Assembly: GCF_036077095.1 (NCBI RefSeq)
Contig: NZ_CP107962.1
Span: 186,001 to 250,000 of the forward strand
Origin: Streptomyces sp. NBC_00376
GTDB lineage: Bacteria > Actinomycetota > Actinomycetes > Streptomycetales > Streptomycetaceae
DNA: 64,000 nt
Direction: 5' to 3'
The notes below the pieces were generated by a model. The model had not been told where the DNA came from. It ran no database searches and saw only the letters and a list, made by a program, of their open reading frames with translations. Of the stretch, positions 1 through 64,000 are shown piece by piece; within the stretch, counting starts at the first letter, position 1; the number at the start of each line of letters is the position of its first letter. The translations under genes and the position numbers were made by a program.

Positions 1-1
1 C

Positions 2-157
2 GTCACCACCCGGGCCGGGTACCACATCCTCCGTTTCGTCGAGACGGCCTTCGACAGCAGCGTCTTCGTCCATCTCTGGCTCGACCGCGCGGAGGGCAAT
101 CTGGCCCTCGCCCGGATACGGCTGGGCGAGATGGCCCAGCGTCTGGTCCTGGCATGA
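2..157 (+). CDS. Roadblock/LC7-domain protein, C-terminal part
   Basis: The open frame enters from the left edge and ends at TGA 155-157. The last ~51 residues contain FVHLWLDRAEGNLALARIRL, matching the final strand and helix of a bacterial Roadblock/LC7 (MglB-like) domain. The same pattern ends the protein at 1503-1877 (LYLVLDKGRANLAMARHQL). Roadblock proteins are small dimers that usually regulate small GTPases. The stop overlaps the next start (ATGA), so this is an upstream gene of the same operon. The N-terminus lies outside the window. Confidence 0.75.
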   Translation, partial: VTTRAGYHILRFVETAFDSSVFVHLWLDRAEGNLALARIRLGEMAQRLVLA

Positions 158-930
158 GAACCGCCCCCGCCCCGGTCGCGCCCCTCTCCCCCATGCTGCA
201 GCGCCTCGCCGCCGAACGCGCCACCGGCGCCCTGATGCGCGACCGTGGCACCCTGTACCTCGCCGAGGGCCAGGTGGTGCACGCCGAAAGCCCCGCGACA
301 CCCGGTATCGACGTCCTGCTCACCACGGGCGGCGCCCTGCACCGCGACGGCTGGTGGGAGGCGGTCGCCAGGGCGGGCGCCGGGCAACGGGTCGGCCGCT
401 ATCTGGTGGACAGCGGGCGGGTGCCGGGCGGGGCGCTGGAGCTGTGCCACCTGGGCGCGCTGTACGACGCGGCGTTCTTCGCACTCGCCCCCACCCGGAC
501 CCCGGCCCGATTCCGCTACGGGGTCTCCCACTGGATCGGCCCCGTCCGCCCCGTCCCCGTCGATGCCGTGCAGCGCGAGACGCTCCGGCGCCGGGAGCTG
601 CTGGAACGGATCTGGCCCGACGCGGTGACCGACAGCGCACCGCTCGTACGGACGGGCCGCTCCGTCGACGCACCCGTTCCGCCGGGCCGGCGCCGCGTGC
701 TCGATCTCGTGGACGGGGCACGCACCGCATCGGACATCGCCCAGGAGCTGGGCAGGCCAGCGTTCCATGTCCTGGTCGATCTGCACCGCCTGGCCGCGGC
801 CGGACTGGTCGAAGCGGTACGGGAGCTGTCGGCCGCGGCCGCCCCCGGCCGGATCGCGCTTCCGGAGGTCACGGCCGACCCCGACGTCGCGCTGCTGCGC
901 CAGCTCCGAGACGCATTGGAGGCCCTGTGA
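154..930 (+). CDS. DUF4388/PATAN-like regulatory protein
   Basis: 258 residues, start overlapping the preceding stop. The N-terminal ~110 residues (LAAERATGALMRDRGTLYLAEGQVVHAES) have the strand pattern of DUF4388/PATAN domains, in which a short beta motif describes an effect of the protein's own presence. Residues ~175-230 resemble a winged helix (RRRVLDLVDGARTASDIAQEL ... VLVDLHRLAAAGLV). It is sandwiched between Roadblock genes and overlaps the next gene region, implying co-translation. A role as DNA- or protein-binding regulator of a Roadblock-controlled pathway is inference; no GTPase gene is visible here. Confidence 0.65.
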   Translation: MRTAPAPVAPLSPMLQRLAAERATGALMRDRGTLYLAEGQVVHAESPATPGIDVLLTTGGALHRDGWWEAVARAGAGQRVGRYLVDSGRVPGGALELCHLGALYDAAFFALAPTRTPARFRYGVSHWIGPVRPVPVDAVQRETLRRRELLERIWPDAVTDSAPLVRTGRSVDAPVPPGRRRVLDLVDGARTASDIAQELGRPAFHVLVDLHRLAAAGLVEAVRELSAAAAPGRIALPEVTADPDVALLRQLRDALEAL

Positions 931-968
931 TACGCGCGCTCAGACAGCGTGCCGGGAGGAGACAGCTG

Positions 969-1433
969 ATGGTGCCCGAGGCCGAAGCGCAGGATGTGCT
1001 GGCCGAACTCCAGAGACTACGGGCCCGGGTCCCGCTCCTCTCCGGCGCTCTGGCGGCCAGCACCGATGGTCTCGTCCTGGCCCATGACACGCCGGGCGTG
1101 GAGGCGGAGGGCGTCGCCGCACTGACCGCGGCCGCGCTCGGCGTCGCGATCCGGATGACGGACGCGACCGGCCGGAGCGGCTTCCGCGAACTTCTCGTAC
1201 GGGGCGGGACCGGCTACATCGCGACGTACGCCGCAGGCTCCTCGGCCGTCCTCACGCTGCTGGCCGAGGACCGGATCAACGTCGGCAGGCTCCATCTGGA
1301 GGGCCGCCGGGCAGGCACCCGCATCGGCGAACTGATAGACGCCGCGCTGGAACGCGCCGCACACCCGGCACCCCCGGCCCACGCCCCCGAGCCGCCCACC
1401 CCGCGGCCCGGCCCGCTGCCGCGCCGCACGTAA
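969..1433 (+). CDS. Roadblock/LC7-domain protein
   Basis: 154 residues. ATG 969 is chosen because GGGAGGA lies about 8 nt upstream; an in-frame GTG at 927, overlapping the previous stop, is the alternative. The domain covers residues ~5-125: LQRLRARVPLLSGALAASTDGLVLAHD followed by a central sheet and LTLLAEDRINVGRLHLEGRRAG, the order of MglB-type Roadblock proteins. A Pro-rich tail follows. Known relatives bind small Ras-like GTPases. This gene directly follows the DUF4388 protein and precedes a third Roadblock gene. Confidence 0.75.
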   Translation: MVPEAEAQDVLAELQRLRARVPLLSGALAASTDGLVLAHDTPGVEAEGVAALTAAALGVAIRMTDATGRSGFRELLVRGGTGYIATYAAGSSAVLTLLAEDRINVGRLHLEGRRAGTRIGELIDAALERAAHPAPPAHAPEPPTPRPGPLPRRT

Positions 1434-1502
1434 CACCACATGCCCCGCAGACAACCCAAGGATCCGGTCGACCCGGCCGGCCAGGAAAGGAAACGAGCAC
1501 GC

Positions 1503-1877
1503 ATGTCGAACACCGAAGCGTCACTCAAGGAAGCGATGACGTCGATCGAGGGCACCCTCGGTGTCGCCCTCGTCGACTACACCAGCGGAATGGCGCTGGG
1601 CACCCTCGGCGGCGGCAAGGACTTCAATCTGGAGGTCGCGGCCGCGGGCAACACCGATGTCGTACGCGCCAAGCTCCGCACCATGGAACACCTCGGCCTC
1701 CAGGACGAGATCGAGGACATCCTGATCACACTCGGCGGCCAGTACCACCTGATCCGGCTGCTCAAGGCCCGAGGCAGCAACGGCCTTTTCCTGTACCTGG
1801 TGCTGGACAAGGGCCGCGCCAACCTGGCGATGGCCCGCCACCAGCTGAAGCGGATCGAGGCCGAACTGGAGGTCTGA
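1503..1877 (+). CDS. Roadblock/LC7-like protein
   Basis: 124 residues starting MSNTEASLKEAM. ATG 1503 is preceded by AGGAAAGGAA at a suitable distance; a longer in-frame start at 1440 lacks this support. The core (SIEGTLGVALVDYTSGMALG ... GLFLYLVLDKGRANLAMARHQL) is a compact Roadblock fold without extra domains. It is the last gene of the operon and is followed by a strong hairpin. It may form heterodimers with the neighbouring Roadblock proteins (inference). Confidence 0.75.
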   Translation: MSNTEASLKEAMTSIEGTLGVALVDYTSGMALGTLGGGKDFNLEVAAAGNTDVVRAKLRTMEHLGLQDEIEDILITLGGQYHLIRLLKARGSNGLFLYLVLDKGRANLAMARHQLKRIEAELEV

Positions 1878-1895
1878 CCCGGCGGCCTCAGCGCC

Positions 1896-1923
1896 GACGC
1901 CGCGCCCCGCCGGGCGCGGCGTC
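1896..1923 (+). terminator. Hairpin terminator of the Roadblock operon
   Basis: Perfect 12-bp stem GACGCCGCGCCC / GGGCGCGGCGTC with a 4-nt loop, 19 nt after the last operon stop. There is no U-tract, as usual for GC-rich actinobacterial terminators. Confidence 0.7.
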
Positions 1924-2110
1924 CCCCGCCATCGGCCCGGTCGTCCGATACCCGGGCCTGGACATCGGCCGACCGCCTGAACACGATCTGCGCCGGTGGG
2001 CGAAGAACGCCCGAGCGGCAGCCCGGAGAGGTCGGGAGAACGAGGAGCTGCGCGCGGACGGCGAACGCGCCGATCACTCTCTTGATCTCAACCATACTTG
2101 AGGTTGCACC

Positions 2111-2524
2111 ATGGTCCACATGACTACGGAACCCACGGCGTACGCCGCAGACATCGAAGCCGTCAAGCAGGTCGTTGCCACCGTCGAGCACTCCCAGCAG
2201 CACAAGGACCCCGACGAATTCCTCGCCCTCTTCCACCCCGACGCGGTCTGGACGACGGCCCACGGCAAGGTTCTCATCGGCCTCGACGCGATATCGGAGT
2301 TCACCCGCCAGGTGCTCCCTGCGGCCAACTGGGACGGCAAGGTCAGCTACGAGGTGGTTCACGTGCTCTTCATCCGCCCCGATGTCGCGGCGGTCAAGGT
2401 CCGTCAGCGCTACCTGAGCCCGGACGACGAGAGCGAGGGGGCCCCTCTGTATGTGATGACCAAGCAGGACGACGGCCGCTGGCTGCTGACCGCCTGCCAG
2501 AACACGGGGGTCGTCGCCGACTGA
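2111..2524 (+). CDS. SnoaL/NTF2-like (SgcJ/EcaC-type) protein
   Basis: 137 residues; ATG 2111 and ATG 2120 are both possible starts. The protein has the cone-shaped NTF2/SnoaL-like pattern: an N-terminal helix (DIEAVKQVVATVEHSQQHKD), then FLALFHPDAVWTTAHGKVLIGLDAI and a sheet ending in DDGRWLLTACQNT. This fits the SgcJ/EcaC/DUF4440 group, small single-domain proteins of varied or unknown reactions. It stands alone between intergenic gaps of about 230 and 250 bp, the first being lower in GC just before the start. The substrate cannot be told from sequence. Confidence 0.7.
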   Translation: MVHMTTEPTAYAADIEAVKQVVATVEHSQQHKDPDEFLALFHPDAVWTTAHGKVLIGLDAISEFTRQVLPAANWDGKVSYEVVHVLFIRPDVAAVKVRQRYLSPDDESEGAPLYVMTKQDDGRWLLTACQNTGVVAD

Positions 2525-2776
2525 TCGATTCGGACGGATTCGCTGCGCGCACGCGGCAATGGTGTCCAACGTCAGTGTGTGATGAGAGTTGGACACCCGC
2601 TCACTGACCGTCTATGACCACTGACCCTTGGAATCGATCATCTAGGGCGGCAGCGCTTCACCTGCCTCGCCCTCTTCATGCTGTTTTCTCCTCCCCCGCA
2701 GCGGGCCGACCGCTGATGGGCCGTCCGGCACGGCTCATCAGGCCGGCGTACCAGTCAGCGCCGCCCGTCAGTGGGA

Positions 2777-3478
2777 TCAGCTGGCGCAGGTGTCGAGCAT
2801 CTCGGAGAGGGAAGCGGCCTCGGCGGGGTTGGCGGTGAGCTGGTAGGTGGCCTTCACGCTGATCCAGGCCCGGCTGTAGGTGCACCAGTACGACTTGAGC
2901 GGGGGCTTCCAGTTCCTGGGGTCCTTGTCGCCCCTGGCCCGGTTGCTGCCGGCCGACACCGAGATCAGCTGCGAGTCGGTCAGGTCGTTGGCGAAGGCGC
3001 GCCGTTCGGACGTTGTCCACTGCGATGCGCCGGAGCGCCAGGCTTCCTTGAGGGGGACGATGTGGTCGATGTCGATACCGGAGGCGGAGGCGACCGTCTT
3101 CCCGTCGCACTCGGAGTACCAGGTGCCGGACACGGCCCGGCACTGGTCGTCCTGGACCACGTCCTGGCCGTCCCGCTGGAGCGTGACCTCGCGGGTGTCG
3201 CAGGTGCCGTACTGAGTGATCCAGTGCGGGAACTTCGCCCGGGAGTAGCCGGGGACGTCGTCCTCGTCGGCCACGACCAGGTCCGCGAGCAGCTCGCGGG
3301 CCTTGACCGCGTCGGGAGGTTCGGGGAGTTCACGCAGGGATGGGGCCTGGCCGGTGGAAGCTCGGGGGCCGGTGTCCGGGGTGGCGGTGGCGGGGGCGGC
3401 GGTCAGCGCGAGCCCGGCGAGAGCCGAAACGGTTGTGAGGAGCGCGGTTCGGTGCAGATGACGAATCACGCCGATCAT
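2777..3478 (-). CDS. Exported HNH-family endonuclease (copy 1)
   Basis: 233 residues with a signal peptide (RHLHRTALLTTVSALAGLALTAAPATA, cleavage near residue 33). The catalytic region is DIDHIVPLKEAW (~res 140), FANDLTDSQLISVSAGSNRARGDKDP and WKPP, the DUF1524-like HNH pattern with metal-binding His and Asn. Four Cys (CDTRE, DDQC, YWCTY, DTCAS) could form disulfides outside the cell. It is divergent from ku, with 320 bp between. Near-identical copies lie at 12972-13673 and 48632-49333. Extracellular DNA degradation is the likely role (inference). Confidence 0.8.
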   Translation of the reverse strand: MIGVIRHLHRTALLTTVSALAGLALTAAPATATPDTGPRASTGQAPSLRELPEPPDAVKARELLADLVVADEDDVPGYSRAKFPHWITQYGTCDTREVTLQRDGQDVVQDDQCRAVSGTWYSECDGKTVASASGIDIDHIVPLKEAWRSGASQWTTSERRAFANDLTDSQLISVSAGSNRARGDKDPRNWKPPLKSYWCTYSRAWISVKATYQLTANPAEAASLSEMLDTCAS

Positions 3479-4239
3479 GCTCCGGCCCCTGATCGGCGAA
3501 GAATCGTTGCTGCCTGGCGGGTGTCACCCGCGTGGGTGGGAAGTCGTACCGGGTGTGTGGCGGCGGGCTGCGGGCGGTTCCGGTCCACCCGGCCCCCCTT
3601 GGTCCCTGCTCGTACACAAGGCCGCCCACGGCCCCGGCCGGCGTCTTCGTGATGCGATCACTCCCGCCCCGCACAAGGATCGGACTACGGGCGGTGGCCC
3701 GGCCGCGCGCTGCCCCCGGTCTCGACCGGAAGCAGCCTTTCTCCTGGCGCGCCGGTCCGCTTCCCGGCCATGCCCGTCAGGGGGGCCTGGAGGTGCGTAT
3801 GCCGCGGCCCTTGTGGACCGGAGCTATCAGTTTTGGCCTGGTCACGATCCCGATCAAGGTCGTCAGCGCGACCGAGGACCGATCGGTCCACTTCCGGCAG
3901 GTCCATCTGGAGGACATGGGCCGGGTCCGCACCCGCAAGATCTGCTCGATCGATGACGAGGTCGTGCCGCAGGAGGAGATCGGCAGGGGCTACGAGCTCA
4001 CCAAGGACGACGTCGTCGCGGTCACCGACGAAGAGCTCGACGAGATGCCGCTGCCCACCGCGAAAGCGATCGAGATCGTCGCGTTCGTCGACGCCGACAG
4101 CATCGACCCGATCCGGATCAGCGACAGCTACTACCTCGCGATCGACGGGCAGGTCGCGGCCAAGCCCTACACCCTGCTCCGCAAGGCGCTGGAGCGGTCC
4201 GACAAGGTCGCCGTCGCCAAGTTCGCGTGGCACAACCGC
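2779..4239. repeat. HNH-ku duplicated segment, copy 1
   Basis: About 1.46 kb, colinear with 12974-14434 at a constant offset of 10,195 bp, covering the HNH gene, the divergent promoter region and the first 147 codons of ku. Two compensating 1-nt differences occur between the genes. Both copies have the same orientation. Confidence 0.8.
3535..3553. promoter_or_regulatory. Conserved 19-bp motif upstream of HNH copy 1
   Basis: GGTGGGAAGTCGTACCGGG lies 57 nt upstream of the HNH start. The same 19 bp recurs 57 and 58 nt upstream of the other two HNH copies (13730, 49391), including the third, whose upstream region is otherwise divergent. It is probably a promoter or operator element for the nuclease, or a bidirectional element with ku. 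Confidence 0.45.
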
Positions 4240-4734
4240 GAAAGGCTGGGGCTGCTCCGGGTGCGGGAGGGCGCGATCGTGCTGCACGCGATGCGGTGGC
4301 CCGACGAGATCCGCAGTCCCGAGTCCCTCAGGCCGAAGGACGTCGACCTGGACGAGGAGGAGATCGAGCGGGCCGTCCAGCTCACCGACACCATGGCCCT
4401 CGACGACATCACTGGTTTCCGGGACGAGTACCGCGACGCCCTGGAGGAGCTGATCGAGGCGAAGTCCGGGGGCGCCGAGCTCCCGGAGCCTGCTGAGGGC
4501 GAGGAGCGGAAGGCCGGGAAGGTCGTCGACCTGATGGCCGCCCTGAACGCCTCCGTCAAGGCGGCCAAGGAGAGCCGCGGCGAGCACGACCAGGACGCCA
4601 CCGTCCACACGATGCAGCCCCGCAAGAAGACCACGAAGAAGAAGACCACCGCGGCCAGGAAGACCACGAAGAAGACCACGGCGAAGAAGAGCGCCACGAA
4701 GACCGCGGCCGCGAAGAAGCGCAGCGCGTCCTGA
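3799..4734 (+). CDS. ku: Ku protein of bacterial NHEJ
   Basis: 311 residues from ATG 3799 (CTGGAGG five nt upstream). MPRPLWTGAISFGLVTIPIK starts the Ku core beta-barrel; GYELTKDDVVAVTDEELD and YYLAIDGQVAAKPYTLLRKAL follow in the usual order. Ku homodimers encircle DNA ends and recruit the ligase for end joining. The last ~50 residues are a Lys/Thr/Ala-rich tail, typical of actinobacterial Ku and thought to bind DNA. The downstream gene is the matching ATP-dependent ligase, but it is broken. A shorter copy lies at 13994. Confidence 0.93.
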   Translation: MPRPLWTGAISFGLVTIPIKVVSATEDRSVHFRQVHLEDMGRVRTRKICSIDDEVVPQEEIGRGYELTKDDVVAVTDEELDEMPLPTAKAIEIVAFVDADSIDPIRISDSYYLAIDGQVAAKPYTLLRKALERSDKVAVAKFAWHNRERLGLLRVREGAIVLHAMRWPDEIRSPESLRPKDVDLDEEEIERAVQLTDTMALDDITGFRDEYRDALEELIEAKSGGAELPEPAEGEERKAGKVVDLMAALNASVKAAKESRGEHDQDATVHTMQPRKKTTKKKTTAARKTTKKTTAKKSATKTAAAKKRSAS

Positions 4735-4754
4735 AGGCGCGGAGCAGGACGGTC

Positions 4755-5500
4755 ATGGTGCGCTTGCCGCGGATCGCTCCGATGCTCGCCACACCGGGCG
4801 CCCTGCCGGCTGCGGCCACCGAGGACCACTTCGCGTTCGAGGTCAAACAGGACGGTCAGCGGGCCATGATCTATCTGCCGGGCGACGGGACGACGGTCCT
4901 GCGGTCCCGGTCCGGGGCGGACATCACCGCCGTCTACCCGGAGCTTGCCGGGCTCGGGTCCGTGCTCGGCCGGCCCGCGGTCCTGGACGGCGAGATCGTC
5001 GCACTCGACGAGGAGGGGCGCAGTGACTTCGAGCGGCTGCAGTCCCGCATGGGCCTGACCTCGGCGGCGAAGACTGCCCGGATGGCGCGGCTGGTGCCAG
5101 CGCATCTGGTCCTGTTCGATGCGGTGTATCTGGACGGGCGCGGCCTGACCGGGCTTCCGTACACCGAGCGTCGCGCCCTCCTGGAGGGCCTGGGGCTCGA
5201 CGGGGAGTACTGGTCGACGCCTGCGGCGGTCGTCGGGCACGGGGCGCAGGCCCTGGAGATGACCCGGGCCGCGGGGCTGGAGGGTGTGGTCGCGAAGCGG
5301 CTTGCGTCGGTGTACGAACCGGGTGTCCGTTCCCGCTCGTGGGTCAAGGTCCGGAACGTGCGGACCGTTGATGTGGTCGTGGGCGGGTGGGTACCCGGCC
5401 GCGGCCGGTCCGCTACGCGACCAGGACCCGGGCGGGGCTGCTGCGACACCCTTCATGGCACCGGCTGCGCCCCGACCTCGCACCGGACGACATCACCTGA
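4755..5500 (+). pseudogene. ATP-dependent DNA ligase (LigD-type), internally deleted and frameshifted
   Basis: Starts 20 nt after ku. The adenylation domain is present: nucleotide-binding lysine in FEVKQDGQRAMIY, then DGEIVALDE and GVVAKRLASVYEPGVRSRSWVKVR. After WVPGRG at about 5400 the frame changes, and the next frame encodes RPVRYATRTRAGLLRHPSWH to a stop at 5500, which is the expected C-terminus. About 70 residues of the OB domain are therefore missing, with a -1/+2 shift at the join. The unshifted frame runs on to 5819 as nonsense. The catalytic lysine remains, but the protein is unlikely to work. Confidence 0.8.
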
Positions 5501-5764
5501 CCCTGGGCGCGTCCTCTGCCGAGGTTGCAGTCCCATCTGCGGATCGCATGCTCAGGGCCGTCACCATGCCCAGCACCGTGCCGATGCCCACAGCGGTGCC
5601 CAGCGGTTCCCGCACGGCCGGGTTGGCGTAGACGAGGAACGCTCCGAATCCGCATGCCGCTGGCGGCGAGCGGAGCAGCACCGGATGGCACCTGCGGCAC
5701 CGGGGCTCAGGTGCGGGCTGGCCCCACCGTCTTCGGCCCGTCCTCAAGGTTGGGAGGACCCTGT

Positions 5765-6400
5765 TCAGGTCCTGGTGGGTTGCTTTTTCGGGTGCCAGTC
5801 CGCCTCGCCCCAGTCGTAGCCCACAAAGCCGTCGGGAACCTTCCCGCAGGGCGCGTAGACGCTGATGAACAGAGTGGTGGTCAAGTCGTTCCACCGCACG
5901 TCGATCTGGTCGCCGCCTTCCGGGTCCTCGAATCGGAAGCCCAGTTCGTGGAAGCTCGCGCCTGCGCGATCGCCTTCGAGGGTGAGTGTCCAGCCTTTCC
6001 GTGCCAGTTGCCGGCGCACGCGCCGCTGCGCGTCCCGGGCAGCAGCTTCGGGGACGCCGGGCACGCTCCAGTCGAGACCGAAGCTGCGGACGTCCCTTCG
6101 TCCCCTGTCAATGTGGGCGATGCCCCTCAGCCCACGGTAGTAGCAGGCGCCGGTATCGAACCTGCCGCTGTCGGCTGCGTACTTCTCAGGAAGCCCGAAG
6201 CCGCCGTACACCTCGTCGGACCGTGCCTTGAGCCGTTGGGCAACCACGTCGGGGTCGGCCGTAGGGTACGGAGCGCCGTTCCACACGGCGTTTCCCGCCA
6301 CCACGGAGGCGGCCAGCAGCGCCACCGTCACAAGCCCTATAACGGCATACAGGACGGACCGCCCGGAGACTCGTGTTCTGCGTACAGGGCTCTTGGACAT
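5765..6400 (-). CDS. Membrane-anchored hypothetical protein
   Basis: About 211 residues from ATG 6400 (MSKSPVRRTRV); an upstream in-frame start at 6436 is possible and neither has a clear RBS. One transmembrane segment near residues 17-36 (VLYAVIGLVTVALLAASVVAG) follows a basic N-terminus, so the ~170-residue rest is probably outside the membrane. Two Cys (GACYYRG, YAPCGK) may pair. I do not recognise the family. The 3' end faces the broken ligase. Confidence 0.6.
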   Translation of the reverse strand: MSKSPVRRTRVSGRSVLYAVIGLVTVALLAASVVAGNAVWNGAPYPTADPDVVAQRLKARSDEVYGGFGLPEKYAADSGRFDTGACYYRGLRGIAHIDRGRRDVRSFGLDWSVPGVPEAAARDAQRRVRRQLARKGWTLTLEGDRAGASFHELGFRFEDPEGGDQIDVRWNDLTTTLFISVYAPCGKVPDGFVGYDWGEADWHPKKQPTRT

Positions 6401-6519
6401 GCGTGTGACGGTAGATGTCGACGTTGCGTGCCGCATGAGTAGCCGTACCCAGGCACCATGAAGCGCTACTCAACCGTGCGGGGTACGGCACGAAGTCCTT
6501 CGCCTGCGGCGTCGCGGGT

Positions 6520-6727
6520 TCAGTCGAGCAGGTCGTACTCTCCGGGCGTCCAGTCGGCAAAGAGAGCGGTGGGCGTCGACAAGGACGGATTCGCGGTACC
6601 CGCCGAAATCGCCGGGGTCTTCGGCGACACCGATGTGAATGGGGGTGTCGCCGGGCAGGCCCTCGAGTGCTGCGCGGAGCTGCGCGGCGTTCCATACCTG
6701 CGGGGCGTGGTCAAAGACGTCGGTCAT
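6520..6727 (-). pseudogene. DUF6225-like protein, frameshifted
   Basis: Starts MTDVFDHAPQVWNAAQLRAA and continues DTPIHIGVAEDPGDFGGYRESVLVDA, as in the Streptomyces DUF6225 family. The expected ending LFADWTPGEYDLLD follows in a different frame to the stop at 6520. The frame switches near 6580, probably with loss of a linker. Function unknown even for intact relatives. Confidence 0.5.
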
Positions 6728-6913
6728 GCGCACAGAGTGCCGAGCCAGGCGGTGTTGCTGGTGGAGACACGGCTGTACCCCGGGCCAGAGCGCTGATCCG
6801 GGGTACAGGGGTCTGGGTCGAAAAGCTGATCACCAGTGGTGAAGCAGGCCCAGCCGGTGGATACCGTACCGGGCGCCCGCGCGGTCAGTCAGCGTCAGGG
6901 ACGGCCCAGCCCT

Positions 6914-6956
6914 CACCATGTGCCCGGCCAGCATTCTGCTGGCCGGGCACATGGTG
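6914..6956. terminator. Perfect 20-bp hairpin
   Basis: Arms CACCATGTGCCCGGCCAGCA and its exact complement, separated by 3 nt. It lies about 26 nt beyond the stop of the minus-strand remnant at 6982 and probably served as its terminator. The length and perfection exceed most terminators here. Confidence 0.6.
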
Positions 6957-6981
6957 GTCTCGTCGTGTTCGCCTCGGATGT

Positions 6982-7095
6982 TCAGCCACAGTCGTTGCGG
7001 TTGATCTTCAAGGAGCGGGTCTGGTCGTTGAGGTTGTAGCCGCGCAGGTGCCCGGTGCCGGGACAACACGCGGCTGCGAGGCTGTGCCGGGCCTG
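6982..7095 (-). pseudogene. C-terminal remnant of a secreted peptidase-inhibitor I36-like protein
   Basis: The minus-strand frame ends [20 protein letters not shown] then KINRNDCG and a stop. This resembles the last crystallin-like repeat of small exported I36 inhibitors (aromatic residue, N-L-N-D, S-x-K-I-N, terminal Cys). No start or signal peptide remains upstream. The assignment rests on a short match. Confidence 0.3.
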
Positions 7096-7216
7096 GGCCG
7101 CGGGTAGGTCGGTGCGGGCACGCCGCTGCCGTCGGCCAGGTCGAGCAGGTGCTGGTCGTGCCGGGTGGGCGGCACTCTGGAGGAAGAGAAGGCGTGAGGG
7201 CGGGAGAGGAGGCGTG

Positions 7217-7735
7217 ATGCGAACCAGCGGCGAGATCTATCACCGGGTCCGCTGGGACCTGCGGTTCGACCCGGCTCGGTTCGTGCTGGGGATCAGCCAG
7301 CGCGGGGATGCCTTCAAACGCATCTCGCTGGCTTCCTTCGTGCCCGGGGGCGACATCCCGTGGCACCGGGTGGTGTTCATCGAGGCGGACGGCGAGGTGG
7401 TCTGGGACCGGGCCACGGGCGTGAACCGCATCGACGCGTCAGGCGTCGGCCGGGTGCCGGACCCGCAAGCGGACCCGAGCTTCGACATGAGCTCCGGCAG
7501 GTCGGCGGCCTCGACGTGTCCCCCGACAGCCCGCACGGCGGTGGCGTGGATCCCGCCTGCCGAGCTGTGGCCGCCGATCCAGGACATCCGCCGGGATCAC
7601 GATCCGCAGATCCACCGGTGGCCGCCGCACGTCAATGTGCTCTTCGGCTTCGTGCCGGAGTCCGGCTTCGTGCGGACACGGCCGCCAGCCAGACGGCATC
7701 GTCTTGCCAAAGACCGGACCCATCCCCTGATCTGA
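7217..7735 (+). pseudogene. RNA-repair protein (DUF504/MJ1316 plus 2H-phosphodiesterase part), internally deleted
   Basis: ATG 7217 has an excellent RBS (GAGAGGAGG). Residues 1-80 ([20 protein letters not shown] ... [23 protein letters not shown]) form a complete DUF504/MJ1316 domain. Residues ~110-150 ([20 protein letters not shown] ... [13 protein letters not shown]) are the start of the 2'-5' RNA ligase/2H domain, found hundreds of residues later in the large Streptomyces proteins with this architecture. The linker and catalytic nucleotidyltransferase-type middle are gone, and the 3' end turns into unrelated frame after GFV. Confidence 0.6.
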
Positions 7736-7758
7736 CGATCTCTTCGAAAGGCAACCCT

Positions 7759-8127
7759 GTGAGCGTGCAGAACTGGAACCCTGCCCGGATGGCCTCGCAC
7801 CCCGATCACCCCTGTGTGCTGCCTGCCATTCCGTCGTGGCTTCACGACGTGCACGTACTCGACACCATGGTGCTGCCCCAGCTCGCCGACGCCGTCGAGG
7901 ACGAAACCGAGACCGGCAGTGCGGCCGGACTGCCCGATGCCCCGTACCGGGCCGCGGCCGACGCCATCAACAACCTCGCCACGGCCCTCCCCCAGCCACC
8001 CGCCAGCCCTTCTGCCGCCGGCATCGGGGTCACTTCCGACGCGGTGTTCCTCCGAGCGGTACCCGCGTGGGAGACCGAGGCCCTGTGGCAGGTCCACACA
8101 GCCTGGGCCACAGCCGGCATCCACTGA
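7759..8127 (+). CDS. Hypothetical protein
   Basis: 122 residues. GTG 7759 has GAAAGG seven nt upstream. Acidic, with a predicted helix around HDVHVLDTMVLPQLADAVED and an Ala/Pro-rich second half; no signal peptide or membrane segment. No family recognised. It follows the broken RNA-repair gene by 23 nt. Confidence 0.55.
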   Translation: MSVQNWNPARMASHPDHPCVLPAIPSWLHDVHVLDTMVLPQLADAVEDETETGSAAGLPDAPYRAAADAINNLATALPQPPASPSAAGIGVTSDAVFLRAVPAWETEALWQVHTAWATAGIH

Positions 8128-8135
8128 CCGGCACC

Positions 8136-8327
8136 ATGTGCTCCGCCCGGCCCCTGGCGGGGGCGATCCGCGTGAACGGGCAGGGGCTGGAAGTCGGCCG
8201 GCGCCGGGACGAGCCTCAACCAGAGGGTGAGGCGGAGTATCAGCGGCTGCTGACGCTCGTCCGCTCGCCGGTACTGCGCAGCGGAGCCTGGGCCCGGGCG
8301 CGGATGCAGCAGCTCACCGGGCGGTGA
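8136..8327 (+). CDS. Small hypothetical protein
   Basis: 63 residues from ATG 8136, 8 nt after the previous stop. Basic C-terminal half (LTLVRSPVLRSGAWARARMQ). The RBS is weak. Retained because of tight spacing and continuing coding-like GC skew; may be only an open frame. Confidence 0.35.
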   Translation: MCSARPLAGAIRVNGQGLEVGRRRDEPQPEGEAEYQRLLTLVRSPVLRSGAWARARMQQLTGR

Positions 8328-8633
8328 CCCACCGCGGCTCGTACGGTCGGACATGAGTGCCCTGACAGGACGGTGCTCCTGGGGTGGCCCCTCGGTCGCT
8401 TCGCATGTTCCGCAGGGCTACCCCGCCCCGTCAGGTCAGAGCATCCAGCCGTGAGCGCCGGTCACCCTGGCGGCGACAGCCCCCGCCAGCAGGACGAGGC
8501 CCGTCCACGGGACCTTGTCCATGCTGATTTCGCAGGGCTGCGAGGACGGCATCCTCGTCCTTGCGGCCTGGGCACTCGCCCGTTCACCACCCTGATCAGC
8601 TCACCGGAGGCGTCGGCTTTCGGCCGAGTGGGG

Positions 8634-8930
8634 CTACGCGGCGAAGCCGATGTTGGTGACGTACTCGTACTGGCCCCACTGGGAGCCGAGGTCGGGCAGA
8701 ACGTCGGTGGTCCACTCGTCGTCAAGGCCCTGGACGTCGCCTGCGGCCCAGGCCTCGACGATGCGGTCCCAGCGGCGGACGTTCATCGTGCGGTACTCCA
8801 CCATCCGCTGCAGGGGCCTGGCCACCTGCGACTGGTTCAGCGGGTGGATCTCCACCCTGGTCCCGCGCCCTTCGCGGTTGAGACGGGCCAGGAGATGCCG
8901 GGCCACGTTGCGGCGGCGCACAGCCTGGTA
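8634..8930 (-). pseudogene. C-terminal remnant of an unrecognised protein
   Basis: About 97 residues ending YEYVTNIGFAA and a stop at 8634. Content such as RRRNVARHLLARLNREGRGT and NVRRWDRIVEAWAAGDVQGL looks coding. At ~8930 the frame runs into antisense of an IS1380 fragment, so the 5' part was lost at that junction. Family not recognised. The stretch 8330-8633 holds no supported gene. Confidence 0.35.
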
Positions 8931-9095
8931 GGCGGCGTCGCGCTCGGTGGGGACTGTCTGGCCGATGTCGGGATGCTGCGGGCCGAGCCGGCAGTGTTCG
9001 GTCCGGTGGCCTCCGATCCGACCGTCTCCCGACTCGTCGACACCCTCGCCGCGGCCGGACTGAACGCTCTGGCCGCGATCCGGGCGGACCGGGGT
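8925..9095 (+). mobile_element. IS1380-family transposase fragment
   Basis: The plus frame reads GGDCLADVGMLRAEPAVFGP then VASDPTVSRLVDTLAAAGLNAL, the hallmark early region of Streptomyces IS1380 transposases. Both ends are cut. It separates a decayed minus-strand gene from ISAs1 material. No terminal repeats seen. The stretch 9096-9369 holds nothing I can assign. Confidence 0.6.
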
Positions 9096-9369
9096 GTCGG
9101 CGGTGAAGCTGTTGTGCGCGAGGCAGCTCCCGGCGCGCAGGGAACTTCTGGCGGCCATGAAGGCGCTCAGGGCTTCGCCGGCCATGCCGAGCATGCAGCC
9201 GGTCAGGGCGGCGTTGCCGACCTGATGGTCGCGTTGGCCGCCACCGTCCGGCGCATCTCCCGTGACATCACCGTGACGTCCGTCGTACCGAACGTCGTCA
9301 TACCGACAGGGCGAAGTACACGTAGTCGGCCCAGGCCGGCGCCCGGCCACCCGGGAAGTCCAGCGCCGC

Positions 9370-10188
9370 CTCTCGACGAGGCGATCGGCGCCTGGCTCGC
9401 CGCCCGCGACCCCGACCGCCCGCCACCCGACCATGAACTGGGCAGACGCGCCCGCCGCTCGCTGGCTGTGGACGGCAAGACCGTTCGCGGCGCGCGCCGC
9501 GCCGACGGCACCCGGGTCCACCTTCTGGCCGCGATGACCGGGACCGGCCTGGTCACGGCCCAGCGTGAGGTCGGCCCCAAGACCAACGAGATCACCGTCT
9601 TCCGGCCCATGCTCGCCGACCTCGACCTGGCCGACACCGTGGTCACTTTCGACGCCCTGCACTCCCAGACAGCCCATGCCCGCTTCCTGGTGGAGGAGAG
9701 GAAGGCCCACTACATCGCCGTGATCAAGGGGAATCAGCCGCTGCCTGCACCAGCACCTCAAGCAGCTGCCCCGGCGGGAGGTTCCGCTGCTGGACAAGAC
9801 CCGCGCCACGGAGCACGGCCGTGACGAGATCCGCCGCGTCAAGACCTGCACCGTCACCCGCGGCCTCGACTTTTCCCACGCCGCCGTCACCCTGGAACGC
9901 GTCTACGCGGTCACCGACCTGACGGCCGAGCAGGCCGATGCTCCCGAGATCGCGCACCGTGTACGCGAACACTGGGGCATCGAGAACAAGATCCACCACG
10001 TGCGCGACACCACCTTCGCCGAAGATGCCTCCCGGGTGCGGACCGGGACCGCGCCCCGGGCCATGGCGGCACTGCGCAACCTGGCCATCGGCGCCCTCCG
10101 TCTGACCGGCTGCGACAACATCGCCGCCGGCCTGCGCAAACACAGCCGAAACGCCACCCGGCTGCTGGCCACCCTCGGCATCACGTGA
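9370..10188 (+). pseudogene. ISAs1-family transposase, 5'-truncated and frameshifted
   Basis: The frame begins LDEAIGAWLAARDPD and includes SLAVDGKTVRGARRADGTRV, ending near KGNQPL. Around 9745 a frame change leads into [32 protein letters not shown] and [20 protein letters not shown], ending at 10188. These are the DDE core and C-terminus of ISAs1 transposases (H-repeat/YhhI group). The N-terminal HTH part is missing. Confidence 0.75.
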
Positions 10189-10290
10189 TCAAACCGGACA
10201 GAACCCCTGAACGACGCCGCCCTGGGCCTCCTGCTGCGTCTCCCGGCATAGCGTGGAACCCGCGGTATTTCTGGGCTTGGCCTTTCAGCG

Positions 10291-10322
10291 ACGGGTCCGC
10301 CGCTTTGCGGCGGCGGACCCGT
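10291..10322. terminator. Strong hairpin terminator
   Basis: ACGGGTCCGCCGC pairs with GCGGCGGACCCGT over a short loop, followed on the plus side by a T-rich tract (TTGTTCTTCT). It lies directly after the minus-strand gene at 10330 and between it and the ISAs1 remnant, so it may work in both directions. Confidence 0.75.
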
Positions 10323-10329
10323 TGTTCTT

Positions 10330-10845
10330 CTAGAGCTGGCGCCATTCGTCGCCGACCTGGTCGGTCTGGCGGATGATCCGTTCTCCGGCCGCGGGAGCGG
10401 GCCACACCTGAAGCAGGTACACCTCGACCGGGTCGTCGTCGGGGCCGAGACTGTCCTTGGCGCGTCCCTCGTCACGGCCGCGGGCATGGACACGCACGCG
10501 GTAGGTTCCCGGTCCGTTGGGGGCAAGGTCGGGCAGGTCCTCGGCTTCGCCGTCCTCCCAGGAGGTGACAAGAGCCGAGCCGGTGGTGGAGATGAACGAC
10601 GTCTCCACCGCCTCGTCCCAGCCACCCTCGTGGAGCGATGGCTCGGACACGTGCGTGGTGACGGTGACCTCGACCGGTCCGACGGTCAGTCCGGTCAGAA
10701 TGCTGGCCCCGTCCTCCTCGACGGCGATCAGCCCATTGCCGGCGTCCGCGATGTCCGGTGCCTGGTCGGTACCGAGGTCCGGGTCGACGATGTAGAACTG
10801 ACGGGCATACACCCACACACGGGTACTCCCGCGTTCTTCCGGCAT
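10330..10845 (-). CDS. ComJ/Nin-like putative nuclease inhibitor
   Basis: 171 residues, no signal peptide. The N-terminal VYARQFYIVDPD resembles the YHQFTVFD-type opening of Bacillus ComJ (Nin). The rest has the same general plan: NGLIAVEEDGASILTG, several beta strands, GTYRVRVHARGR and a final EVYLLQVWPAP strand. ComJ/Nin inhibits the DNase NucA and is encoded next to it. Here the gene starts 19 bp after a NucA/NucB-like DNase on the same strand, reproducing that pair. The match is from memory of the family and is not strong by sequence alone; context raises it. Confidence 0.5.
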   Translation of the reverse strand: MPEERGSTRVWVYARQFYIVDPDLGTDQAPDIADAGNGLIAVEEDGASILTGLTVGPVEVTVTTHVSEPSLHEGGWDEAVETSFISTTGSALVTSWEDGEAEDLPDLAPNGPGTYRVRVHARGRDEGRAKDSLGPDDDPVEVYLLQVWPAPAAGERIIRQTDQVGDEWRQL

Positions 10846-10864
10846 ACCGGGTGCCTCCTCGGCG

Positions 10865-11977
10865 TCAGGAGATGGCGACCCAGAAGGCGTCGCCGTTCAG
10901 GATCCTATTGTCCTTGTACACCTTGAGCAGGTACTTGGATCCACCGGCGGTGCTGTTGTGCTTCTCGTTGATCATCCTGCGGCTGAAGACACCCGTCGCT
11001 CCGCCTTCCTTGGTCGAAGCGAAGGGGTACTCGTCGCAACTCTTGCCCGTCGGGCGGGGCAGACTGCTCGGGCAGGCCTTGCCACGATTCTTCTTAATCA
11101 GCGCCTTGTCAGTGGTGCGGTGCAGGGGCTTGCCCACGCCGGGCAGCCCCGGATGCCCCTTCAGCTTGCGCTGCGCGTCCCAGACATGCTGCGCCGCTTC
11201 CTTGACGTTCTTGTCGGTGCGGGACATCGCGAAGACAGGAACATACCCGGGGTGAACACACCCGCCTGCCTTGGTCGTGATCCCCTTGACAGAGTCACAG
11301 CGCACGGTGGCGGCCTGCGCGAGGCTGCCGGTGGCAGGTGACCCGACGGCCGCCTTCAGGGTGACGACGGGTGTTTCCTTGTGCTTGAGCGTCTTCGACC
11401 CGGGTGATTTCAGGGCGAACGGGAAGCTGGTTTCCTTCTTGACCGACAGCCCCTTGGCACCGGGAGCGGAGGTCACCGTGCACTTGGTCTTCGCGGACTT
11501 GCCGCAATTCAGCTTCAGGCTTGCGACCACGCCCCGCGCCGCCCCGCTGGCGCTGGTCGGGTAGAGACCGATGGTGTGCTTCCAGGTCCGTGAGTCCCTG
11601 GCCGCCAGCGACGTGCGCTGAGTGACCCGGATGTTCATCGTGCCCAGAAGCTTCCCGCTGGGCACCTCAATGATGTCGAACCGCAGGCTGCTCACCGAGC
11701 ACGCCTTGTGCCGGTCATAGGTGAGGTAGCCCGCCCTGCAAGTCAGCCCGGCCGCCGCTGACATCGCGGTAGACGTGACGGCCGTTGTCCCGGTCGCCTG
11801 GGTACAGGTGACGGTGTGCTCGCCGCGCGCGGCGGCGGACTGAACGGCCTTGTGGCAATCGGCATTCAGTGCTTGGGCGGTTGGCTGCGCATGGGCGGGT
11901 GCTGTGCCGGTCATGAGGGCAGCTGTGATGCCTGCCGCGCCGATGCCCGCCGCGATCCGTTGACGTGTGATGCTCAA
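10865..11977 (-). CDS. Exported NucA/NucB-type deoxyribonuclease
   Basis: 370 residues from TTG 11977, with AGGAGGGGG upstream. A signal peptide (res ~1-31, ending APAHA) directs export. A middle ~200-residue beta-rich region of unknown role has several Cys. The C-terminal ~110 residues carry the NucA/NucB DNase motif SCDEYPFASTKEGG (~res 315-328), whose Asp/Glu are the metal-dependent catalytic residues in that family. The downstream ComJ-like gene is the probable inhibitor. Extracellular DNA degradation or competitor killing is inferred. Confidence 0.8.
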   Translation of the reverse strand: MSITRQRIAAGIGAAGITAALMTGTAPAHAQPTAQALNADCHKAVQSAAARGEHTVTCTQATGTTAVTSTAMSAAAGLTCRAGYLTYDRHKACSVSSLRFDIIEVPSGKLLGTMNIRVTQRTSLAARDSRTWKHTIGLYPTSASGAARGVVASLKLNCGKSAKTKCTVTSAPGAKGLSVKKETSFPFALKSPGSKTLKHKETPVVTLKAAVGSPATGSLAQAATVRCDSVKGITTKAGGCVHPGYVPVFAMSRTDKNVKEAAQHVWDAQRKLKGHPGLPGVGKPLHRTTDKALIKKNRGKACPSSLPRPTGKSCDEYPFASTKEGGATGVFSRRMINEKHNSTAGGSKYLLKVYKDNRILNGDAFWVAIS

Positions 11978-12444
11978 TTGATTCCCCCTCCTGACGGCCC
12001 GGAACGCAGCAGGGCAGGGCTGGAGGTGTCAACTGGCTCCCCCGAGCGATGCGCTGTGCTGCGGCCAGGCACACGTACGACCGACGCAACAACCTTGGCT
12101 GCTGCAACGTGAGCAAACGTATAGACAGACCCCCTCCCCATCAAGCGAATTGCAAGTTTCCAGACAATAGGCTTATCGAGCCGACCGAAAGTCACCTGAG
12201 GAGCCAGGTCGCAATCGAACTCTAGAAGCACTATTGCAAAGTTGCTGGCGACTCGAACGGCATCGCGGGGTAGGCGGCGAAAGCCTGCTGACGCCGGGCG
12301 CCGTGGGCTGCAGAGCGCCGTGCGAGGAGGGCCCTTCCGTACCGCGCCTCGTGTGCCTGGTGCAGATCCACGCACAGGATCCGCCCACCATCCCCAGAGG
12401 GCGGAAGGCGGGCGCGGTCTACTTGGAGGCCGCCGCGCGTGGCG
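11978..12444. other. Intergenic region with a GC dip
   Basis: No convincing gene. Around 12115-12260 the base composition becomes clearly AT-richer than its surroundings, consistent with promoter DNA for the nuclease or with a foreign join. From 12322 it belongs to the long direct repeat shared with 47982. Confidence 0.4.
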
Positions 12445-12463
12445 GGTACGGCCCCGCCGTACC
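12445..12463. terminator. Hairpin downstream of DUF3761 gene
   Basis: GGTACGGC / GCCGTACC with a 3-nt loop, 15 nt beyond the minus-strand stop at 12478. Repeated at 48105-48123. Confidence 0.5.
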
Positions 12464-12477
12464 GTCGGCCGGTGAAC

Positions 12478-12744
12478 CTACTTGAACCAGTAGCGGACGC
12501 CGCCGTGGCCGCTGCACGTGCCGCGGAAGGTCTTCGAGTAGCTGGGGGTGCCGTCCTTGCATTCCGCGGTCGCGCCTGCCGGGTGGGGGCTGCCGGCCCT
12601 GCACACACCGGTGGTGTGCGGTGCGCATCCGGCGGTCGCCCCGGCACGGGCGGCCGGGACGAGGAACGCGGCGGCGACGGCGAGCACGGTGACCGCGACG
12701 CGGGCGATGCCGCCGCGGTCGGGTGCTGTGAAGGTGAGGGACAC
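12478..12744 (-). CDS. Secreted DUF3761 protein (copy A)
   Basis: 88 residues from GTG 12744 (GAAAGA upstream); longer in-frame starts reach into Pro-rich nonsense. The signal peptide ends near ARAGATA. The mature part has the DUF3761 signature ATAECKDGTPSYSKTFRGTC followed by SGHGGVRYWFK, with Cys residues for disulfides. Function unknown; often found in small exported actinobacterial proteins. It lies 3' of an HNH nuclease gene on the same strand. The coding sequence is identical at 48138-48404. Confidence 0.75.
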   Translation of the reverse strand: MSLTFTAPDRGGIARVAVTVLAVAAAFLVPAARAGATAGCAPHTTGVCRAGSPHPAGATAECKDGTPSYSKTFRGTCSGHGGVRYWFK

Positions 12745-12971
12745 GGTGTGATGTCTTTCGGGGTCGATTCCCGCGCCCGCTGTCACATGGTCCGGGCCCG
12801 GGGACGGGTGGGCGCCGCGGGGGAAACGGGCCGGGGAGCGGGTTCCTGCGTCGCCTCCCCCGCGGCGGGTCAAGCGCGGGCGGGCGCGGCTGGGTCCGTC
12901 CGGCGCTTCGGCGGCGGTTCACCGTGGGCCAGGTGCCCGGTCGGTGCCGCCCGGTGTGCGGCCTGGTGGGG

Positions 12972-13673
12972 TCAGGTGGCGCAGGTGTCGAGCATCTCGG
13001 CCAGGGCAGCAGCCTCGGCGGGGTTGGCGGTGAGCTGGTAGGTGGCCTTCACGCTGATCCAGGCCCGGCTGTAGGTGCAGTGGTACGACTGCAGCGGCGG
13101 CTTCCAGCTCCCCGGATCCTTGTCGCCCTTCGACCGGTTGCTGGCGGCCGACACCGCGATCAGCTGCGAGTCGGTCAGGTCGTTGGCGAAGGCGCGGCGT
13201 TCGGGCGTCGACCACTCGGACGCCCCGGAACGCCAGGCTTCCTTCAACGGGACGACGTGGTCGATGTCGATACCAGAGGCGGACTCAATCGTGCGGCCGT
13301 CGTACTCCGAGTACCAGGTGCCGCTGGTGGCGCGGCACTGGTCGTCCTGGACGACGTCCTGGCCGTCGCGCTGGAGCACGACCTCGCGGGTCTCGCAGGT
13401 GCCGGACTGGGTGATCCAGTGCGGGAACTTCGCCCGGGAGTACCCGGGGACATCGTCTTCGTCGGCCACCACCAGGTCCGCGAGCAGCTCGCGGGCCTTG
13501 ACCGCGTCCGGCGGTTCGGGGAGTTCACGCAGGGACGGGGCCTGGCCGGTGGAGGCTTGGGGGCCGGCGTCCGGGGTGGCGGTGGCGGGGGCGGCGGTCA
13601 GCGCGAGCCCAGCGAGAGCCGAGAGGGCTGTGAGGAGCGCGGTTCGGCGCAGATGACGAATCACGCTGATCAT
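12972..13673 (-). CDS. Exported HNH-family endonuclease (copy 2)
   Basis: 233 residues, signal peptide as in copy 1 (TALLTALSALAGLALTAAPA). HNH core intact: DIDHVVPLKEAW, FANDLTDSQLIAVSAASNRS, KGDKDPGSWKPP. The C-terminal two thirds match copy 3 (48632) almost exactly, while the N-terminal third and upstream region match copy 1 (2777), so this copy is a mosaic of the two. Divergent from the truncated ku. Confidence 0.8.
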   Translation of the reverse strand: MISVIRHLRRTALLTALSALAGLALTAAPATATPDAGPQASTGQAPSLRELPEPPDAVKARELLADLVVADEDDVPGYSRAKFPHWITQSGTCETREVVLQRDGQDVVQDDQCRATSGTWYSEYDGRTIESASGIDIDHVVPLKEAWRSGASEWSTPERRAFANDLTDSQLIAVSAASNRSKGDKDPGSWKPPLQSYHCTYSRAWISVKATYQLTANPAEAAALAEMLDTCAT

Positions 13674-14434
13674 GCTCCGGCCCCTGATCAGCGCAGAATC
13701 GTTGCTGCCTGGCGGGTGTCACCCGCGTGGGTGGGAAGTCGTACCGGGTGCGTGCATGGCGGGCCGCGGGCGGTTCTGGTCCACCCGGCCCCCCTTGGTC
13801 CCTGCTCGTACACAAGGCCGCCCACGGCCCCGGCCGGCGTCTTCGTGATGCGATCACTCCCGCCCCGCACAAGGATCGGACTACGGGCGGTGGCCCGGCC
13901 GCGCGCTGCCCCCGGTCTCGATCGGAGGCAGCCTTCTCCTGGCGCGCCGGTCCGCTTCCCGGCCATGCCCGTCAGGGGGGCCTGGAGGTGCGTATGCCGC
14001 GGCCCTTGTGGACCGGTGCCATTTCGTTTGGCCTGGTCACGATCCCGATCAAGGTCGTCAGCGCGACCGAGGACCGCTCGGTCCGCTTCCACCAGGTCCA
14101 TCTGGAGGACATGGGCCGGGTCCGCACCCGCAAGGTCTGCTCGATCGACGACGAGGTCGTGCCGCAGGAAGAGATCGGCAAGGGCTACGAGCTCACCAAG
14201 GACGACATCGTCGCGGTCACCGACGAAGAGCTCGACGAGATGCCGCTGCCCACCGCGAAAGCGATCGAGATCGTCGCGTTCGTCGACGCCGACAGCATCG
14301 ATCCGATCCGGATCAGCGACAGCTACTACCTCGCGATCGACGGGCAGGTCGCGGCCAAGCCCTACACCCTGCTCCGCAAGGCGCTGGAACGCTCCGACAA
14401 AGTCGCGGTCGCCAAATTCGCGTGGCACAACCGC
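12974..14434. repeat. HNH-ku duplicated segment, copy 2
   Basis: Colinear with 2779-4239. Similarity ends exactly where ku joins IS6 sequence at 14434, showing that the IS6-linked deletion came after the duplication. Confidence 0.8.
13730..13748. promoter_or_regulatory. Conserved 19-bp motif upstream of HNH copy 2
   Basis: Second occurrence of GGTGGGAAGTCGTACCGGG, again 57 nt upstream of the HNH start codon. Confidence 0.45.
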
Positions 14435-14647
14435 CACCAGCCCACCCGCCAGCGCGAACGCGCCATGAAAGGCTTCCGTAGCGTCGGCGGAGCCCAGCAG
14501 TTCCTGTCCGCGTTCAGCGGCATCTCACCCCACTTCCGACCACGCCGCCACCTGATGACCGCCCCCGAATACCGCACCGAGATGACCACCCGCTTCGCCA
14601 TCTGGGACCAGATCACCGGCGCTGCAAGCCGGCCCACCACGGCCTGA
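13994..14647 (+). pseudogene. Truncated Ku fused in frame to IS6 transposase C-terminus
   Basis: Residues 1-147 match the Ku at 3799 (MPRPLWTGAISFGLVTIPIK ... AVAKFAWHNR). At 14434 the frame continues without interruption into HQPTRQRERAMKGFRSVGGA and the IS6 transposase C-terminus, stopping at 14647. The chimera is 217 residues. It lacks the C-terminal half of the Ku core and the Lys-rich tail, so end binding is doubtful. The breakpoint is at a short shared CAACCG-like sequence. Confidence 0.85.
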
Positions 14648-14723
14648 GCACGGAGCCGGAACCCGACCCCACCACACCCGACACACCATCAGGCACTCAC
14701 ACACCCAACAACGTGACAGCGCC
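14434..14723 (+). mobile_element. IS6-family fragment with right end
   Basis: Contains the last ~70 codons of an IS6 transposase plus its terminal repeat, which reads CAACGTGACAGCGCC at 14709-14723 (outward). It matches the complete element at 26433-28733. The left end and catalytic domain are absent. Confidence 0.85.
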
Positions 14724-15442
14724 GTCGGCTGGGCTGCGGTCGGCCAAGGACCGTATAGGTGACGAAGACCCGCATACCTGCAAAGCTGCGGGAACCGGCC
14801 GTCGCGGGGGGTGGCAGGCGCCGCCGATACGACGTATAGGGCGGACACCCAGCTTCATTGGTGGCCACCCCCACGCGACGTCCCGGTGGCCAGCCCAGGG
14901 AATGTTCGGCCGCGCAGGGTTCCAACTTCTCCGCAAACGGGTCCTGCTGTCGTGACGCAGAGTTGCCGCTGCACGGAAGCTGAGCCAGAACCCCAGAAGA
15001 TGAACGAAGCCAGTCTGTGCTCCTGTGCCGTGGCCGTATGCGCGAGGGGTGGGATCCGGTGCCGCGGGGCGGTGGCCGAGCACTCCGCGGGCCCGCATGT
15101 CGGCGAGCGAGCGAGGTCGGGGCAGTACAGCGTGCCCCTGTCCAGATCCGCGTCGGCCGCCTGGACCCGGGGATGAACGGGGCCGGTGACGGTGGTGTCC
15201 GCCGCGGCGGAGGAGCGGTGTTCGGTGGGGGCGGGGCCGGAGCCCGGTCGGCGGCGGGTCGTCATGGTCCCCGATCGTACGGACCACTGCCTCGTACGGC
15301 ACCAGCCGCTCAACAGTGGTGCATCGGTGCCCCGAGCACCCGCCCGGTCAGGGGGAAACAGCGCGTCCGCGCAACGCTCTCCCCGTGATCGACGGCTCCT
15401 GATCTCAAGATCCCCGACAGCAGCGCGTGCTGAACGGCGGGC
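14724..15442. other. Gene-poor region
   Basis: About 720 bp between the IS6 end and the CHAT gene stop. Open frames exist on both strands, but none has an RBS, a recognisable domain or convincing composition. Probably degraded DNA. Confidence 0.4.
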
Positions 15443-18400
15443 TCAGGGGCCGGTGTGGGTGTAGGGCGCCCAGAGCACCGGGGATTCTGGACGGGCGGCA
15501 CGGAGGCCGAGGACTGCGGTGCGCAGGGCCGCGGCGGCAGGAAGCCGGCAGTCACCGGAGGGTGGTTGGTGCTGGAGGGCACGATAGAAGTGCCGTGCGA
15601 CCTGCGGGGCGCGCAGGTCGCTGATGGACCACTGGGTCGCAATCACATGACTGAAGCCGGCGATGTTGAGTCCACCGGCCAGGTGAACGAATTCGTCGGC
15701 CAGGTCTGCGATGCCTCGGGCCGTCTCGCATGCGGAGAGGAAGGCGAGTTCGGCGCCGGAGAGCCGGAGGGCGGTCACGTCGCGCAGGCTGATCGACGCA
15801 TCCGTGCAGTGCAGTGCGCCACCGGTGAGCGAGTACTGCGAGCCGTGGCCGGCGAAATGAAGTCGGCTGTGGCACTGGAGCTGTTCGAGGACCGACGCAC
15901 GGGTGGCCAGGGGGCCGACCAATGCGGTCATGGTGGGAAACTCCTCGCGCAGTGAGCCGACTTCTGGCACCGCGTGACTCAGCACGGTCATGCCCGGGGC
16001 GCTCGGCACGGCGACTCCGAGCAGTCTGCCGACATCGGGGGCCAGGTGGTCCCGCGCGGCCACGAGGGCGCGCAGGGTCGGAGCGTACGAGCAGACGGCA
16101 CGGTCGAGGAGGCTGGAGGCATCCGGGGCAGGGCCGGCCTGGCCGCCCCCGGCAGTCGGGTATTCGCCTGCGGCATGGAGCGGGAGCAGGGTGAGTGCGC
16201 CGGTCGGGCACCACCACAGGCGAGGTTCCTGTCCTCGCTCCGGGTGTGTCGGCCAGTCGAGCGCGGTGAGGACCGGCTCGACGATGTCCGTCCAGAGCCA
16301 CGCGAGAACTGCTCCCAGAACCTCGTTCTGCTCCTGCGCGGCGGTGTCCGCATCACTACTGAAGACGTTGATCAGTTCCCGGGCCCGGCTGTCGACCGCT
16401 TCGCGCGTGATCCTCTTCAGCGGGACGAGTCGGGGTGGCGCTTCCTCCTCGGCGGTCACGATCAGGGCGTCGCAGCGGTGCCGTCCGATGTTGACGATCA
16501 CGACCGGGCCGTCGCACGCGGCCTCCCGCAGACGGTGGTAAGGGGGTGGCAGCAGGAACTCCGGGATCAGCGCCCTGGCCCGTACCAGCAGACGGTCCCA
16601 TTCGGCGGCGGCTTCGCTTCTCCCCTGCGCCCTCAACGCCTGCGCAACTGCGGGAACCTCCCGCATGTCGGTGGTCGTGCTCGTCCGGTCGAGCAGATGC
16701 CGGACCTCCTCCATGCGGTCGGCGAGATCGGTGTCCAGTTCGCGGAGTTCGTCGAGTTCGGTGCGGGCGTCGAGGGCCTGGGCCAGCAGGACGCCACGCC
16801 CCAGTTCCAGCAGTTCCACCGCGGAGACGAGGTCGCCCTGCTCGATGGCGATGGCTGCGGCATCCGAGGCGAGGCCGTTGGCATCCGCCAGAAACTGGGC
16901 CCGGTCGTCTCGGTCCAGACCGTGCCAGGCCGCCTGGGGCAGCAGTTCGACGGCGTATCCGTAGCCCTGCCGGGCCTCGGTCCACCGCCGGTCCGCTGCG
17001 GCGAGCCCGCCCAAGCGCAGGGCTGCCCACAGCCGTACCGACATCGGTCCGGTCAGAAGCCGGGCAGCCTCGCGGAAGGCGTCCAGCGCCTCGGCCGTCA
17101 GTCCCGCCTCGCGAAGCGTGTGCCCCAGGTCGAACAGGCACCCGGCCCTGCTCGCATGGTCGGCGGGGCAGCGCGCGACCGCGTCGCGGCCCCGGTCCAG
17201 TGCCTCGCGCAGGTCGTGTTCCCGGCCGGGGAGCCGGGAACGGCGGCGGAGCATCCCGGTCAGGTTCGACAGGAACTTCACCTGGTCGGGATGGTCGTTC
17301 GAGGCCGCATCCGACGCCTCCCTCATGGTCCGGATCGCGGTGTTCAGGTCCTCCTCGTCCCCCGCCTCGTCGAAGCGGTTCAGCAGGGCGACGCCGAGGT
17401 TGGACAGGTTCATCGACCGCCGGTGCGAACCGGGCGGGGTCGCGGCGATTGCGCGCCGGGCGGCCTCGACGGCCCGGTCCAGGTCACCGGGCCGCCGGCG
17501 GTGCTGGTGGGCGCTCAGCAGCGCCAGGCTCAGATTGGCCAGATACCGGTCCTGAAGGGGGTGGTCGGGCGGGACGATCCGCACCGCCTCGTCGCAGACG
17601 TCCACCGCGGCCGCCAGGTCGGTGCCGTCCCCGGTGCGCTCGAACCGGGCCAGCAGAGCGAACCCGAGTCCATTGAGACACATGGCCCGGAGTGCCGTGT
17701 GGTCTCCGCTCATCCGCGCTGCCTCGCGTTTGGCGTCCACCGCGGCCTGTAGGTCCTCAAAACTTCCGCGGTGTTCATACCTCGCGTGCAGCGCGCTGCC
17801 CAGACCGATCAGTGCGTCGGCTCTTTCCCGGCCCTCGCCGGGCGTGATCGCGACGCATTCGGTGATGGCGTCGACGGCGCTGTCGAAATCTGTCCGATCG
17901 CCCGTGTACAGGGCGCGCGTCCGCAGAACGCTACCCATCGTGCGCAGGAAGAACGGGCGGTGGAAACTCCCTGTGGGTGCGCCCCGCTCGGCCCGGAGAC
18001 AGGCCTTCAGCGCCTCGTCCAGGTCGTTGCGGTCCCCGAAGTCGTCGAAACGGCGGCACAGCAGCTCGCCGAGCATCGCCAGGGCGAAGCTGCCCTCAGC
18101 ACCGCCGCCGCTCAGGGCCTCGCCCCGCCGCACGGCCCTGATCGCCTCGTCCAGGTCCGTGACGTTCCCGGTGTGGTCGTCGTAGAGCGTGTAGAGGCTC
18201 GGCCCGAGGAGCAGCAGTGCATTCGTCTGTTCGTCCGTGCCGGACAAGTCCTGGACGGCGAGCCGGAGGAGGTTGACGGAGGCTTGGGCATCATGGATGT
18301 CACCGGTCCGGTGGTGGCGCAGTACGAAGCACGTGGCGAGCTCCACCCGCACCGATGCCTCCTGGCCGGTCCCGAAGGACTCCACCAGAAGCTGCTCGTA

Positions 18401-19351
18401 CAAGGCCGTCGCCTCGTCCAGGTCTGCTCGGGCCAGGGTGGGTTCGGCGCGGAAGTGCAGGCTCTGGGCGAGCAGCAGCCGACAGCTTCCGGACTCCGGG
18501 TCATCGGGGGCGCCCAGTTCGACGGCTCGGCGTGCCGCCCGAACCGCGTCGTCCATGTCGTCCGCCGGGACGTCGTCCCCGGAGCGCCGCTGCAACTGCA
18601 TCCTGATCAGCAGCGTCCGGGCCAGTCCCGCCCAGGCCAGAGGGTGGCGGGGTTCCTCCGGGCGGGTCAGGCCGATCACGTGGCGGGCCGCCTCGATCGA
18701 CAGGTCGAGATCGCCGGGGTCGTGCGTCTTCCCGTAGCCGACCCTCGCGAGTTCGCTGAGGTGGAAGTAGGTCACCTGAGCCTGCGGGTGTCCTGGTGGC
18801 ATGGCTGCGGCGGCGTCACGGGTCGCGGCGAACGCCTCCTCGTAGTGCGCGGCCGACCCGGTGCGGTCGAAGCGGTTCAGGAGCATCTGGGCGAGGTTGT
18901 CGAGGCGGCTGGGGCGCCGCTCCGCATCGGGGGCGGTGAGGGTGATGCTGCGCCGGGCCGCGGTGATCGCCTCCTCCACGTCGGACATGCGGTCGGCGAC
19001 CTGGAACCTCTCCCAGAGAGCGAGGGCCAAGTTGGACAGTTGCTCGTTCAAGTAGGGGTGGTCCTGTTCCTCGCCCTCCCGCACCGCGTCGGTGCTCGCC
19101 TCCACGGCTGAGTCGAGCCATCTCCGGTCGCCGGTGAGCCGGGCCCAGCCGCGCAGCGCCCGGCCGAACTCGGTGAGGAGCGGGGGGCGGAGGGCCGATC
19201 CGCGCGGTACGACCTCGTTGAGCGTCGACCACGCTCGTAGCGAGGTCCGCAACGCTTCGGGGTCTTGGTGGTCCTGCCAGTTGCGGTAGTTCGCAAGGCC
19301 GGTCTCGAACAACTGACGTATCGTCATCGGAGTGTCCGCCACGCCCGCCAT
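15443..19351 (-). CDS. TPR-CHAT caspase-like protease of a CATRA conflict system
   Basis: 1302 residues; ATG 19351 has GGGAA just upstream (a GTG two codons earlier is possible). Residues ~30-800 are about twenty TPR-like units of the type LANLSLALLSAHQHRRRPGD and AIRTMREAS, the usual sensor or scaffold. The C-terminal ~330 residues are a CHAT (caspase-HetF) protease: His in LHFAGHGSQ (~1170) and Cys in FLSACETARG (~1207). CHAT effectors cleave host proteins to stop growth. The two divergent genes at 19447 and 19796 carry CATRA-type partners. Confidence 0.85.
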   Translation of the reverse strand: MAGVADTPMTIRQLFETGLANYRNWQDHQDPEALRTSLRAWSTLNEVVPRGSALRPPLLTEFGRALRGWARLTGDRRWLDSAVEASTDAVREGEEQDHPYLNEQLSNLALALWERFQVADRMSDVEEAITAARRSITLTAPDAERRPSRLDNLAQMLLNRFDRTGSAAHYEEAFAATRDAAAAMPPGHPQAQVTYFHLSELARVGYGKTHDPGDLDLSIEAARHVIGLTRPEEPRHPLAWAGLARTLLIRMQLQRRSGDDVPADDMDDAVRAARRAVELGAPDDPESGSCRLLLAQSLHFRAEPTLARADLDEATALYEQLLVESFGTGQEASVRVELATCFVLRHHRTGDIHDAQASVNLLRLAVQDLSGTDEQTNALLLLGPSLYTLYDDHTGNVTDLDEAIRAVRRGEALSGGGAEGSFALAMLGELLCRRFDDFGDRNDLDEALKACLRAERGAPTGSFHRPFFLRTMGSVLRTRALYTGDRTDFDSAVDAITECVAITPGEGRERADALIGLGSALHARYEHRGSFEDLQAAVDAKREAARMSGDHTALRAMCLNGLGFALLARFERTGDGTDLAAAVDVCDEAVRIVPPDHPLQDRYLANLSLALLSAHQHRRRPGDLDRAVEAARRAIAATPPGSHRRSMNLSNLGVALLNRFDEAGDEEDLNTAIRTMREASDAASNDHPDQVKFLSNLTGMLRRRSRLPGREHDLREALDRGRDAVARCPADHASRAGCLFDLGHTLREAGLTAEALDAFREAARLLTGPMSVRLWAALRLGGLAAADRRWTEARQGYGYAVELLPQAAWHGLDRDDRAQFLADANGLASDAAAIAIEQGDLVSAVELLELGRGVLLAQALDARTELDELRELDTDLADRMEEVRHLLDRTSTTTDMREVPAVAQALRAQGRSEAAAEWDRLLVRARALIPEFLLPPPYHRLREAACDGPVVIVNIGRHRCDALIVTAEEEAPPRLVPLKRITREAVDSRARELINVFSSDADTAAQEQNEVLGAVLAWLWTDIVEPVLTALDWPTHPERGQEPRLWWCPTGALTLLPLHAAGEYPTAGGGQAGPAPDASSLLDRAVCSYAPTLRALVAARDHLAPDVGRLLGVAVPSAPGMTVLSHAVPEVGSLREEFPTMTALVGPLATRASVLEQLQCHSRLHFAGHGSQYSLTGGALHCTDASISLRDVTALRLSGAELAFLSACETARGIADLADEFVHLAGGLNIAGFSHVIATQWSISDLRAPQVARHFYRALQHQPPSGDCRLPAAAALRTAVLGLRAARPESPVLWAPYTHTGP

Positions 19352-19446
19352 GAACACTTCCCGTCACTGGTGGATGAGTGCACGATCGACCGTAACTTCC
19401 TTATGATGGCATGCCGTTACAGTTCGGAAGAATGACTGGGAGTTGC

Positions 19447-19806
19447 GTGAACGGCTGGTTGGACGCCTTGGAGGAAGCGGACCCGCTGCTGGCTGCCTTG
19501 GGTGCGATCGAGTCGGTGGGTCCTCGCGTCTGGGACCGGGTGGGTCTGGCCCTCGACGAGGTGGACACCGCCCTGGACGCCGGGGACACCGCCGCCCTGC
19601 GGCGCGCGTTGTACGCGTTGGAGGACTCCCTGCCGTCGAAGCGCATGCGGATGCTCGGCGGGGCCCATGCTCCGGTCCCGCCGCCGACCGGGCTCGCCGA
19701 CCGGGTCGAGCGGCTCGTGAGCCGTATCCGGGGAGCTGCCGCGGACGACGAGGACGCCCCGATTCCGGTCGATTCTGCCGAGTCGCCGAACGGCCATGCC
19801 ACGTAG
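19447..19806 (+). CDS. CATRA system-associated small protein
   Basis: 119 residues from GTG 19447 (GGGAG four nt upstream); ATG 19432 and 19411 are alternatives without good RBS. The sequence WLDALEEADPLLAALGAIES, WDRVGLALDEVDTALDAGDT and YALEDSLPSKRMRMLGG is all-helical and matches the small proteins annotated as CATRA-associated in Streptomyces. Divergent from the CHAT gene and overlapping the next gene by 11 nt. The molecular role is unknown; probably relays between sensor and protease. Confidence 0.65.
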   Translation: MNGWLDALEEADPLLAALGAIESVGPRVWDRVGLALDEVDTALDAGDTAALRRALYALEDSLPSKRMRMLGGAHAPVPPPTGLADRVERLVSRIRGAAADDEDAPIPVDSAESPNGHAT

Positions 19807-21301
19807 CCGCTTCGAGGGCCGCGCCCTGATCGTCCACGTTTTCGTTCCGCTGGCCGCGGCGGTACGGGACGAGGAGAGCGGTCACTTCTCCGTGCGTCGG
19901 TTGTGGGAGCGGCTGGGCAACCGGTTGGGCGTGACCGATCCGGTCCCCGGCTTCGGCCCCTCCCGACTGCCCGCCCTGGCACCGCCGACCGTGACGGGCA
20001 GCGCCATCGGCCACACGCTGCTCGCGGCGGCCCAGCGCACGGGGCCGTCGCCCGCGCAGGCCTTCGCGTACCGTCGTGGCGATGCCATCGGCATCGCGGT
20101 CGTGCTGTTTCCGGGCCCCGGCGTCTCCTGGGAGGACCTGCGCCGCCGCTGGGACAGGGTGGCGCCATTGCCCGAGCGGCTGGGTTCCTCGACCACGTAC
20201 GTCCACCGCGTGCTCGACAGTGGGCGGACGCCACCCGGCACAGGTCGGCTGAGCCGCCTGCTCACCTCGGTGCCGGCGGTCGGAACGCCTGTGCCGCCGG
20301 AGGGAAGTTGGCGGCGGTCGCCCGACGGGTACCTGGTCCGGTTCACACGTTCTGCGGGGCCGGGGGCGGTCGGTACGGCCGCGGTAGTGGGGCCGGTATC
20401 GCGCGAGGCGGAATTCGATGCCTGGCTGTGGCACATCGACCCCTCGGGTGCTGTCGCCCCCTTCCTCCGCTGTCTGGAAGGGATGGCCAGGCTGCGGCAC
20501 CACGCGTCCGTGCACCGCACGCACCAACCAGCCCTCCACTCCCTGTGCGAGCGCCTTTCGGCCGCGTCGGAACGGTTGGCCGGGCTGTGCGGCAGCGTAC
20601 TGGCCACCGGTTCCGGGCCGGACGAGCTGATCGCCGCAGACGCGTCCATCGCCGCTCTGTACGTCGGCGACCAAGGGCTCAACCAATCGCTGAGGGACCT
20701 CCGCGACATGCGCCAGTCGGTGCGGATCACCTCGGATTCCCTGGCGGAGCTGCTGCCGCCTCCGGCCGGAGCGGGCGCCGACCCGGACCAGGACCTGGCC
20801 CGCTCGCTCCTCGCCCTGATCGACGACGACATCGCCCATGCCGAATCCGTCAAGCGCGAGGCCGACGAGATCTCCCGGACGACCGAGTCGATCGTGCGGC
20901 AGCGACTGGCGCTGCTCCAACAACGCACGACCGTCGTACAGGGAGCAGTGCTCGGGTCGCTGCTGACGGCGCTGGCCGCAGTGCAGTCCCTCTCCTACAA
21001 ACTGCCGTTGCCGGGTGCGCTGCACGCGCCATTGATCACCTGGCTGTCCGTGCTCGCCCTGCTGCTGCCCGTTCAGTTGATGCGCTGGCGGCGGGCCGAC
21101 GGAAGGGCCCGTCGGCCCGCCGGGTTCGACCGCCTGTCCGTCCTGTGCATGGGCACGGCAACGGGCTGGCTCGGCGCTTCGGTGCTCTCCGTCACCGCCC
21201 TGCACGTTCCGGCGCGTCCGGTGGTGAGCGTGGGCTGCGCGATGGTCTGCGCTCTCGGCTTCGTGCTGGCGGACCGGCGATGGGTGTCACGCGCAGTCTG
21301 A
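19796..21301 (+). CDS. CATRA membrane protein (caspase/TPR-associated)
   Basis: 501 residues, ATG 19796 inside the end of the previous gene. Soluble N-terminal ~370 residues (FEGRALIVHVFVPLAAAVRD, RRLWERLGNRLGVTDPVPGF) include a coiled-coil stretch (DDIAHAESVKREADEISRTT, ~res 345-380). Four hydrophobic segments follow at the C-terminus (around VVQGAVLGSLLTALAAV, LITWLSVLALLLPV, MGTATGWLGASVLSV, VVSVGCAMVCALGFVLA). This is the plan of CATRA caspase/TPR-associated proteins. Membrane anchoring suggests signalling of surface damage to the CHAT protease (inference). Confidence 0.7.
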   Translation: MPRSRFEGRALIVHVFVPLAAAVRDEESGHFSVRRLWERLGNRLGVTDPVPGFGPSRLPALAPPTVTGSAIGHTLLAAAQRTGPSPAQAFAYRRGDAIGIAVVLFPGPGVSWEDLRRRWDRVAPLPERLGSSTTYVHRVLDSGRTPPGTGRLSRLLTSVPAVGTPVPPEGSWRRSPDGYLVRFTRSAGPGAVGTAAVVGPVSREAEFDAWLWHIDPSGAVAPFLRCLEGMARLRHHASVHRTHQPALHSLCERLSAASERLAGLCGSVLATGSGPDELIAADASIAALYVGDQGLNQSLRDLRDMRQSVRITSDSLAELLPPPAGAGADPDQDLARSLLALIDDDIAHAESVKREADEISRTTESIVRQRLALLQQRTTVVQGAVLGSLLTALAAVQSLSYKLPLPGALHAPLITWLSVLALLLPVQLMRWRRADGRARRPAGFDRLSVLCMGTATGWLGASVLSVTALHVPARPVVSVGCAMVCALGFVLADRRWVSRAV

Positions 21302-21639
21302 GAACCTGTCAGACGGCCTGTGATCAGTCGTGGATGAGGCTCCACGATCGGCCCCTGCGGACCGCGTCCGCGCCCTGGCGCCGCAGAACCGTCACCGGCT
21401 TCCCGAAGACGCAAGGGCTCGGCCCGGAGAACGGAGCTGTCCGGGACTGCTCCGGCGCCGTGATCACACCAGCCACACCGTTGAGCGAGCTGGTGCCGTG
21501 CGGGCCCAAGGCACGGGCGAACGCCGTCAAGAAGTTGGGGGTACGGGTGGCCGAGGCGGTGGGCCCGGTGGCGGAGGGACCGATGGCGGGGGCGGGAACC
21601 GCGGCCGGGCCAGGGCCCCGGTTGCGGGCGGTGGGGGCG

Positions 21640-21846
21640 ATGAACTACGAGGCCGCCAAGCAGTTCTTCGAGCGCGGGGGCACGTTCGGGTGCCGAGGAA
21701 GCACGTCGAACGGATCGTTGGCGAGGACCAGGAGGAGCGGGAGCTCCGGCTCGGGGCGTGGATCGGGAACCAGCGGGAGCAGGGCCGCGACGCTGTCCCC
21801 GGAGCGGGTGGAGCTGCTGTCCGCGATTGGCATGCGGTGGGTGTAG
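21640..21846 (+). pseudogene. Helicase-associated domain remnant
   Basis: Three frame segments together read like one helicase-associated (HA) repeat of Streptomyces DEAD/DEAH helicases: NYEAAKQFFERGG, then HVRVPRKHVERIVGEDQEER and LGAWIGNQR in another frame, then LSPERVELLSAIGMRW back in the first. Two small indels broke it. Only one repeat remains. The stretch 21302-21639 has no gene I can support. Confidence 0.55.
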
Positions 21847-21980
21847 GCGGCGAGCAGGGGGCCGTGCAAGGTGATCTGCACGGTCCCAGAGCCGGACGGT
21901 GGTGCGACGGGGGCGGAGATCAGGACTCTGTCTGCGACGGCTTCCGGCGGCCAAGGTGATGCGTGTGAGGGCTCCGAACC

Positions 21981-22212
21981 CTATGTTCTGGGGCTGATAG
22001 TGATGGTGAGATCGACCCGGTCGTAGCCAGCCATCTGGTTGGTGCCCCTGGTGTCGGCGAAGGACCGGGTGTCGGTGTGCAGGACGGCTGTGACCAAGGG
22101 GGCGGGCCGGTCGTCGAGGGCCAGCGCGAGCGGCCGGGCTGTGCCCTTGGCGATCCAGCCGAGAGGGAGGCCGTTGTGCTCGACCCGGATGGCGTTTGGG
22201 TCGTCGGGTTGT
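21981..22212 (-). pseudogene. HIRAN-domain C-terminal remnant
   Basis: The minus frame DDPNAIRVEHNGLPLGWIAK followed by ALALDD, AVLHTDTRSF and YDRVDLTITISPRT to a stop resembles a HIRAN domain (DNA-end binding module). It is cut at ~22212 by IS5 sequence, and a 1-nt shift just before the break separates the expected YDNPDDPNA frame. Confidence 0.45.
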
Positions 22213-22221
22213 CGTAATCGC

Positions 22222-22694
22222 GGACGAGGGGGGCTCACACCGGACCTTCGCCGGTCGACCGCGCGAGGCTTGGCAGCAAGCACCACCTGATCACCGACCG
22301 CCACGGAACACCCCTTGCCGTCTCGCTGACCAGCGGAAACCGGCACGACGTCACCCAGCTCATGCCCCTGCTGGACACCATCCCCCGCATCCGCGGCCTG
22401 ATCGGCCGGCCCCGTCACCGGCCACGGCGGCTGTTCGCCGACCGCGGCTATGACTACGACAAGTATCGACGCCTGCTCCGCGCTCGCGGCATCACACCGA
22501 AGATCGCCCGCAAGGGCACCGCCCACGGATCCGGCCTGGGCAAGACCAGGTGGGTCGTCGAGCGCACCTTCGCCTGGCTCCACCAGTTCAAACGCCTCCG
22601 GATCCGCTACGAGATACGAGCCGACCTCCACCTCGGACTACTCCAACTCGAATGCAGCATCATCTGCTTGCGACGACTCCGAACCTCATTCTGA
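22222..22694 (+). pseudogene. IS5-family transposase, C-terminal part
   Basis: The frame reads AHTGPSPVDRARLGSKHHLI, SLTSGNRHDVTQLMPLLDTI, LFADRGYDYDKYRRLL and VVERTFAWLHQFKRLRIRYE, then a stop at 22694. These are the second half of the IS5 DDE domain, with the final Glu in VERTFAW. The N-terminal half is missing at the join with the HIRAN remnant. Confidence 0.8.
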
Positions 22695-22706
22695 AATGAT
22701 CAGTAA

Positions 22707-22796
22707 GGGCCTGCTGGGAAATAACTTGTGTGTTCTGGCTCTTGACATCCCAGCGCAGTCAGGGTGTTCGACAGCAAGTTATTTTCCGGCAGGCCC
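22707..22796. mobile_element. 90-bp MITE-like element
   Basis: 22-bp inverted ends: left begins GGGCCTGCTGGGAAATAACT, right ends AGTTATTTTCCGGCAGGCCC, with two mismatches. TAA flanks both sides (22704-22706, 22797-22799), as expected for a 3-bp target duplication of some IS5 relatives. No coding capacity. It lies 12 bp after the IS5 transposase stop. Confidence 0.6.
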
Positions 22797-22799
22797 TAA

Positions 22800-23172
22800 G
22801 GCGGTGCCCGGTAGGGCGGGCGCGCCTCGGCCGCGCAACCAGGACACCACGAGGCTAGGGCCCCGGTCGACACGCCCGGGGCCCTGGGCGCTTGGGGTTC
22901 GGGCGAGGAAATGCCCCTGATCAGCGGCGGTCAGGGGCATCGGGTACAAACAGGTCCGAAGCCGGGCCCAGGGCCGGGGGCTGCAGCCGTTGTTGGGGCC
23001 ATGGACGACGAGGACGACGGTGCCTTCCCCGGTGGCGTGGGCGGCGCCGCGGAGGGCGCTGGAAGGCACGACGCTGTTGCTCGGCAGCGAGCCGCTTGGC
23101 CTGGACTGACGACGCAACAGGGCTGCGACGAACTGGGTGCCCTCCAGGTGTCGGTGCCGCCGACCGGTTGTC
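22800..23172. other. Region without supported gene
   Basis: Several overlapping open frames, none with RBS or known domain. Probably the 3' flank of the small membrane protein gene at 23173. Confidence 0.35.
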
Positions 23173-23343
23173 TCAGGGGCGCTGCTGGAGCCAGAGTGCG
23201 ATGAGGCTGGCGGCCAGGGTGCCGGCGCCGTAGCACAGGCCGCCTACGAAGTGGCTTGCGGCAGGGCGCCGCTGAGCGAGGGCCCATCTGCGCAGGCGCG
23301 ACAGGCTTGGGGGTCTTTCCGGGCAGGGCTTTGCAGTGCTCAT
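23173..23343 (-). CDS. Small membrane protein, 56 residues
   Basis: Begins MSTAKPCPERPPSLSRLRRW and ends with one hydrophobic segment, FVGGLCYGAGTLAASLIALW, then LQQRP. AAGGA lies 8 nt before ATG 23343, which makes a real gene likely. Positively charged N-terminus, so the C-terminus should be outside. It follows the sigma-factor operon on the same strand after 82 bp. No family recognised. Confidence 0.55.
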   Translation of the reverse strand: MSTAKPCPERPPSLSRLRRWALAQRRPAASHFVGGLCYGAGTLAASLIALWLQQRP

Positions 23344-23425
23344 TTCGGGATCCTTGGTTCGGGGCAGGCCGGTTGGGCCCTGTGGCTGGTTGCCGGACAG
23401 GGCGGGACGGGGATCGGCAGGGTCG

Positions 23426-24160
23426 TCAGCGGCGGACGAGTGCGGTCTTGGGCAGTCCTTCGGGCAGGCGGTCGTTCAGGACGAAGGAGGCCATGGCCTC
23501 ATTGGTCGGCGTTGGTGCGGAGCTTGCGATGTCGCGGTCCGGGGGGGTGGCTCGGGCGAGGTGTAGGGGGAGGGGCAGGTGCTTGTCGGCGGTGAATCCG
23601 AGGAGTCGGGAGTGCGCGCACCAGACTCTGGCTTCCGGGACGGTTCCGTTGGCGGCGTGGTAGAGGGCCAGGACGTGGGCGGCGAGGGCGTTTTCGGCAC
23701 CGGCTGCGAAACGCCACCAGTAGAGGGCGCTGTCGCGCCGGCCGAGGATGTAGAGCAGGCAGGCGAAGGCGCAGGCTCCGGTTGCGTCGTAGTCGAGGTC
23801 GAAGGCCGCCATGAGGGTGGCGGCGTTCTCGGCGCTGAGGATGGTTTCGCACAGCTGCCGGAGGTGGGCGAGCGTGACCGCCGGCTGGTCCGCTGGGTTG
23901 CGCGTGACGACCGGAAGAGGGCGGCGTCGGAGGCCGCGCCGGATGGCGGGGCGGGTGAAGCGCTGACGCTGCGGGGTGAAGGAGGGGGGCGTGCAGGTGT
24001 CCGCGGAGAAGGAGCGTGTGGGGTCGTCCTGGACTCTGGGAGGGCGGGTCGCGTGTTCTTCGATGCGTGTGGAGAGTCGGTTCATGAAGTCGTCGGTGTC
24101 GTGGGTGCTGAGCATGTCGTGCAGGACCTGTGCTTCGGCGCGCAGTGTCTCTTCGAGCAT
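23426..24160 (-). CDS. Hypothetical protein coupled to sigma factor
   Basis: 244 residues from ATG 24160 with GGAGGAGA upstream. The start shares its A with the sigma factor stop. Helical N-terminus (LEETLRAEAQVLHDMLSTHD), a basic linker, then a helical repeat-like domain (LRQLCETILSAENAATLMAA, ALAAHVLALYHAANGTVPEA) resembling TPR/Sel1 packing. No membrane segment, so not a classical anti-sigma factor, but its coupling suggests control of, or by, the sigma factor. Not recognised. Confidence 0.65.
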   Translation of the reverse strand: MLEETLRAEAQVLHDMLSTHDTDDFMNRLSTRIEEHATRPPRVQDDPTRSFSADTCTPPSFTPQRQRFTRPAIRRGLRRRPLPVVTRNPADQPAVTLAHLRQLCETILSAENAATLMAAFDLDYDATGACAFACLLYILGRRDSALYWWRFAAGAENALAAHVLALYHAANGTVPEARVWCAHSRLLGFTADKHLPLPLHLARATPPDRDIASSAPTPTNEAMASFVLNDRLPEGLPKTALVRR

Positions 24161-24729
24161 CAGGAATCTCCTCCGTTCCTCGGTTCGGGGGAAGTCATGA
24201 GGGCTTGCAGGGCTTTGAGCCCGAGATGGACGTTGGTCTTGGCGGCATTGGGCGTGATGCTGAGCTGGTGGGCGATCTCGACGAACTCCATCTCCTCGAT
24301 GTAGCGGAGCCGGACGCATTCCGCCTGCTTCGGTGCCCGGTCCTGAAGGATGGCGCGGGCCCGGTCAAGCCGGTCGTATCCGCGAAGCTCCAGCAGGTCG
24401 TCCGCGGTTGGGGCGTGCAGGAGCCCGGAGTGGGGGATCTCCCGGCTGACGAGACGGGCGCGACGTCGGTAGAAGTCGATGCTCGTGGCGTGCACGATTC
24501 TCCGGGCCAGGGCCAGAGGGTTGTTGTGAGCCTTGATCTTGGGCCACTTGTTGTAGATCTTCAGTGCTGCGTCGAGGACTGCTTCGTCCGCGTCGAACAG
24601 GTCGCGAAGGTGGCTGATAGCGATGCGCAAGAACTCGTCCTTGTGCCGGATGAGGAAGTCGCGGAAAGCGGCGTCCATCGGCTGCTGTTCCGGGGCGAGT
24701 TCGTGGCTCTCGTGGGGGCCGCCGTTCAC
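24160..24729 (-). CDS. Sigma-70 family (ECF-like) RNA polymerase sigma factor
   Basis: 189 residues from GTG 24729 (AAGGGG upstream); ATG 24678 is an alternative. Region 2: FRDFLIRHKDEFLRIAISHL to ALKIYNKWPKIKAHNNPLAL. Region 4: CVRLRYIEEMEFVEIAHQLS then ITPNAAKTNVHLGLKALQAL, an HTH with the sequence expected for -35 recognition. It directs RNA polymerase to its own promoter set. Translationally coupled to the 244-residue gene downstream. Confidence 0.85.
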   Translation of the reverse strand: MNGGPHESHELAPEQQPMDAAFRDFLIRHKDEFLRIAISHLRDLFDADEAVLDAALKIYNKWPKIKAHNNPLALARRIVHATSIDFYRRRARLVSREIPHSGLLHAPTADDLLELRGYDRLDRARAILQDRAPKQAECVRLRYIEEMEFVEIAHQLSITPNAAKTNVHLGLKALQALMTSPEPRNGGDS

Positions 24730-25388
24730 AGTGCCCCCTTGTGGGCAGGCGGGTGGGACGGCCGTGGGCACGCGGTGCGGTAGGACGCGCGAGCCTGCGA
24801 GGCGGTCATCTGGTAGGCGCCGGGTTGTACCAGCGGCGTGTACCAGGCCCTGAAAAGCCTCACGGACTCCTCCTCTTCTTCCAGTTCGAGACCCGGCGTG
24901 CGCCGTTGCGCGCCGGGGGCTTTTTGCACCCCTACACCGATCGGGAGCCCCCTCAGAGTTAGGCGTGGGACGCACGTTCGCTCATGTTGTGTGATCAACC
25001 AGTTACTTAAAGGCATCTGACCTGCGTATCTACTCACGTGGCATGACCTATCTCACACGCTCCGTAGGTGTAGCGGGAGGTCTCGGCGTCATTCACCGTG
25101 CGCACCGGTCAGGGAAGCCAGGCATCTCCGGACAGGCCACCAAGGCTGCTGGCTGAGCACCGGGGTCTCCATCCAGGGGGCCGGTGACCGGCTTCATGGT
25201 GACGTCGAAGACGCCGGCCTTCTCGAACGCGCGCATCCCCGTGCGCCACCGCAGCGTCAGCCGTCCCGTCGCTGAATGCCGTGCTGTGGCAGCAGGGCTT
25301 ACCACCTGCACATTTGATCGTCTGTCACCAGCTGTCCACTCCTGCCATCATGAGGGCGCACCAGCCCCTGACCTGCCGGAGTACCGCT
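24730..25388. other. Intergenic region
   Basis: No supported gene. 24950-25070 is AT-richer than its surroundings and probably contains the sigma-operon promoter. The rest shows short open frames without RBS, including a minus frame at 25093-25311 that may be degraded. Confidence 0.4.
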
Positions 25389-26123
25389 GTGACAGCACGT
25401 CGCCTCGCCCCGATCGCCATCGCCCTTCTCATCGCGGCCCTCGCCGGATGCAATCCCAGCGCGGCCAAGTCCGAGTCGGACTCCAAGCCCTCGGCCCCTG
25501 CCGCCTCCCAGCCGGGCAAGGAGTCCCCAGCACCCGGCGCACCTGCGGGCGGCAGCGACCTGTCCCTGGCCGAGGCCATCGCAAAGATCCCGGCCGGTGT
25601 CGAGGACCGCACCGGGTACGAGCGCGATTCCTTCCGCCTGTGGGTCGACGCCGACAAGGACGGCTGCGACACCCGGAAGGAAGTCCTGATCTCCGAGGCG
25701 GTCAAGGCTCCCGAGCAGGGGGCCCGGTGCGCGCTGAGCGGGGGCGAGTGGCTGAGCTACTACGACGAGGTCACCGTGAACGCGGCCACCAAGCTCGACA
25801 TCGACCACGTCGTCCCGCTCGCCGAAGCCTGGGACTCCGGAGCCTCGAAGTGGGACGCGGACCGGCGCGAGCAGTACGCCAACGACCTCACCGCCGACCG
25901 GTCATTGGTCGCCGTCACCGCGAAGACCAACAGGAGCAAGGCCGACCGGGACCCGTCCGAATGGCTTCCCCCGGCCGCGTCCGCACAGTGCACCTACGGT
26001 GCCGACTGGGTGGGCACCAAGCTCCGCTGGAAGCTCACCGCGGACGACAAGGAGCGCACGGCCCTGGAGAAGCTGGCCAAGAACTGCGCGGACACCGTCG
26101 TGAAGTACGAAACCGCCCCCTGA
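25389..26123 (+). CDS. HNH-family endonuclease lipoprotein
   Basis: 244 residues from GTG 25389 (GGAG seven nt upstream). A lipobox LAGC (~res 19-22) follows PIAIALLIAALAG, so it should be anchored outside the membrane after a Ser/Pro/Ala-rich spacer (~res 23-60). Catalytic core: KLDIDHVVPLAEAWDSGAS, YANDLTADRSLVAVTAKTNR, KADRDPSEWLPP, as in the three secreted HNH copies but clearly diverged from them. Convergent with a ligase-like fragment. Likely degrades external DNA. Confidence 0.8.
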   Translation: MTARRLAPIAIALLIAALAGCNPSAAKSESDSKPSAPAASQPGKESPAPGAPAGGSDLSLAEAIAKIPAGVEDRTGYERDSFRLWVDADKDGCDTRKEVLISEAVKAPEQGARCALSGGEWLSYYDEVTVNAATKLDIDHVVPLAEAWDSGASKWDADRREQYANDLTADRSLVAVTAKTNRSKADRDPSEWLPPAASAQCTYGADWVGTKLRWKLTADDKERTALEKLAKNCADTVVKYETAP

Positions 26124-26133
26124 CCAGCAGTCA

Positions 26134-26180
26134 GGCACGGCGTCCTCACCGTATCCGGACCACGGTGAGGGTGCCGTGCC
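26134..26180. terminator. Bidirectional hairpin between convergent genes
   Basis: 19-nt arms GGCACGGCGTCCTCACCGT and ACGGTGAGGGTGCCGTGCC, two mismatches, 9-nt loop. It overlaps the last codons of the minus-strand fragment. Confidence 0.6.
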
Positions 26181-26432
26181 GGCCGGACCCGGCCAGTACC
26201 TCCACGACCAGATCCGTCTCCACCCGTGTGTACGGCTCGCCCTCCGCCCGCCGCTCCCCCACCACCGCCGCGCCGCTCAAGGCCTCACCGACACGAGCCG
26301 CGAGGACCGGCTCCAGGCGGGCGGACACCCGGGCCGGCCCGCCCTCGTCCCCCACCGCCAGGACCAGATGGTGCGGCCTGAGCCGGGGGCCGGTGACTCC
26401 CAGCGCCAGGGCGTCCACGGTGTCCGCGTGCC
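26146..26432 (-). pseudogene. C-terminal fragment, possibly ATP-dependent DNA ligase
   Basis: About 95 residues: LRPHHLVLAVGDEGGPARVS, LEPVLAARVGEALSG, GEPYTRVETDLVVEVLAG and a Thr/Val-rich end. Strand order and the YTRVETDLVVEV pattern fit the OB domain of actinobacterial ATP-dependent ligases. It is cut at 26432/26433 by the IS6 left end, so no start exists. The identification is tentative. Confidence 0.35.
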
Positions 26433-27013
26433 GGCGCTGTCACGTTGTTGGGTGTGTGAGTGCCTGATGGTGTGTCGGGTGTGGTGGGGTCGGGTTCCGG
26501 CTCCGTGCTCAGGCCGTGGTGGGCCGGCTTGCAGCGCCGGTGATCTGGTCCCAGATGGCGAAGCGGGTGGTCATCTCGGTGCGGTATTCGGGGGCGGTCA
26601 TCAGGTGGCGGCGTGGTCGGAAGTGGGGTGAGATGCCGCTGAACGCGGACAGGAACTGCTGGGCTCCGCCGACGCTACGGAAGCCTTTCATGGCGCGTTC
26701 GCGCTGGCGGGTGGGCTGGTGGCTGTTCTCCGCCCGGTTGTTGAGGCCCTTGTGGGCGCGGTGTTCTACGGAGGGCATGACCTCGCGGTGGGCCGCGCCG
26801 TAGGAGCGGAGCTTGTCGGTGACGATCACCCTCGGCACCGAGCAGGTTCTCTTGAGCAGTTTGCGGAAGAAGCGCCGGGCCGCGGCCTTGTCCCGGCGGG
26901 ACCGGACCAGGATGTCGAGCACGTTGCCGTCGGCGTCAACGGCCCGCCACAGGTACTTCTGCTCTCCGTTGATCTTCACGAAGACCTCGTCCAGGTGCTT
27001 CCCAATGCCGATG

Positions 27014-28210
27014 TCAAGCCGCCGTCGTCACTGAGGGTATGACCTGGTAGCACCGTCGGTCACGGATCAGAGCCCACAGGACGTTGACGCGACGGCGTGC
27101 GAGCGCGAGGACGGCCTGGACGTGCCGTTTCCCCTCGGCGCGCTTGCGGTCGTAAAACTTCCGTGAGTTGGGGTCTCGTTGGACGCTGACCAGCGCGGAG
27201 ATGTAGAAGACGCGCTGCAGGCGACGGTGGTATCTCGTCGGTCGGTGGTCGTTACCGCTGACCTGGCCGGAGTCGCGTGGGGCGGGGACCACGCCGGCGA
27301 AGGCCGCGAGCCGGTCGGCCGTGGGGAAGGCGTCCAGGCTGCCGCCGACGGCGACGAGGAACTCGGCACCGAGGATCGTGCCGATGCCGGGCATGGACTG
27401 GATCACGTCGGCCAGTTCGTGTTCGCGAAACCGGCCCTCGATGAGTTTGTCGGTCTCGGTGATCTTCTCGTTGAGGACCATCACCTCCTTGGCGAGGGTG
27501 TGCACCATCTTCGCGATGGCCTTCTCACCCACGACGGCGGTGTGCTGGCGCTCGGCGGCCTCAACCACCTTCTCGGCGAGGGCAGCAGCGTTGCAGACCT
27601 TGCGGTTGCGCAGCCAGGCGGTCAGCCGCCGACTGCCCGCGCGGCGGATCGCTGCCGGTGTCTGGTAACCGGTTAGCAGCACCAGCGGGCCGACGTTACC
27701 CAGGTCGAGGGCCCGTTCCAGGGCCGGAAACATGCTGTTCAGCAGGGCCTTGAGCCGGTTGGTGGTGCGGGTGCGGTCGGCGACCAGATCGACGCGGTGG
27801 TCGGTCAGCAGCCGCAGCTCGAGCGTGGCTTCGTCGCCGGGGCGGATCGGCTGGAGGTCGCGGCGCATCCGGGCCTGGTCGGCGATCACGCGGGCGTCAC
27901 GGGCGTCCGTCTTGCCCTGGCCGCGGTAGCTGTCGGTGGCCCGGTTGACCGCGATACCGGGGATGTAGACGAGCTCCTGGCCATGGTTGACCAGAAGGGC
28001 GATCAGCAGGCCGGGCTCGCCGCCGGTCATGTCAAGCGCCCAGGTCGTCTTGCCGCCGTCGGCGAGGTCCAGGACGTCACCGATCAGCTTCAGCAGTTCC
28101 GGCTCGTCGTTGGCCACCCGACGCGACAGCAGCGTGTCGCCCTCGCTGTCCAGGACCAGGCAGTGGTGGTGGGTCTTGCCGCAGTCGGTTCCCGCCCATA
28201 TCCGGCTCAT
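27014..28210 (-). CDS. IS110-family transposase (bridge-RNA-guided recombinase), copy 1
   Basis: 398 residues from ATG 28210 (MSRIWAGTDCGKTHHHCLVL). N-terminal RuvC-like DEDD domain: Asp in GTDCGK, acidic residue in WALDMTGG, Asp pair in KTDARDARVIAD. Helical middle, then the Transposase_20 domain: SMPGIGTILGAEFLVAVGGS and APRDSGQVSG, with the serine position used in IS110 catalysis. Identical in sequence to copy 2. Upstream in-frame codons to 28372 would run through the guide RNA and are not counted. Confidence 0.93.
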   Translation of the reverse strand: MSRIWAGTDCGKTHHHCLVLDSEGDTLLSRRVANDEPELLKLIGDVLDLADGGKTTWALDMTGGEPGLLIALLVNHGQELVYIPGIAVNRATDSYRGQGKTDARDARVIADQARMRRDLQPIRPGDEATLELRLLTDHRVDLVADRTRTTNRLKALLNSMFPALERALDLGNVGPLVLLTGYQTPAAIRRAGSRRLTAWLRNRKVCNAAALAEKVVEAAERQHTAVVGEKAIAKMVHTLAKEVMVLNEKITETDKLIEGRFREHELADVIQSMPGIGTILGAEFLVAVGGSLDAFPTADRLAAFAGVVPAPRDSGQVSGNDHRPTRYHRRLQRVFYISALVSVQRDPNSRKFYDRKRAEGKRHVQAVLALARRRVNVLWALIRDRRCYQVIPSVTTAA

Positions 28211-28239
28211 CGTGCTCCATTCGGTCGTACATGCCTTGC

Positions 28240-28424
28240 GTACCACGGACGACCTCGCCGGCATTGCTCTACACAGCGACTTGTTCGCACTTCCCAATCG
28301 GCGGCCGAGTCGTCGTGGGGAGCCAGGCGGCCAAGCACCTGAAGCCACGAACGGCAGCCACTTGTCAGCCACACCCAGCTCCCCTGGGTGTCCTCACCCT
28401 ACGAACGGGAGGACCAACCCGTTC
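28240..28424 (-). ncRNA. Bridge RNA candidate, copy 1
   Basis: Mirror of the copy 2 RNA. Target guides at 28357-28365 (ACAAGTGGC on the minus strand) and 28335-28341 (CAGGTGC); donor guides at 28290-28298 (ATTGGGAAG) and 28266-28272 (GTAGAGC). Its target guides match the flanks of this copy as well as those of copy 2. Confidence 0.8.
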
Positions 28425-28733
28425 AAGAAGGTAGAGCCACTTGTCGCCGGGCCGGGGCCGCCTCCGGCGCAGGCCGTTGGCGTAGGCCTGCCCGAACTTC
28501 GCACACCAGCGGCGGACCGTCTCGTGGGAGACGACCACGCCGCGCTCGAGCATCAGCTCCTCGACCTCGCGGAACGACAGCGGGAAGCGGTGGTACAGCC
28601 ACACACAGTGGGCAATGACCTCGACCGGGTACCGGTGCCCCTTGTACGACGGCGATGCGCTGTCCACGGACGACCCCTCCCAGCATGACCAACCAGAAGA
28701 TCATCCCACCCGGTCAGTCAACGTGACAGTGCC

Positions 28734-28969
28734 TCCCGCAGGAGCTGGTGCCGCACTGCCTGCGGCATTCGTACGTCACCCACAACATCGAAGACGGCGT
28801 CGACCCGAAGTTCATCCAGGAACAGGTCGGCCACCTCTATGCATCCACCACCGCCCTCTACACCGCGGTCAGCGACGACTTCGCCAACGCGATGATACTC
28901 AAGGCCATCGACCTGGCCTTCGAAAGCGATCCCGGCCCCAAGGCCCCAGAACGGAGCGGACGATCATGA
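28734..28969 (+). pseudogene. Tyrosine recombinase, C-terminal fragment
   Basis: The frame begins at the IS6 end and reads QELVPHCLRHSYVTHNIEDG, then DPKFIQEQVGHLYASTTALY to a stop at 28969. HCLRHSYVTH is the HxLRH catalytic box and TALY carries the nucleophilic Tyr. The N-terminal and core-binding parts were lost with the IS6 insertion. The stop overlaps the start of the XRE gene (ATGA), so both belonged to one operon. Confidence 0.85.
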
Positions 28970-29006
28970 CGGCCAAGCTCGACTACAAGTGGCTCTACCT
29001 TCTTGA

Positions 29007-29190
29007 ACGGGTTGGTCCTCCCGTTCGTAGGGTGAGGACACCCAGGGGAGCTGGGTGTGGCTGACAAGTGGCTGCCGTTCGTGGCTTCAGGTGCTTGGCC
29101 GCCTGGCTCCCCACGACGACTCGGCCGCCGATTGGGAAGTGCGAACAAGTCGCTGTGTAGAGCAATGCCGGCGAGGTCGTCCGTGGTACG
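29007..29190 (+). ncRNA. Bridge RNA candidate, copy 2
   Basis: 5' hairpin GAACGGG/CCCGTTC (29005-29026). Target loop closed by GGGGAGC (29045-29051) and GCTCCCC (29106-29112), containing ACAAGTGGC (29064-29072) and CAGGTGC (29088-29094). Donor loop closed by GACGAC (29115-29120) and GTCGTC (29176-29181), containing ATTGGGAAG (29131-29139) and GTAGAGC (29157-29163). First pair matches the target 14-mer; second pair matches the element's own ends. Limits are estimates from the junction promoter and last stem. Confidence 0.82.
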
Positions 29191-29218
29191 CAAGGCATGT
29201 ACGACCGAATGGAGCACG

Positions 29219-30415
29219 ATGAGCCGGATATGGGCGGGAACCGACTGCGGCAAGACCCACCACCACTGCCTGGTCCTGGACAGCGAGGGCGACACGCTGC
29301 TGTCGCGTCGGGTGGCCAACGACGAGCCGGAACTGCTGAAGCTGATCGGTGACGTCCTGGACCTCGCCGACGGCGGCAAGACGACCTGGGCGCTTGACAT
29401 GACCGGCGGCGAGCCCGGCCTGCTGATCGCCCTTCTGGTCAACCATGGCCAGGAGCTCGTCTACATCCCCGGTATCGCGGTCAACCGGGCCACCGACAGC
29501 TACCGCGGCCAGGGCAAGACGGACGCCCGTGACGCCCGCGTGATCGCCGACCAGGCCCGGATGCGCCGCGACCTCCAGCCGATCCGCCCCGGCGACGAAG
29601 CCACGCTCGAGCTGCGGCTGCTGACCGACCACCGCGTCGATCTGGTCGCCGACCGCACCCGCACCACCAACCGGCTCAAGGCCCTGCTGAACAGCATGTT
29701 TCCGGCCCTGGAACGGGCCCTCGACCTGGGTAACGTCGGCCCGCTGGTGCTGCTAACCGGTTACCAGACACCGGCAGCGATCCGCCGCGCGGGCAGTCGG
29801 CGGCTGACCGCCTGGCTGCGCAACCGCAAGGTCTGCAACGCTGCTGCCCTCGCCGAGAAGGTGGTTGAGGCCGCCGAGCGCCAGCACACCGCCGTCGTGG
29901 GTGAGAAGGCCATCGCGAAGATGGTGCACACCCTCGCCAAGGAGGTGATGGTCCTCAACGAGAAGATCACCGAGACCGACAAACTCATCGAGGGCCGGTT
30001 TCGCGAACACGAACTGGCCGACGTGATCCAGTCCATGCCCGGCATCGGCACGATCCTCGGTGCCGAGTTCCTCGTCGCCGTCGGCGGCAGCCTGGACGCC
30101 TTCCCCACGGCCGACCGGCTCGCGGCCTTCGCCGGCGTGGTCCCCGCCCCACGCGACTCCGGCCAGGTCAGCGGTAACGACCACCGACCGACGAGATACC
30201 ACCGTCGCCTGCAGCGCGTCTTCTACATCTCCGCGCTGGTCAGCGTCCAACGAGACCCCAACTCACGGAAGTTTTACGACCGCAAGCGCGCCGAGGGGAA
30301 ACGGCACGTCCAGGCCGTCCTCGCGCTCGCACGCCGTCGCGTCAACGTCCTGTGGGCTCTGATCCGTGACCGACGGTGCTACCAGGTCATACCCTCAGTG
30401 ACGACGGCGGCTTGA
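29219..30415 (+). CDS. IS110-family transposase (bridge-RNA-guided recombinase), copy 2
   Basis: 398 residues, ATG 29219 with GGAG just upstream. Same sequence as copy 1: DEDD domain (GTDCGKTHHH, WALDMTGG, KTDARDARVIAD), coiled middle (VLNEKITETDKLIEGRF), and C-terminal Transposase_20 with APRDSGQVSG. In characterised IS110 systems the protein binds the bridge RNA and recombines donor and target at a dinucleotide core. The stop codon overlaps TTGACA at the right end. Both copies look intact and could be active. Confidence 0.94.
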   Translation: MSRIWAGTDCGKTHHHCLVLDSEGDTLLSRRVANDEPELLKLIGDVLDLADGGKTTWALDMTGGEPGLLIALLVNHGQELVYIPGIAVNRATDSYRGQGKTDARDARVIADQARMRRDLQPIRPGDEATLELRLLTDHRVDLVADRTRTTNRLKALLNSMFPALERALDLGNVGPLVLLTGYQTPAAIRRAGSRRLTAWLRNRKVCNAAALAEKVVEAAERQHTAVVGEKAIAKMVHTLAKEVMVLNEKITETDKLIEGRFREHELADVIQSMPGIGTILGAEFLVAVGGSLDAFPTADRLAAFAGVVPAPRDSGQVSGNDHRPTRYHRRLQRVFYISALVSVQRDPNSRKFYDRKRAEGKRHVQAVLALARRRVNVLWALIRDRRCYQVIPSVTTAA

Positions 30416-30417
30416 CA
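30412..30417 (+). promoter_or_regulatory. Right-end half of junction promoter (-35)
   Basis: TTGACA at the right end of the element. In a circular form the right end, GC core and left end would place it 17 bp before TACCTT (28996-29001), giving a complete sigma-70-like promoter reading into the guide RNA. In the integrated form the halves are 1.4 kb apart. Confidence 0.65.
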
Positions 30418-30730
30418 TCGGCATTGGGAAGCACCTGCGCGAAGTCATGGCCACCAAGGGGATGTTTTCCACGACTGACCTGCGGCCGCAGCTTGCCGAG
30501 CGGGGCATCAACCTGTCCCCCAGCCAGATCTACCGGTTGGTGGTCGAGGTGCCGGAACGGCTCAACCTCAAGGTGCTGATGGCTCTGCTGGACATTCTCG
30601 AATGCTCCATGGACGACCTGATCGAGCCGGTCGCCGCGGGCAGGCCCCGGGCCAAGAAGGCCGCGGACGGCACCGAGACCACAGGGGTGGGAGACTTCCG
30701 GCCCAAGCGGGCCCGGATCGTTCGGCCGTC

Positions 30731-33166
30731 ATGACCACCGTCCCGAGGGCCGAAGCGGACCCGAACGCGGTGATCGTCGATCTGATCGCTGCGATCGAGC
30801 CCGGCTTGCCGCCGGATACGGTCCAGCGCGCGATTGCACAGGCCGTACACGCCAAGCCGCGTGCTGTCCTCTTGGCCCGGACACTGGAGCGCGATCCCGG
30901 GCTCCTCACCTCGGGCCGGGCCGAAGGCCCGGCTTCGGTTGAGCGTCTGATCCGCTCTCTCGCCCAGGTCGGCGCCACCAACGTCGTTCGGCCGCCGTGC
31001 TCGCGCTGCGGCAGGTTGGAGCCGCTCACGAACACCGATGGATCCGGCCTGCGGACGTGTGCCTCATGCGGTCGCGCGCGCCCGAATGGGGGATGGACCT
31101 GCAGCGTCTGCGGCAAGCGCAACACTCCGCGCTACGGGCTGGACCGCTCTGGTCGTGAAGCCTGCCGCTCCTGCTACAGGGCCGAGTGCACCGAGGACCC
31201 GACCGCGGACCTCCTGAACTACCTCAACACCCTTGCCTTCGGACTCGACGAGTCCGTGCTCCAGGACGTAGTCGCCGAGGTCACCAAGGGCAGCAGTCCG
31301 ATCACCCGGCGCCTGCTCTGGGACATTCAGAACCAGCCGGGTCTGCTGGCCGGGCAGGCCCACCACTACGGGCCCCGAACCCTCCTTCTGGCCGAGCGCC
31401 TGCACCAGGCCGGAGCCGACGGCGTCCCGGCGCCCAAGTGCCCGCACTGCGACCGCGCGATCCGACTCAGCCACTCCATCAAGCGGTTGCGGGTCTGCGG
31501 CACGTGCTACAACCGCTCGACTGCCCAGCCCTGCACGCACTGCGGTCGCACCCGGCCCGTCGCTGGCCGCACCACCGAGGGCGCCCCCTTCTGCAGCGAC
31601 TGCCGCAACAAGGACGTGACCTGCCAAGAGACCTGCGTCAACTGCGGCCGCCATCGGGCCGTCTCCGCCCGGACCGGGAACGGCCCGCTCTGCTCGTCCT
31701 GCCGTAAGCCACCCAGGATGCAGTGCAGCACCTGCGGCAAGGTTCGCCCCTGCTTCCACAGCGCCGCCGGCACACCACGCTGCCGGGCCTGCCTGACAAA
31801 ACTGGAGCCCTGCACCGACTGTGGACGTCCCTCCCGCGTTGTCGCCCGCACCCCTCGGGGACCGTTCTGCGAAAACTGCTGGGAGGTCGCTCCCGAGGCC
31901 CGCAAGCCGTGCCAACAGTGCGGCACCGTCGAGAAGCTCTTTCACTTCGGCCTCTGCCAGCGATGCGCTGGCGAACGTCACTTGCGACAGCTGCTGACCT
32001 CGCCGAACGGCGAGCTCCGTCCGGAGCTCGACCGGGTCGCAACCGCCCTCCTGGACTTCAATTCCCGCCGAACCCTGCTCTATCTGCGCGAATCGGCTAC
32101 GGCCAAGGAACTGGTCACTGACCTCGGCACCGGAGCCTGCGACCTCACCCACGAGGACCTCGACGCACGGATGTCCGGCCCGAAGGATCTGTCCGTCGAC
32201 TACTTCCGCTCCGTCCTGGTCTCGGCCGGCGTCCTGCCCGTCCGTGATGAGTACCTGGCCCGGCTGGAGCGGTGGGTCCAGTTCAAGATCGAGGCTTTGG
32301 ACGATCCGGAAGACCGCCAGCTGATCACCGCGTTCGCCCGCTGGGACCGTGTCGTCCGCATCAGGCGCCGGGCCCGGGGCAAACCGATCTCACCAGCGGC
32401 AGTCGATGTCGCCCAGAGCCAGATCGCCAAGGCCGTCACCTTCCTGACCTGGCTCAAGAAGCACGATGCGACCTTGGCGATCTGCGATCAAACGCTCATC
32501 GATCTCTGGCTCACCTCGGAGAACCACCAAGGCCCCTATATCGCGCGCGCATTCGTTGCCTGGGCTGTTCGCAGCAAGTACGCCTCCGGCATCAGCATCC
32601 CCAACCGGCCCCAGAGATCCTTCTACCGGCCGCTCGACGCCGACGAACGCTGGACGATCGCCCGCCAGCTCCTCAACGACGACTCCTTCGAAACCAGAGA
32701 CCGCGTCACCGGGCTCATGGTCCTGCTCTACGGACAGACTCCCGCCAAGATCAGCCAGCTGACTACCTCGCACGTCATCCACGACGACAAGGGGGTCGCC
32801 ATACAGCTTCACAAGACACCACTGAGGCTCCCGCCACCCCTGGACGAACTCGTGCTTCAGCTCGTCGAGATCGCCCGCAGCCACGAACACATGGTTATGT
32901 CCAACGAGCAGAACACGCCCTGGCTCTTCCCGACCCAGCGACCCGGGAAGCCGCTGACGAACCGACGGCTCACAAGAAGACTCCACAACATCGGGCTTCC
33001 CTCCGAAGCCGCACGATGCGCCGCCCTGCTCGACCTCTGCATCCAGATGCCCCCGGCCGTGTTGCAACGGCTCCTCGGAGTCAGCTCCTTCGCCGCCGAA
33101 CGGTGGGCGGCAGGAGCCGTCAGAACCGCCTACGCGGCCGAGGTGGCCCGTCGCTCAGATACGTGA
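30731..33166 (+). CDS. Zinc-ribbon protein with degenerate tyrosine-recombinase domain
   Basis: 811 residues, start overlapping the XRE stop. Residues ~90-430 contain about eight CxxC...CxxC zinc ribbons (CSRCG, CSVCGKRN, CPHCDRA, CTHCGR, CVNCGR, CSTCGK, CTDCGR, CQQCGT). Residues ~480-800 follow the tyrosine recombinase fold: SAM-like region (VTFLTWLKKHDATLAICD) then GLMVLLYGQTPAKISQLTTS. The usual first Arg is replaced (LYGQTP), no HxLRH box is seen, and the final Tyr position has Trp (AERWAAG). Probably DNA-binding but not catalytic; partner of the upstream integrase. Confidence 0.75.
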   Translation: MTTVPRAEADPNAVIVDLIAAIEPGLPPDTVQRAIAQAVHAKPRAVLLARTLERDPGLLTSGRAEGPASVERLIRSLAQVGATNVVRPPCSRCGRLEPLTNTDGSGLRTCASCGRARPNGGWTCSVCGKRNTPRYGLDRSGREACRSCYRAECTEDPTADLLNYLNTLAFGLDESVLQDVVAEVTKGSSPITRRLLWDIQNQPGLLAGQAHHYGPRTLLLAERLHQAGADGVPAPKCPHCDRAIRLSHSIKRLRVCGTCYNRSTAQPCTHCGRTRPVAGRTTEGAPFCSDCRNKDVTCQETCVNCGRHRAVSARTGNGPLCSSCRKPPRMQCSTCGKVRPCFHSAAGTPRCRACLTKLEPCTDCGRPSRVVARTPRGPFCENCWEVAPEARKPCQQCGTVEKLFHFGLCQRCAGERHLRQLLTSPNGELRPELDRVATALLDFNSRRTLLYLRESATAKELVTDLGTGACDLTHEDLDARMSGPKDLSVDYFRSVLVSAGVLPVRDEYLARLERWVQFKIEALDDPEDRQLITAFARWDRVVRIRRRARGKPISPAAVDVAQSQIAKAVTFLTWLKKHDATLAICDQTLIDLWLTSENHQGPYIARAFVAWAVRSKYASGISIPNRPQRSFYRPLDADERWTIARQLLNDDSFETRDRVTGLMVLLYGQTPAKISQLTTSHVIHDDKGVAIQLHKTPLRLPPPLDELVLQLVEIARSHEHMVMSNEQNTPWLFPTQRPGKPLTNRRLTRRLHNIGLPSEAARCAALLDLCIQMPPAVLQRLLGVSSFAAERWAAGAVRTAYAAEVARRSDT

Positions 33167-33169
33167 GAG

Positions 33170-33745
33170 TCATGCAGGAAGGAGCTGGACGACCCCCACC
33201 CACGGAAAGTCGCCCGTCTTATGAGTCGCGCGAACGCTCCAGCGTCCTGCGGGCACAGGAATCTGGGCCTGCTCCGGAAGACCTCCCTGGTCCGGGTACT
33301 CCACAGCGAGGTCCGCTCCGGCTACGGCGGAGTCCAGGAGAACCGCCGATCCATCGGTCTCCCACACCCCACAGTCCTCCCAGCCGGTGGCGGGATCGTC
33401 CAAGACGGTCCTCGCGGCCTCAAGGAGCTCGGCATCTGAATCAGCGGCGAGCCACCGCACGAAGACGTTCTGCTCGGAGAGGTAGCAGGTCGTGGCTGGT
33501 TCGTCCGCCAGCACCAACCCCGAGGCTTCGGCACCAACGCCGACGATCCCGGCCCAGCCCTCTACGTCGCATGCGCGGTCGTAATCGTCGGCAACTTCAG
33601 TCCCGCCGACGATGATCCCGTCCTCCGTGCAGCCACCCCACTGGTCCACAGCAGAGGTCGGGATAACGATCAATGGGCCACCCATCGACCGCACCCAAGC
33701 GAGGTCGGCGTGGAGGTACCGAGAGCTGTTGCGAGACGTCGTCAT
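33170..33745 (-). CDS. Imm21-family immunity protein
   Basis: 191 residues from ATG 33745 (MTTSRNSSRYLHADLAWVRS); a longer open start at 33841 is less likely. Imm21 signature: WVRSMGGPLIVIPTSAVDQW, DYDRACDVEGWAGIVGVG, LVLADEPATTCYLSEQNVFV, RWLAADSDAELLEAA. These cytosolic proteins neutralise a cognate polymorphic toxin. No matching toxin gene survives beside it; only a short open frame of unclear origin lies upstream. Convergent with the zinc-ribbon gene, 3 bp apart. Confidence 0.75.
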   Translation of the reverse strand: MTTSRNSSRYLHADLAWVRSMGGPLIVIPTSAVDQWGGCTEDGIIVGGTEVADDYDRACDVEGWAGIVGVGAEASGLVLADEPATTCYLSEQNVFVRWLAADSDAELLEAARTVLDDPATGWEDCGVWETDGSAVLLDSAVAGADLAVEYPDQGGLPEQAQIPVPAGRWSVRATHKTGDFPWVGVVQLLPA

Positions 33746-33989
33746 GCGATCAGTCTGCACACTCCCACCGACAGCGGCTGGGGAGCTATTCCGCACCAGC
33801 CAATATCCGAACCTACCGACACTCGCGAACAAGGCAGGCAAGAGCGGCTACATCAAGCACGCCACCGTCGTCCGCAAGGCCGGCGGCGAGGACACCGAGT
33901 ACCCCAAGGCCGTCCAGGACGCCTCCGGCCCCGGCACCGCGCTGATGGAGCTGGACCTTCTCTGCACCAACTCAGCGGGTAGGAAGTGA
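33746..33989 (+). other. Short coding-like remnant
   Basis: The plus frame ends GKSGYIKHATVVRKAGGEDT, then EYPKAVQDASGPGTALMELD and a stop at 33987-33989. No start or domain recognised. It could be the tail of a lost gene. Confidence 0.25.
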
Positions 33990-34005
33990 AAGCCCGGTTC
34001 GCTTC

Positions 34006-34482
34006 TCAGGTGATCACTTGCACGCCATCCGGCTTGGGAAACGGCATCATGTCCCAGTCGGAGGGCCAACCCCGTTCGCGGCGTTCTCCGGCTTCAGCCT
34101 CAAGCAGTCGAGGGATGCGCCACTTCCACCACTGGCTCTCTCCCTCCCCCCGGCCGGGCCACTGGATCGTTGCCGCGCGGAACCGCTCGTCGAGTTCATG
34201 CAGTGCTGATTGCTGGATGAACTGGACGCGTGGGGGCAACAGGGGCCAGACGCGCGCCAGCGCACTCCGACACCAGATGTCGTTGTTGAGCTCTGGCGCG
34301 CACTTTGAATAGCCCTCTTCCAGCTCTGCCACAACATCACTCCACCGCGTGAGCAATGAGTTGAGCGTGCATGGCTGTCCGCCAGCCCAGCGGCCAGCAC
34401 CAGCAGATACCGCGGCATGCACTGCCTCGTACTCCTCCTGAGACATGCGCATCCCGTCGCTGTGCTGGGGCGTTCGATCCAT
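34006..34482 (-). CDS. Hypothetical protein
   Basis: 158 residues from ATG 34482; internal ATGs at 34452 and 34446 are possible. Soluble and Trp-rich in the second half (WWKWRIPRLLEAEAG, WPSDWDMMPFPKPDG), helical N-terminal region (SQEEYEAVHAAVSAGAGRWA). Placed with Imm21, it may be another immunity-type protein, but no family was recognised. Confidence 0.5.
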   Translation of the reverse strand: MDRTPQHSDGMRMSQEEYEAVHAAVSAGAGRWAGGQPCTLNSLLTRWSDVVAELEEGYSKCAPELNNDIWCRSALARVWPLLPPRVQFIQQSALHELDERFRAATIQWPGRGEGESQWWKWRIPRLLEAEAGERRERGWPSDWDMMPFPKPDGVQVIT

Positions 34483-34635
34483 TCGTCGACTATCCCAGGG
34501 ATGTCAATGTCGTTGAGGCGGGATAGAGGGAATGCCCAGGTGTCAATCCCCTCGTTCTGTGGAGATCTTCTATGCGGCCAGCCCCAAGGCGGAGTTGGCT
34601 CGGTGGTCGTGTTCGTAGTCGATCGGGCTGTGGTA

Positions 34636-35502
34636 TCAGCACACGCTGTGTAGTCGGTGGGTGTTGTAGAAGCCGGTGATCCAGGCGGCGATCCTCAGCC
34701 GGGCCTCGGCCCGGGTAGCGAAGGTGTGCCGGTAGACGTACTCAACCTTGAGCACGCTGTTGAACGCCTCGCTGACGGCGTTGTCGAAACATGACCCGAC
34801 CCGGCCCATGGACTGCGTCACGCCCAGGCGCCGGCAGGCGCGCTTGAACCGCCGGGACACATATTCGCTGCCGCGATCCGAGTGGAAGAGCACGCCCTTC
34901 ACGTCGCCACCGCGGGTGGCGGCAGCCATGTTCATGGACGCGACGACGAGCTCGGCGTCGTGTCGTTCGCCCATCGCATAGCCGAGCAGGCGCCGCGAGA
35001 ACAGATCGATCACGGTGGCCAGATACAGCTTGCCCTCACCGGTGACGATCTCCGTCATGTCGCCGGCCCACACCTGGTCGGGTGCGTCCGCGGTGAAGTC
35101 CCGGCGCACGAAGTCCGGAGCCGCGGCCCGTTTGCCGGGCCTGGTCAGCCCGCGGCGCCGACGGATCTTGCGTCCGGCCAGGCCGAGCTCGGCCATGATC
35201 TTGGCGACGGTGTTCACCGAGACGCGCCATCCTTCCCGCAGGAGCCTGATCCAGACCTTCGGTGAGCCATAGGTGCCGCCCGAGCCCTCGAAGATCTGCT
35301 TGATGGCCTCGGCCAGCTTCCCGCGCCGGACCTCGCGGGTTGTCATGGGCTTGCCGCGCCACTTGTAGAACCAGGACTCCGACACCCCAAGAACCCGGCA
35401 GGCCAGGCGGTGCGGGACGTGGTGCTCGGCCCTCTGGTTACCGATGAACGCGGCCAGTGCCGCGGGATCGGACTCGGTCATTTCACCCAGAGGGCCATGC
35501 AT
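34636..35502 (-). pseudogene. IS3 orfB transposase with premature stop
   Basis: 288 residues: VPHRLACRVLGVSESWFYKW, then the rve core QVWAGDMTEIVTGEGKLYLA (first Asp), VLFHSDRGSEYVSRRF (second Asp) and FDNAVSEAFNSVLKVEYVYR (Glu). The frame stops with TGA after NTHRLHSVC, but past it reads YHSPIDYEHDHRANSALG in the same frame, the normal C-terminus. A single substitution thus removes ~16 residues. The effect on activity is uncertain. Confidence 0.8.
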
Positions 35503-35807
35503 CGCTTGAAGACATCACGCTCCATCTCCAGCTCCCGGATGCGCTTGTTCTTCTCGCCCATCTCCCGCCGCAGCCGCTCCAGTTCCGCGCGCTCGCTCTC
35601 CCGCACCCGCCCGCCACTCTCCGCGGCCGCGGGCCGGTCGGACGATGCCGACCCGTTGCGGCGCCACCGCGAGACCCAGCTGTGCAGCGTGCCCGGATGG
35701 ACACCGAGCTCCTCAGCGACCTGCGGGATCGGCTTCCCCGTCTCGATCACGATGCGTACAGCACCCTCACGGAACTCGGCGTCGTACGTCCGCTTGTCGG
35801 TTCCCAT
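35478..35807 (-). CDS. IS3 orfA
   Basis: 109 residues from ATG 35807 (MGTDKRTYDAEFREGAVRIV). HTH region (PIPQVAEELGVHPGTLHSWV) then a leucine-zipper-like coiled coil (ELERLRREMGEKNKRIRELE). Its end overlaps orfB in another frame, the arrangement used by IS3 elements for -1 frameshifting, though orfB also has its own ATG. Confidence 0.85.
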   Translation of the reverse strand: MGTDKRTYDAEFREGAVRIVIETGKPIPQVAEELGVHPGTLHSWVSRWRRNGSASSDRPAAAESGGRVRESERAELERLRREMGEKNKRIRELEMERDVFKRCMALWVK

Positions 35808-35955
35808 GAACCTCAACTTCCCCTGCAATCACGGACTCCACGCTACGAGGGGAGGGACATCAGCGGGATCGACTCGATTCGCGTGGGCGGCGACTACGCG
35901 GGATGGGGGCGCCGCCCCGAGGGTGAGCGGCGCCCGGCCGCCGGTGCGGATCCGG

Positions 35956-36603
35956 TCAGGACGCCGGGGTCTTCCACAGGTACACGACACCGTCGGAGCT
36001 CGTCGTGGCGACCTGCGTGCCGTCGGGGCTGAACGCCAAGGTCCGGACGTTCCAGTGGTTGCCGACCAGCCGGTACGTCAGCTTGTGTTCGGCCGTGTCC
36101 CAGAGCCGCACCGCATCCCCGTCGAACACGGCGAGGGTGGAGCCGCGAGGGCTGTACTCCACGCTCTGGACCGGCACGCCGGTCGTCTCGTCGACGCTGC
36201 CCGTGGAACGGCCGTCGGTCGCGTTCCACAGCCGGACCGTCCGGTCCTTGGCGGCCGTGACGATCCTTGCCCTTTGGCGCGTACCTCGGTCACACCCCGA
36301 GAACGCGCCGCCGTGGATGCGCAGGGCGAGACGGTCGCGGTGCAGGACATCAAGCACGTCAAGGATGTGCCCGGTGCCGCGCACGAGGCGGAACATCTCG
36401 GAGATGTGCACGGAGTCGCCCGGCCGCGCGTAGGTGAGCAGGTCGCCGAACTTCGGGCGCTCAAGCGGGTGGAGGCGACTGGAGGTGCCGGCCTCCTCCT
36501 CGAAGACGACCGGGTCCTCGATCCCGGCCTCGTCGAGGACGAGGTTCTGACGGTCGGTCGACTGCTGGTCGGTCGACACCCGCTTGTAGACCAGGTTGGC
36601 CAT
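35956..36603 (-). pseudogene. Serine resolvase fused to WD40 fragment
   Basis: 215 residues. Residues 1-103 are a serine recombinase N-terminus (MANLVYKRVSTDQQSTDRQN, with the catalytic Ser in RVSTDQQ, and GDSVHISEMFRLVRGTGHIL). From about residue 106 the protein reads IVTAAKDRTVRLWNATDGRS and then QSVEYSPRGSTLAVFDGD and VRTLAFSPDGTQVATTSSDG, two to three WD40 blades with a natural C-terminus. The two unrelated halves meet near 36285, so the open frame is a deletion chimera. The HTH of the resolvase is missing. Confidence 0.75.
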
Positions 36604-37018
36604 GCCGCTCCCCGTTGTGGCGGTCGCATTCGACCCTAGCTGTCAGCAAACCCTGTCATCAGCCGCCATCGGATCTGATTGGGACCGAGCCGCCGTCAGG
36701 CCCCTGAAAGTCCGGGTTCATTGGACGCCAGTCGCGCCTGTCGTCATTCGTTCGTTTAACGACAGGCGAGCAGGCTTCGATCCTCGGTCGCAGGGTTGAA
36801 CCCTGGTGAGGGTGTCCAGCCTGCCCGCTTCCCACCACCCCGTTCGGCCCTACGCCCTCGCGGCCGCCAGAGGCCGACGACGGCGCCGGCCTCGGTACAG
36901 CGGCTATCGGTGAGATTGATCATGGCCCGGGCGGTACGAGCGTAGTGCCGCGGTTCTCGTACTTGCGGCGGGCTTTGTGCTGAGCCGGGACCGCCGGGGC
37001 GAGTGCTGATCTGATCCC
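36604..37018. other. Non-coding region upstream of resolvase
   Basis: No gene supported. It contains a 34-bp palindrome (36735-36768) and several TGTC/GACA words near 36650, consistent with a former resolvase recombination site. Confidence 0.4.
36735..36768. promoter_or_regulatory. Palindrome, possible resolvase (res) subsite
   Basis: CGCCTGTCGT and its exact complement ACGACAGGCG flank 14 AT-richer bases. TGTCG...CGACA ends spaced by ~16 nt match the general form of serine-resolvase binding subsites. It lies 132 bp upstream of the resolvase start. Confidence 0.4.
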
Positions 37019-37996
37019 TCAGCCCGAACCGGCGACCAGTGCCTCGCCGAGCGGGGTGCGCCGGTAAAGCACCGACCGTCCGGACCGGGCGCGGACGAGC
37101 AGCCCCGCGCCTCGCAGGATGGCGAGGTGGTCTCCTACCGCGCCGGGTGCCATGGCGAGGCTTCGGGCGAGGTGGCTGGTACTGGCCGGGGCGTCCAGCG
37201 CTAACAGCAGCCGGGCTCGGGCCCGGCCGACCAGAGCGGTCAGCGTGTCCGGTTGGGGGACGGTTTCCTTTTCGCCCCACAGAGCAGCGGTGCCGCGGGC
37301 ACGATAGACCAAGGTCCTGGGCCAGGGGTCTTCCAGGTGGGCTGCGATATGCCCGACAAAGACCGAAGGGATCAGCAGGAGCCCGTCGCCGGTGAGGCGG
37401 ACTGTTCCGCCTCGGAAGAAGTCGATCTCGATACCGCCTGCGTGCCAGGCGATGCCCGGGTGCAGGCTCTCGATGGTCGTGGCCCATCCGTGTTCGCCGA
37501 TCACACCCACCCGGTGCACGACATCGCGCTCACAGATCGCGCGCAGTTGCGGCCAGTCGGCGGCGAGCAGTTCGTGCCATGCCTGGTCCATCGCCTCGGC
37601 GATCCTGGAGACGGCGTCCGGCGAGTCCAGCACTGCGCGTACGCGGGGATCGCGGGCGGACGGGCCGGTCGCGGTGGTGGCGAATTCGTGGCGGGCCGCT
37701 TCCAGCGGCGTGGCCCTGATCATGGCCAGGTCGTCCGCCCAGGTCTGGTTGAGACCGCGCGGGGGCGGGGCGACGAAGTTCGGTCCGCCGTGCGGGGCCT
37801 GCAGAGCGAGGGCGGCGTCCAGTTCGGTGTCGCGGCGCAGCCGTTCAAAGGCCGGCAGGAGCCGGGCGGCCCAAGCTCGCGGCAGCGGCTGGCCCTGGCC
37901 GATGAGCGAGCGCAGCAGCAAGCAGAGGTCCAGCGCGGGCGACAGCGCGAAGCGGCTGCGCAGCAGGTCCTCGACGGAGACTTCGAAGCGCAGCAC
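37019..37996 (-). CDS. DUF5937/ArsR-type winged-helix regulator
   Basis: 325 residues. The N-terminal ~230 residues match the DUF5937 sensor region (LRFEVSVEDLLRSRFALSPA, WHAGGIEIDFFRGGTVRLTG). The C-terminal winged helix is ARARLLLALDAPASTSHLAR, SLAMAPGAVGDHLAILRGAG, LLVRARSGRSVLYRRTPLGE. Such proteins repress a neighbouring, often divergent, transporter gene. The MFS gene starts 88 bp away on the other strand, with a palindromic operator candidate between. Confidence 0.8.
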   Translation of the reverse strand: MLRFEVSVEDLLRSRFALSPALDLCLLLRSLIGQGQPLPRAWAARLLPAFERLRRDTELDAALALQAPHGGPNFVAPPPRGLNQTWADDLAMIRATPLEAARHEFATTATGPSARDPRVRAVLDSPDAVSRIAEAMDQAWHELLAADWPQLRAICERDVVHRVGVIGEHGWATTIESLHPGIAWHAGGIEIDFFRGGTVRLTGDGLLLIPSVFVGHIAAHLEDPWPRTLVYRARGTAALWGEKETVPQPDTLTALVGRARARLLLALDAPASTSHLARSLAMAPGAVGDHLAILRGAGLLVRARSGRSVLYRRTPLGEALVAGSG

Positions 37997-38025
37997 CCTG
38001 CCAGGCTACCGCGGGACGTCGTTCC

Positions 38026-38045
38026 GATTCGTCGAGCGACGAATC
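38026..38045. promoter_or_regulatory. Operator candidate between regulator and MFS gene
   Basis: GATTCGTCGAGCGACGAATC, a perfect 8-bp inverted repeat with GAGC spacer, centred in the 88-bp divergent gap. Likely binding site of the DUF5937 regulator, controlling both genes. Confidence 0.6.
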
Positions 38046-38084
38046 ATTGGTGAGTGGCGTGGGCGCACGGCGAGGCTGCGCGTC

Positions 38085-39371
38085 ATGACTCCAACCGCCG
38101 AACCCGCGCAGGGCAACCACCGTGCCACCTACCGGGAGGTCCTGGCCGAGCCGCGATTCCGGCTGCTCTTCTCAACCCGCGCCGTCGCGATCACTGCGGA
38201 CGCGCTGCGGATCACCACGTTCTCGGTTCTGGTCTTCTCGTCCACCGGCTCCGCGCTGCTGAGCGCAGTGGCCTTCGGCATCGGCTTCATCCCGCAGCTG
38301 TTCGGTTCGCTGTTGCTGGGCTCACTGGCCGACCGACTGCCGCCACGCGCGCTCATTACCGGCGGCTACGCCTTGACGGGCGCCACCGCCCTGCTGCTCG
38401 CCCTGGTGCGAATGCCGGTCGCGGCAAGCCTCGGTGTCGTGGCGCTGGTCTCCCTCGTAACACCGGTGTTTCACGGCGCGTCGAGTCGGCTGGTCGCGCA
38501 GTCGCTGGAGGGCGACGCCTATGTACTGGGCCGGTCACTGAACAACATCGCTGGCGCCGGCGCGCAATTGTTCGGCCTGGCGCTGGGAGGTACGGCCGTC
38601 GCGGCACTTGGCCCGCGCCGGGCGCTCGCGGTCAGCGCTGTCCTTTACCTCGGCTGCGCGCTTGCTATCCGCATCCGGCTACCCCGGCTGCAGCCGGGAG
38701 AGTTCGGCGGCATACCCGGCAGCGATGGGGGCGATAGCGGGGCCGTCCGTGCAAGCCTGCAGGGTGCATGCCTGCTGCTGCGCGGACGCAGGGTGCGACG
38801 ACTGATGCTGGCCCAGTGGCTACCCGTCGCGTTCGTAGCGGGCGCGGAGGGCCTCATCGTCGCCTACGCGGGAGAACGCCACTTCGCGCCCGGCTGGTAC
38901 GCGGTGCTGATGGGCTGTCTGCCGGTTGGCATGCTTGTCGGTGACCTGCTGGTGGGTCGACTGCTACGGCCACGCGCCCGGGAGCGACTGGTAGTCCCGT
39001 TGGTTGTGCTGGCGGGGCTGCCGCTGGTCGGCTTCGCTGCCGAGCCCGGAGTGGGCGTCTCGTCCTGTCTGCTGCTGGTCAGCGGCCTCGGATACGCCTA
39101 CGCTCTCGGCCTGCAACGCCCGTTTCTGGACGCCCTGCCGCAGGATGGCCATGGTCAGGCCTTCGGCTTGCTCGGCTCCGGCAGCATGACGCTGCAGGGC
39201 GTCGGGCCGGTTTGCTTGGGCTTGGCGGCCGCAGGCATTGGAACAGGCGGCGCAATTGCCCTGGCAGGCGGCGCGGTGGCGCTCACCGCCGGCTGGATTC
39301 TCACCTGGCACCTGCCCACATCCCCGGCCCCCGTCCCGAACTACTCAACGGGACCTGGGCGGCAGGCTTGA
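38085..39371 (+). CDS. MFS transporter
   Basis: 428 residues from ATG 38085. Twelve predicted membrane segments; early ones at FSVLVFSSTGSALLSAVAFG and IPQLFGSLLLGSLADRLPPR, the latter holding the loop 2-3 G-x-L-A-D-R motif. The later half includes LIVAYAGERHFAPGWYAVLM and GPVCLGLAAAGIGTG. Belongs to the H+-driven exporter group. Divergent from a DUF5937 repressor, so export of a compound sensed by that protein is likely; the substrate is unknown. Confidence 0.85.
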   Translation: MTPTAEPAQGNHRATYREVLAEPRFRLLFSTRAVAITADALRITTFSVLVFSSTGSALLSAVAFGIGFIPQLFGSLLLGSLADRLPPRALITGGYALTGATALLLALVRMPVAASLGVVALVSLVTPVFHGASSRLVAQSLEGDAYVLGRSLNNIAGAGAQLFGLALGGTAVAALGPRRALAVSAVLYLGCALAIRIRLPRLQPGEFGGIPGSDGGDSGAVRASLQGACLLLRGRRVRRLMLAQWLPVAFVAGAEGLIVAYAGERHFAPGWYAVLMGCLPVGMLVGDLLVGRLLRPRARERLVVPLVVLAGLPLVGFAAEPGVGVSSCLLLVSGLGYAYALGLQRPFLDALPQDGHGQAFGLLGSGSMTLQGVGPVCLGLAAAGIGTGGAIALAGGAVALTAGWILTWHLPTSPAPVPNYSTGPGRQA

Positions 39372-39626
39372 GCATCTCCAGCATCGGCGTCTCCCCGCGA
39401 CACGGCCCACCGGCCGCACCTATTGACCCGGATTCAGCCAGCATATGCTGCCGTCCTCGCCCCCGAGCCGGAACTGCCTGGCAGGGGCGGCCAGTTCGGC
39501 GGGATGAGGCGGAGGCTCAGGGCGCGGTGTCGGGGATCGCCACCAGTCGAGCCCCCTCGTCCGGCCGCCTACCAGATGCGGTGATGGTCCGGACCGGAAT
39601 GGAAGATCACCGAACAAACGGCCGGA
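39372..39626. other. Gap before Tn3 end
   Basis: No supported gene; a minus frame ending FRLGGEDGSICWLNPGQ (39420) may be the C-terminal tail of a lost gene. Confidence 0.25.
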
Positions 39627-39660
39627 GGGGCTGGGAACGTCACGCGCGAGTCACGTTAAC
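39627..39660 (+). repeat. Tn3-family terminal inverted repeat
   Basis: Begins GGGGCTGGGAACGTCACG and ends AGTCACGTTAAC. Tn3-family ends start GGGG and finish CACGTTAAG-like, as here. It is followed by the RBS AAGGAG and the tnpA start at 39677. The partner end was not found. Confidence 0.55.
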
Positions 39661-39676
39661 GATCAAGGAGCGCGCG

Positions 39677-40836
39677 GTGCCCACCAACTTTCTGAGCGAG
39701 GACCAACGACGGCGCTTCGGCCGGTTCGCGGAGGACCCAGACGAGGACAGCTCGCCGGTTCCTTCCTGCTCGATCAGACCGCGCGGCGCCGGGCGATGGC
39801 CGCCAAGGGCGTGCGGAACCGGATCGGCTGGGCGGTCCAGCTCGGGACCGTCCGCTATCTGGGGACGTTCCTGAACAACCCTGAGGACGTACCCGCCGTG
39901 GTGGTCGACTACGTCGCCGAGCACCTGGGACTGGACCCCGCGGAGTTCGCTGGCTACGGCACGAAAGAGGCCCGCTGGGGCCACCAGGACCAGATACGCG
40001 AGGGGTACGGGTACACGAAGTTCGAATTCGACCAGTGGTTCGCGCTGGCCCGCTGGATTTACCAGCGGGCGTGGATCGGCTCCGAGCGCCCCACCCTGCT
40101 GTTCGACCTGGCCACCAAGCGGCTGGTCGACAAGAAGGTGGTGCTGCCCGGCGTGACTGTGCTGGAACGCCTTGTCTCCGGCTCGCGCGAGCGCGCCGAG
40201 GAACGCCTGTGGGCCACACTCGCCGCCGCCTCCACCAAGGTGCAGGCCGCCGGGTTGCAGGGCCTGGTCGTCGTCCCCGCGGGCCAGGACCTCGCCGGGC
40301 AGGTCCGCCTCCTGAAGAAGGCCGGCTGCGTACGCATCTACGTCGAGAAGATCGGCACCCGCGAGAAGATCCACCCCGAGTGCAACGCGGCGCTCGCCGA
40401 CCTGCGCCCGGCCGACACCCTGACCGTCACGATGCTCGACCGGCTCGGCCGCAACATGATCGAGCTCATCACCTCCGCACAGGACCTCGCCGAATGCGAC
40501 CACCGCCTGGAGATCCTCAGCGGCCCGCTCGCCGGGATGTACGACCCGCAGGGCGCGGGCAAGGTCCTCTTCGTGGTATTCGCCGCCATGGCGGAAGTCG
40601 AGCGGGAGTTCATCCACGAACGGACCCTGATCGGCTTGGACACCGCGGCCGCGAACGGCAACCACGGCGGCCGCCCGCCGGCCGTCGACGGCGACATGCT
40701 GGCCGTCGCCCTGCGGCGCCGCGACGCAGGCGAACCTGTCACCTCGATCGCCCGGCACCTCGGCATCGGCCGCTCCACCCTCTACCGGACGCTGGCCGCG
40801 TACGACGAAGCCGTAGCCGCTCGCTCCGCTCCATAG
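39677..40836 (+). pseudogene. Tn3 transposase N-terminus joined to serine resolvase C-part
   Basis: GTG 39677 with AAGGAG upstream starts MPTNFLSEDQRRRFGRFAED. A 1-nt loss near 39747 shifts the frame; the correct frame resumes RRRAMAAKGVRNRIGWAVQL (DUF4158 domain of Tn3 transposases) and continues to EERLWATLAAASTKVQ. Then GCVRIYVEKIGTREKIHPEC, DTLTVTMLDRLGRNMIELIT and EREFIHERTLIGLDTAAANG follow, a serine resolvase lacking its catalytic N-terminus, with an HTH end (SIARHLGIGRSTLYRTLAAY). One deletion therefore removed most of tnpA and the start of tnpR. Confidence 0.8.
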
Positions 40837-40884
40837 CAAGGCTGGCCTGAGCTGCGGCAAAGCCGTTTGGCACACTCACCGGAT

Positions 40885-41427
40885 ATGACCAACTCCGACA
40901 CCACCTTCCAGCAGCTCAGCACCCCGGGCGACCTCACCCCAGAACTCAGAAGGTCACTGGTCGACTGTTGGGTCGAGGTCAGCAATGCGGGCGGCGCAGC
41001 TGGGTTTCCTTTCCTGCCGGTCGACCCGGAGGTCGTCGACGCGGCAGCCGACCGGATCGGCCGAAGCCTTGATCCGCAGCACAGCCGCCTGCTGCTCGTC
41101 CATGTCGGAGACTCTCTCGTCGGCTGGATGAATCTCCGCCGCAGTAATGACCTTCTCACCGCGCACTGGGGCACCGTTCACCATGTGCAGACCCGACCCG
41201 CCGTACGCGGACAGGGACTCGGCGCCTCCTTGATGCACCGCGCCCGCGAGATCGCCCGTGACGAGATGGGGCTGGAACAACTGCACCTCGCCGCCCGGGG
41301 AGGCGTCGGACTCGAAGGCTTCTACGGCCGACTCGGCTGGAAAGAGATAGGTCGCTGGCCAGGCGCCCTGCGACTGACACCCGGAGATGACCGCGACGAA
41401 GTCCTCATGCTCCTGGCACCTCTGTAG
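40885..41427 (+). CDS. GNAT-family N-acetyltransferase
   Basis: 180 residues from ATG 40885 (MTNSDTTFQQLSTPG). GNAT core: LLLVHVGDSLVGWMNLRRS, then the acetyl-CoA loop VQTRPAVRGQGLGASLMHRA (R/Q-x-x-G-x-G/A at ~res 111-116), EMGLEQLHLAARGGVGLEGF and YGRLGWKEIGRW. Transfers acetyl from acetyl-CoA to an amine; substrate unknown. RBS weak. Follows the Tn3 remnant and is itself intact. Confidence 0.85.
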   Translation: MTNSDTTFQQLSTPGDLTPELRRSLVDCWVEVSNAGGAAGFPFLPVDPEVVDAAADRIGRSLDPQHSRLLLVHVGDSLVGWMNLRRSNDLLTAHWGTVHHVQTRPAVRGQGLGASLMHRAREIARDEMGLEQLHLAARGGVGLEGFYGRLGWKEIGRWPGALRLTPGDDRDEVLMLLAPL

Positions 41428-41540
41428 CTCCCCGCGCTCAGAGGCAAGCCGAACGCCGACGCCCCCGCTCACTGACAACGCTCATGTCGCCGGGCACTGA
41501 CACTCGTGTCGTCCGACACCGCTGGCAGTACAACCCTGAC

Positions 41541-41580
41541 GAGGGGCGTCGTCCCGGTCACCACCGGGACGACGCCCCTC
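41541..41580. terminator. 18-bp perfect hairpin
   Basis: GAGGGGCGTCGTCCCGGT and its exact complement around a 4-nt loop, 114 bp after the acetyltransferase stop. Placed between that gene and the convergent lipase fragment. The rest of 41428-41783 holds no gene. Confidence 0.75.
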
Positions 41581-41783
41581 GTCATGCTCTCCGGTGACTG
41601 GGCCCAGCCGCCGCGACTGTGCGTTCAGTGGCGCCACATCAGCCCGACCAGCTTCCGTGACGTCTACCGAACCGCCCCCTTTTCGATAAGCGCCCTACGG
41701 TGCGGGCACTTCAGGGCAGTGGTGCGCCGGCTCCCATGGCGACGGGACGTCGACGGTCGCCGTCAACGGCGAACTGGGCCGGT

Positions 41784-42605
41784 TCACCACCGGCTGTGCC
41801 AGTACAGCGCGTTCATCGCCACTCGCAGGGGCGCGGCACCATTCCTCTGGCCTCCCCAGGCGCCACCGTTGTTGGTGTATCGGAGTGGGAACGCGCCGGC
41901 CCGGCGGATCGTACGCAGCTGGCTGTGGCCAAGGTCCGCTCGCTCCGAGTACCGCACGAGGTGCTGCGCCCCGACGTCGGTGGGGGCGCCGTTCCCCGCG
42001 CTGACGGAGAAGTCGGCATTCGAGCTGACAAGAGTCCAGTCCGTTCCGCCCTGCGCTTGGGAGAGCTTCGGTCCGAGCCAGCTCCGGAAGGCTCCGCGCG
42101 GGTAGTACATCTCCCGGCATTGCAGGTTGGGGAGGCAGACTGCGCCCAACCAAGCAGCCTTGTGCGGAGTGCCCAGGGTGACGACATCCTCCACGTACAG
42201 CGTGTCCGGCCAGGTGGGGTCGCCCTTCGCGTATCCAGCCAGCGCGGCACGGATGATGAGCCCTCCCATGGAATGCCCGACGAGGTCGACGGTCTGCCCC
42301 TTGGCGGAGTACATGTCGTGGATCTTCCACGCCAGCCCGCGCCCCAGATCCTTCAGGGACGTGTCGACGGTGCCCTTCCCTTCCGGGTCGATGCGAACGT
42401 CGCACTCCGGATCGTCTTCTTCGTAGAAGCCGACACGGTGTAACGGGCCCTCCCAGCCCGACCTGTTGAACAGCTTGGCCGCGGAGTTCCACTTACTGCC
42501 GCACGCGGCGCCGGGTGTGTATCCCTTGACGAAGAAGACGGGACGCTGCGTGCTGTTCTTGCGTGGAGGCGGTCCGGCCTCGATCGCGGCCTGGCTGGGT
42601 GCAGT
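41784..42605 (-). pseudogene. Lipase / alpha-beta hydrolase, 5'-truncated
   Basis: The frame after the IS3 junction reads STQRPVFFVKGYTPGAACGS, KDLGRGLAWKIHDMYSAKGQ, VDLVGHSMGGLIIRAALAGY (nucleophile elbow GHSMG), VVTLGTPHKAAWLGAVC and a C-terminal His region (ERADLGHSQLRTI). Catalytic Ser and probable His are present. The signal peptide and start are missing because an IS3 fragment joins at about 42606. Open frame upstream of the junction is antisense to the IS. Confidence 0.75.
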
Positions 42606-43442
42606 TGCTTCTACCACTGGCGCCGCAGTGCACCGCTGCGGGCAGCCCGCCAGGCTGCCGACGCCCAGCTCGCCGCCCGGATACGCGTGATCCACCGGGC
42701 CTCGGACGGCACCTACGGCGCCCCCAGGATCACCGCTGAACTCCGCGAGGACGGCGAGCGCGTGAACCACAAGCGGGTCGCCCGCATCATGCAGGCGATC
42801 GGGCTGGCCGGCCTCCGCCTGCGCAGGAAGCATCGCACCACCATCCCGGACCCCGCCGCGGCGAAGGTGCCGGACCTGATCGGCCGTAACTTCACCGCGG
42901 ACGAGGTCAACCGAAAGTACGTCGGCGACATCACATACCTGCCGCTGGCCGGCGGGACGTTCCGCTATCTCGCGACCGTGATCGATCTCTGCTCACGGCG
43001 CCTGGCCGGGTGGGCGATCGCCGACCATATGCGCGCCGACCTCGTCGTCGACGCCCTGAAAGCAGCCGAGCGGACCCGCGGCAGCCTCGCCGGCGCCGTG
43101 ATGCACACCGATCACGGGGCCCAGTACTGCAGCCGGGCCTTCGCCAACGCCTGCCGCCAGGCTGGCGTGACCCAGTCCATGAGCGCCATCGGCAGCTCGG
43201 CGGATAACGCCCTGGCGGAGTCGTTCAACGCGACCTGCAAACGCGAGACCCTCCAGGGCCGCAGGGCCTGGAACGACGAACGCGAAGCCCGCCTGGACCT
43301 CTTCCGCTGGCTCCACCGCTACAACACCGTCCGACGCCACTCCCGCCTCGGACACCGCAGCCCCATCGCCTACGAACAAACACTCCAAACAACATCAACT
43401 ACGCTGGCCGAAGCCACATAACCCGTGTTCAGAATCAGGGGT
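42606..43442 (+). mobile_element. IS3-family fragment (orfB and right end)
   Basis: The coding frame 42606-43421 reads FYHWRRSAPLRAARQAADAQ, DGTYGAPRITAELREDGERV, KYVGDITYLPLAGGTFRYLA (first Asp), AVMHTDHGAQYCSRAFANAC (second Asp) and NALAESFNATCKRETLQG (Glu), ending LAEAT. The catalytic domain is complete, but orfA and the N-terminus are lost. Right end near 43442 (GAATCAGGGGTCA). Different from the IS3 at 34541. Confidence 0.8.
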
Positions 43443-44164
43443 CAAGGCCCGTCGTTGACCGCGCGGGGAAAGCCGCGTGCAGTGGTGTGGACGAGCGTGA
43501 TGGCGTCCTCGGTGAACAGTTGGTCGGCCCGGCCGGCGAGTCCGTGGTGGTGCTTGATGTAGCTGGCGGTCTCGGTCGCGGTCATGCCGGGCATCGTGTA
43601 GCGAAGGGCTGTCCGCTGTTCGAGGGCCGCAAGGACAGCGAGTTTCATCGTCCGTCGCAGGGTGGGCTGACCCACGAGCAGACAGGACAGCGGCGAGTCC
43701 TGGTCCATCGCGGTGTTGGTAAGCATGCGGATGGCTTCGAGCTGTTCGTAGCTGAGTAGGTGGGCCTCGTCCAGGACCAGGACAGGAGTGCGTCCGCGTT
43801 CCTCACGTTCGGCTGTGAGGGCATGGCCGGTCTGGGCGGTGAGCCGGGAGCCGAGGTGAGAGGGCTACTGGCCGAAGGCAGTGACGATCGCTTCATGGAT
43901 GCCACGGACCCCGATCACCGGGTTGGGCAGGTAGATCACTGTGTGTTTCGACGGGTCGAGGCTGTGCAGGACGGTGCGGACGGAGACGATTTTGCCGGCG
44001 CCGACCTCGCCGGTAACGACACCGATGGAGCGTTCCGCGATGCACCAGCCGATCCGGGCGACGGCTTCGTTGTGGGACGCGTGGCGGTGGAGCATGCCGG
44101 GGGCGAGGTCGCGGCCGAAGGGCATGCGGCTGAATCCGTAGTGGGCCTGGAGCTTGTCAATCAC
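43443..44164 (-). pseudogene. ExeA/TniB-like transposition ATPase, degenerate
   Basis: Starts MIDKLQAHYGFSRMPFGRDL. Walker A reads GEVGAGKIVS, with Ile where Ser/Thr is required. An in-frame TAG follows TAFGQ near 43866, then the frame continues HALTAEREERGRTPVLVLDE (Walker B) and AIRMLTNTAMDQDSPLSCLL to GFPRAVN. The C-terminus is cut at 43443 by the IS3 end. Such ATPases assist Tn552/Tn5053-type transposases by target selection. Nonfunctional. Confidence 0.8.
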
Positions 44165-44203
44165 GGTGTTTCTCCTGGTCAGCGGCTGGACATGTTGGAT
44201 CGA

Positions 44204-44790
44204 TCACTGCTCGGGCTCCGTGTCGGATTCCAGATCGACCGCGAAGGCCGCGTAGTTGACTTTCTCGGCGACAGTGCGGGTATGGGCAGTGTCGATGAGG
44301 CCGAGGTAGTCGATCCCGGTCGTGGGACGGGGAAGTTCGGCCGGTATCTCGGGCCGTGCTTTCGGATGGGAATGGCGGCTGATCTGGTAGGGCAGAGCGG
44401 TCCCGGCGTCCTGGCCGTTCGCTCTGACCCGCAGGAAGGACAGGTCAAAGGGGTCGAAGACGAGCTCGACTCGTTGGCCGCTCAGCAGCGGGTCGACCTG
44501 GTAGCGGTTGCCGTGCAGGGAGACCAGCGCGGTCTTGGTCACGGTGCGGTGTTCGGACCAGCGGAAGGCTTCGGCCAGGTCGGACGGGTTGGGAACTGCG
44601 AAACCGGTCATCCACCGCCCGAGCGGGGCGGCGCCGGTCTCGGAGTGAACGCGCCGGTGGGCAGTGGTGCCGCGAGACGAACCCGCAGAAAAGCTGTTTG
44701 CAGACTTGGCGAGGTAGTCGGCGATCTCGTCGCCGCAGTGGTGCTGCGGGACGAACCCGCAGAGACGCCTGGATGGCCGACGGAGCTTGC
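44204..44790 (-). pseudogene. Mu-type transposase C-terminal fragment
   Basis: The frame reads TAHRRVHSETGAAPLGRWMT, WSEHRTVTKTALVSLHGNRY, RVELVFDPFDLSFLRVRANG (Mu-C beta-barrel region) and IDTAHTRTVAEKVNYAAFAV to a stop at 44204. The DDE catalytic core is missing upstream. It lies 39 bp before the ExeA-like ATPase start on the same strand, the standard two-gene transposition module. Confidence 0.7.
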
Positions 44791-44822
44791 CAGACCTGTG
44801 ATCGCTAGGAGGGCGCCGTCTC

Positions 44823-46328
44823 TCAGTGTCCGCCCGACGGCGAGGTGGCGGCATCGTTCAGGCAGCGGTCGAGCAGTGCGTGCATGCGGGGCACGGGGAG
44901 AGACGGGTTGGCCACGGCGCCCTCTGCGGTGCGCGAGTCAGCGAGGAGAGCATCCAGGGCTTCCGGCGTCAAGCTCGGGTTGGCAGCGGCTGCCAGGCAC
45001 ACCAACTCGTCGGGGTCTTCCACCTGGGCCTCGGCCAGGGTGGGATCGGCTGCGGCCAGGGCCCGTACGTCGGGATCCGGGTGGCCGATGAGGTGGGCCC
45101 AGCCGGTGCGGGGGAACGCGGGCAGGGTCAGCAGGTGCGGTCGGTGGGCCGGGCGGGTGACGAAGACGTCCAGGAGGAGGCCTGGCGGAGCCAGCGGGTG
45201 GTGGCAGGCCAGCAGGATCCGTACCTCCTCGTCGTCGTCCTGCGCGAGTGTCGCAGCAAGTTCCGCGGGCAGGCCGGGGAAGCGCGCCGCGACCCGGCGA
45301 AGCACTGGTTCCTCGGACGCCGCGCAGGCGGCGAACCAGTCGGGCGACGGCTCGCCAGTCGGCTCGGTGATCGGACAGGTGCAGTCCGGGCCGTGCCCGA
45401 TGACCCTGTCGATCGCCCAGCACTCGGCCCAGGTACGGGGGAAGGGGTGGAGGCTCGCGCGCATCCGCACGTCCTCGTCCGGGTCCTCCCTCAGCTCCGC
45501 CACCAGGTCCAGTCCCAGGTCGGGCCGGGCGGCGACCAACTCGCGGATCCCCGCCTCGGGGTGGCGGGCGAGCCGGGCGACGGCGTCGGCCGGGATGTGG
45601 GGATTCCCGGTCAGGGGGTGCACCGTGCCGTCCGCGAAGCACTGCTCGACGAGCGCGGGGGACAGGGCACACCTGCCGAACACGAACGGCTTGCCGCGGG
45701 AGCCGTAGGACGGCAGCCTGGCCTCCACCCGTTCCGGATCCAGCACCCAGCTGTGCTCCTGCGCCGCGTTCCGTACCGCAGGGTCGGGGTCGTCGAGCAG
45801 TGCCTCCCGCTGCGCGGCGGTGAGCGACTGCCACTCCCAGGTGGCGCGTTCACGGAGCCCGGGGTGCTCGTGCCCGGCCATGGAGCGGTGGAAGGACAGA
45901 GGGATCTGCCGGGAGGAAATGAGCTCCCCCACGATCTCGTTCGCGGTGAGCGTGCCGTCTTCGCCCCCGTCCCGGGCGGTCAGGAGGGTGACGAGGATGT
46001 CGTCCGGCAGTGGTCGGACCCATCGCGGGCGGAGATGAGCAGGGGCGCCGCCGGCGAGCCACCCGCGGACGATCCCCGACGGGTCCGTCGCCAAGGGGGC
46101 TAGTCGTGCGGGGTCGATGTGCCGGTTCTGCGCGAGCGCGCGGCGGATCACTCTGTCCGGGTGGTTCAGGGCCGCGTCGATGACGGCGTCGGGCAGGTCA
46201 CGACCCGCGCACATCAGCAGGCCGGCCTCACCGGCCGCTGGATCCACCAGGCGTATCAGGACGTCGGAGGGCGCCGCCGGATTGAAGGCGATGCCGCGCA
46301 GCCACGGTTCGTGCAGAGAGTCGGACAC
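44823..46328 (-). CDS. Leucine-rich-variant/HEAT-like repeat protein
   Basis: 501 residues from ATG 46328 (MSDSLHEPWLRGIAFNPAAP). About a dozen ~24-residue helical repeats of the form LARHPEAGIRELVAARPDL, LREDPDEDVRMRASLHP, LIGHPDPDVRALAAADPTL, the pattern of leucine-rich variant (LRV) or HEAT repeats. A Cys cluster sits in the middle (GHGPDCTCPITEP). No signal or membrane segment. Probably a protein-binding scaffold; function unknown. Its 3' end abuts decayed transposition genes. Confidence 0.7.
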   Translation of the reverse strand: MSDSLHEPWLRGIAFNPAAPSDVLIRLVDPAAGEAGLLMCAGRDLPDAVIDAALNHPDRVIRRALAQNRHIDPARLAPLATDPSGIVRGWLAGGAPAHLRPRWVRPLPDDILVTLLTARDGGEDGTLTANEIVGELISSRQIPLSFHRSMAGHEHPGLRERATWEWQSLTAAQREALLDDPDPAVRNAAQEHSWVLDPERVEARLPSYGSRGKPFVFGRCALSPALVEQCFADGTVHPLTGNPHIPADAVARLARHPEAGIRELVAARPDLGLDLVAELREDPDEDVRMRASLHPFPRTWAECWAIDRVIGHGPDCTCPITEPTGEPSPDWFAACAASEEPVLRRVAARFPGLPAELAATLAQDDDEEVRILLACHHPLAPPGLLLDVFVTRPAHRPHLLTLPAFPRTGWAHLIGHPDPDVRALAAADPTLAEAQVEDPDELVCLAAAANPSLTPEALDALLADSRTAEGAVANPSLPVPRMHALLDRCLNDAATSPSGGH

Positions 46329-46740
46329 CGCGTCATCCTCCCACCTCGCCTCCTGAACCGGGCCGCCCGACGGCTACCTCGCTGGCGCTTACCGGCGTCT
46401 CCGTCCGCAGGACTTTTGGACCACGTGGCGCGGGCCTTGCTCATCATGCGCACGCTGACCGTACGCGGCACAACGCCAGGCTCCGCATCCACCCCCGCCG
46501 GGGTACGCACGACATCCGGGGCAAGTCAAGCAACCGGGCGTTGCTGAAACTCGGCTACATCGTCTTCCGTGCTCACAGGGTGTTCTCGCTCTTGGGCAAC
46601 AACCGCTCTCGCTACTGCGCTACTGACCGACAAAGCCACTTGGTCAAGAAGGATCACAAGCGTGCACTTGCGGTCATGCCGAAGGGCGGTCTCGCCCCGG
46701 CGCTTAGAGTGCGATCGCGTGGTGTCCCGCTTCGTGGGAT
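46329..46740. other. Region without supported gene
   Basis: No RBS-backed frame or known domain. Some stretches (46440-46660) are coding-like and may be old IS debris. Confidence 0.3.
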
Positions 46741-46767
46741 TCCCTCCGGACCGATCGGCCGGAGGGA
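46741..46767 (+). promoter_or_regulatory. Hairpin in leader of small ORF
   Basis: TCCCTCCGG pairs with CCGGAGGGA across 9 nt. The right arm includes GGAGGGA, an SD-like sequence just before a possible GTG start at 46772, so folding could hide a ribosome site. Confidence 0.4.
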
Positions 46768-46804
46768 GGAAGTGCCTCTCCCGGCCTTGTCGAGGAGGCA
46801 GATC

Positions 46805-46900
46805 ATGAAGTGGGACGATGCGCCGGACTACGCCGCGTGGAGCTTCTACCTGAGTGCAGTCGAGTTGCTTCTCGACTTACTCAGTCGGCTCCCGCTGTAG
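46805..46900 (+). CDS. 31-residue peptide gene
   Basis: MKWDDAPDYAAWSFYLSAVE then LLLDLLSRLPL. ATG 46805 has GAGGAGG six nt upstream, and an in-frame GTG 46772 would add 11 residues. The C-terminal half is an amphipathic or hydrophobic helix. A strong terminator follows at once. RBS, compact size and terminator suggest a real small protein; the family is unknown and a membrane-active peptide is only one possibility. Confidence 0.5.
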   Translation: MKWDDAPDYAAWSFYLSAVELLLDLLSRLPL

Positions 46901-46917
46901 CCCGGCGACCGCTCCAC

Positions 46918-46944
46918 GGGGCCGTTCCCTTCGGGGACGGCCCC
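46918..46944 (+). terminator. Terminator after small ORF
   Basis: GGGGCCGTTCCC and GGGGACGGCCCC around a TTC loop, 17 nt after the stop of the 31-residue gene. Confidence 0.7.
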
Positions 46945-47019
46945 GTTCCTGCGTCTTGCGACGACACCGCCGATGCTACGCACGCCCCACGAGTCAAGAA
47001 ACCGAATCCTCGCAAACGG

Positions 47020-47038
47020 GATATGCCAGTGGCATATC
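47020..47038. promoter_or_regulatory. Palindromic site
   Basis: GATATGCCAGTGGCATATC: 8-bp perfect arms with a 3-nt centre, in a 315-bp non-coding stretch (46945-47259). Form of a dimeric repressor operator; no adjacent start codon identifies the regulated gene. Confidence 0.35.
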
Positions 47039-47259
47039 TCGTTCATTCGACTTGGCCTGCGAACCGGGCCGTTCCCCAAGCAGAAACAGGGTCAGGGGCG
47101 GGTGGCGGGCCCGAACGGGTGAACCCAAGGGCTCGCGTACGCGGGCGGGGATCTAGTCGAGTACGTCCAACTGTTTCCGCAATAAGGGGAGTTGACATGT
47201 TTTGTAGTAGTCTGTCACGGTGCGGTGCGTCGAGTCGGGCCGGCCGGGCGCCCGGCCGT

Positions 47260-47868
47260 TCAGTCCCTGCTGGAGAGAGGGGTCCGCAGCTCGACGCGAA
47301 GCCGGATGGAAGTGTCGATGGGCAACCCGAGGCTGGAGTGCCGGAGCTCCTTCGCACGCTGCGCGATGAGGTCAAGATCCCGCAACTGGCGCCGGAGCTC
47401 GGCGACCAGTGCTTCGTCCGGGTCGGGAAGGTCTTCCTCTTCCTGCTCGGCCAGGTATTCAAGACGCTGATCAACAGCTTCGACGGCCCGGCCGCTGGTC
47501 CAGACAGCGAACTCGCTGACCCCGAAGAGATACGCGTGCGCCGCATGCAGCACAGCAGCCGCAGCGGACTCGTCCGCGTCGTCCGGCCCGTCCTGGCCAT
47601 CGTTGTGGCAGTAGTCGCTGAGCATGTACTCGGCCACCCCGCGATTGACGGCGGTGAAAGCCGTCGAATCACCAAGTACGCCCTCCCAGACGGAGTTCAG
47701 CAGAGGGCGCAGGCTCAGGGTGAACGACGCCTGCTCATCTTCCGGCAGCGTCTCGTGCCAGCTCATAAGCCGTTCCGCGACGCCGGCGGCGAACACCTTC
47801 AGCTCACTGGATGACGCGGCTACCAGACGCTCCTGCACCAGCGTCGAAAGCTCCTGCCACGTTTCCAT
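47260..47868 (-). CDS. Hypothetical helical protein
   Basis: 202 residues from ATG 47868 (METWQELSTLVQERLVAASS). Mostly helical and acidic: VFAAGVAERLMSWHETLPED, FGVSEFAVWTSGRAVEAVDQ, RLEYLAEQEEEDLPDPDEAL. Size and style resemble cytosolic immunity-type proteins, but no family is recognised. It lies just beyond the boundary of the DUF3761-HNH repeat. Confidence 0.6.
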   Translation of the reverse strand: METWQELSTLVQERLVAASSSELKVFAAGVAERLMSWHETLPEDEQASFTLSLRPLLNSVWEGVLGDSTAFTAVNRGVAEYMLSDYCHNDGQDGPDDADESAAAAVLHAAHAYLFGVSEFAVWTSGRAVEAVDQRLEYLAEQEEEDLPDPDEALVAELRRQLRDLDLIAQRAKELRHSSLGLPIDTSIRLRVELRTPLSSRD

Positions 47869-48104
47869 TCGAGCCCCACCCCTGAATCAAGATTTCGACG
47901 TGCTCCTGCCCGCCTCGGGGATCATCGCACCCACCGCCGACAACGCTTGAAGCGGTGGCCAACAGGACGGGCCAGCCATCAGCGAGGAGGGCCCTTCCGC
48001 ACCGCGCCTCGTGTGCCTGGTGCAGATCCACGCACAGGATCCGCCCACCATCCCCAGAGGGCGGAAGGCGGGCGCGGTCTACTTGGAGGCCGCCGCGCGT
48101 GGCG

Positions 48105-48123
48105 GGTACGGCCCCGCCGTACC
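48105..48123. terminator. Hairpin downstream of DUF3761 gene, copy C
   Basis: Same GGTACGGC/GCCGTACC hairpin as at 12445. Confidence 0.5.
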
Positions 48124-48137
48124 GTCGGCCGGTGAAC

Positions 48138-48404
48138 CTACTTGAACCAGTAGCGGACGCCGCCGTGGCCGCTGCACGTGCCGCGGAAGGTCTTCGAGTA
48201 GCTGGGGGTGCCGTCCTTGCATTCCGCGGTCGCGCCTGCCGGGTGGGGGCTGCCGGCCCTGCACACACCGGTGGTGTGCGGTGCGCATCCGGCGGTCGCC
48301 CCGGCACGGGCGGCCGGGACGAGGAACGCGGCGGCGACGGCGAGCACGGTGACCGCGACGCGGGCGATGCCGCCGCGGTCGGGTGCTGTGAAGGTGAGGG
48401 ACAC
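48138..48404 (-). CDS. Secreted DUF3761 protein (copy C)
   Basis: 88 residues, sequence identical to the gene at 12478-12744, with the same GTG start, signal peptide and Cys pattern (ATAECKDGTPSYSKTFRGTC). The lack of any coding change indicates a recent duplication or gene conversion. Confidence 0.75.
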   Translation of the reverse strand: MSLTFTAPDRGGIARVAVTVLAVAAAFLVPAARAGATAGCAPHTTGVCRAGSPHPAGATAECKDGTPSYSKTFRGTCSGHGGVRYWFK

Positions 48405-48631
48405 GGTGTGATGTCTTTCGGGGTCGATTCCCGCGCCCGCTGTCACATGGTCCGGGCCCGGGGACGGGTGGGCGCCGCGGGGGAAACGGGCCGGGGAGCG
48501 GGTTCCTGCGTCGCCTCCCCCGCGGCGGGTCAAGCGCGGGCGGGCGCGGCTGGGTCCGTCCGGCGCTTCGGCGGCGGTTCACCGCGGGCCAGGTGCCCGG
48601 TCGGTGCCGCCCGGTGTGCGGCCTGGTGGGG

Positions 48632-49333
48632 TCAGGTGGCGCAGGTGTCGAGCATCTCGGCCAGGGCAGCAGCCTCGGCAGGGTTGGCGGTGAGCTGGTA
48701 GGTGGCCTTCACGCTGATCCAGGCCCGGCTGTAGGTGCAGTGGTACGACTGCAGCGGCGGCTTCCAGCTCCCCGGATCCTTGTCGCCCTTCGACCGGTTG
48801 CTGGCGGCCGACACCGCGATCAGCTGCGAGTCGGTCAGGTCGTTGGCGAAGGCGCGGCGTTCGGGCGTCGACCACTCGGACGCCCCGGAACGCCAGGCTT
48901 CCTTCAACGGGACGACGTGGTCGATGTCGATACCAGAGGCGGACTCGACCGTCTTCCCGTCGTACTCCGAGTACCAGGTGCCGCTGGTGGCGCGGCACTG
49001 GTCGTCCTGGACGACGCCTTGGCCGTCGCGCTGGAGCACGACCTCGCGGGTCTCGCAGGTGCCGGACTGGGTGATCCAGTGCGGGAACTTCGCCCGGGAG
49101 TACCCGGGGACATCGTCCTCGTCGGCGATGACCAGGTCCGCGAGGAGCTCGCGAGCCTTGACCGCATCCGGCGGCTCGGGCAGCTCGCGGAAAGTCGGTA
49201 CCTGCGTGGTAGTGGTACGGGGGGCCGCTGCCGCGGTGGCGGTGGTGGGGGCGGCAGTGAGCGCAAGACCGACGAAAGCCGAACCGGCCATGAACAGCGC
49301 GGTACGGCGCAGATGACGAATCATGCCGCTCAT
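48632..49333 (-). CDS. Exported HNH-family endonuclease (copy 3)
   Basis: 233 residues. The C-terminal two thirds are nearly identical to copy 2, including DIDHVVPLKEAW and KGDKDPGSWKPP. The N-terminal ~75 residues differ (RRTALFMAGSAFVGLALTAA, then a Thr/Ala-rich mature start). No ku gene lies upstream; instead about 420 bp without clear genes precede the next gene. The start-proximal 19-bp motif is retained. Confidence 0.8.
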   Translation of the reverse strand: MSGMIRHLRRTALFMAGSAFVGLALTAAPTTATAAAAPRTTTTQVPTFRELPEPPDAVKARELLADLVIADEDDVPGYSRAKFPHWITQSGTCETREVVLQRDGQGVVQDDQCRATSGTWYSEYDGKTVESASGIDIDHVVPLKEAWRSGASEWSTPERRAFANDLTDSQLIAVSAASNRSKGDKDPGSWKPPLQSYHCTYSRAWISVKATYQLTANPAEAAALAEMLDTCAT

Positions 49334-49390
49334 GCTCCGTGGCCCTGCCGGGCGCAGAATCGTTGTTCCTGTCTCCGGGTCACTCTGGCG

Positions 49391-49409
49391 GGTGGGAAGT
49401 CGTACCGGG
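49391..49409. promoter_or_regulatory. Conserved 19-bp motif upstream of HNH copy 3
   Basis: Third occurrence of GGTGGGAAGTCGTACCGGG, 58 nt upstream of the start, conserved although flanking bases differ from copies 1 and 2. Confidence 0.45.
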
Positions 49410-49754
49410 GTGGCGGGGCGTGGCAGTGCGTGAGGCGGGTCTCGCGCAGGCGGTGCTGGTCTTGCTCGGCGCGCTCAGCTCGCAGGTCGCCTGCCATGTC
49501 ACCCTTGTCCAGCGGGGTGACGGCGCGACGGTCGGCGTCGTAGTCCAGGATCAGCATGTTGGCCGTGGCCTGCGGTGGTCGGGCCTGTGGTCGGCCTACG
49601 TCGGCACTCGCTGGCTTCCCCTGCAGCACCGAAGCACGAACGAGGTCCGATCGGCCGTCAGGGCGGCTCTTGCGAGCGGCCGTTGCCTGCGCAGCTCGTT
49701 GAGTCGGCTGCGCATTAGCAGAGGTCCGGGGCCGACGACATGCTCGGCTGGCGG
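49410..49754. other. Region without supported gene
   Basis: A minus frame with ATG at 49557 (MLILDYDADRRAVTPLDKGD) has no RBS. Nothing else recognised. Confidence 0.3.
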
Positions 49755-50936
49755 TCAGGATGCGACGCGCTGCTCTCCTGCTGGAGGCACGGTGTGTAGC
49801 AGTTCCAGGCGGCGCTGAGCAGCTGCGACCGCTCCGGGACGTCGGCCGGGAACATGGCGGCGCAGCGCGACCAGAGAGGGGCCGAGGTCGCGGGAGCGCT
49901 GCGGGTCCTGGGTCTTTAGCCACTGATGGTGTGCTCGGTCGACAGCGCCCTCTACTCCGGGGTCGTCCGGTGCCTGCTGGCGGGCGAGCCGCGCATCGGC
50001 GGCCGTCATCCACAGCTCGCAGCTGCGGCCTGGGTCACCGGCCAGGTGGGCCAGGTCGGCCCGCACTTCCAGCCAGTGCACGGCCTCGCGGGAGCCGGAT
50101 CCGTAGGTGCGCAGCGCCCATCCTTCCCACATGGAGGCGAGCGAGGCGGCTTCGCTGTGCCGCCCGGCGTGCGCGGCGGCGAGGATCGCGGGCAGCGGGT
50201 TTTCCACCGTGGCGGCCTGGGTGGTCTGAGCACGTTGTGGTGACGGGGCTGAAGTAGGCGAGGGGTGGAAGGCCTGGGATGCCGGGGGCGTGGTGTCGGT
50301 GGCGAGGAGCACCGCATCGACGTTTTCGTCCTGGGCGGTGGCCTGCTCGTGGAGTCGAGCGAGGGGCGGGTTGAGGCCGCTGCGCCAGGTGGTGGCGAGG
50401 GCCTTCAGGTAGGTCGGCTCGGCAACTCGCCGGCGGGGAGGCGGTGGGGTGATGCGGCCGTACAGGCGGATCCCGGGCGCGAGGGAAAGACCGTTGGCAC
50501 GGATCTGCTGCCAGGCGTCCGGGGCGGCGACCAGGTCGGCGATGACGGTGGTCGTGCCCGGGGCCCGCGTCTTGAGCTCGCCGGCCAGCCAGTGCCAGGG
50601 CAGAGCGGTGTAGCGCAGGGTGCTCGGCGTGGTCCGGGCCAGAGCGAGGTGGGGCAGGTGCTGCTTGGTGTCGCAGTGGAGCTGTCCGGCGAGGAGGAGG
50701 GTGAGGGGTCCGGGGGCGGCGGCCGCGGCGCGGATGCGCGTGAGGACGGTCTGCGGGTCGGTGGGGTCGGCGAGTTCGACGATGGTCGCCGCGTTAGTGC
50801 CGGTCAGGATGCTGGGTGCCACGGCCGCGAGGGTGGGCAGGACGCTGGTGGCGTCGATGAGCCGGCCTTTCGCGGCCGGGGCCGCCGCGAGCAGCAATGC
50901 GATTCCGGTTGCCGTGTCTTCCCCCTTGATCACCAC
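49755..50936 (-). CDS. Hypothetical protein with helical-repeat C-terminus
   Basis: 393 residues from ATG 50936 (MVIKGEDTATGIALLLAAAP). The N-terminal ~200 residues look like an alternating alpha/beta domain (TNAATIVELADPTDPQTVLT, PGPLTLLLAGQLHCDTKQHL). A Pro/Thr-rich linker (~res 205-245) leads to a TPR-like C-terminus (AAHAGRHSEAASLASMWEGW, CELWMTAADARLARQQ). Soluble. Resembles hypothetical proteins of Streptomyces plasmids; function unknown. Confidence 0.65.
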   Translation of the reverse strand: MVIKGEDTATGIALLLAAAPAAKGRLIDATSVLPTLAAVAPSILTGTNAATIVELADPTDPQTVLTRIRAAAAAPGPLTLLLAGQLHCDTKQHLPHLALARTTPSTLRYTALPWHWLAGELKTRAPGTTTVIADLVAAPDAWQQIRANGLSLAPGIRLYGRITPPPPRRRVAEPTYLKALATTWRSGLNPPLARLHEQATAQDENVDAVLLATDTTPPASQAFHPSPTSAPSPQRAQTTQAATVENPLPAILAAAHAGRHSEAASLASMWEGWALRTYGSGSREAVHWLEVRADLAHLAGDPGRSCELWMTAADARLARQQAPDDPGVEGAVDRAHHQWLKTQDPQRSRDLGPSLVALRRHVPGRRPGAVAAAQRRLELLHTVPPAGEQRVAS

Positions 50937-51130
50937 GAGAGCACCGTAGCGCGTGGCCGGGCACGGATCTCAGCGGGCCGCTGTCCCGCCTCAACTGACG
51001 GCGTCCGGGGCTCTTGCCCCTGTCAGTCCTCTTCTCCGTAGGTGAGCGCGAGCTGCGCGAACTCGTGGCAGCGTTGCACCTGGAGTTCTCCTTCAACGCG
51101 GTGTCGGCTCGGGACGGTTGACGGCAAGGT
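50937..51130. other. Short intergenic region
   Basis: Contains the promoter side of the 49755 gene; no gene seen. Confidence 0.3.
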
Positions 51131-51310
51131 TCATCGCCCCAGGCCCTTGCCCAGCGGGACTTCGGCGAGGACGTCCCACCGGATTTCGCGGCGGTCGTGC
51201 CACTGGGAGACCAGCGTGAGCGTGGTGACCGGCAGGGTGACCGGGTCGCCGGGCAGATCGGAGAGCACGACCTTGAGCGCGCCGCGGTCGGCGAGGTGTC
51301 CTTCGGTGCC
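51131..51310 (-). pseudogene. C-terminal remnant truncated by IS630
   Basis: The frame reads LADRGALKVVLSDLPGDPVT, TTLTLVSQWHDRREIRWDVL and AEVPLGKGLGR to a stop. It enters from the IS630 left end and has no start. I could not identify its N-terminal half beyond the element. Confidence 0.4.
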
Positions 51311-52484
51311 TAACTGACTTCGGCTCGTCAGGGTGAGGCTGGGTGGTCGAGGGTGAGGCCGGTGCCGGCTATGAAGCCGTCGAGGGTGTCGGGCCGGTAC
51401 TGAAGTCGTTTGAGCCGGTTGCGTACGAGGGCCTCGAGTCGGTCGAGGGCGACCACGGCGAGGTTGGCCAGGCTGCGCTTGACGTGTGCCCAGACCCACT
51501 CCACGGGGTTGAGGTCGGGCGAGTAGGCGGGGAGCAGGAACACTGTCAGCCAGGCACGCTCGGCGATCAGCCCGCGCATGGCGTGGGAGACGTGGGTGTT
51601 CAGGCGGTCCCAGACCAGCACGATCGGTGCCTTGACGAGCTGGTGGACACCGTCGATCAGTGCGATGAAGTCGCGCTCGCCCATGCTACGGCGCTTGCCC
51701 TTGCCGGAGGGGTGGGTGCGCAGGCGGTGGCACAGCCGGGTGCGGGAGCCGGGCCGCATGGCGATCAGTCCTGCCACCGACAAACGTCCCGAGCGGCGGC
51801 CGCTGACTGTCACGACAGGGGTGCGGCCGCGCCGGCCCCAGGTGCGTCCTTTGGGCGGCCGGCGGGTGAAGCCTGCCTCGTCCTCGAAGCAGATGCAGCC
51901 CCCGCAGGCCGCCCGGGCTCTTTTACCTCCGCCCAGGTCGCCTCCTTCCGTGCGGTGACGGCCTGCTCGTCACGCTCGGCCACCCGCCGCGCAGGGACCT
52001 GCGGGCTGAAACCGAGCCGGTGCATCAGCCTCGTCGCCCCCGAGACGCTGTAGGAGACGTGGAACTTCCGGCCGATCAGCATGGCCACCCTCGCCGCGGT
52101 CCACACATGGTCCTCCACCCAGCCATGCGCGGCCGGGCCCTGGTCCAGATACGCAGCGAGTTTCTCCAGACAGCGTGGGGACAGTCGGCACCGCGAACCG
52201 CTCGGGCCACGGGAGGCCAGCGCCGGCGCACCGCCCTCCCGCCACAACTGCTGCCACTGGTAGGCCGACTTCCCGCTCACCCGCAGGCGCCGTGCCACCT
52301 CCAACGGCTTAGTTCCCTGCTCGAACAACTCGGCCGCCTGCATCCGCACCGACTCACGACGCAGCCGACCCGCAGCGGTCAGCCCGCCCCCATCCGCATA
52401 CCTCACACAACAGGGAATACAGCCACCACGGCGAACGCGTCAGGGACTTCGAAAAGGTTCACCCCAACGAGCCGAAGTCAGTTA
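51311..52484 (-). mobile_element. IS630-family element
   Basis: 1174 bp including flanking TA dinucleotides (51311-51312, 52483-52484). Inverted ends TAACTGACTTCGGCTCGT at both sides, with further similarity inward. TA target duplication is characteristic of IS630/mariner elements. Confidence 0.85.
51328..52406 (-). pseudogene. IS630 transposase in two frames
   Basis: First frame (52406 down to ~51925): HTH region EVARRLRVSGKSAYQWQQLW and SYSVSGATRLMHRLGFSPQV, ending AEVK. The second frame continues ICFEDEAGFTRRPPKGRTWG (first DDE Asp/Glu region), VLVWDRLNTHVSHAMRGLIA and LPAYSPDLNPVEWVWAHVKR (final acidic residue). The switch is at GTAAAAGAG, a slippery-looking site; it may be a programmed shift or a mutation. 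Confidence 0.75.
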
Positions 52485-52531
52485 ATGGTGGAGTCGGGTA
52501 TTGGAACCGCCCGAATGCCCTGACGGGATGG

Positions 52532-52993
52532 TCATGCTCCGCATGTCTGGATCAGAGAGGCAAGGACTCCTGCCGGATCATGCAGAAGGCGAGCGCCATC
52601 GGTGACGACGCGACGTGTGCCAGGGTCGACGGGGTCCGTCTTTGCCCACTCCGGAGACCCGATGCCGATCTCAACTTCCAAGCCTGAGGTCGTGGCATAG
52701 CGTCGTTCGGTGATGGGCCCCCACGCTTGCGTTCGGACGAGTTCGCCGAGGGCGAGCTCGTCGGCCCAGGTGTTGTTGAAGTACTGGGTCTGGTCTGTCG
52801 TGAGCAGGACGATGTCGATATCGGAGTCAGGCCGCGCGGCATTGCGGGCGTATGAGCCGACCAGCAGCAGGCCGACGATGTCCTGGCGGGTCGTGGCCCA
52901 GCGTGTGATGCGGTCGATGACCTCCTGCACTTCGGCGACTCGTTCCTGGGAGATCTCGTTCTGGTGTGCTGATTGTTCGGTGCGATGTGTCAT
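52532..52993 (-). CDS. MNT-type nucleotidyltransferase
   Basis: 153 residues. Catalytic core VGLLLVGSYARNAARPDSDI then DIVLLTTD: GSxxR followed by DSDID, two metal-binding Asp, with a third acidic position likely in LEVEIGIGS. Minimal nucleotidyltransferases transfer AMP or similar groups, often within toxin-antitoxin pairs or antibiotic modification. No HEPN partner gene is visible beside it. Lies between IS630 and ISL3. Confidence 0.8.
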   Translation of the reverse strand: MTHRTEQSAHQNEISQERVAEVQEVIDRITRWATTRQDIVGLLLVGSYARNAARPDSDIDIVLLTTDQTQYFNNTWADELALGELVRTQAWGPITERRYATTSGLEVEIGIGSPEWAKTDPVDPGTRRVVTDGARLLHDPAGVLASLIQTCGA

Positions 52994-53126
52994 GTGGGCT
53001 CCTGAGTCTTTTGGCGGCGACTGATCTCGGCTGCGTAGGCGCCCTAGTCACCGGCTGCGGCTCGTGGCCATTTGACGGCGACGGTGATGTGGATGCCGAG
53101 GGTGCTGTCGGCGTACAAGTGAACGT

Positions 53127-54863
53127 GGCTCTGGCAAGATTTTCGTAGCCGGAGATCATCCCGGTGTGAGGGTCGGCCGGTCCGCGTAGCGGCGGCGGAG
53201 GTGGGCGATCAGGACGACGCGGTGGCGGAGAAGTGGGATGCCGGCGCGTCCGCCCATCAGGCGTTTTTGCAGCTTGACGTCGGTGATGCGGCCTTCGTTG
53301 ACGCCGGAGTTGTAAGGGGTGGTGATTCCCTGGGCGACGGCATGGCGGTCTTCGCGCAGGGCTCCGGCGAGGCCGGCGAGAGGGGCCAGTCCGCTGTTTG
53401 CGAGGTCATCCAGCCAGCCTGGTATGGGTGTGGCGTCCCGGTTGTCGAGCATGCTGGCGAACCGGCGGACCAGGTCGTGGGTGTGCCTGAGTTCGGGGCA
53501 GTGGTCGAGGAGCCGGGGCAGGCGATCGTTGATGTGTGGGCTGCGGCGGCCCGGATGTGTGGTGATCCAGCGGGCGGCTTCGCGTGGGGAGGGCGGTCGC
53601 TCGCGTGGCTCGTCCAGCGGCAGGCCCCGTCGGAGGGGTGCGACGGCCATTTTCACCCGCTGGTAGTGGCCGGGGTAGCCCTTGGTCCGGAGTTCCTCGT
53701 GCAGGATCTTCGCACTGTGCTGTCCCTCGTCCCAGCGTTGTTGCAGGTAGTCGAGGTAGGGGTCCAGGGTGGAGGGCTTGCGGGGCGGGCGGCGCATCAC
53801 TTCCTGCCAGGTGCGGGCCCGGGCGTACTTGCGCACGGTGCGGCGGTCCAGGCCGAGCTCCCGGGCCACGGAACTGTGGCTCCGGCCGGCGCGGGTCAGA
53901 TCATGCACGGCCTCGAACAGCCTGCGGGCATGGCGCCCGGCCCGGGTGTCCGCCGCGGTGTTTCCGGCGGCCTCTTCGACCGGTGCGGGATCGGTCGCAC
54001 TGACCGGGGGCAGTACTGCGGCCAGACAACCGCGGTGGGCGGAGGCGATGTCCTGAACGCGGCGGGAGAGGCCCTGCCAGAGGTGAAAGCGGTCGCTGAC
54101 CTGCACGGCGTCGGGTGCGCCGGCGGTAATTCCCAGCCGGTAGGTGAGGGAGCCGTCGCGACAGGCGACCTCGACACCAGGGTGCTTGCGGAGCCACTGG
54201 CTGAGCTGCTCCGCGTCGCGCCCTTCCCAGAGTGTGAGCGGGAGCCGGGTGGTGGCGTCGACCAGGAGGGTGCCGTAGGTGCCGCCGTAGACCGCGAAGT
54301 CGTCCACCCCCAGCACCCGGGGTGTCTCCAGTGGTGGAAGCGGCACCCGCATCAGCTGGGACAGGACCGTGCACCGCGAGAGCGTGACGTTCAGGATCCG
54401 CAGCATTCGGGCACCGCCGCGGCCGGCCAGCACCACGCCGACGGCCTCCACCAGGCCCTGCAACTGTGGGGTGCGCCGCTGGTAGCGCACGGTCAGCCCC
54501 GGCACTTGCTCGGCGAAGGTCACCTTCGGGCAGGCCAGGCTCTCGCAGTACAGGCGGCGTACGGACAACTCGATGAGCAGAGGCCGGCCTCCGAGAGTGA
54601 CATCGGCGAGGCGCCGTACATAACGGCTGTGACACCACGCGCTGAGCTGGCCGCATCCCGTACATCCCGCTGGAGTACCGGATCTCGTGCGGGCGCGGAC
54701 CTCACGACAGCATCGGAGACATCGGCCGAGACCACCAGCACATCGGCCAACTGTGGTAACAGACTTGTCAGTTCATCAGAGCACAGTCACAGGCTGCCCA
54801 CTACGCGGACCGGCCGACCCTCACATCGGGATGATCTCCGGCTACGAAAATCTTGCCAGAGCC
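53127..54863 (-). mobile_element. ISL3-family element with 8-bp target duplication
   Basis: 1737 bp. Ends GGCTCTGGCAAGATTTTCGT (left) and its complement (right) extend as long inverted repeats into the element. GTGAACGT occurs directly outside both ends (53119-53126, 54864-54871), the 8-bp duplication typical of ISL3. The insertion is therefore undisturbed since it occurred. Confidence 0.9.
53156..54760 (-). pseudogene. ISL3 transposase, frameshifted near N-terminus
   Basis: The N-terminal frame reads LPQLADVLVVSADVSDAVV. Near 54685 the frame changes to VRARTRSGTPAGCTGCGQLS (zinc-finger Cys), WCHSRYVRRLADVTLGGRPL, then RRLYCESLACPKVTFAEQVP and the DDE domain RVLGVDDFAVYGGTYGTLLV, VQVSDRFHLWQGLSRRV, NSGVNEGRITDVKLQKRLMG. 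One indel separates the parts. The long frame from 54568 lacks the zinc finger. Confidence 0.8.
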
Positions 54864-54974
54864 GTGAACGTGCACCACCACGTACGGATGAGAATGCACC
54901 GTTGTTGATGTACTGCGTGGCTGGGGCCGGGAGTCTGCTGTCGTCTGGTCGGGGTCGGCGGAGGGCGGCTTGCA

Positions 54975-56075
54975 GTGGTGTTGGACCCGCATCGGTGGCT
55001 GGAGCTGAGGCGGTTTCGCGGTCTGTACGAGTCCGGTGCGATGAGCCTGCGGGAGATCGCGAAGGAGACCGGGCTGAACCGTCGCACGGTCGCCAAGTAC
55101 CTGTCGGGCGAGGTGCCGGTTGCGCCGCCGAAGAGGGCGGCGAACGGTCAGCCGCGCCAGCGGGTGGTGGACGAGGTCGCGCCGCTGATCGATGCGATGC
55201 TGCGGGCGGAGATCCTGCTCAAGGGGGCGGTGATCCACGAGCGGCTGGTGGCGGAGTACGGGTTCACCGGCAATTACCAGCGCGTGAAGATGTACTTGCA
55301 GGAGGCCAGGCCGCGGGTCGCGGAGGAGCTGGGCATCAGCCCGGGTGAGCTGGCCGGGCTGCACCGCCGGTTCGAGGTGGTGCCCGGAGCTCAAGCCCAA
55401 GTCGACTGAGGTGACGAGGGCAGGATTCTCGCCCATGTCGGGATCCCGAAGGTCTACTCGTTCCACATGACGCTGTCGTACTCGCGGGACCCGTTCTGCT
55501 GCTTCACCACCAGCCAGGACCTGGCCACGCTCTTCGACTGCCATCGTCAGGCGTTTGTCCACTTCGGTGGTGTCCCGATGTCGATCGTCTACGACCGGAC
55601 CAAGACCGTGGTCCGTCGGCATGTCGCCCCTGGTGAGGCCGTTCCTCTGCATCCGGAGGCGGTCGCATTCGCCGGTCACTACGACTTCGATCCCGATGTC
55701 CTGGCCGCATACAGGCCCACTGGAAAGGGCCGGGTCGAGCGCCAGGTCCTGATCGTCCGCGACCACGTCCTGGCCGGACGCGCCTTCTCCTCCACCGAGG
55801 AACTGGACTCCGCGTTCACTGCCTGGGTTCCGCTGCGGCGGGCCAAGGTCCACGGCACCCACGGCGAGGTCATCGGTCTGCGAGCGGTCCGTGATCACAT
55901 GGCTCTCCGCCCACTGCCGGCTACTCCATATGTGGTCGCCCAGCGGCATCTCCGCTACGTCGGCAAGGACTGCCTCGTCGCTTTCGAAGCGAACCTCTAC
56001 TCGGTGCCAGCTCTACGGATCCGCCCGCGGCAGCTGGTCGAGGTCAGGGCCACGAAGTCCCAGGTCACCCTCCAT
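54975..56075 (+). pseudogene. IS21-family IstA transposase with internal stop
   Basis: Starts VVLDPHRWLELRRFRGLYES with HTH MSLREIAKETGLNRRTVAKY. At 55407 TGA interrupts VVPGAQAQVD*GDEG, where relatives have Trp (VDWGDEG) right after the first catalytic Asp. The same frame continues ILAHVGIPKVYSFHMTLSYS, SIVYDRTKTVVRRHVAPGEA and RPTGKGRVERQVLIVRDHVL. The C-terminus is lost at the ligase fragment near 56075; no istB is present. Confidence 0.8.
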
Positions 56076-56330
56076 GCCACCGAGCTGGGCGCTCTCCTCC
56101 GGCCAGCGGGACCAGAGCATCCCTGGTGGGGCCGGCACTTCTCAGCCGGGTGGGGAACGAAGGAGCCGTTGGTCTTCCAGCCCGTGGTGCCCGACCTCGT
56201 CGCCGAAGTCGACACCGATACGCTCTCGACCTGGGCAGGCACCGGCATCCGGTGCGCTACCTGCGGATCCGTGAGGACATGGCCCCGGCGACGTCCGGGA
56301 ATGACCGTCTCTCACCAGGCCAGCCTTGCG
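56076..56330 (+). pseudogene. ATP-dependent DNA ligase C-terminal fragment
   Basis: ELGALLRPAGPEHPWWGRHF then SAGWGTKEPLVFQPVVPDLV, followed in another frame by HRHPVRYLRIREDMAPATSG. These are the OB-fold and terminal motif (RHPVRYLRxRxD) of actinobacterial ATP-dependent ligases. It is fused in frame to IstA at its start and frameshifted near 56240. Confidence 0.65.
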
Positions 56331-56366
56331 CAAATGAGAGCTGGTCATAGTCCTAGCCCCGGCCTT

Positions 56367-56562
56367 TCAGGCGGCCTGATCGAAGCCGGCCGCGGCCGGG
56401 TCTTGCCCGCGCAGAGGAGTGAAGTCCACGTCCAGCTTCTGGTCGTATGCCTCGGGCTGGATGCGTGCTGTATCGCCGAACCGGTTGATGTGCCCAGTCA
56501 GATACGGCGAGATGTGCGCCAGGTCCTCCGGCTCGATCTCCCAGCCCTCCTCCCGCAGCGAG
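56367..56562 (-). pseudogene. Tn3-family transposase C-terminal fragment
   Basis: The minus frame GWEIEPEDLAHISPYLTGHI then NRFGDTARIQPEAYDQKLDV and a stop at 56367. SPYxTxHINRFG is the end signature of Tn3 transposases. Both flanks are unrelated. Confidence 0.6.
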
Positions 56563-56673
56563 CATTACCGCAAGGTGTATGCCTTGCTCCAGCGGGCCCT
56601 GGTGGAGTCGGACAAGGCGGGCATCACGACCTTCGTGATGCGCGGGCGCGAGTACCTCGTCGCAAGGGGCTCG
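56560..56673 (+). pseudogene. Ku fragment
   Basis: The frame reads EHYRKVYALLQRALVESDKA then GITTFVMRGREYLVARGSPE. This is the helix-strand stretch of the Ku core (Y-x-L-L-x-x-A-L-x-x-S-D-K ... R-x-R-E-x-L). It is a different Ku lineage from the gene at 3799 and is cut on both sides. Confidence 0.6.
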
Positions 56674-56813
56674 CCGGAGTTCACCTCGCCACCGACATCC
56701 CGGTCTACCTCTGCGACCTTGCCAGCCCACGCCGACCAGCTCAAGGCCGTCCTCGCGAAACGCTCGGCTGGGAAACCCCAGCCGAACGCCTGTATAAACT
56801 GCTCACGGCCTGA
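56674..56813 (+). pseudogene. IS30-family transposase remnant
   Basis: GVHLATDIPVYLCDLASP joined to GRPRETLGWETPAERLYKLL and a stop: the start and end of the IS30 catalytic C-terminal region with the middle deleted. Confidence 0.6.
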
Positions 56814-56894
56814 TCAACACGACCACGTGTTGCGACGACCCCTGAAACCGCCGCGTGCGGTTCCGGGGCCCTTCGCGGTGTGCGGGCGACGCGG

Positions 56895-59420
56895 TCACTC
56901 GGCCTTGATGGCCGCCAGCATGTTCAGCTTCGCCGCGCGGCGGGCCGGCCAGACCGCGGCCAGCATGCCGACCACGGCGGACAGGGCGAAGAAGATGCCA
57001 ATCCGGCCCCACGGCACGACCAGCTCGTACGTCGTGAGCGAGGCGCTGATCAGCTCACCGGCGGCCCAGCCGAAGAACACGCCGAGCCCGATGCCGAGCA
57101 CCCCGCCGAACAGGGAGATCACCAGTGACTCCAGACGCACCATGCGCTTGACGCCGGAGCGGTCCAGGCCGATGGCACGCAGCATGCCGATCTCCTGGGA
57201 GCGCTCGAAGACCGACATCGCCAGCGTGTTGACGACACCCAGGACGGCGACGATCACGGCCATGGCCAGCAACGCGTACATCATGTTCAGGAGCAGGTTG
57301 ACCGACTGGGAGATGCCCTCGGAGATATCGTCCTGGTCCTGGACGGAGATCGCGGGGTTCTTGCCCAGCGCGTCGATCAGCTGGTCCTTGGTGGCCTCGG
57401 TGGCGCCGCCCTTCGTCGTGACCATCACCTGCAGGTCGCTGACGTGCTTCTGGTGCGTGCCGAGGACGCTGTTGTCGACGAGGATCTGCCGGATCATCTC
57501 GTTGCCCTTGTAGACACCCGAGACGGTCACAGTTTCCTTCTTGCCGTCCTCGAACGTCACGGGGAGACGGGAGCCGACCTTCCAGCCCTTCTCCTGGGCC
57601 GTGCCGCTGTCGATGACCGCCTTGCCGCCGGCCAGGCCGTCCAGGGAGCCGGAGGAGAAGTCGAGACGGGTCAGCTCACCGAAGGCCGCGCCGCTGACGC
57701 CGGCCAGGTATGTGGTCTTGCCGCCGATGCGGACGGCGGAGCTGCGCAGCGCGCTGGAGGCGGTGACCTCGTCGAGAGAGGAGAGCTTCTTCTCCACCTC
57801 GGGGGAGAGCGGCGTCATACCGACCATGGACACCACGTAGTCGGCCTTGAGGGAATCCCTCGCCATCTTGTCGAGGCCCTTCTGAACGCTGTTCCCGATC
57901 ACCGTCAGACCGGTGATGAGGGTCAGGCCCACCATCAGGGCGGAGGCGGTGGCCGCCGTACGGCGGGGGTTGCGTACCGCGTTCTGCCGGGCGATGGTGC
58001 CCGCGATGCCGAACGCGCGGAGCACGGGCCCGGCGAGAGCGATCAGCGGACGGGACAGCAGCGGCGTCAGGACGAACACACCGATCAGCAGCAGCACCGC
58101 GCCCAGGCCCATCACGGCCTTGCCGTCCTTCATGCCGGTGGCGACCAGCACGGCGGCGACACCGGCGCCCGCGATGAGCGCGCCGACGGTGTTGCGGACG
58201 ATCAGCGACTTGGTGGTGGCGGTGGCGTGCACGCTGTTCATCGCGGCGACCGGCGGGGTCTTCGCGGCGCGGCGGCCAGGCAGCCAGGCGGCGAGGACGG
58301 TCACGCCGACGCCGACCAGCAGCGCGGTGAGGACGGTGGAGACGGAGACGACCAGCGGGCCGTCGGGAACGATCGCGCCGGTGCTGCTCATCAGGGCGCG
58401 CATCCCGGCTCCGATGCCGACGCCGATGGCCAGACCCGTGACGGCGGCGACCGCGCCGACGACCACGGCCTCGATGAGCACGGAGCGGGTGACCTGGCGG
58501 CGGCTCGCGCCGATCGCGCGCATCAGCGCCAGTTCCTTGGTGCGCTGGGCGACCAGCATGGTGAAGGTGTTGGCGATGAGGAAGACGCCGACGAACAGCG
58601 CGATGCCGGCGAAGCCCAGGAGGCCCGTCTTCACGCTGTCCATGCTCTTCTCGGTCTGCTCGGCGTCGTCTTCGGCGAGCTTCTTGCCGGTGGCGGCGTC
58701 GGCACCCTTGGCGGGCAGGACCTTCTCGATCTCCGAGAGCAGCGCGGTCTGCGAGGTGCCCGGAGCGGCCTTGACGTGGATCTCGCTGTAGCGGCCGGGG
58801 CCGGTGAACAGCTTCTGGGCAGTGGCGTTGTCGAACAGCGCGAGGCTGCCGCCGGCCGTGACCGCGCCGTCGTCGGTGGTGAAGACGCCGGTCAGCGTGG
58901 TCTTGCGGACCGGTCCGTCGACGGAGACGCGGACGGTGTCGCCGACCTTGTAGCCGGCCTCGTCGGCGGTCCGGGAGTCCAGGGCGATCTGGCCGGTGCC
59001 GTGCGGGGCGCTGCCGTCGCGCATCGGATAGCGGGGGTCCTTGCCGTCGGCGCCGGGGTAGTAGTTGCCGCCGCGGGTGGAGAATCCGTGGCCGATCAGC
59101 TTACCGTTCTTGTCGGCGATGGCGGTGAACCCGGTGACCGTGCCGGAGACCGATTCGGCGCCGGGCACCTTGGCGGCCTGGTCGAGCAGCTTCCGGTCGA
59201 GGGAGGGCCGGGCGCCGGGGCCGGTCTGGGAGCTGTCCGGCTGGATGGCGACGTCGACGCCGGCGTAGCCCTTGAGGGCGCTGTCGCGGAGGGCTTCGGA
59301 GATGGTCGAGGTGAAGACCAGGGTGCCGGAGACGAAGGCCACGCCGAGCATCACGGCGAGGACGGTCATCAGCAGCCGGGTCTTGTGCGCGAGCACATTG
59401 CGCAAGGCGGTACGGAACAT
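56895..59420 (-). CDS. FtsX-type ABC transporter permease
   Basis: 841 residues. Begins MFRTALRNVLAHKTRLLMTV with TM1, followed by a ~230-residue extracytoplasmic MacB-like domain. Two FtsX domains follow: TGLLGFAGIALFVGVFLIAN ... ALMRAIGASRRQVTRSVLIE and MMYALLAMAVIVAVLGVVNT ... MLRAIGLDRSGVKRMVRLES, separated by a second periplasmic-type domain. Eight or more membrane segments in all. Works with the ATPase encoded 50 bp upstream, moving or signalling with lipid or peptide substrates; substrate unknown. Confidence 0.92.
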   Translation of the reverse strand: MFRTALRNVLAHKTRLLMTVLAVMLGVAFVSGTLVFTSTISEALRDSALKGYAGVDVAIQPDSSQTGPGARPSLDRKLLDQAAKVPGAESVSGTVTGFTAIADKNGKLIGHGFSTRGGNYYPGADGKDPRYPMRDGSAPHGTGQIALDSRTADEAGYKVGDTVRVSVDGPVRKTTLTGVFTTDDGAVTAGGSLALFDNATAQKLFTGPGRYSEIHVKAAPGTSQTALLSEIEKVLPAKGADAATGKKLAEDDAEQTEKSMDSVKTGLLGFAGIALFVGVFLIANTFTMLVAQRTKELALMRAIGASRRQVTRSVLIEAVVVGAVAAVTGLAIGVGIGAGMRALMSSTGAIVPDGPLVVSVSTVLTALLVGVGVTVLAAWLPGRRAAKTPPVAAMNSVHATATTKSLIVRNTVGALIAGAGVAAVLVATGMKDGKAVMGLGAVLLLIGVFVLTPLLSRPLIALAGPVLRAFGIAGTIARQNAVRNPRRTAATASALMVGLTLITGLTVIGNSVQKGLDKMARDSLKADYVVSMVGMTPLSPEVEKKLSSLDEVTASSALRSSAVRIGGKTTYLAGVSGAAFGELTRLDFSSGSLDGLAGGKAVIDSGTAQEKGWKVGSRLPVTFEDGKKETVTVSGVYKGNEMIRQILVDNSVLGTHQKHVSDLQVMVTTKGGATEATKDQLIDALGKNPAISVQDQDDISEGISQSVNLLLNMMYALLAMAVIVAVLGVVNTLAMSVFERSQEIGMLRAIGLDRSGVKRMVRLESLVISLFGGVLGIGLGVFFGWAAGELISASLTTYELVVPWGRIGIFFALSAVVGMLAAVWPARRAAKLNMLAAIKAE

Positions 59421-59470
59421 GGGTGAGTCAGTCCTGGAGAAGAGGGGCGAAGTACGGTCGGCTGTCGGGG

Positions 59471-60252
59471 TCAGCTGGTGCGTCCCTTGGCGTCGAAGCC
59501 CTTCATCCGCTCCAGCACCTTGCCAGCGGTCGGGTCGGGCATGTCGTCGACGATCCGGCCGTCCGCGAGGAAGACGACACGGTCCGCGTAGGAGGCGGCG
59601 ACGGGGTCATGGGTAACCATGACGACGGTCTGGCCCAGCTCGCGTACGGAGTCGCGGAGGAAGCCGAGGACCTCGGTGCCGGAGCGGGAGTCGAGGTTGC
59701 CGGTGGGCTCGTCCGCGAAGTTGATCTCGGGCCGGGAGGCCAGTGCGCGGGCGACCGCGACGCGCTGCTGCTGGCCGCCGGAGAGCTGGCCCGGGCGGTG
59801 ATTGAGGCGGCCGGAGAGGCCGACGGTAGCTACGACGCGGTCCAGCCAGGCGCGGTCCGGCTTACGGCCCGCGATGTCCATGGGCAGGGTGATGTTCTCC
59901 AGAGCGGACAGCGTCGGCAGCAGGTTGAACGCCTGGAAGACGAAGCCGATCTTGTCGCGGCGCAGCTGGGTGAGCTTCTTGTCCTTCAGACCGATCAGCT
60001 CGGTTTCCCCTATGCGGGCGGAGTCCCCGGATATCGTGTCCAGCCCGGCCATGCAGTGCATCAGCGTCGACTTGCCGGACCCGGAGGGGCCCATGATCGC
60101 GGTGAACTGGGCCTGGTGGAACTCGACGGACACGGCGTCGAGCGCGACGACTTGAGTGTCTCCCTCCCCGTAGACCTTGGTGAGTTCCGTGGCGCGGGCG
60201 GCCGCCGTCGTGGCGTAACTGGCAGAGGGACGCCGAAGTGAATGGTGGTCAC
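59471..60252 (-). pseudogene. ABC transporter ATPase with apparent frameshift near start
   Basis: MacB/LolD-type ATPase: ATELTKVYGEGDTQVVALDA, Walker A MGPSGSGKSTLMHCMAGLD, FVFQAFNLLPTLSALENITL, signature LSGGQQQRVAVARALASRPE, Walker B NFADEPTGNLDSR and switch VTHD. The only well-supported start, GTG 60252 with AGGAG upstream, is in a different frame; the reading switches near TTCGGCGTCCCTCTGCC. One missing C in the CCC run would explain it. The GTG at 60133 would lose the first strands. Could be a sequencing error. Confidence 0.7.
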
Positions 60253-60669
60253 CGGGAGGACTCCTGTTGGGACATACGGGCCGCCGGAGGCGGCACGAGG
60301 CCGGAGAGGCACGGGGTCGGATTTCGACGGTGGCTCAATCGGCCGTGTCATGAGGACCCCTCCATCGTCGCCACGGAAACCGGCCCGGACGTCAACCCGT
60401 GTGACCGTCCCAGGGACAGTCCTGGGGCGCAGCCGTAACCTGCACAGTCATCCCTGGGGATGATTAGGCGCCCTGACGAAAGTCGCGTGCGGGTGCGGTG
60501 CAGGCGATCGAGCAGGCCCACGCCCAGTGTCGCCGCCAGGCCGCGGCGACCGAGGCCGCCGTGCTGCGTCAGGCCCGCGCAGCGCGCCGTCCGCGTACAA
60601 AGGGCGGCAGCGTGACTCACCCAGGCTCATCGGCCCCTGGTGCACCGTACGGAGGGCCCGCAGCGCGGC
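60253..60669. other. Promoter region of ABC operon
   Basis: No supported gene. It carries the RBS for GTG 60252 and probably the promoter further out. Confidence 0.35.
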
Positions 60670-61040
60670 CCGGGCGCACATCGGCTGTTTTCACGGGGAT
60701 CTCCCGGCATCATGTCGCTTGCTTGGTCGAGGAGTTGGCCAGGCCGTGGCAGGCTGTTGTCGAAGGATGCCGTTACGGAGCACGCGGTGGGGCCAGGAAG
60801 CGGACTGCGGGGGCCGGTCCACGGCACCAACTGGTTTTCGTCGACCGGTTGACGGCTACATTGATTCACCTGCGGCACGATCTTCCGCACTCGGTGCTCG
60901 GGCTGCTGTTCGGCGTCGACCGTTCCACGACCACTCGCGCGATCGACGAGATACGTACCCTGCTGGCCGAGCGGGGATGTGCGGTCCCCAATCGTTCCGG
61001 CCTGCGGCTGCGGTTCTTGGCGGATGCCGTTGTGCCTCCG
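60670..61040 (+). pseudogene. IS5-type transposase N-terminal fragment
   Basis: TSAVFTGISRHHVACLVEEL, RTAGAGPRHQLVFVDRLTAT, LIHLRHDLPHSVLGLLFGVD and RSTTTRAIDEIRTLLAERGC are the HTH_Tnp_4 region of Streptomyces IS5-group transposases. The DDE part is absent. It is joined upstream to an unrelated open frame. Confidence 0.65.
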
Positions 61041-61234
61041 AGCGGCAGCACTGTTCCGGGACCGTGAACCGCCTGAGCATCAGCTGGTAAAGTGCGCGTC
61101 TTCGCTGCCCGCCGTCCTCGCTGCCCCGTGCAGCAGGGACAGACGGTTTGGCCACTCGCCGCCGATTGTCAGACCCCGGCGGGCACCGTGGCCTGCATGA
61201 CAACGGACTACCCCCGCTCCGCTCGGTGCCCAGC

Positions 61235-61933
61235 CTACGGCACGTACACCACGTTCGGATCAGTGCTGGCCGGCGCGGGACCGGTGCGCGGGTCGTGGCT
61301 GGGCTTGGCTGCGGTGAGCTGGGCCTGGGTCAGGCGGGGGCCGGTGGGTGAGGCATCGCGGACGAGGCCCTGACGGATCGCCTCCTTCGCGCTGATCTTC
61401 GGCGCGGGGGCGGGCTTGGACGCGGCGAAGGTCGGCGCGAACAGCCAGTGGTTGCCGGACGGGGCCCAACCACCTTGCCACTGGGTGCCGTCCCAGGCGA
61501 AGGCCCCCGCGTTGGTGGCGTACCAGCGATCGCCGCAGGCGAGGTTGGGCCGTAGGTACCATCGCGGATCCCAGGCGCTACTCGTGTTGAAATTCCAACC
61601 AGTGAGCAGGTTGTTGCAGCGGAACCAGACGTTCGAAGGCGCGTCGTAGGCCAGGACTTCGAACTGGACCGCGATATATCCGGCGGGCAGCTCCTTCTGC
61701 GTCTTGCACCAGCCTTCGTAGTATCCCCACACCTCGATCCCGCCGACGGAGTAGCCGCGGTTGTCGTAGCCGTTGGAGATTTCGGCGTAGGTCTTCGTGC
61801 AGAGGCTGGCGCTCTGGTAGCGCCACGGTTTTTCGTACACGACGTGGGCGTTCGCGGAGCCGGTGAAACCAAGCAGCATGATGCTGGCTGCCATGGTGGC
61901 GGTCAGGGCGCGGGCGAGCGATCTTGGCTTCAA
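61235..61933 (-). CDS. Secreted hypothetical protein
   Basis: 232 residues from TTG 61933 (GGGGGAAG upstream). Signal peptide: LKPRSLARALTATMAASIML LGFTGSANA (cleavage after ANA, ~res 30). The mature part is Trp/Tyr-rich with Cys at SLCTKTYAEI, GWCKTQKEL, RCNNLLTGWN and LACGDRWYAT, probably two disulfides. A Lys/Pro/Ala-rich C-terminal tail follows. Extracellular; no family recognised. Confidence 0.7.
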   Translation of the reverse strand: MKPRSLARALTATMAASIMLLGFTGSANAHVVYEKPWRYQSASLCTKTYAEISNGYDNRGYSVGGIEVWGYYEGWCKTQKELPAGYIAVQFEVLAYDAPSNVWFRCNNLLTGWNFNTSSAWDPRWYLRPNLACGDRWYATNAGAFAWDGTQWQGGWAPSGNHWLFAPTFAASKPAPAPKISAKEAIRQGLVRDASPTGPRLTQAQLTAAKPSHDPRTGPAPASTDPNVVYVP

Positions 61934-62534
61934 GCTACTTCCCCCTGGAGTCGGTGGTACCGCCTTCGGACGGGCGCCCACTGTGCGCTCAGCGGTTGCC
62001 CGAGGCAGGGTGACAGTGACCGTTTCGGGTCGGCGCCTCGAATGGCGCCGGGGCCACGTGCTCCCCGTTCCCTCACAGTGTGGCGCGCTGTACTGGCTAC
62101 GAATTGGCAATGCGTGCAGCGCTATTTGTGACTCAGCACATGACGCTGAAGCCTCCCGGTCATCAATAACCTCGGGCATCGCGAACTGGTCGTCGATACC
62201 GCTGCATATCGGTCAGTCGGCCGGCGAGCACTCTCTACGCTCGGCGGCGGTGGCAGCCGTCGGGGACCAGACCAGTCAGGCCCCCGCCGTGAGCCAGGCC
62301 AGGAGGCGGTGGAGGGTGAGGGTCTAGTGGCTCCGGCCCCTTCGCGTGACTGTAGCCGCGGACTCCGATCAGGTCCGGACGGCCGTCTCCCAGGGCGGCA
62401 CCTGCCCGGGCCTGGCCGATCCGCCTGCAATTCCTTTCTGGAGATTCCCCGCCCCCGACCTGAACATCGCTAGGGCCTGGGGACATCGAGGTCGTCATGG
62501 TTGAGCACCGCGTGCGCGCGGCCTCGATGCGGCA
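61934..62534. other. Intergenic region
   Basis: About 600 bp without a supported gene. It contains the promoter of the secreted protein; short frames on both strands lack RBS. Confidence 0.4.
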
Positions 62535-63086
62535 CTAGCGTCTCGGGTTCCACAGGGGGCGACCCGGCGCAGGCGCGACCAGGTCGTTGAGGAACGGGTC
62601 TGTCCCTGTGAGGGCGCGGATCAGCAGGGCGACCATTCCCATGTCGTAGCGGCGCCAGTCCGCCTTGTCCCACACAACGACCGACCAATCATCCGGGTCC
62701 GAGGCTTCGGTCAGCCAGAAGCACTGCTCTCCGCCGACACCGCCGGCCCAGCTGAGCAGACCGCCGGGCTCGGGATGGAAGGCGTACGGGAACAAGGCCG
62801 GGAAGTCCTCACGCAAACCGCGCAGGAGAACGCCGATTTCGGCGGCCCTGTCCAGCATCACCCTCAGAGTGGTGACTCCGGCTTCGGCAATGTGCAGGGG
62901 CCACGGGGTGGACAGCGTGAGTCGGCTGCCCACCGTCCCGGCCCCGAAGCTGTCGACAAACGCTCTGTAGTCGGCGGGCAGTTCGAGACCGAACACGGTC
63001 AGGGACTCGCACCAGGGCAGCGCCGAACACGCCCCGGGCACGACCCCGGCGACTCGCGCGAAGGCGGCGATGTCGTCCCGCACCAC
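62535..63086 (-). CDS. SUKH/SMI1-KNR4-family immunity protein
   Basis: 183 residues from GTG 63086, with GGTGAGG just upstream. SUKH pattern: LTVFGLELPADYRAFVDSFG, AGTVGSRLTLSTPW, YAFHPEPGGLLSWAGGVGGE, CFWLTEASDPDDWSVVVWDK. Such proteins bind and block polymorphic nuclease toxins. The gene begins 17 bp after the stop of the nuclease-toxin gene on the same strand, the standard toxin-immunity order. Confidence 0.75.
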   Translation of the reverse strand: MVRDDIAAFARVAGVVPGACSALPWCESLTVFGLELPADYRAFVDSFGAGTVGSRLTLSTPWPLHIAEAGVTTLRVMLDRAAEIGVLLRGLREDFPALFPYAFHPEPGGLLSWAGGVGGEQCFWLTEASDPDDWSVVVWDKADWRRYDMGMVALLIRALTGTDPFLNDLVAPAPGRPLWNPRR

Positions 63087-63103
63087 TACTGCCTCACCAC
63101 TCC

Positions 63104-64000
63104 TCAGGGATTGAGGTAATGCCCGTCCTTGACGTTCTGCACCGTGCCACCACCGGGGACCGCGAGCGGATACGGATTGCCGCGGGAGTCCCAGGCCGTG
63201 AAGCTGAACGTGAACGCGTACGGGATCACTGCATCGTCGTCTTTGTACTTGGCCAGCGCCGTCATCCTCACGATGCCTTTCTTCTTGGCGAGAAAGATGC
63301 GGACTGTGGACTCGATGCGTGTCATGGCGCCAACGTTCACGGGTGTGGCCCAGCACGGCGTGAGGTTGCGCTGGTAGCCGTGGCCTCCGAGTGACTTGGC
63401 TACCAGGTGACAGCTGTTGACCAGCACCTCGTCATCGTCCGCGTTCGGGTACAGGGCTTTCGCCCGTTGACGGGCTTCCTTCATGCCGGGGCTGTTGCTG
63501 TCGGAGGCGGTGCCGTCGCCCACGGGGCTCTTCAGGCACGCTGTGACCGCGGTAGCACGCTTGTGCGACCCGGTCGGGGCGTAGTAGATCCAGCCAGCCC
63601 CGTTGGACTCGACGACACCGTCTGGCGGGCGCTGCGTCAGGCAGGTCGGCTTATCGGGCTTGTCACTGCTCGACGTGCTGGGAGAAGCCGGAGCTCCGCC
63701 GGAGCCTGTGCAGCGCGCGCCGACCCTGCGCAGGTCCGTCCACTGGTGGGTGCCCGACTCGTTGACGATGACGAGGCGGTCGACTCGGGGGCCGCCGCCG
63801 TTCGGCTGGCACAGGCTCTCCCGCGCCTGTCGGAACTGCTGTCCCGTCGAGAGGAGTTGTTCCAGGCCGGTCGTGGTGGCCAGTGCCAGGACCGGGCCCA
63901 CGCCCGGCTCGAGGTTGATCTGCAGCATCCGTTCGAAGCCGGGCGGTGCTTTCTTGTTCCCGGCGTTCGTGGATCCTTCCTGTTCACCGTTGAGCTGCTC
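63104..64000 (-). CDS. Polymorphic toxin, C-terminal nuclease domain (partial)
   Basis: Open through the right edge; the visible ~298 residues end NVKDGHYLNP. The first half has a Ser/Pro/Lys linker (PASPSTSSSDKPDKP). The C-terminal domain, from ~NGAGWIYYAPTG, contains NSCHLVAKSLGGHGYQRNL and TPCWATPVNVGAMTRIE: a His followed by conserved Asn and a second N, as in DNA/RNA non-specific endonuclease toxins. N-terminal delivery regions lie outside. The SUKH gene follows directly. Confidence 0.7.
   Translation of the reverse strand, partial: EQLNGEQEGSTNAGNKKAPPGFERMLQINLEPGVGPVLALATTTGLEQLLSTGQQFRQARESLCQPNGGGPRVDRLVIVNESGTHQWTDLRRVGARCTGSGGAPASPSTSSSDKPDKPTCLTQRPPDGVVESNGAGWIYYAPTGSHKRATAVTACLKSPVGDGTASDSNSPGMKEARQRAKALYPNADDDEVLVNSCHLVAKSLGGHGYQRNLTPCWATPVNVGAMTRIESTVRIFLAKKKGIVRMTALAKYKDDDAVIPYAFTFSFTAWDSRGNPYPLAVPGGGTVQNVKDGHYLNP

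Follow-up and report, generated by a model that had tools for sequence, protein, structure and literature searches.

A predicted bridge RNA matching the insertion site and the ends of a GC-core IS110-family element in Streptomyces

Does an IS110-family element carry, in its own non-coding end, the address at which it was inserted? The question is raised by the window analyzed here, i.e., the whole stretch of 64,000 nucleotides from Streptomyces sp. NBC_00376, which sits in a 429-kb contig of a 10.04-Mb genome and harbors two identical IS110-family elements (Table 1). An earlier inspection of the letters (the sequence-only reading) had proposed that a loop in the left end of the forward-strand copy spells out its insertion site. 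Our analysis indicates that this insertion sequence very probably specifies a bridge RNA in its left end, that segments of the predicted RNA match the 14-base site as well as the element's own ends, and that the recombinase likely joins a circular form to the site at a GC core. At the level of sequence, this is supported by four guide matches, a conserved two-loop fold, guides and targets that change jointly from relative to relative, and eleven occupied sites along with uninterrupted ones.

Table 1. Features of the IS110-family element, its predicted RNA, and the interrupted genes in the window
Feature	Position	Strand	Basis
IS110-family element, core to core	28992-30432	+	copy under study
Second identical copy	26997-28437	-	1453/1453 bases the same including target halves; LTG 28357-28365, RTG 28335-28341 (inner coordinates computed from the alignment)
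IS110 recombinase gene, 398 aa	29219-30415	+	PF01548, PF02371; NF033542 "IS110 family RNA-guided transposase"
Left target (LT) ACAAGTG	28985-28991	+	same 7 bases beside 11/11 copies
Core GC, left copy	28992-28993	+	single in uninterrupted sites, at both ends when occupied
Right donor (RD) TCTAC	28994-28998	+	complement of core+RD equals RDG; RDG matches in 74/76 unique insertions of the selected set
TACCTT, -10-like half of predicted junction promoter	28996-29001	+	would form only with the ends joined
5' hairpin GAACGGG/CCCGTTC of predicted RNA	29005-29026	+	single-sequence fold
Predicted target-binding loop	29045-29112	+	stem 29045-29055/29102-29112 and 29059-29061/29098-29100; inner hairpin 29074-29077/29082-29085
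Left target guide (LTG) ACAAGTGGC	29064-29072	+	equals 28985-28993; co-varies in relatives
Right target guide (RTG) CAGGTGC	29088-29094	+	complement of 30431-30437; co-varies in relatives
Target-loop handshake bases TT	29095-29096	+	complement the last two left-donor bases (AA)
Predicted donor-binding loop	29115-29181	+	stem 29115-29121/29175-29181 and 29124-29127/29169-29172; inner hairpin 29141-29144/29150-29153
Left donor guide (LDG) TTGGGAAG	29132-29139	+	equals 30424-30431; exact in 48/76 unique insertions
Right donor guide (RDG) GTAGAGC	29157-29163	+	complement of core+RD GCTCTAC, 28992-28998
TTGACA, -35-like half of predicted junction promoter	30412-30417	+	overlaps the recombinase stop codon
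Left donor (LD) TTGGGAA in right end	30424-30430	+	equals the LDG bases
Core GC, right copy	30431-30432	+	sequence
Right target (RT) ACCTG	30433-30437	+	ACCTG in 8/11 copies, ATCTG in 3/11
IS6-family transposase gene split by second copy	26557-28667	-	pieces 28434-28667 and 26557-27030; NF033587
HTH regulator gene split by + copy	28966-30734	+	pieces 28966-28993 and 30433-30734

Target site, target-binding loop, and recombinase

Identity between the two copies in the window spans exactly 1453 bp (28985-30437 in the forward copy), and the adjoining base differs on either side. The shared block is bounded precisely by LT and RT in two different genes. Since it runs from LT plus core on the left to core plus RT on the right in both copies, the target is fixed as ACAAGTG-GC-ACCTG.

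Every letter and coordinate that had been given for the loop and its surroundings was exact: ACAAGTGGC is found in the loop and at the left junction, CAGGTGC in the loop, its partner GCACCTG at the right junction, and the closing stem is formed by GGGGAGC (29045-29051) and GCTCCCC (29106-29112). Both guides correspond to their target halves without mismatch, the LTG by identity and the RTG as the complement. When the left end (229 nt) was shuffled by letters 200,000 times, the 9-mer occurred in 156 shuffles and both segments in order in none. The IS621-like target geometry, also suggested from the letters, was borne out, as layout, guide polarity, and loop order agree with IS621 in the available text of PMC11208160 and PMC11208158. 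The two bases after the RTG (TT) complement the last two bases of the left donor (AA), a relation termed a handshake in PMC11208158. The sequence-only reading was right on the target loop, and it had missed the donor loop, the promoter-like sequence across the joined ends, the second copy, the meaning of the GC core, and the location of 10 of the 11 genomic copies in IS6 sequence.

The recombinase carries DEDD (RuvC-like) and Transposase_20 domains (Pfam PF01548, 5.6e-52; PF02371, 1.6e-20) and scored 224 bits with the NCBIfam model NF033542 (cut-off 140). S314 was aligned with the serine of RRYESG in ISCro4 and IS621, D102/D105 were aligned with KTD..DAR as a weak match only, and D9 and D60 were invariant in 14 sequences. 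At the second acidic position of the DEDD motif the protein seems to have Asp60, whereas IS621 has Glu60 (equivalence by position, without alignment). Other open frames running through the left end (e.g., 29057-30415) were discarded, since it is the 398-aa frame beginning at 29219 that relatives match.

A long non-coding end 5' of the gene (225 nt upstream of the recombinase gene, 15 nt downstream) and a target duplication consisting of the core only, given the single GC in uninterrupted sites, place the element in the IS110 group. The window element lacks the non-coding region downstream of the gene that marks the IS1111 group and, with its GC core, the CT core of the IS621 subgroup, and it scored 40.1 bits with the TIGR-Tas model NF052498 (cut-off 100). 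The most similar named copy, at 99.1%, is found on a Streptomyces plasmid, and the named relatives belong to Streptomyces and allied genera. A 99% copy (L163, NZ_CP108263) is itself apparently interrupted by another transposase. The contig of the window also bears a relative with a 59% identical protein (L012, G000:C3:33905-35257), in which the core is TC by eye and the guide GTCAACCTC faces the flank TGCAACCTC.

Donor-binding loop, junction promoter, and predicted fold

Behind the target-binding loop, the left end would form a donor-binding loop whose guides (LDG and RDG, within 29132-29163) match the element's own ends exactly in the window element. The base following the LDG is T, whereas the core has C, so that LDG pairing would cover all seven bases of the donor but, of the core, just the first. 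Eight bases are likewise paired at the LDG in the IS621 structure, according to the available part of PMC11208158.

Joining the right and the left end generates the promoter-like sequence TTGACA-17-TACCTT, with the 17-nt spacer counted from the junction sequence. A donor end was recognizable in 44 of 56 related loci, and in 43 of these it is preceded by TTGA[CT].

RNAalifold was applied to 33 distinct left ends, and its consensus consisted of a stem around LTG, hairpin, and RTG, followed by a stem around LDG, hairpin, and RDG. The target-binding loop was paired in 31-33 of the 33 sequences with compensatory changes; one stem position shows A-U, U-A, U-G, and C-G, and two sequences are unpaired there. 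The donor-binding loop was paired in 32-33 of the 33, mostly by invariant bases, and hence adds little to the evidence for the fold. The 5' hairpin of the single-sequence fold was not recovered as such in this consensus, and the left end alone folded no better than its shuffles (z -0.44; 62 of 200 at least as good). A search of the 64-kb window with Rfam gave no family above its threshold.

Taken together, these features are consistent with the following sequence of events. The element would be excised as a circle, in which the joined ends form the promoter-like sequence and allow transcription of the predicted bridge RNA. This RNA would be bound by the recombinase, LTG and RTG would pair with the 14-base site and LDG and RDG with the element's ends, and strand exchange would then join circle and site at the shared GC core.

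In the available parts of PMC11208160 and PMC11208158, IS621 is described with the same recombinase domains, a left-end non-coding RNA with target and donor loops, the same guide polarity and target layout, one shared core, a promoter-like sequence over the joined ends, and target-loop handshake bases. The window element differs in its core (GC vs. CT), in the RTG, which would pair over 7 nt instead of 4, and in the RDG, a contiguous 7-mer here and nine discontiguous nucleotides against seven donor bases in IS621. The donor-loop handshake published for IS621 was not seen in the group of the window element, and the landing sites lie in coding sequences, most of them belonging to a different mobile element, rather than in REP elements. 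As longer RTGs were reported for some IS621 orthologues (PMC11208160, as far as available), only part of these differences lies outside the prior description.

Similar to the seekRNA of IS1111/IS110 elements (accessible text of PMC11187229), the RNA predicted here derives from the non-coding region and matches both target strands. The same source describes natural retargeting between the relatives ISEc11 and ISXne4. In its first group the non-coding region lies downstream of the gene, whereas it lies upstream in the window element. Among the listed titles and abstract openings of openly accessible papers, neither this element nor its guide was found described. For a GC-core IS110 element whose occupied and uninterrupted sites both occur in nature, the guide set predicted at this locus is complete (LTG, RTG, LDG, RDG, and target-loop handshake), which would make it useful for testing whether bridge recombinases require a CT core.

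Guides and sites among relatives and in the same genome

Homologous insertions were compared for co-variation of target and guides, a test that the sequence-only reading had itself named as able to refute it. Relatives with other guides were found at other sites, most of which match them, and together with the conserved pairing of the stem this supports the loop as a target-binding loop of a putative bridge RNA. In a first set, 45 of 56 related loci were analyzed (11 partial loci omitted), and 42 gave both LT and LTG. The two were identical at 9/9 positions in 36 of these 42 loci, with 15 distinct LTGs.

A wider set of 141 loci comprised the first relatives, the results of a search of 392 genomes of the same genus (two candidates per genome scored), and the element's own copies. 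It was readable in 66 loci (55 unique insertions), with anchors that favor GC-core elements; the other 75 were unreadable for want of the target-loop anchor (34), the right end (21), or the left end (20). LT equaled LTG at 9/9 positions in 43 of the 55 unique insertions and, excluding own copies, in 33 of 45, with 16 distinct LTGs. The remaining 12 of the 55 were read as five wobble-compatible cases, two single mismatches, three guides one base off register, and two longer guides. Over 25 guide combinations, RT matched the RTG at a mean of 3.82 of 5 positions (shuffled, 1.62; none of 20,000 shuffles as high), and pairing was loose at positions 2, 3, and 5 (exact in 20, 23, and 22 of 33).

A third set (85 of the 141 loci, 76 unique) was preselected for LT-LTG matches of at least 7/9, and its LT-LTG counts were therefore not used as evidence of co-variation. 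The counts for coding frames, right-end stops, RDG, LDG, and handshake as well as the recombinase pairs all rest on this selected set. The RDG fits its own donor in 74 of the 76 unique insertions, and its six types are tied to core and end sequence, with none found in the wrong class. The LDG is exact in 48 of 76 only. The target-loop handshake holds in 74 of the 75 insertions read, with CT against AG in four, whereas the published donor-loop handshake was full in 1 of 74 and present at position 7 in 11 of 74.

These comparisons also bear on the possibility that the recombinase protein alone reads the site and that the loop segments are leftover captured target DNA. Full-length elements sharing ACAAGTGGC do have closely related recombinases (92-100%), as this would predict; however, in the selected set, recombinases that are 91.9-93.2% identical carry different LTGs and use different sites, which fit their own loops at 8/9 or 9/9 positions. 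In 32 of the 40 pairs given, both members fit their own site at 9/9, and the remaining eight involve one locus (L043) at 8/9; many of the 40 pairs repeat the copies of one strain. Moreover, what the element carries as its right guide is the complement of the other strand, and it lies within a stem-loop fold that is conserved. Right donor guides also change together with ends and core. We consider recognition by the protein alone very improbable.

Cores among the relatives were GC, TC, or GT. In a TC-core group (L119, L120, L123-L125, L131, L132, and L142), guides like AAAAGGCTC fit their own sites. In L020, L045, and L069, a right-end-like sequence lies approximately 580 nt past the recombinase match, perhaps due to a nested insertion or extra cargo. 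Distant relatives (L134, L136, L137, L140, L143, L145, L158, and L161) have CATG/TCAT guides and (T)CCTT right flanks, which we read as a start codon and the complement of a ribosome-binding site. In a test of the start-codon reading of the TCAT guides, the left flank was in phase in 5 of 9 cases compared to 26 of 124 in the background (Fisher 0.032), numbers too small to support that reading. With their guides and right flanks (TCCTT in, e.g., L134, L136, L140, L143, and L161), these relatives resemble the motif CATGNNNNNNTCTCCTT of IS900, an IS110-family element of 1451 bp that seldom inserts into coding sequence (PMC8141618, as far as available). Guide and site of the window element are unrelated to that motif.

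The genome contains eleven full-length copies of the element, all at the 14-base site (13/14 letters in three of them). The single changed RT base in the three ATCTG copies is allowed by G-U pairing with the RTG. Ten of the eleven copies lie in IS6-family transposase sequence (NF033587, assigned from an uninterrupted gene copy in the same genome), whereas the forward copy in the window is inserted at this 14-mer in an HTH gene unrelated to IS6. With the flanks joined, the ten copies read ...GDKWHLDE... and the forward copy in the window reads ...DYKWHLRE.... The first part of the IS6 transposase is found on the left of all ten copies and the remainder on the right of nine. In other genomes, loci with the same guide read ...GDKW on the left flank in 6 of 6 cases. 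The guide is aimed at the D-K-W-H-L codons, which we take to precede the catalytic Asp of IS6-family transposases, and most insertions would therefore inactivate a rival mobile element. A known element is said to target another mobile element likewise, at its terminal repeat, whereas here it is codons of the IS6 transposase, close to its presumed catalytic Asp, that are targeted.

The HTH gene was found uninterrupted, with a single GC core, on three plasmids (NZ_CP029602, NZ_CP108815, and NZ_CP107900); the site agrees in 14/14 letters in two of them and has ATCTG in one. The gene of NZ_CP029602 encodes an HTH_26 domain. On all three plasmids, a tyrosine recombinase gene precedes the HTH gene. 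Three further ACAAGTGGCACCTG sites in the genome are uninterrupted, all within IS6 sequence. Target codons of two IS6 copies (L172 and L173) were not readable with the patterns used.

The concentration in IS6 sequence could alternatively stem from IS6-driven duplication, or from homologous recombination between IS6 copies, instead of guided insertion. Three copies (L002, L005, and L006) have 200-nt flanks that are 99-100% alike and are possibly duplicates, and one (L003) has IS6 sequence on the left flank only. Against such an origin, all remaining pairs among the eleven copies stay at or below 95% on both 200-nt flanks (ungapped comparison), one copy lies in a non-IS6 gene with which only the 14-mer is shared, and in this genome IS6 sites with ACAAGTGGCAYCTG are occupied in 10 of 13 cases and those with ACAAGTGGCATCTC in 0 of 3 (Fisher 0.036). 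Spread of the copies by these routes is highly unlikely, and guided insertion is preferred.

Stop codons at the sites of relatives

Distinct LTGs of the relatives start with TCA, the complement of the stop codon TGA, in 10 of 15 cases in the first set and in 13 of 16 in the wider set without own copies. The 303 bases to the right of the site were searched for their best coding frame, and an insertion was counted as lying at a gene stop codon when this frame ran toward the element in phase with the TGA. This applied to 21 of 34 TCAG-guided insertions in the selected set, compared with 25 of 199 background TCAGNNNGC sites (Fisher 3e-9), and to 16 of 26 when counted once per distinct RNA. Ten of the in-phase genes were checked by Pfam and contained known domains; at least two in-phase frames (L043 and L046) are doubtful by eye.

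Read in the register of the gene, the 27 distinct right ends of the TCAG-guided group have a stop at codon index 2 in 23 cases and at index 4 in one, and the other two registers have none before index 9. The index-2 stop reads Ala-Ser-stop in GC-core elements. By bringing this early in-register stop, the insertion would swap the stop codon and spare the gene. The in-register stop is absent from the nine unique copies of the window element that were read in the selected set; of three relatives with the guide of the window element, two keep a stop at index 4 and one has none.

We lean towards the reading that guides in this Streptomyces IS110 clade recognize host-gene stop codons and that the right end brings a replacement in register ("Ala-x-stop" becoming "Ala-Ser-stop", with the gene still working). 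The window element would then be an offshoot whose guide was rewritten to the IS6 catalytic motif and whose spare stop has since been lost. If true, this would explain how guided landing in coding sequence avoids gene killing, and how a change of guide makes the element a parasite of another transposon.

A tenable, though less favored, explanation is that the coincidence with stop codons is a by-product: the left donor TTAGGAAGC would resemble the left target TCAGGCGGC since the loops are built alike, and GC-rich 9-mers beginning with TCAG are common at gene ends in these genomes. Indeed, the same test applied to background sites with identical 9-mers placed 8 of 25 at the end of a gene, which accounts for part of the effect, and the difference from 21 of 34 is then modest (Fisher 0.022). 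Likewise, among seven TC-core elements with guides of the AAAAGGCTC type, six have retained the in-frame TAA while lacking a TCA guide. The excess over the TCAGNNNGC background and the restriction of early stops to one register of the right ends speak for the exchange of stop codons rather than for a by-product.

The proposed exchange was examined in detail at a UPF0102 gene in one genome (G058), at the end of which an element (L111) is located. Listed matches spanned the joined site in 147 of the 150 genomes compared within the genus. The three others were G058, split there, G001, matched over the first 73 bases only, and G102, whose match fell outside the listing. Of 30 loci read, 29 were uninterrupted, with TGA in register in 27 and displaced by two bases in two. 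At this position the occupied allele has TTAGGAAGC, with a TAA supplied by the element. The L111 guide is not a 9/9 match (TCAGGCTGG vs. TCAGGCGGC). A locus at a Ku gene (L107) was dropped as a test, as none of the matches listed spanned its joined site well.

The predicted stop-codon exchange of the relatives would be the more novel part of this work compared to the guide of the window element. The listed titles and abstract openings of openly accessible papers revealed no description of IS110 insertion at stop codons. In the available text, "stop codon" occurs 0 times in PMC11187229, whose one "termination codon" is that of the transposase gene, and "stop" 0 times in PMC11208160. In Streptomyces sp. 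AC1-42W, one element is present four times (L030, L032, L033, and L035) with near-identical repeated left flanks, and the gene-end test failed there.
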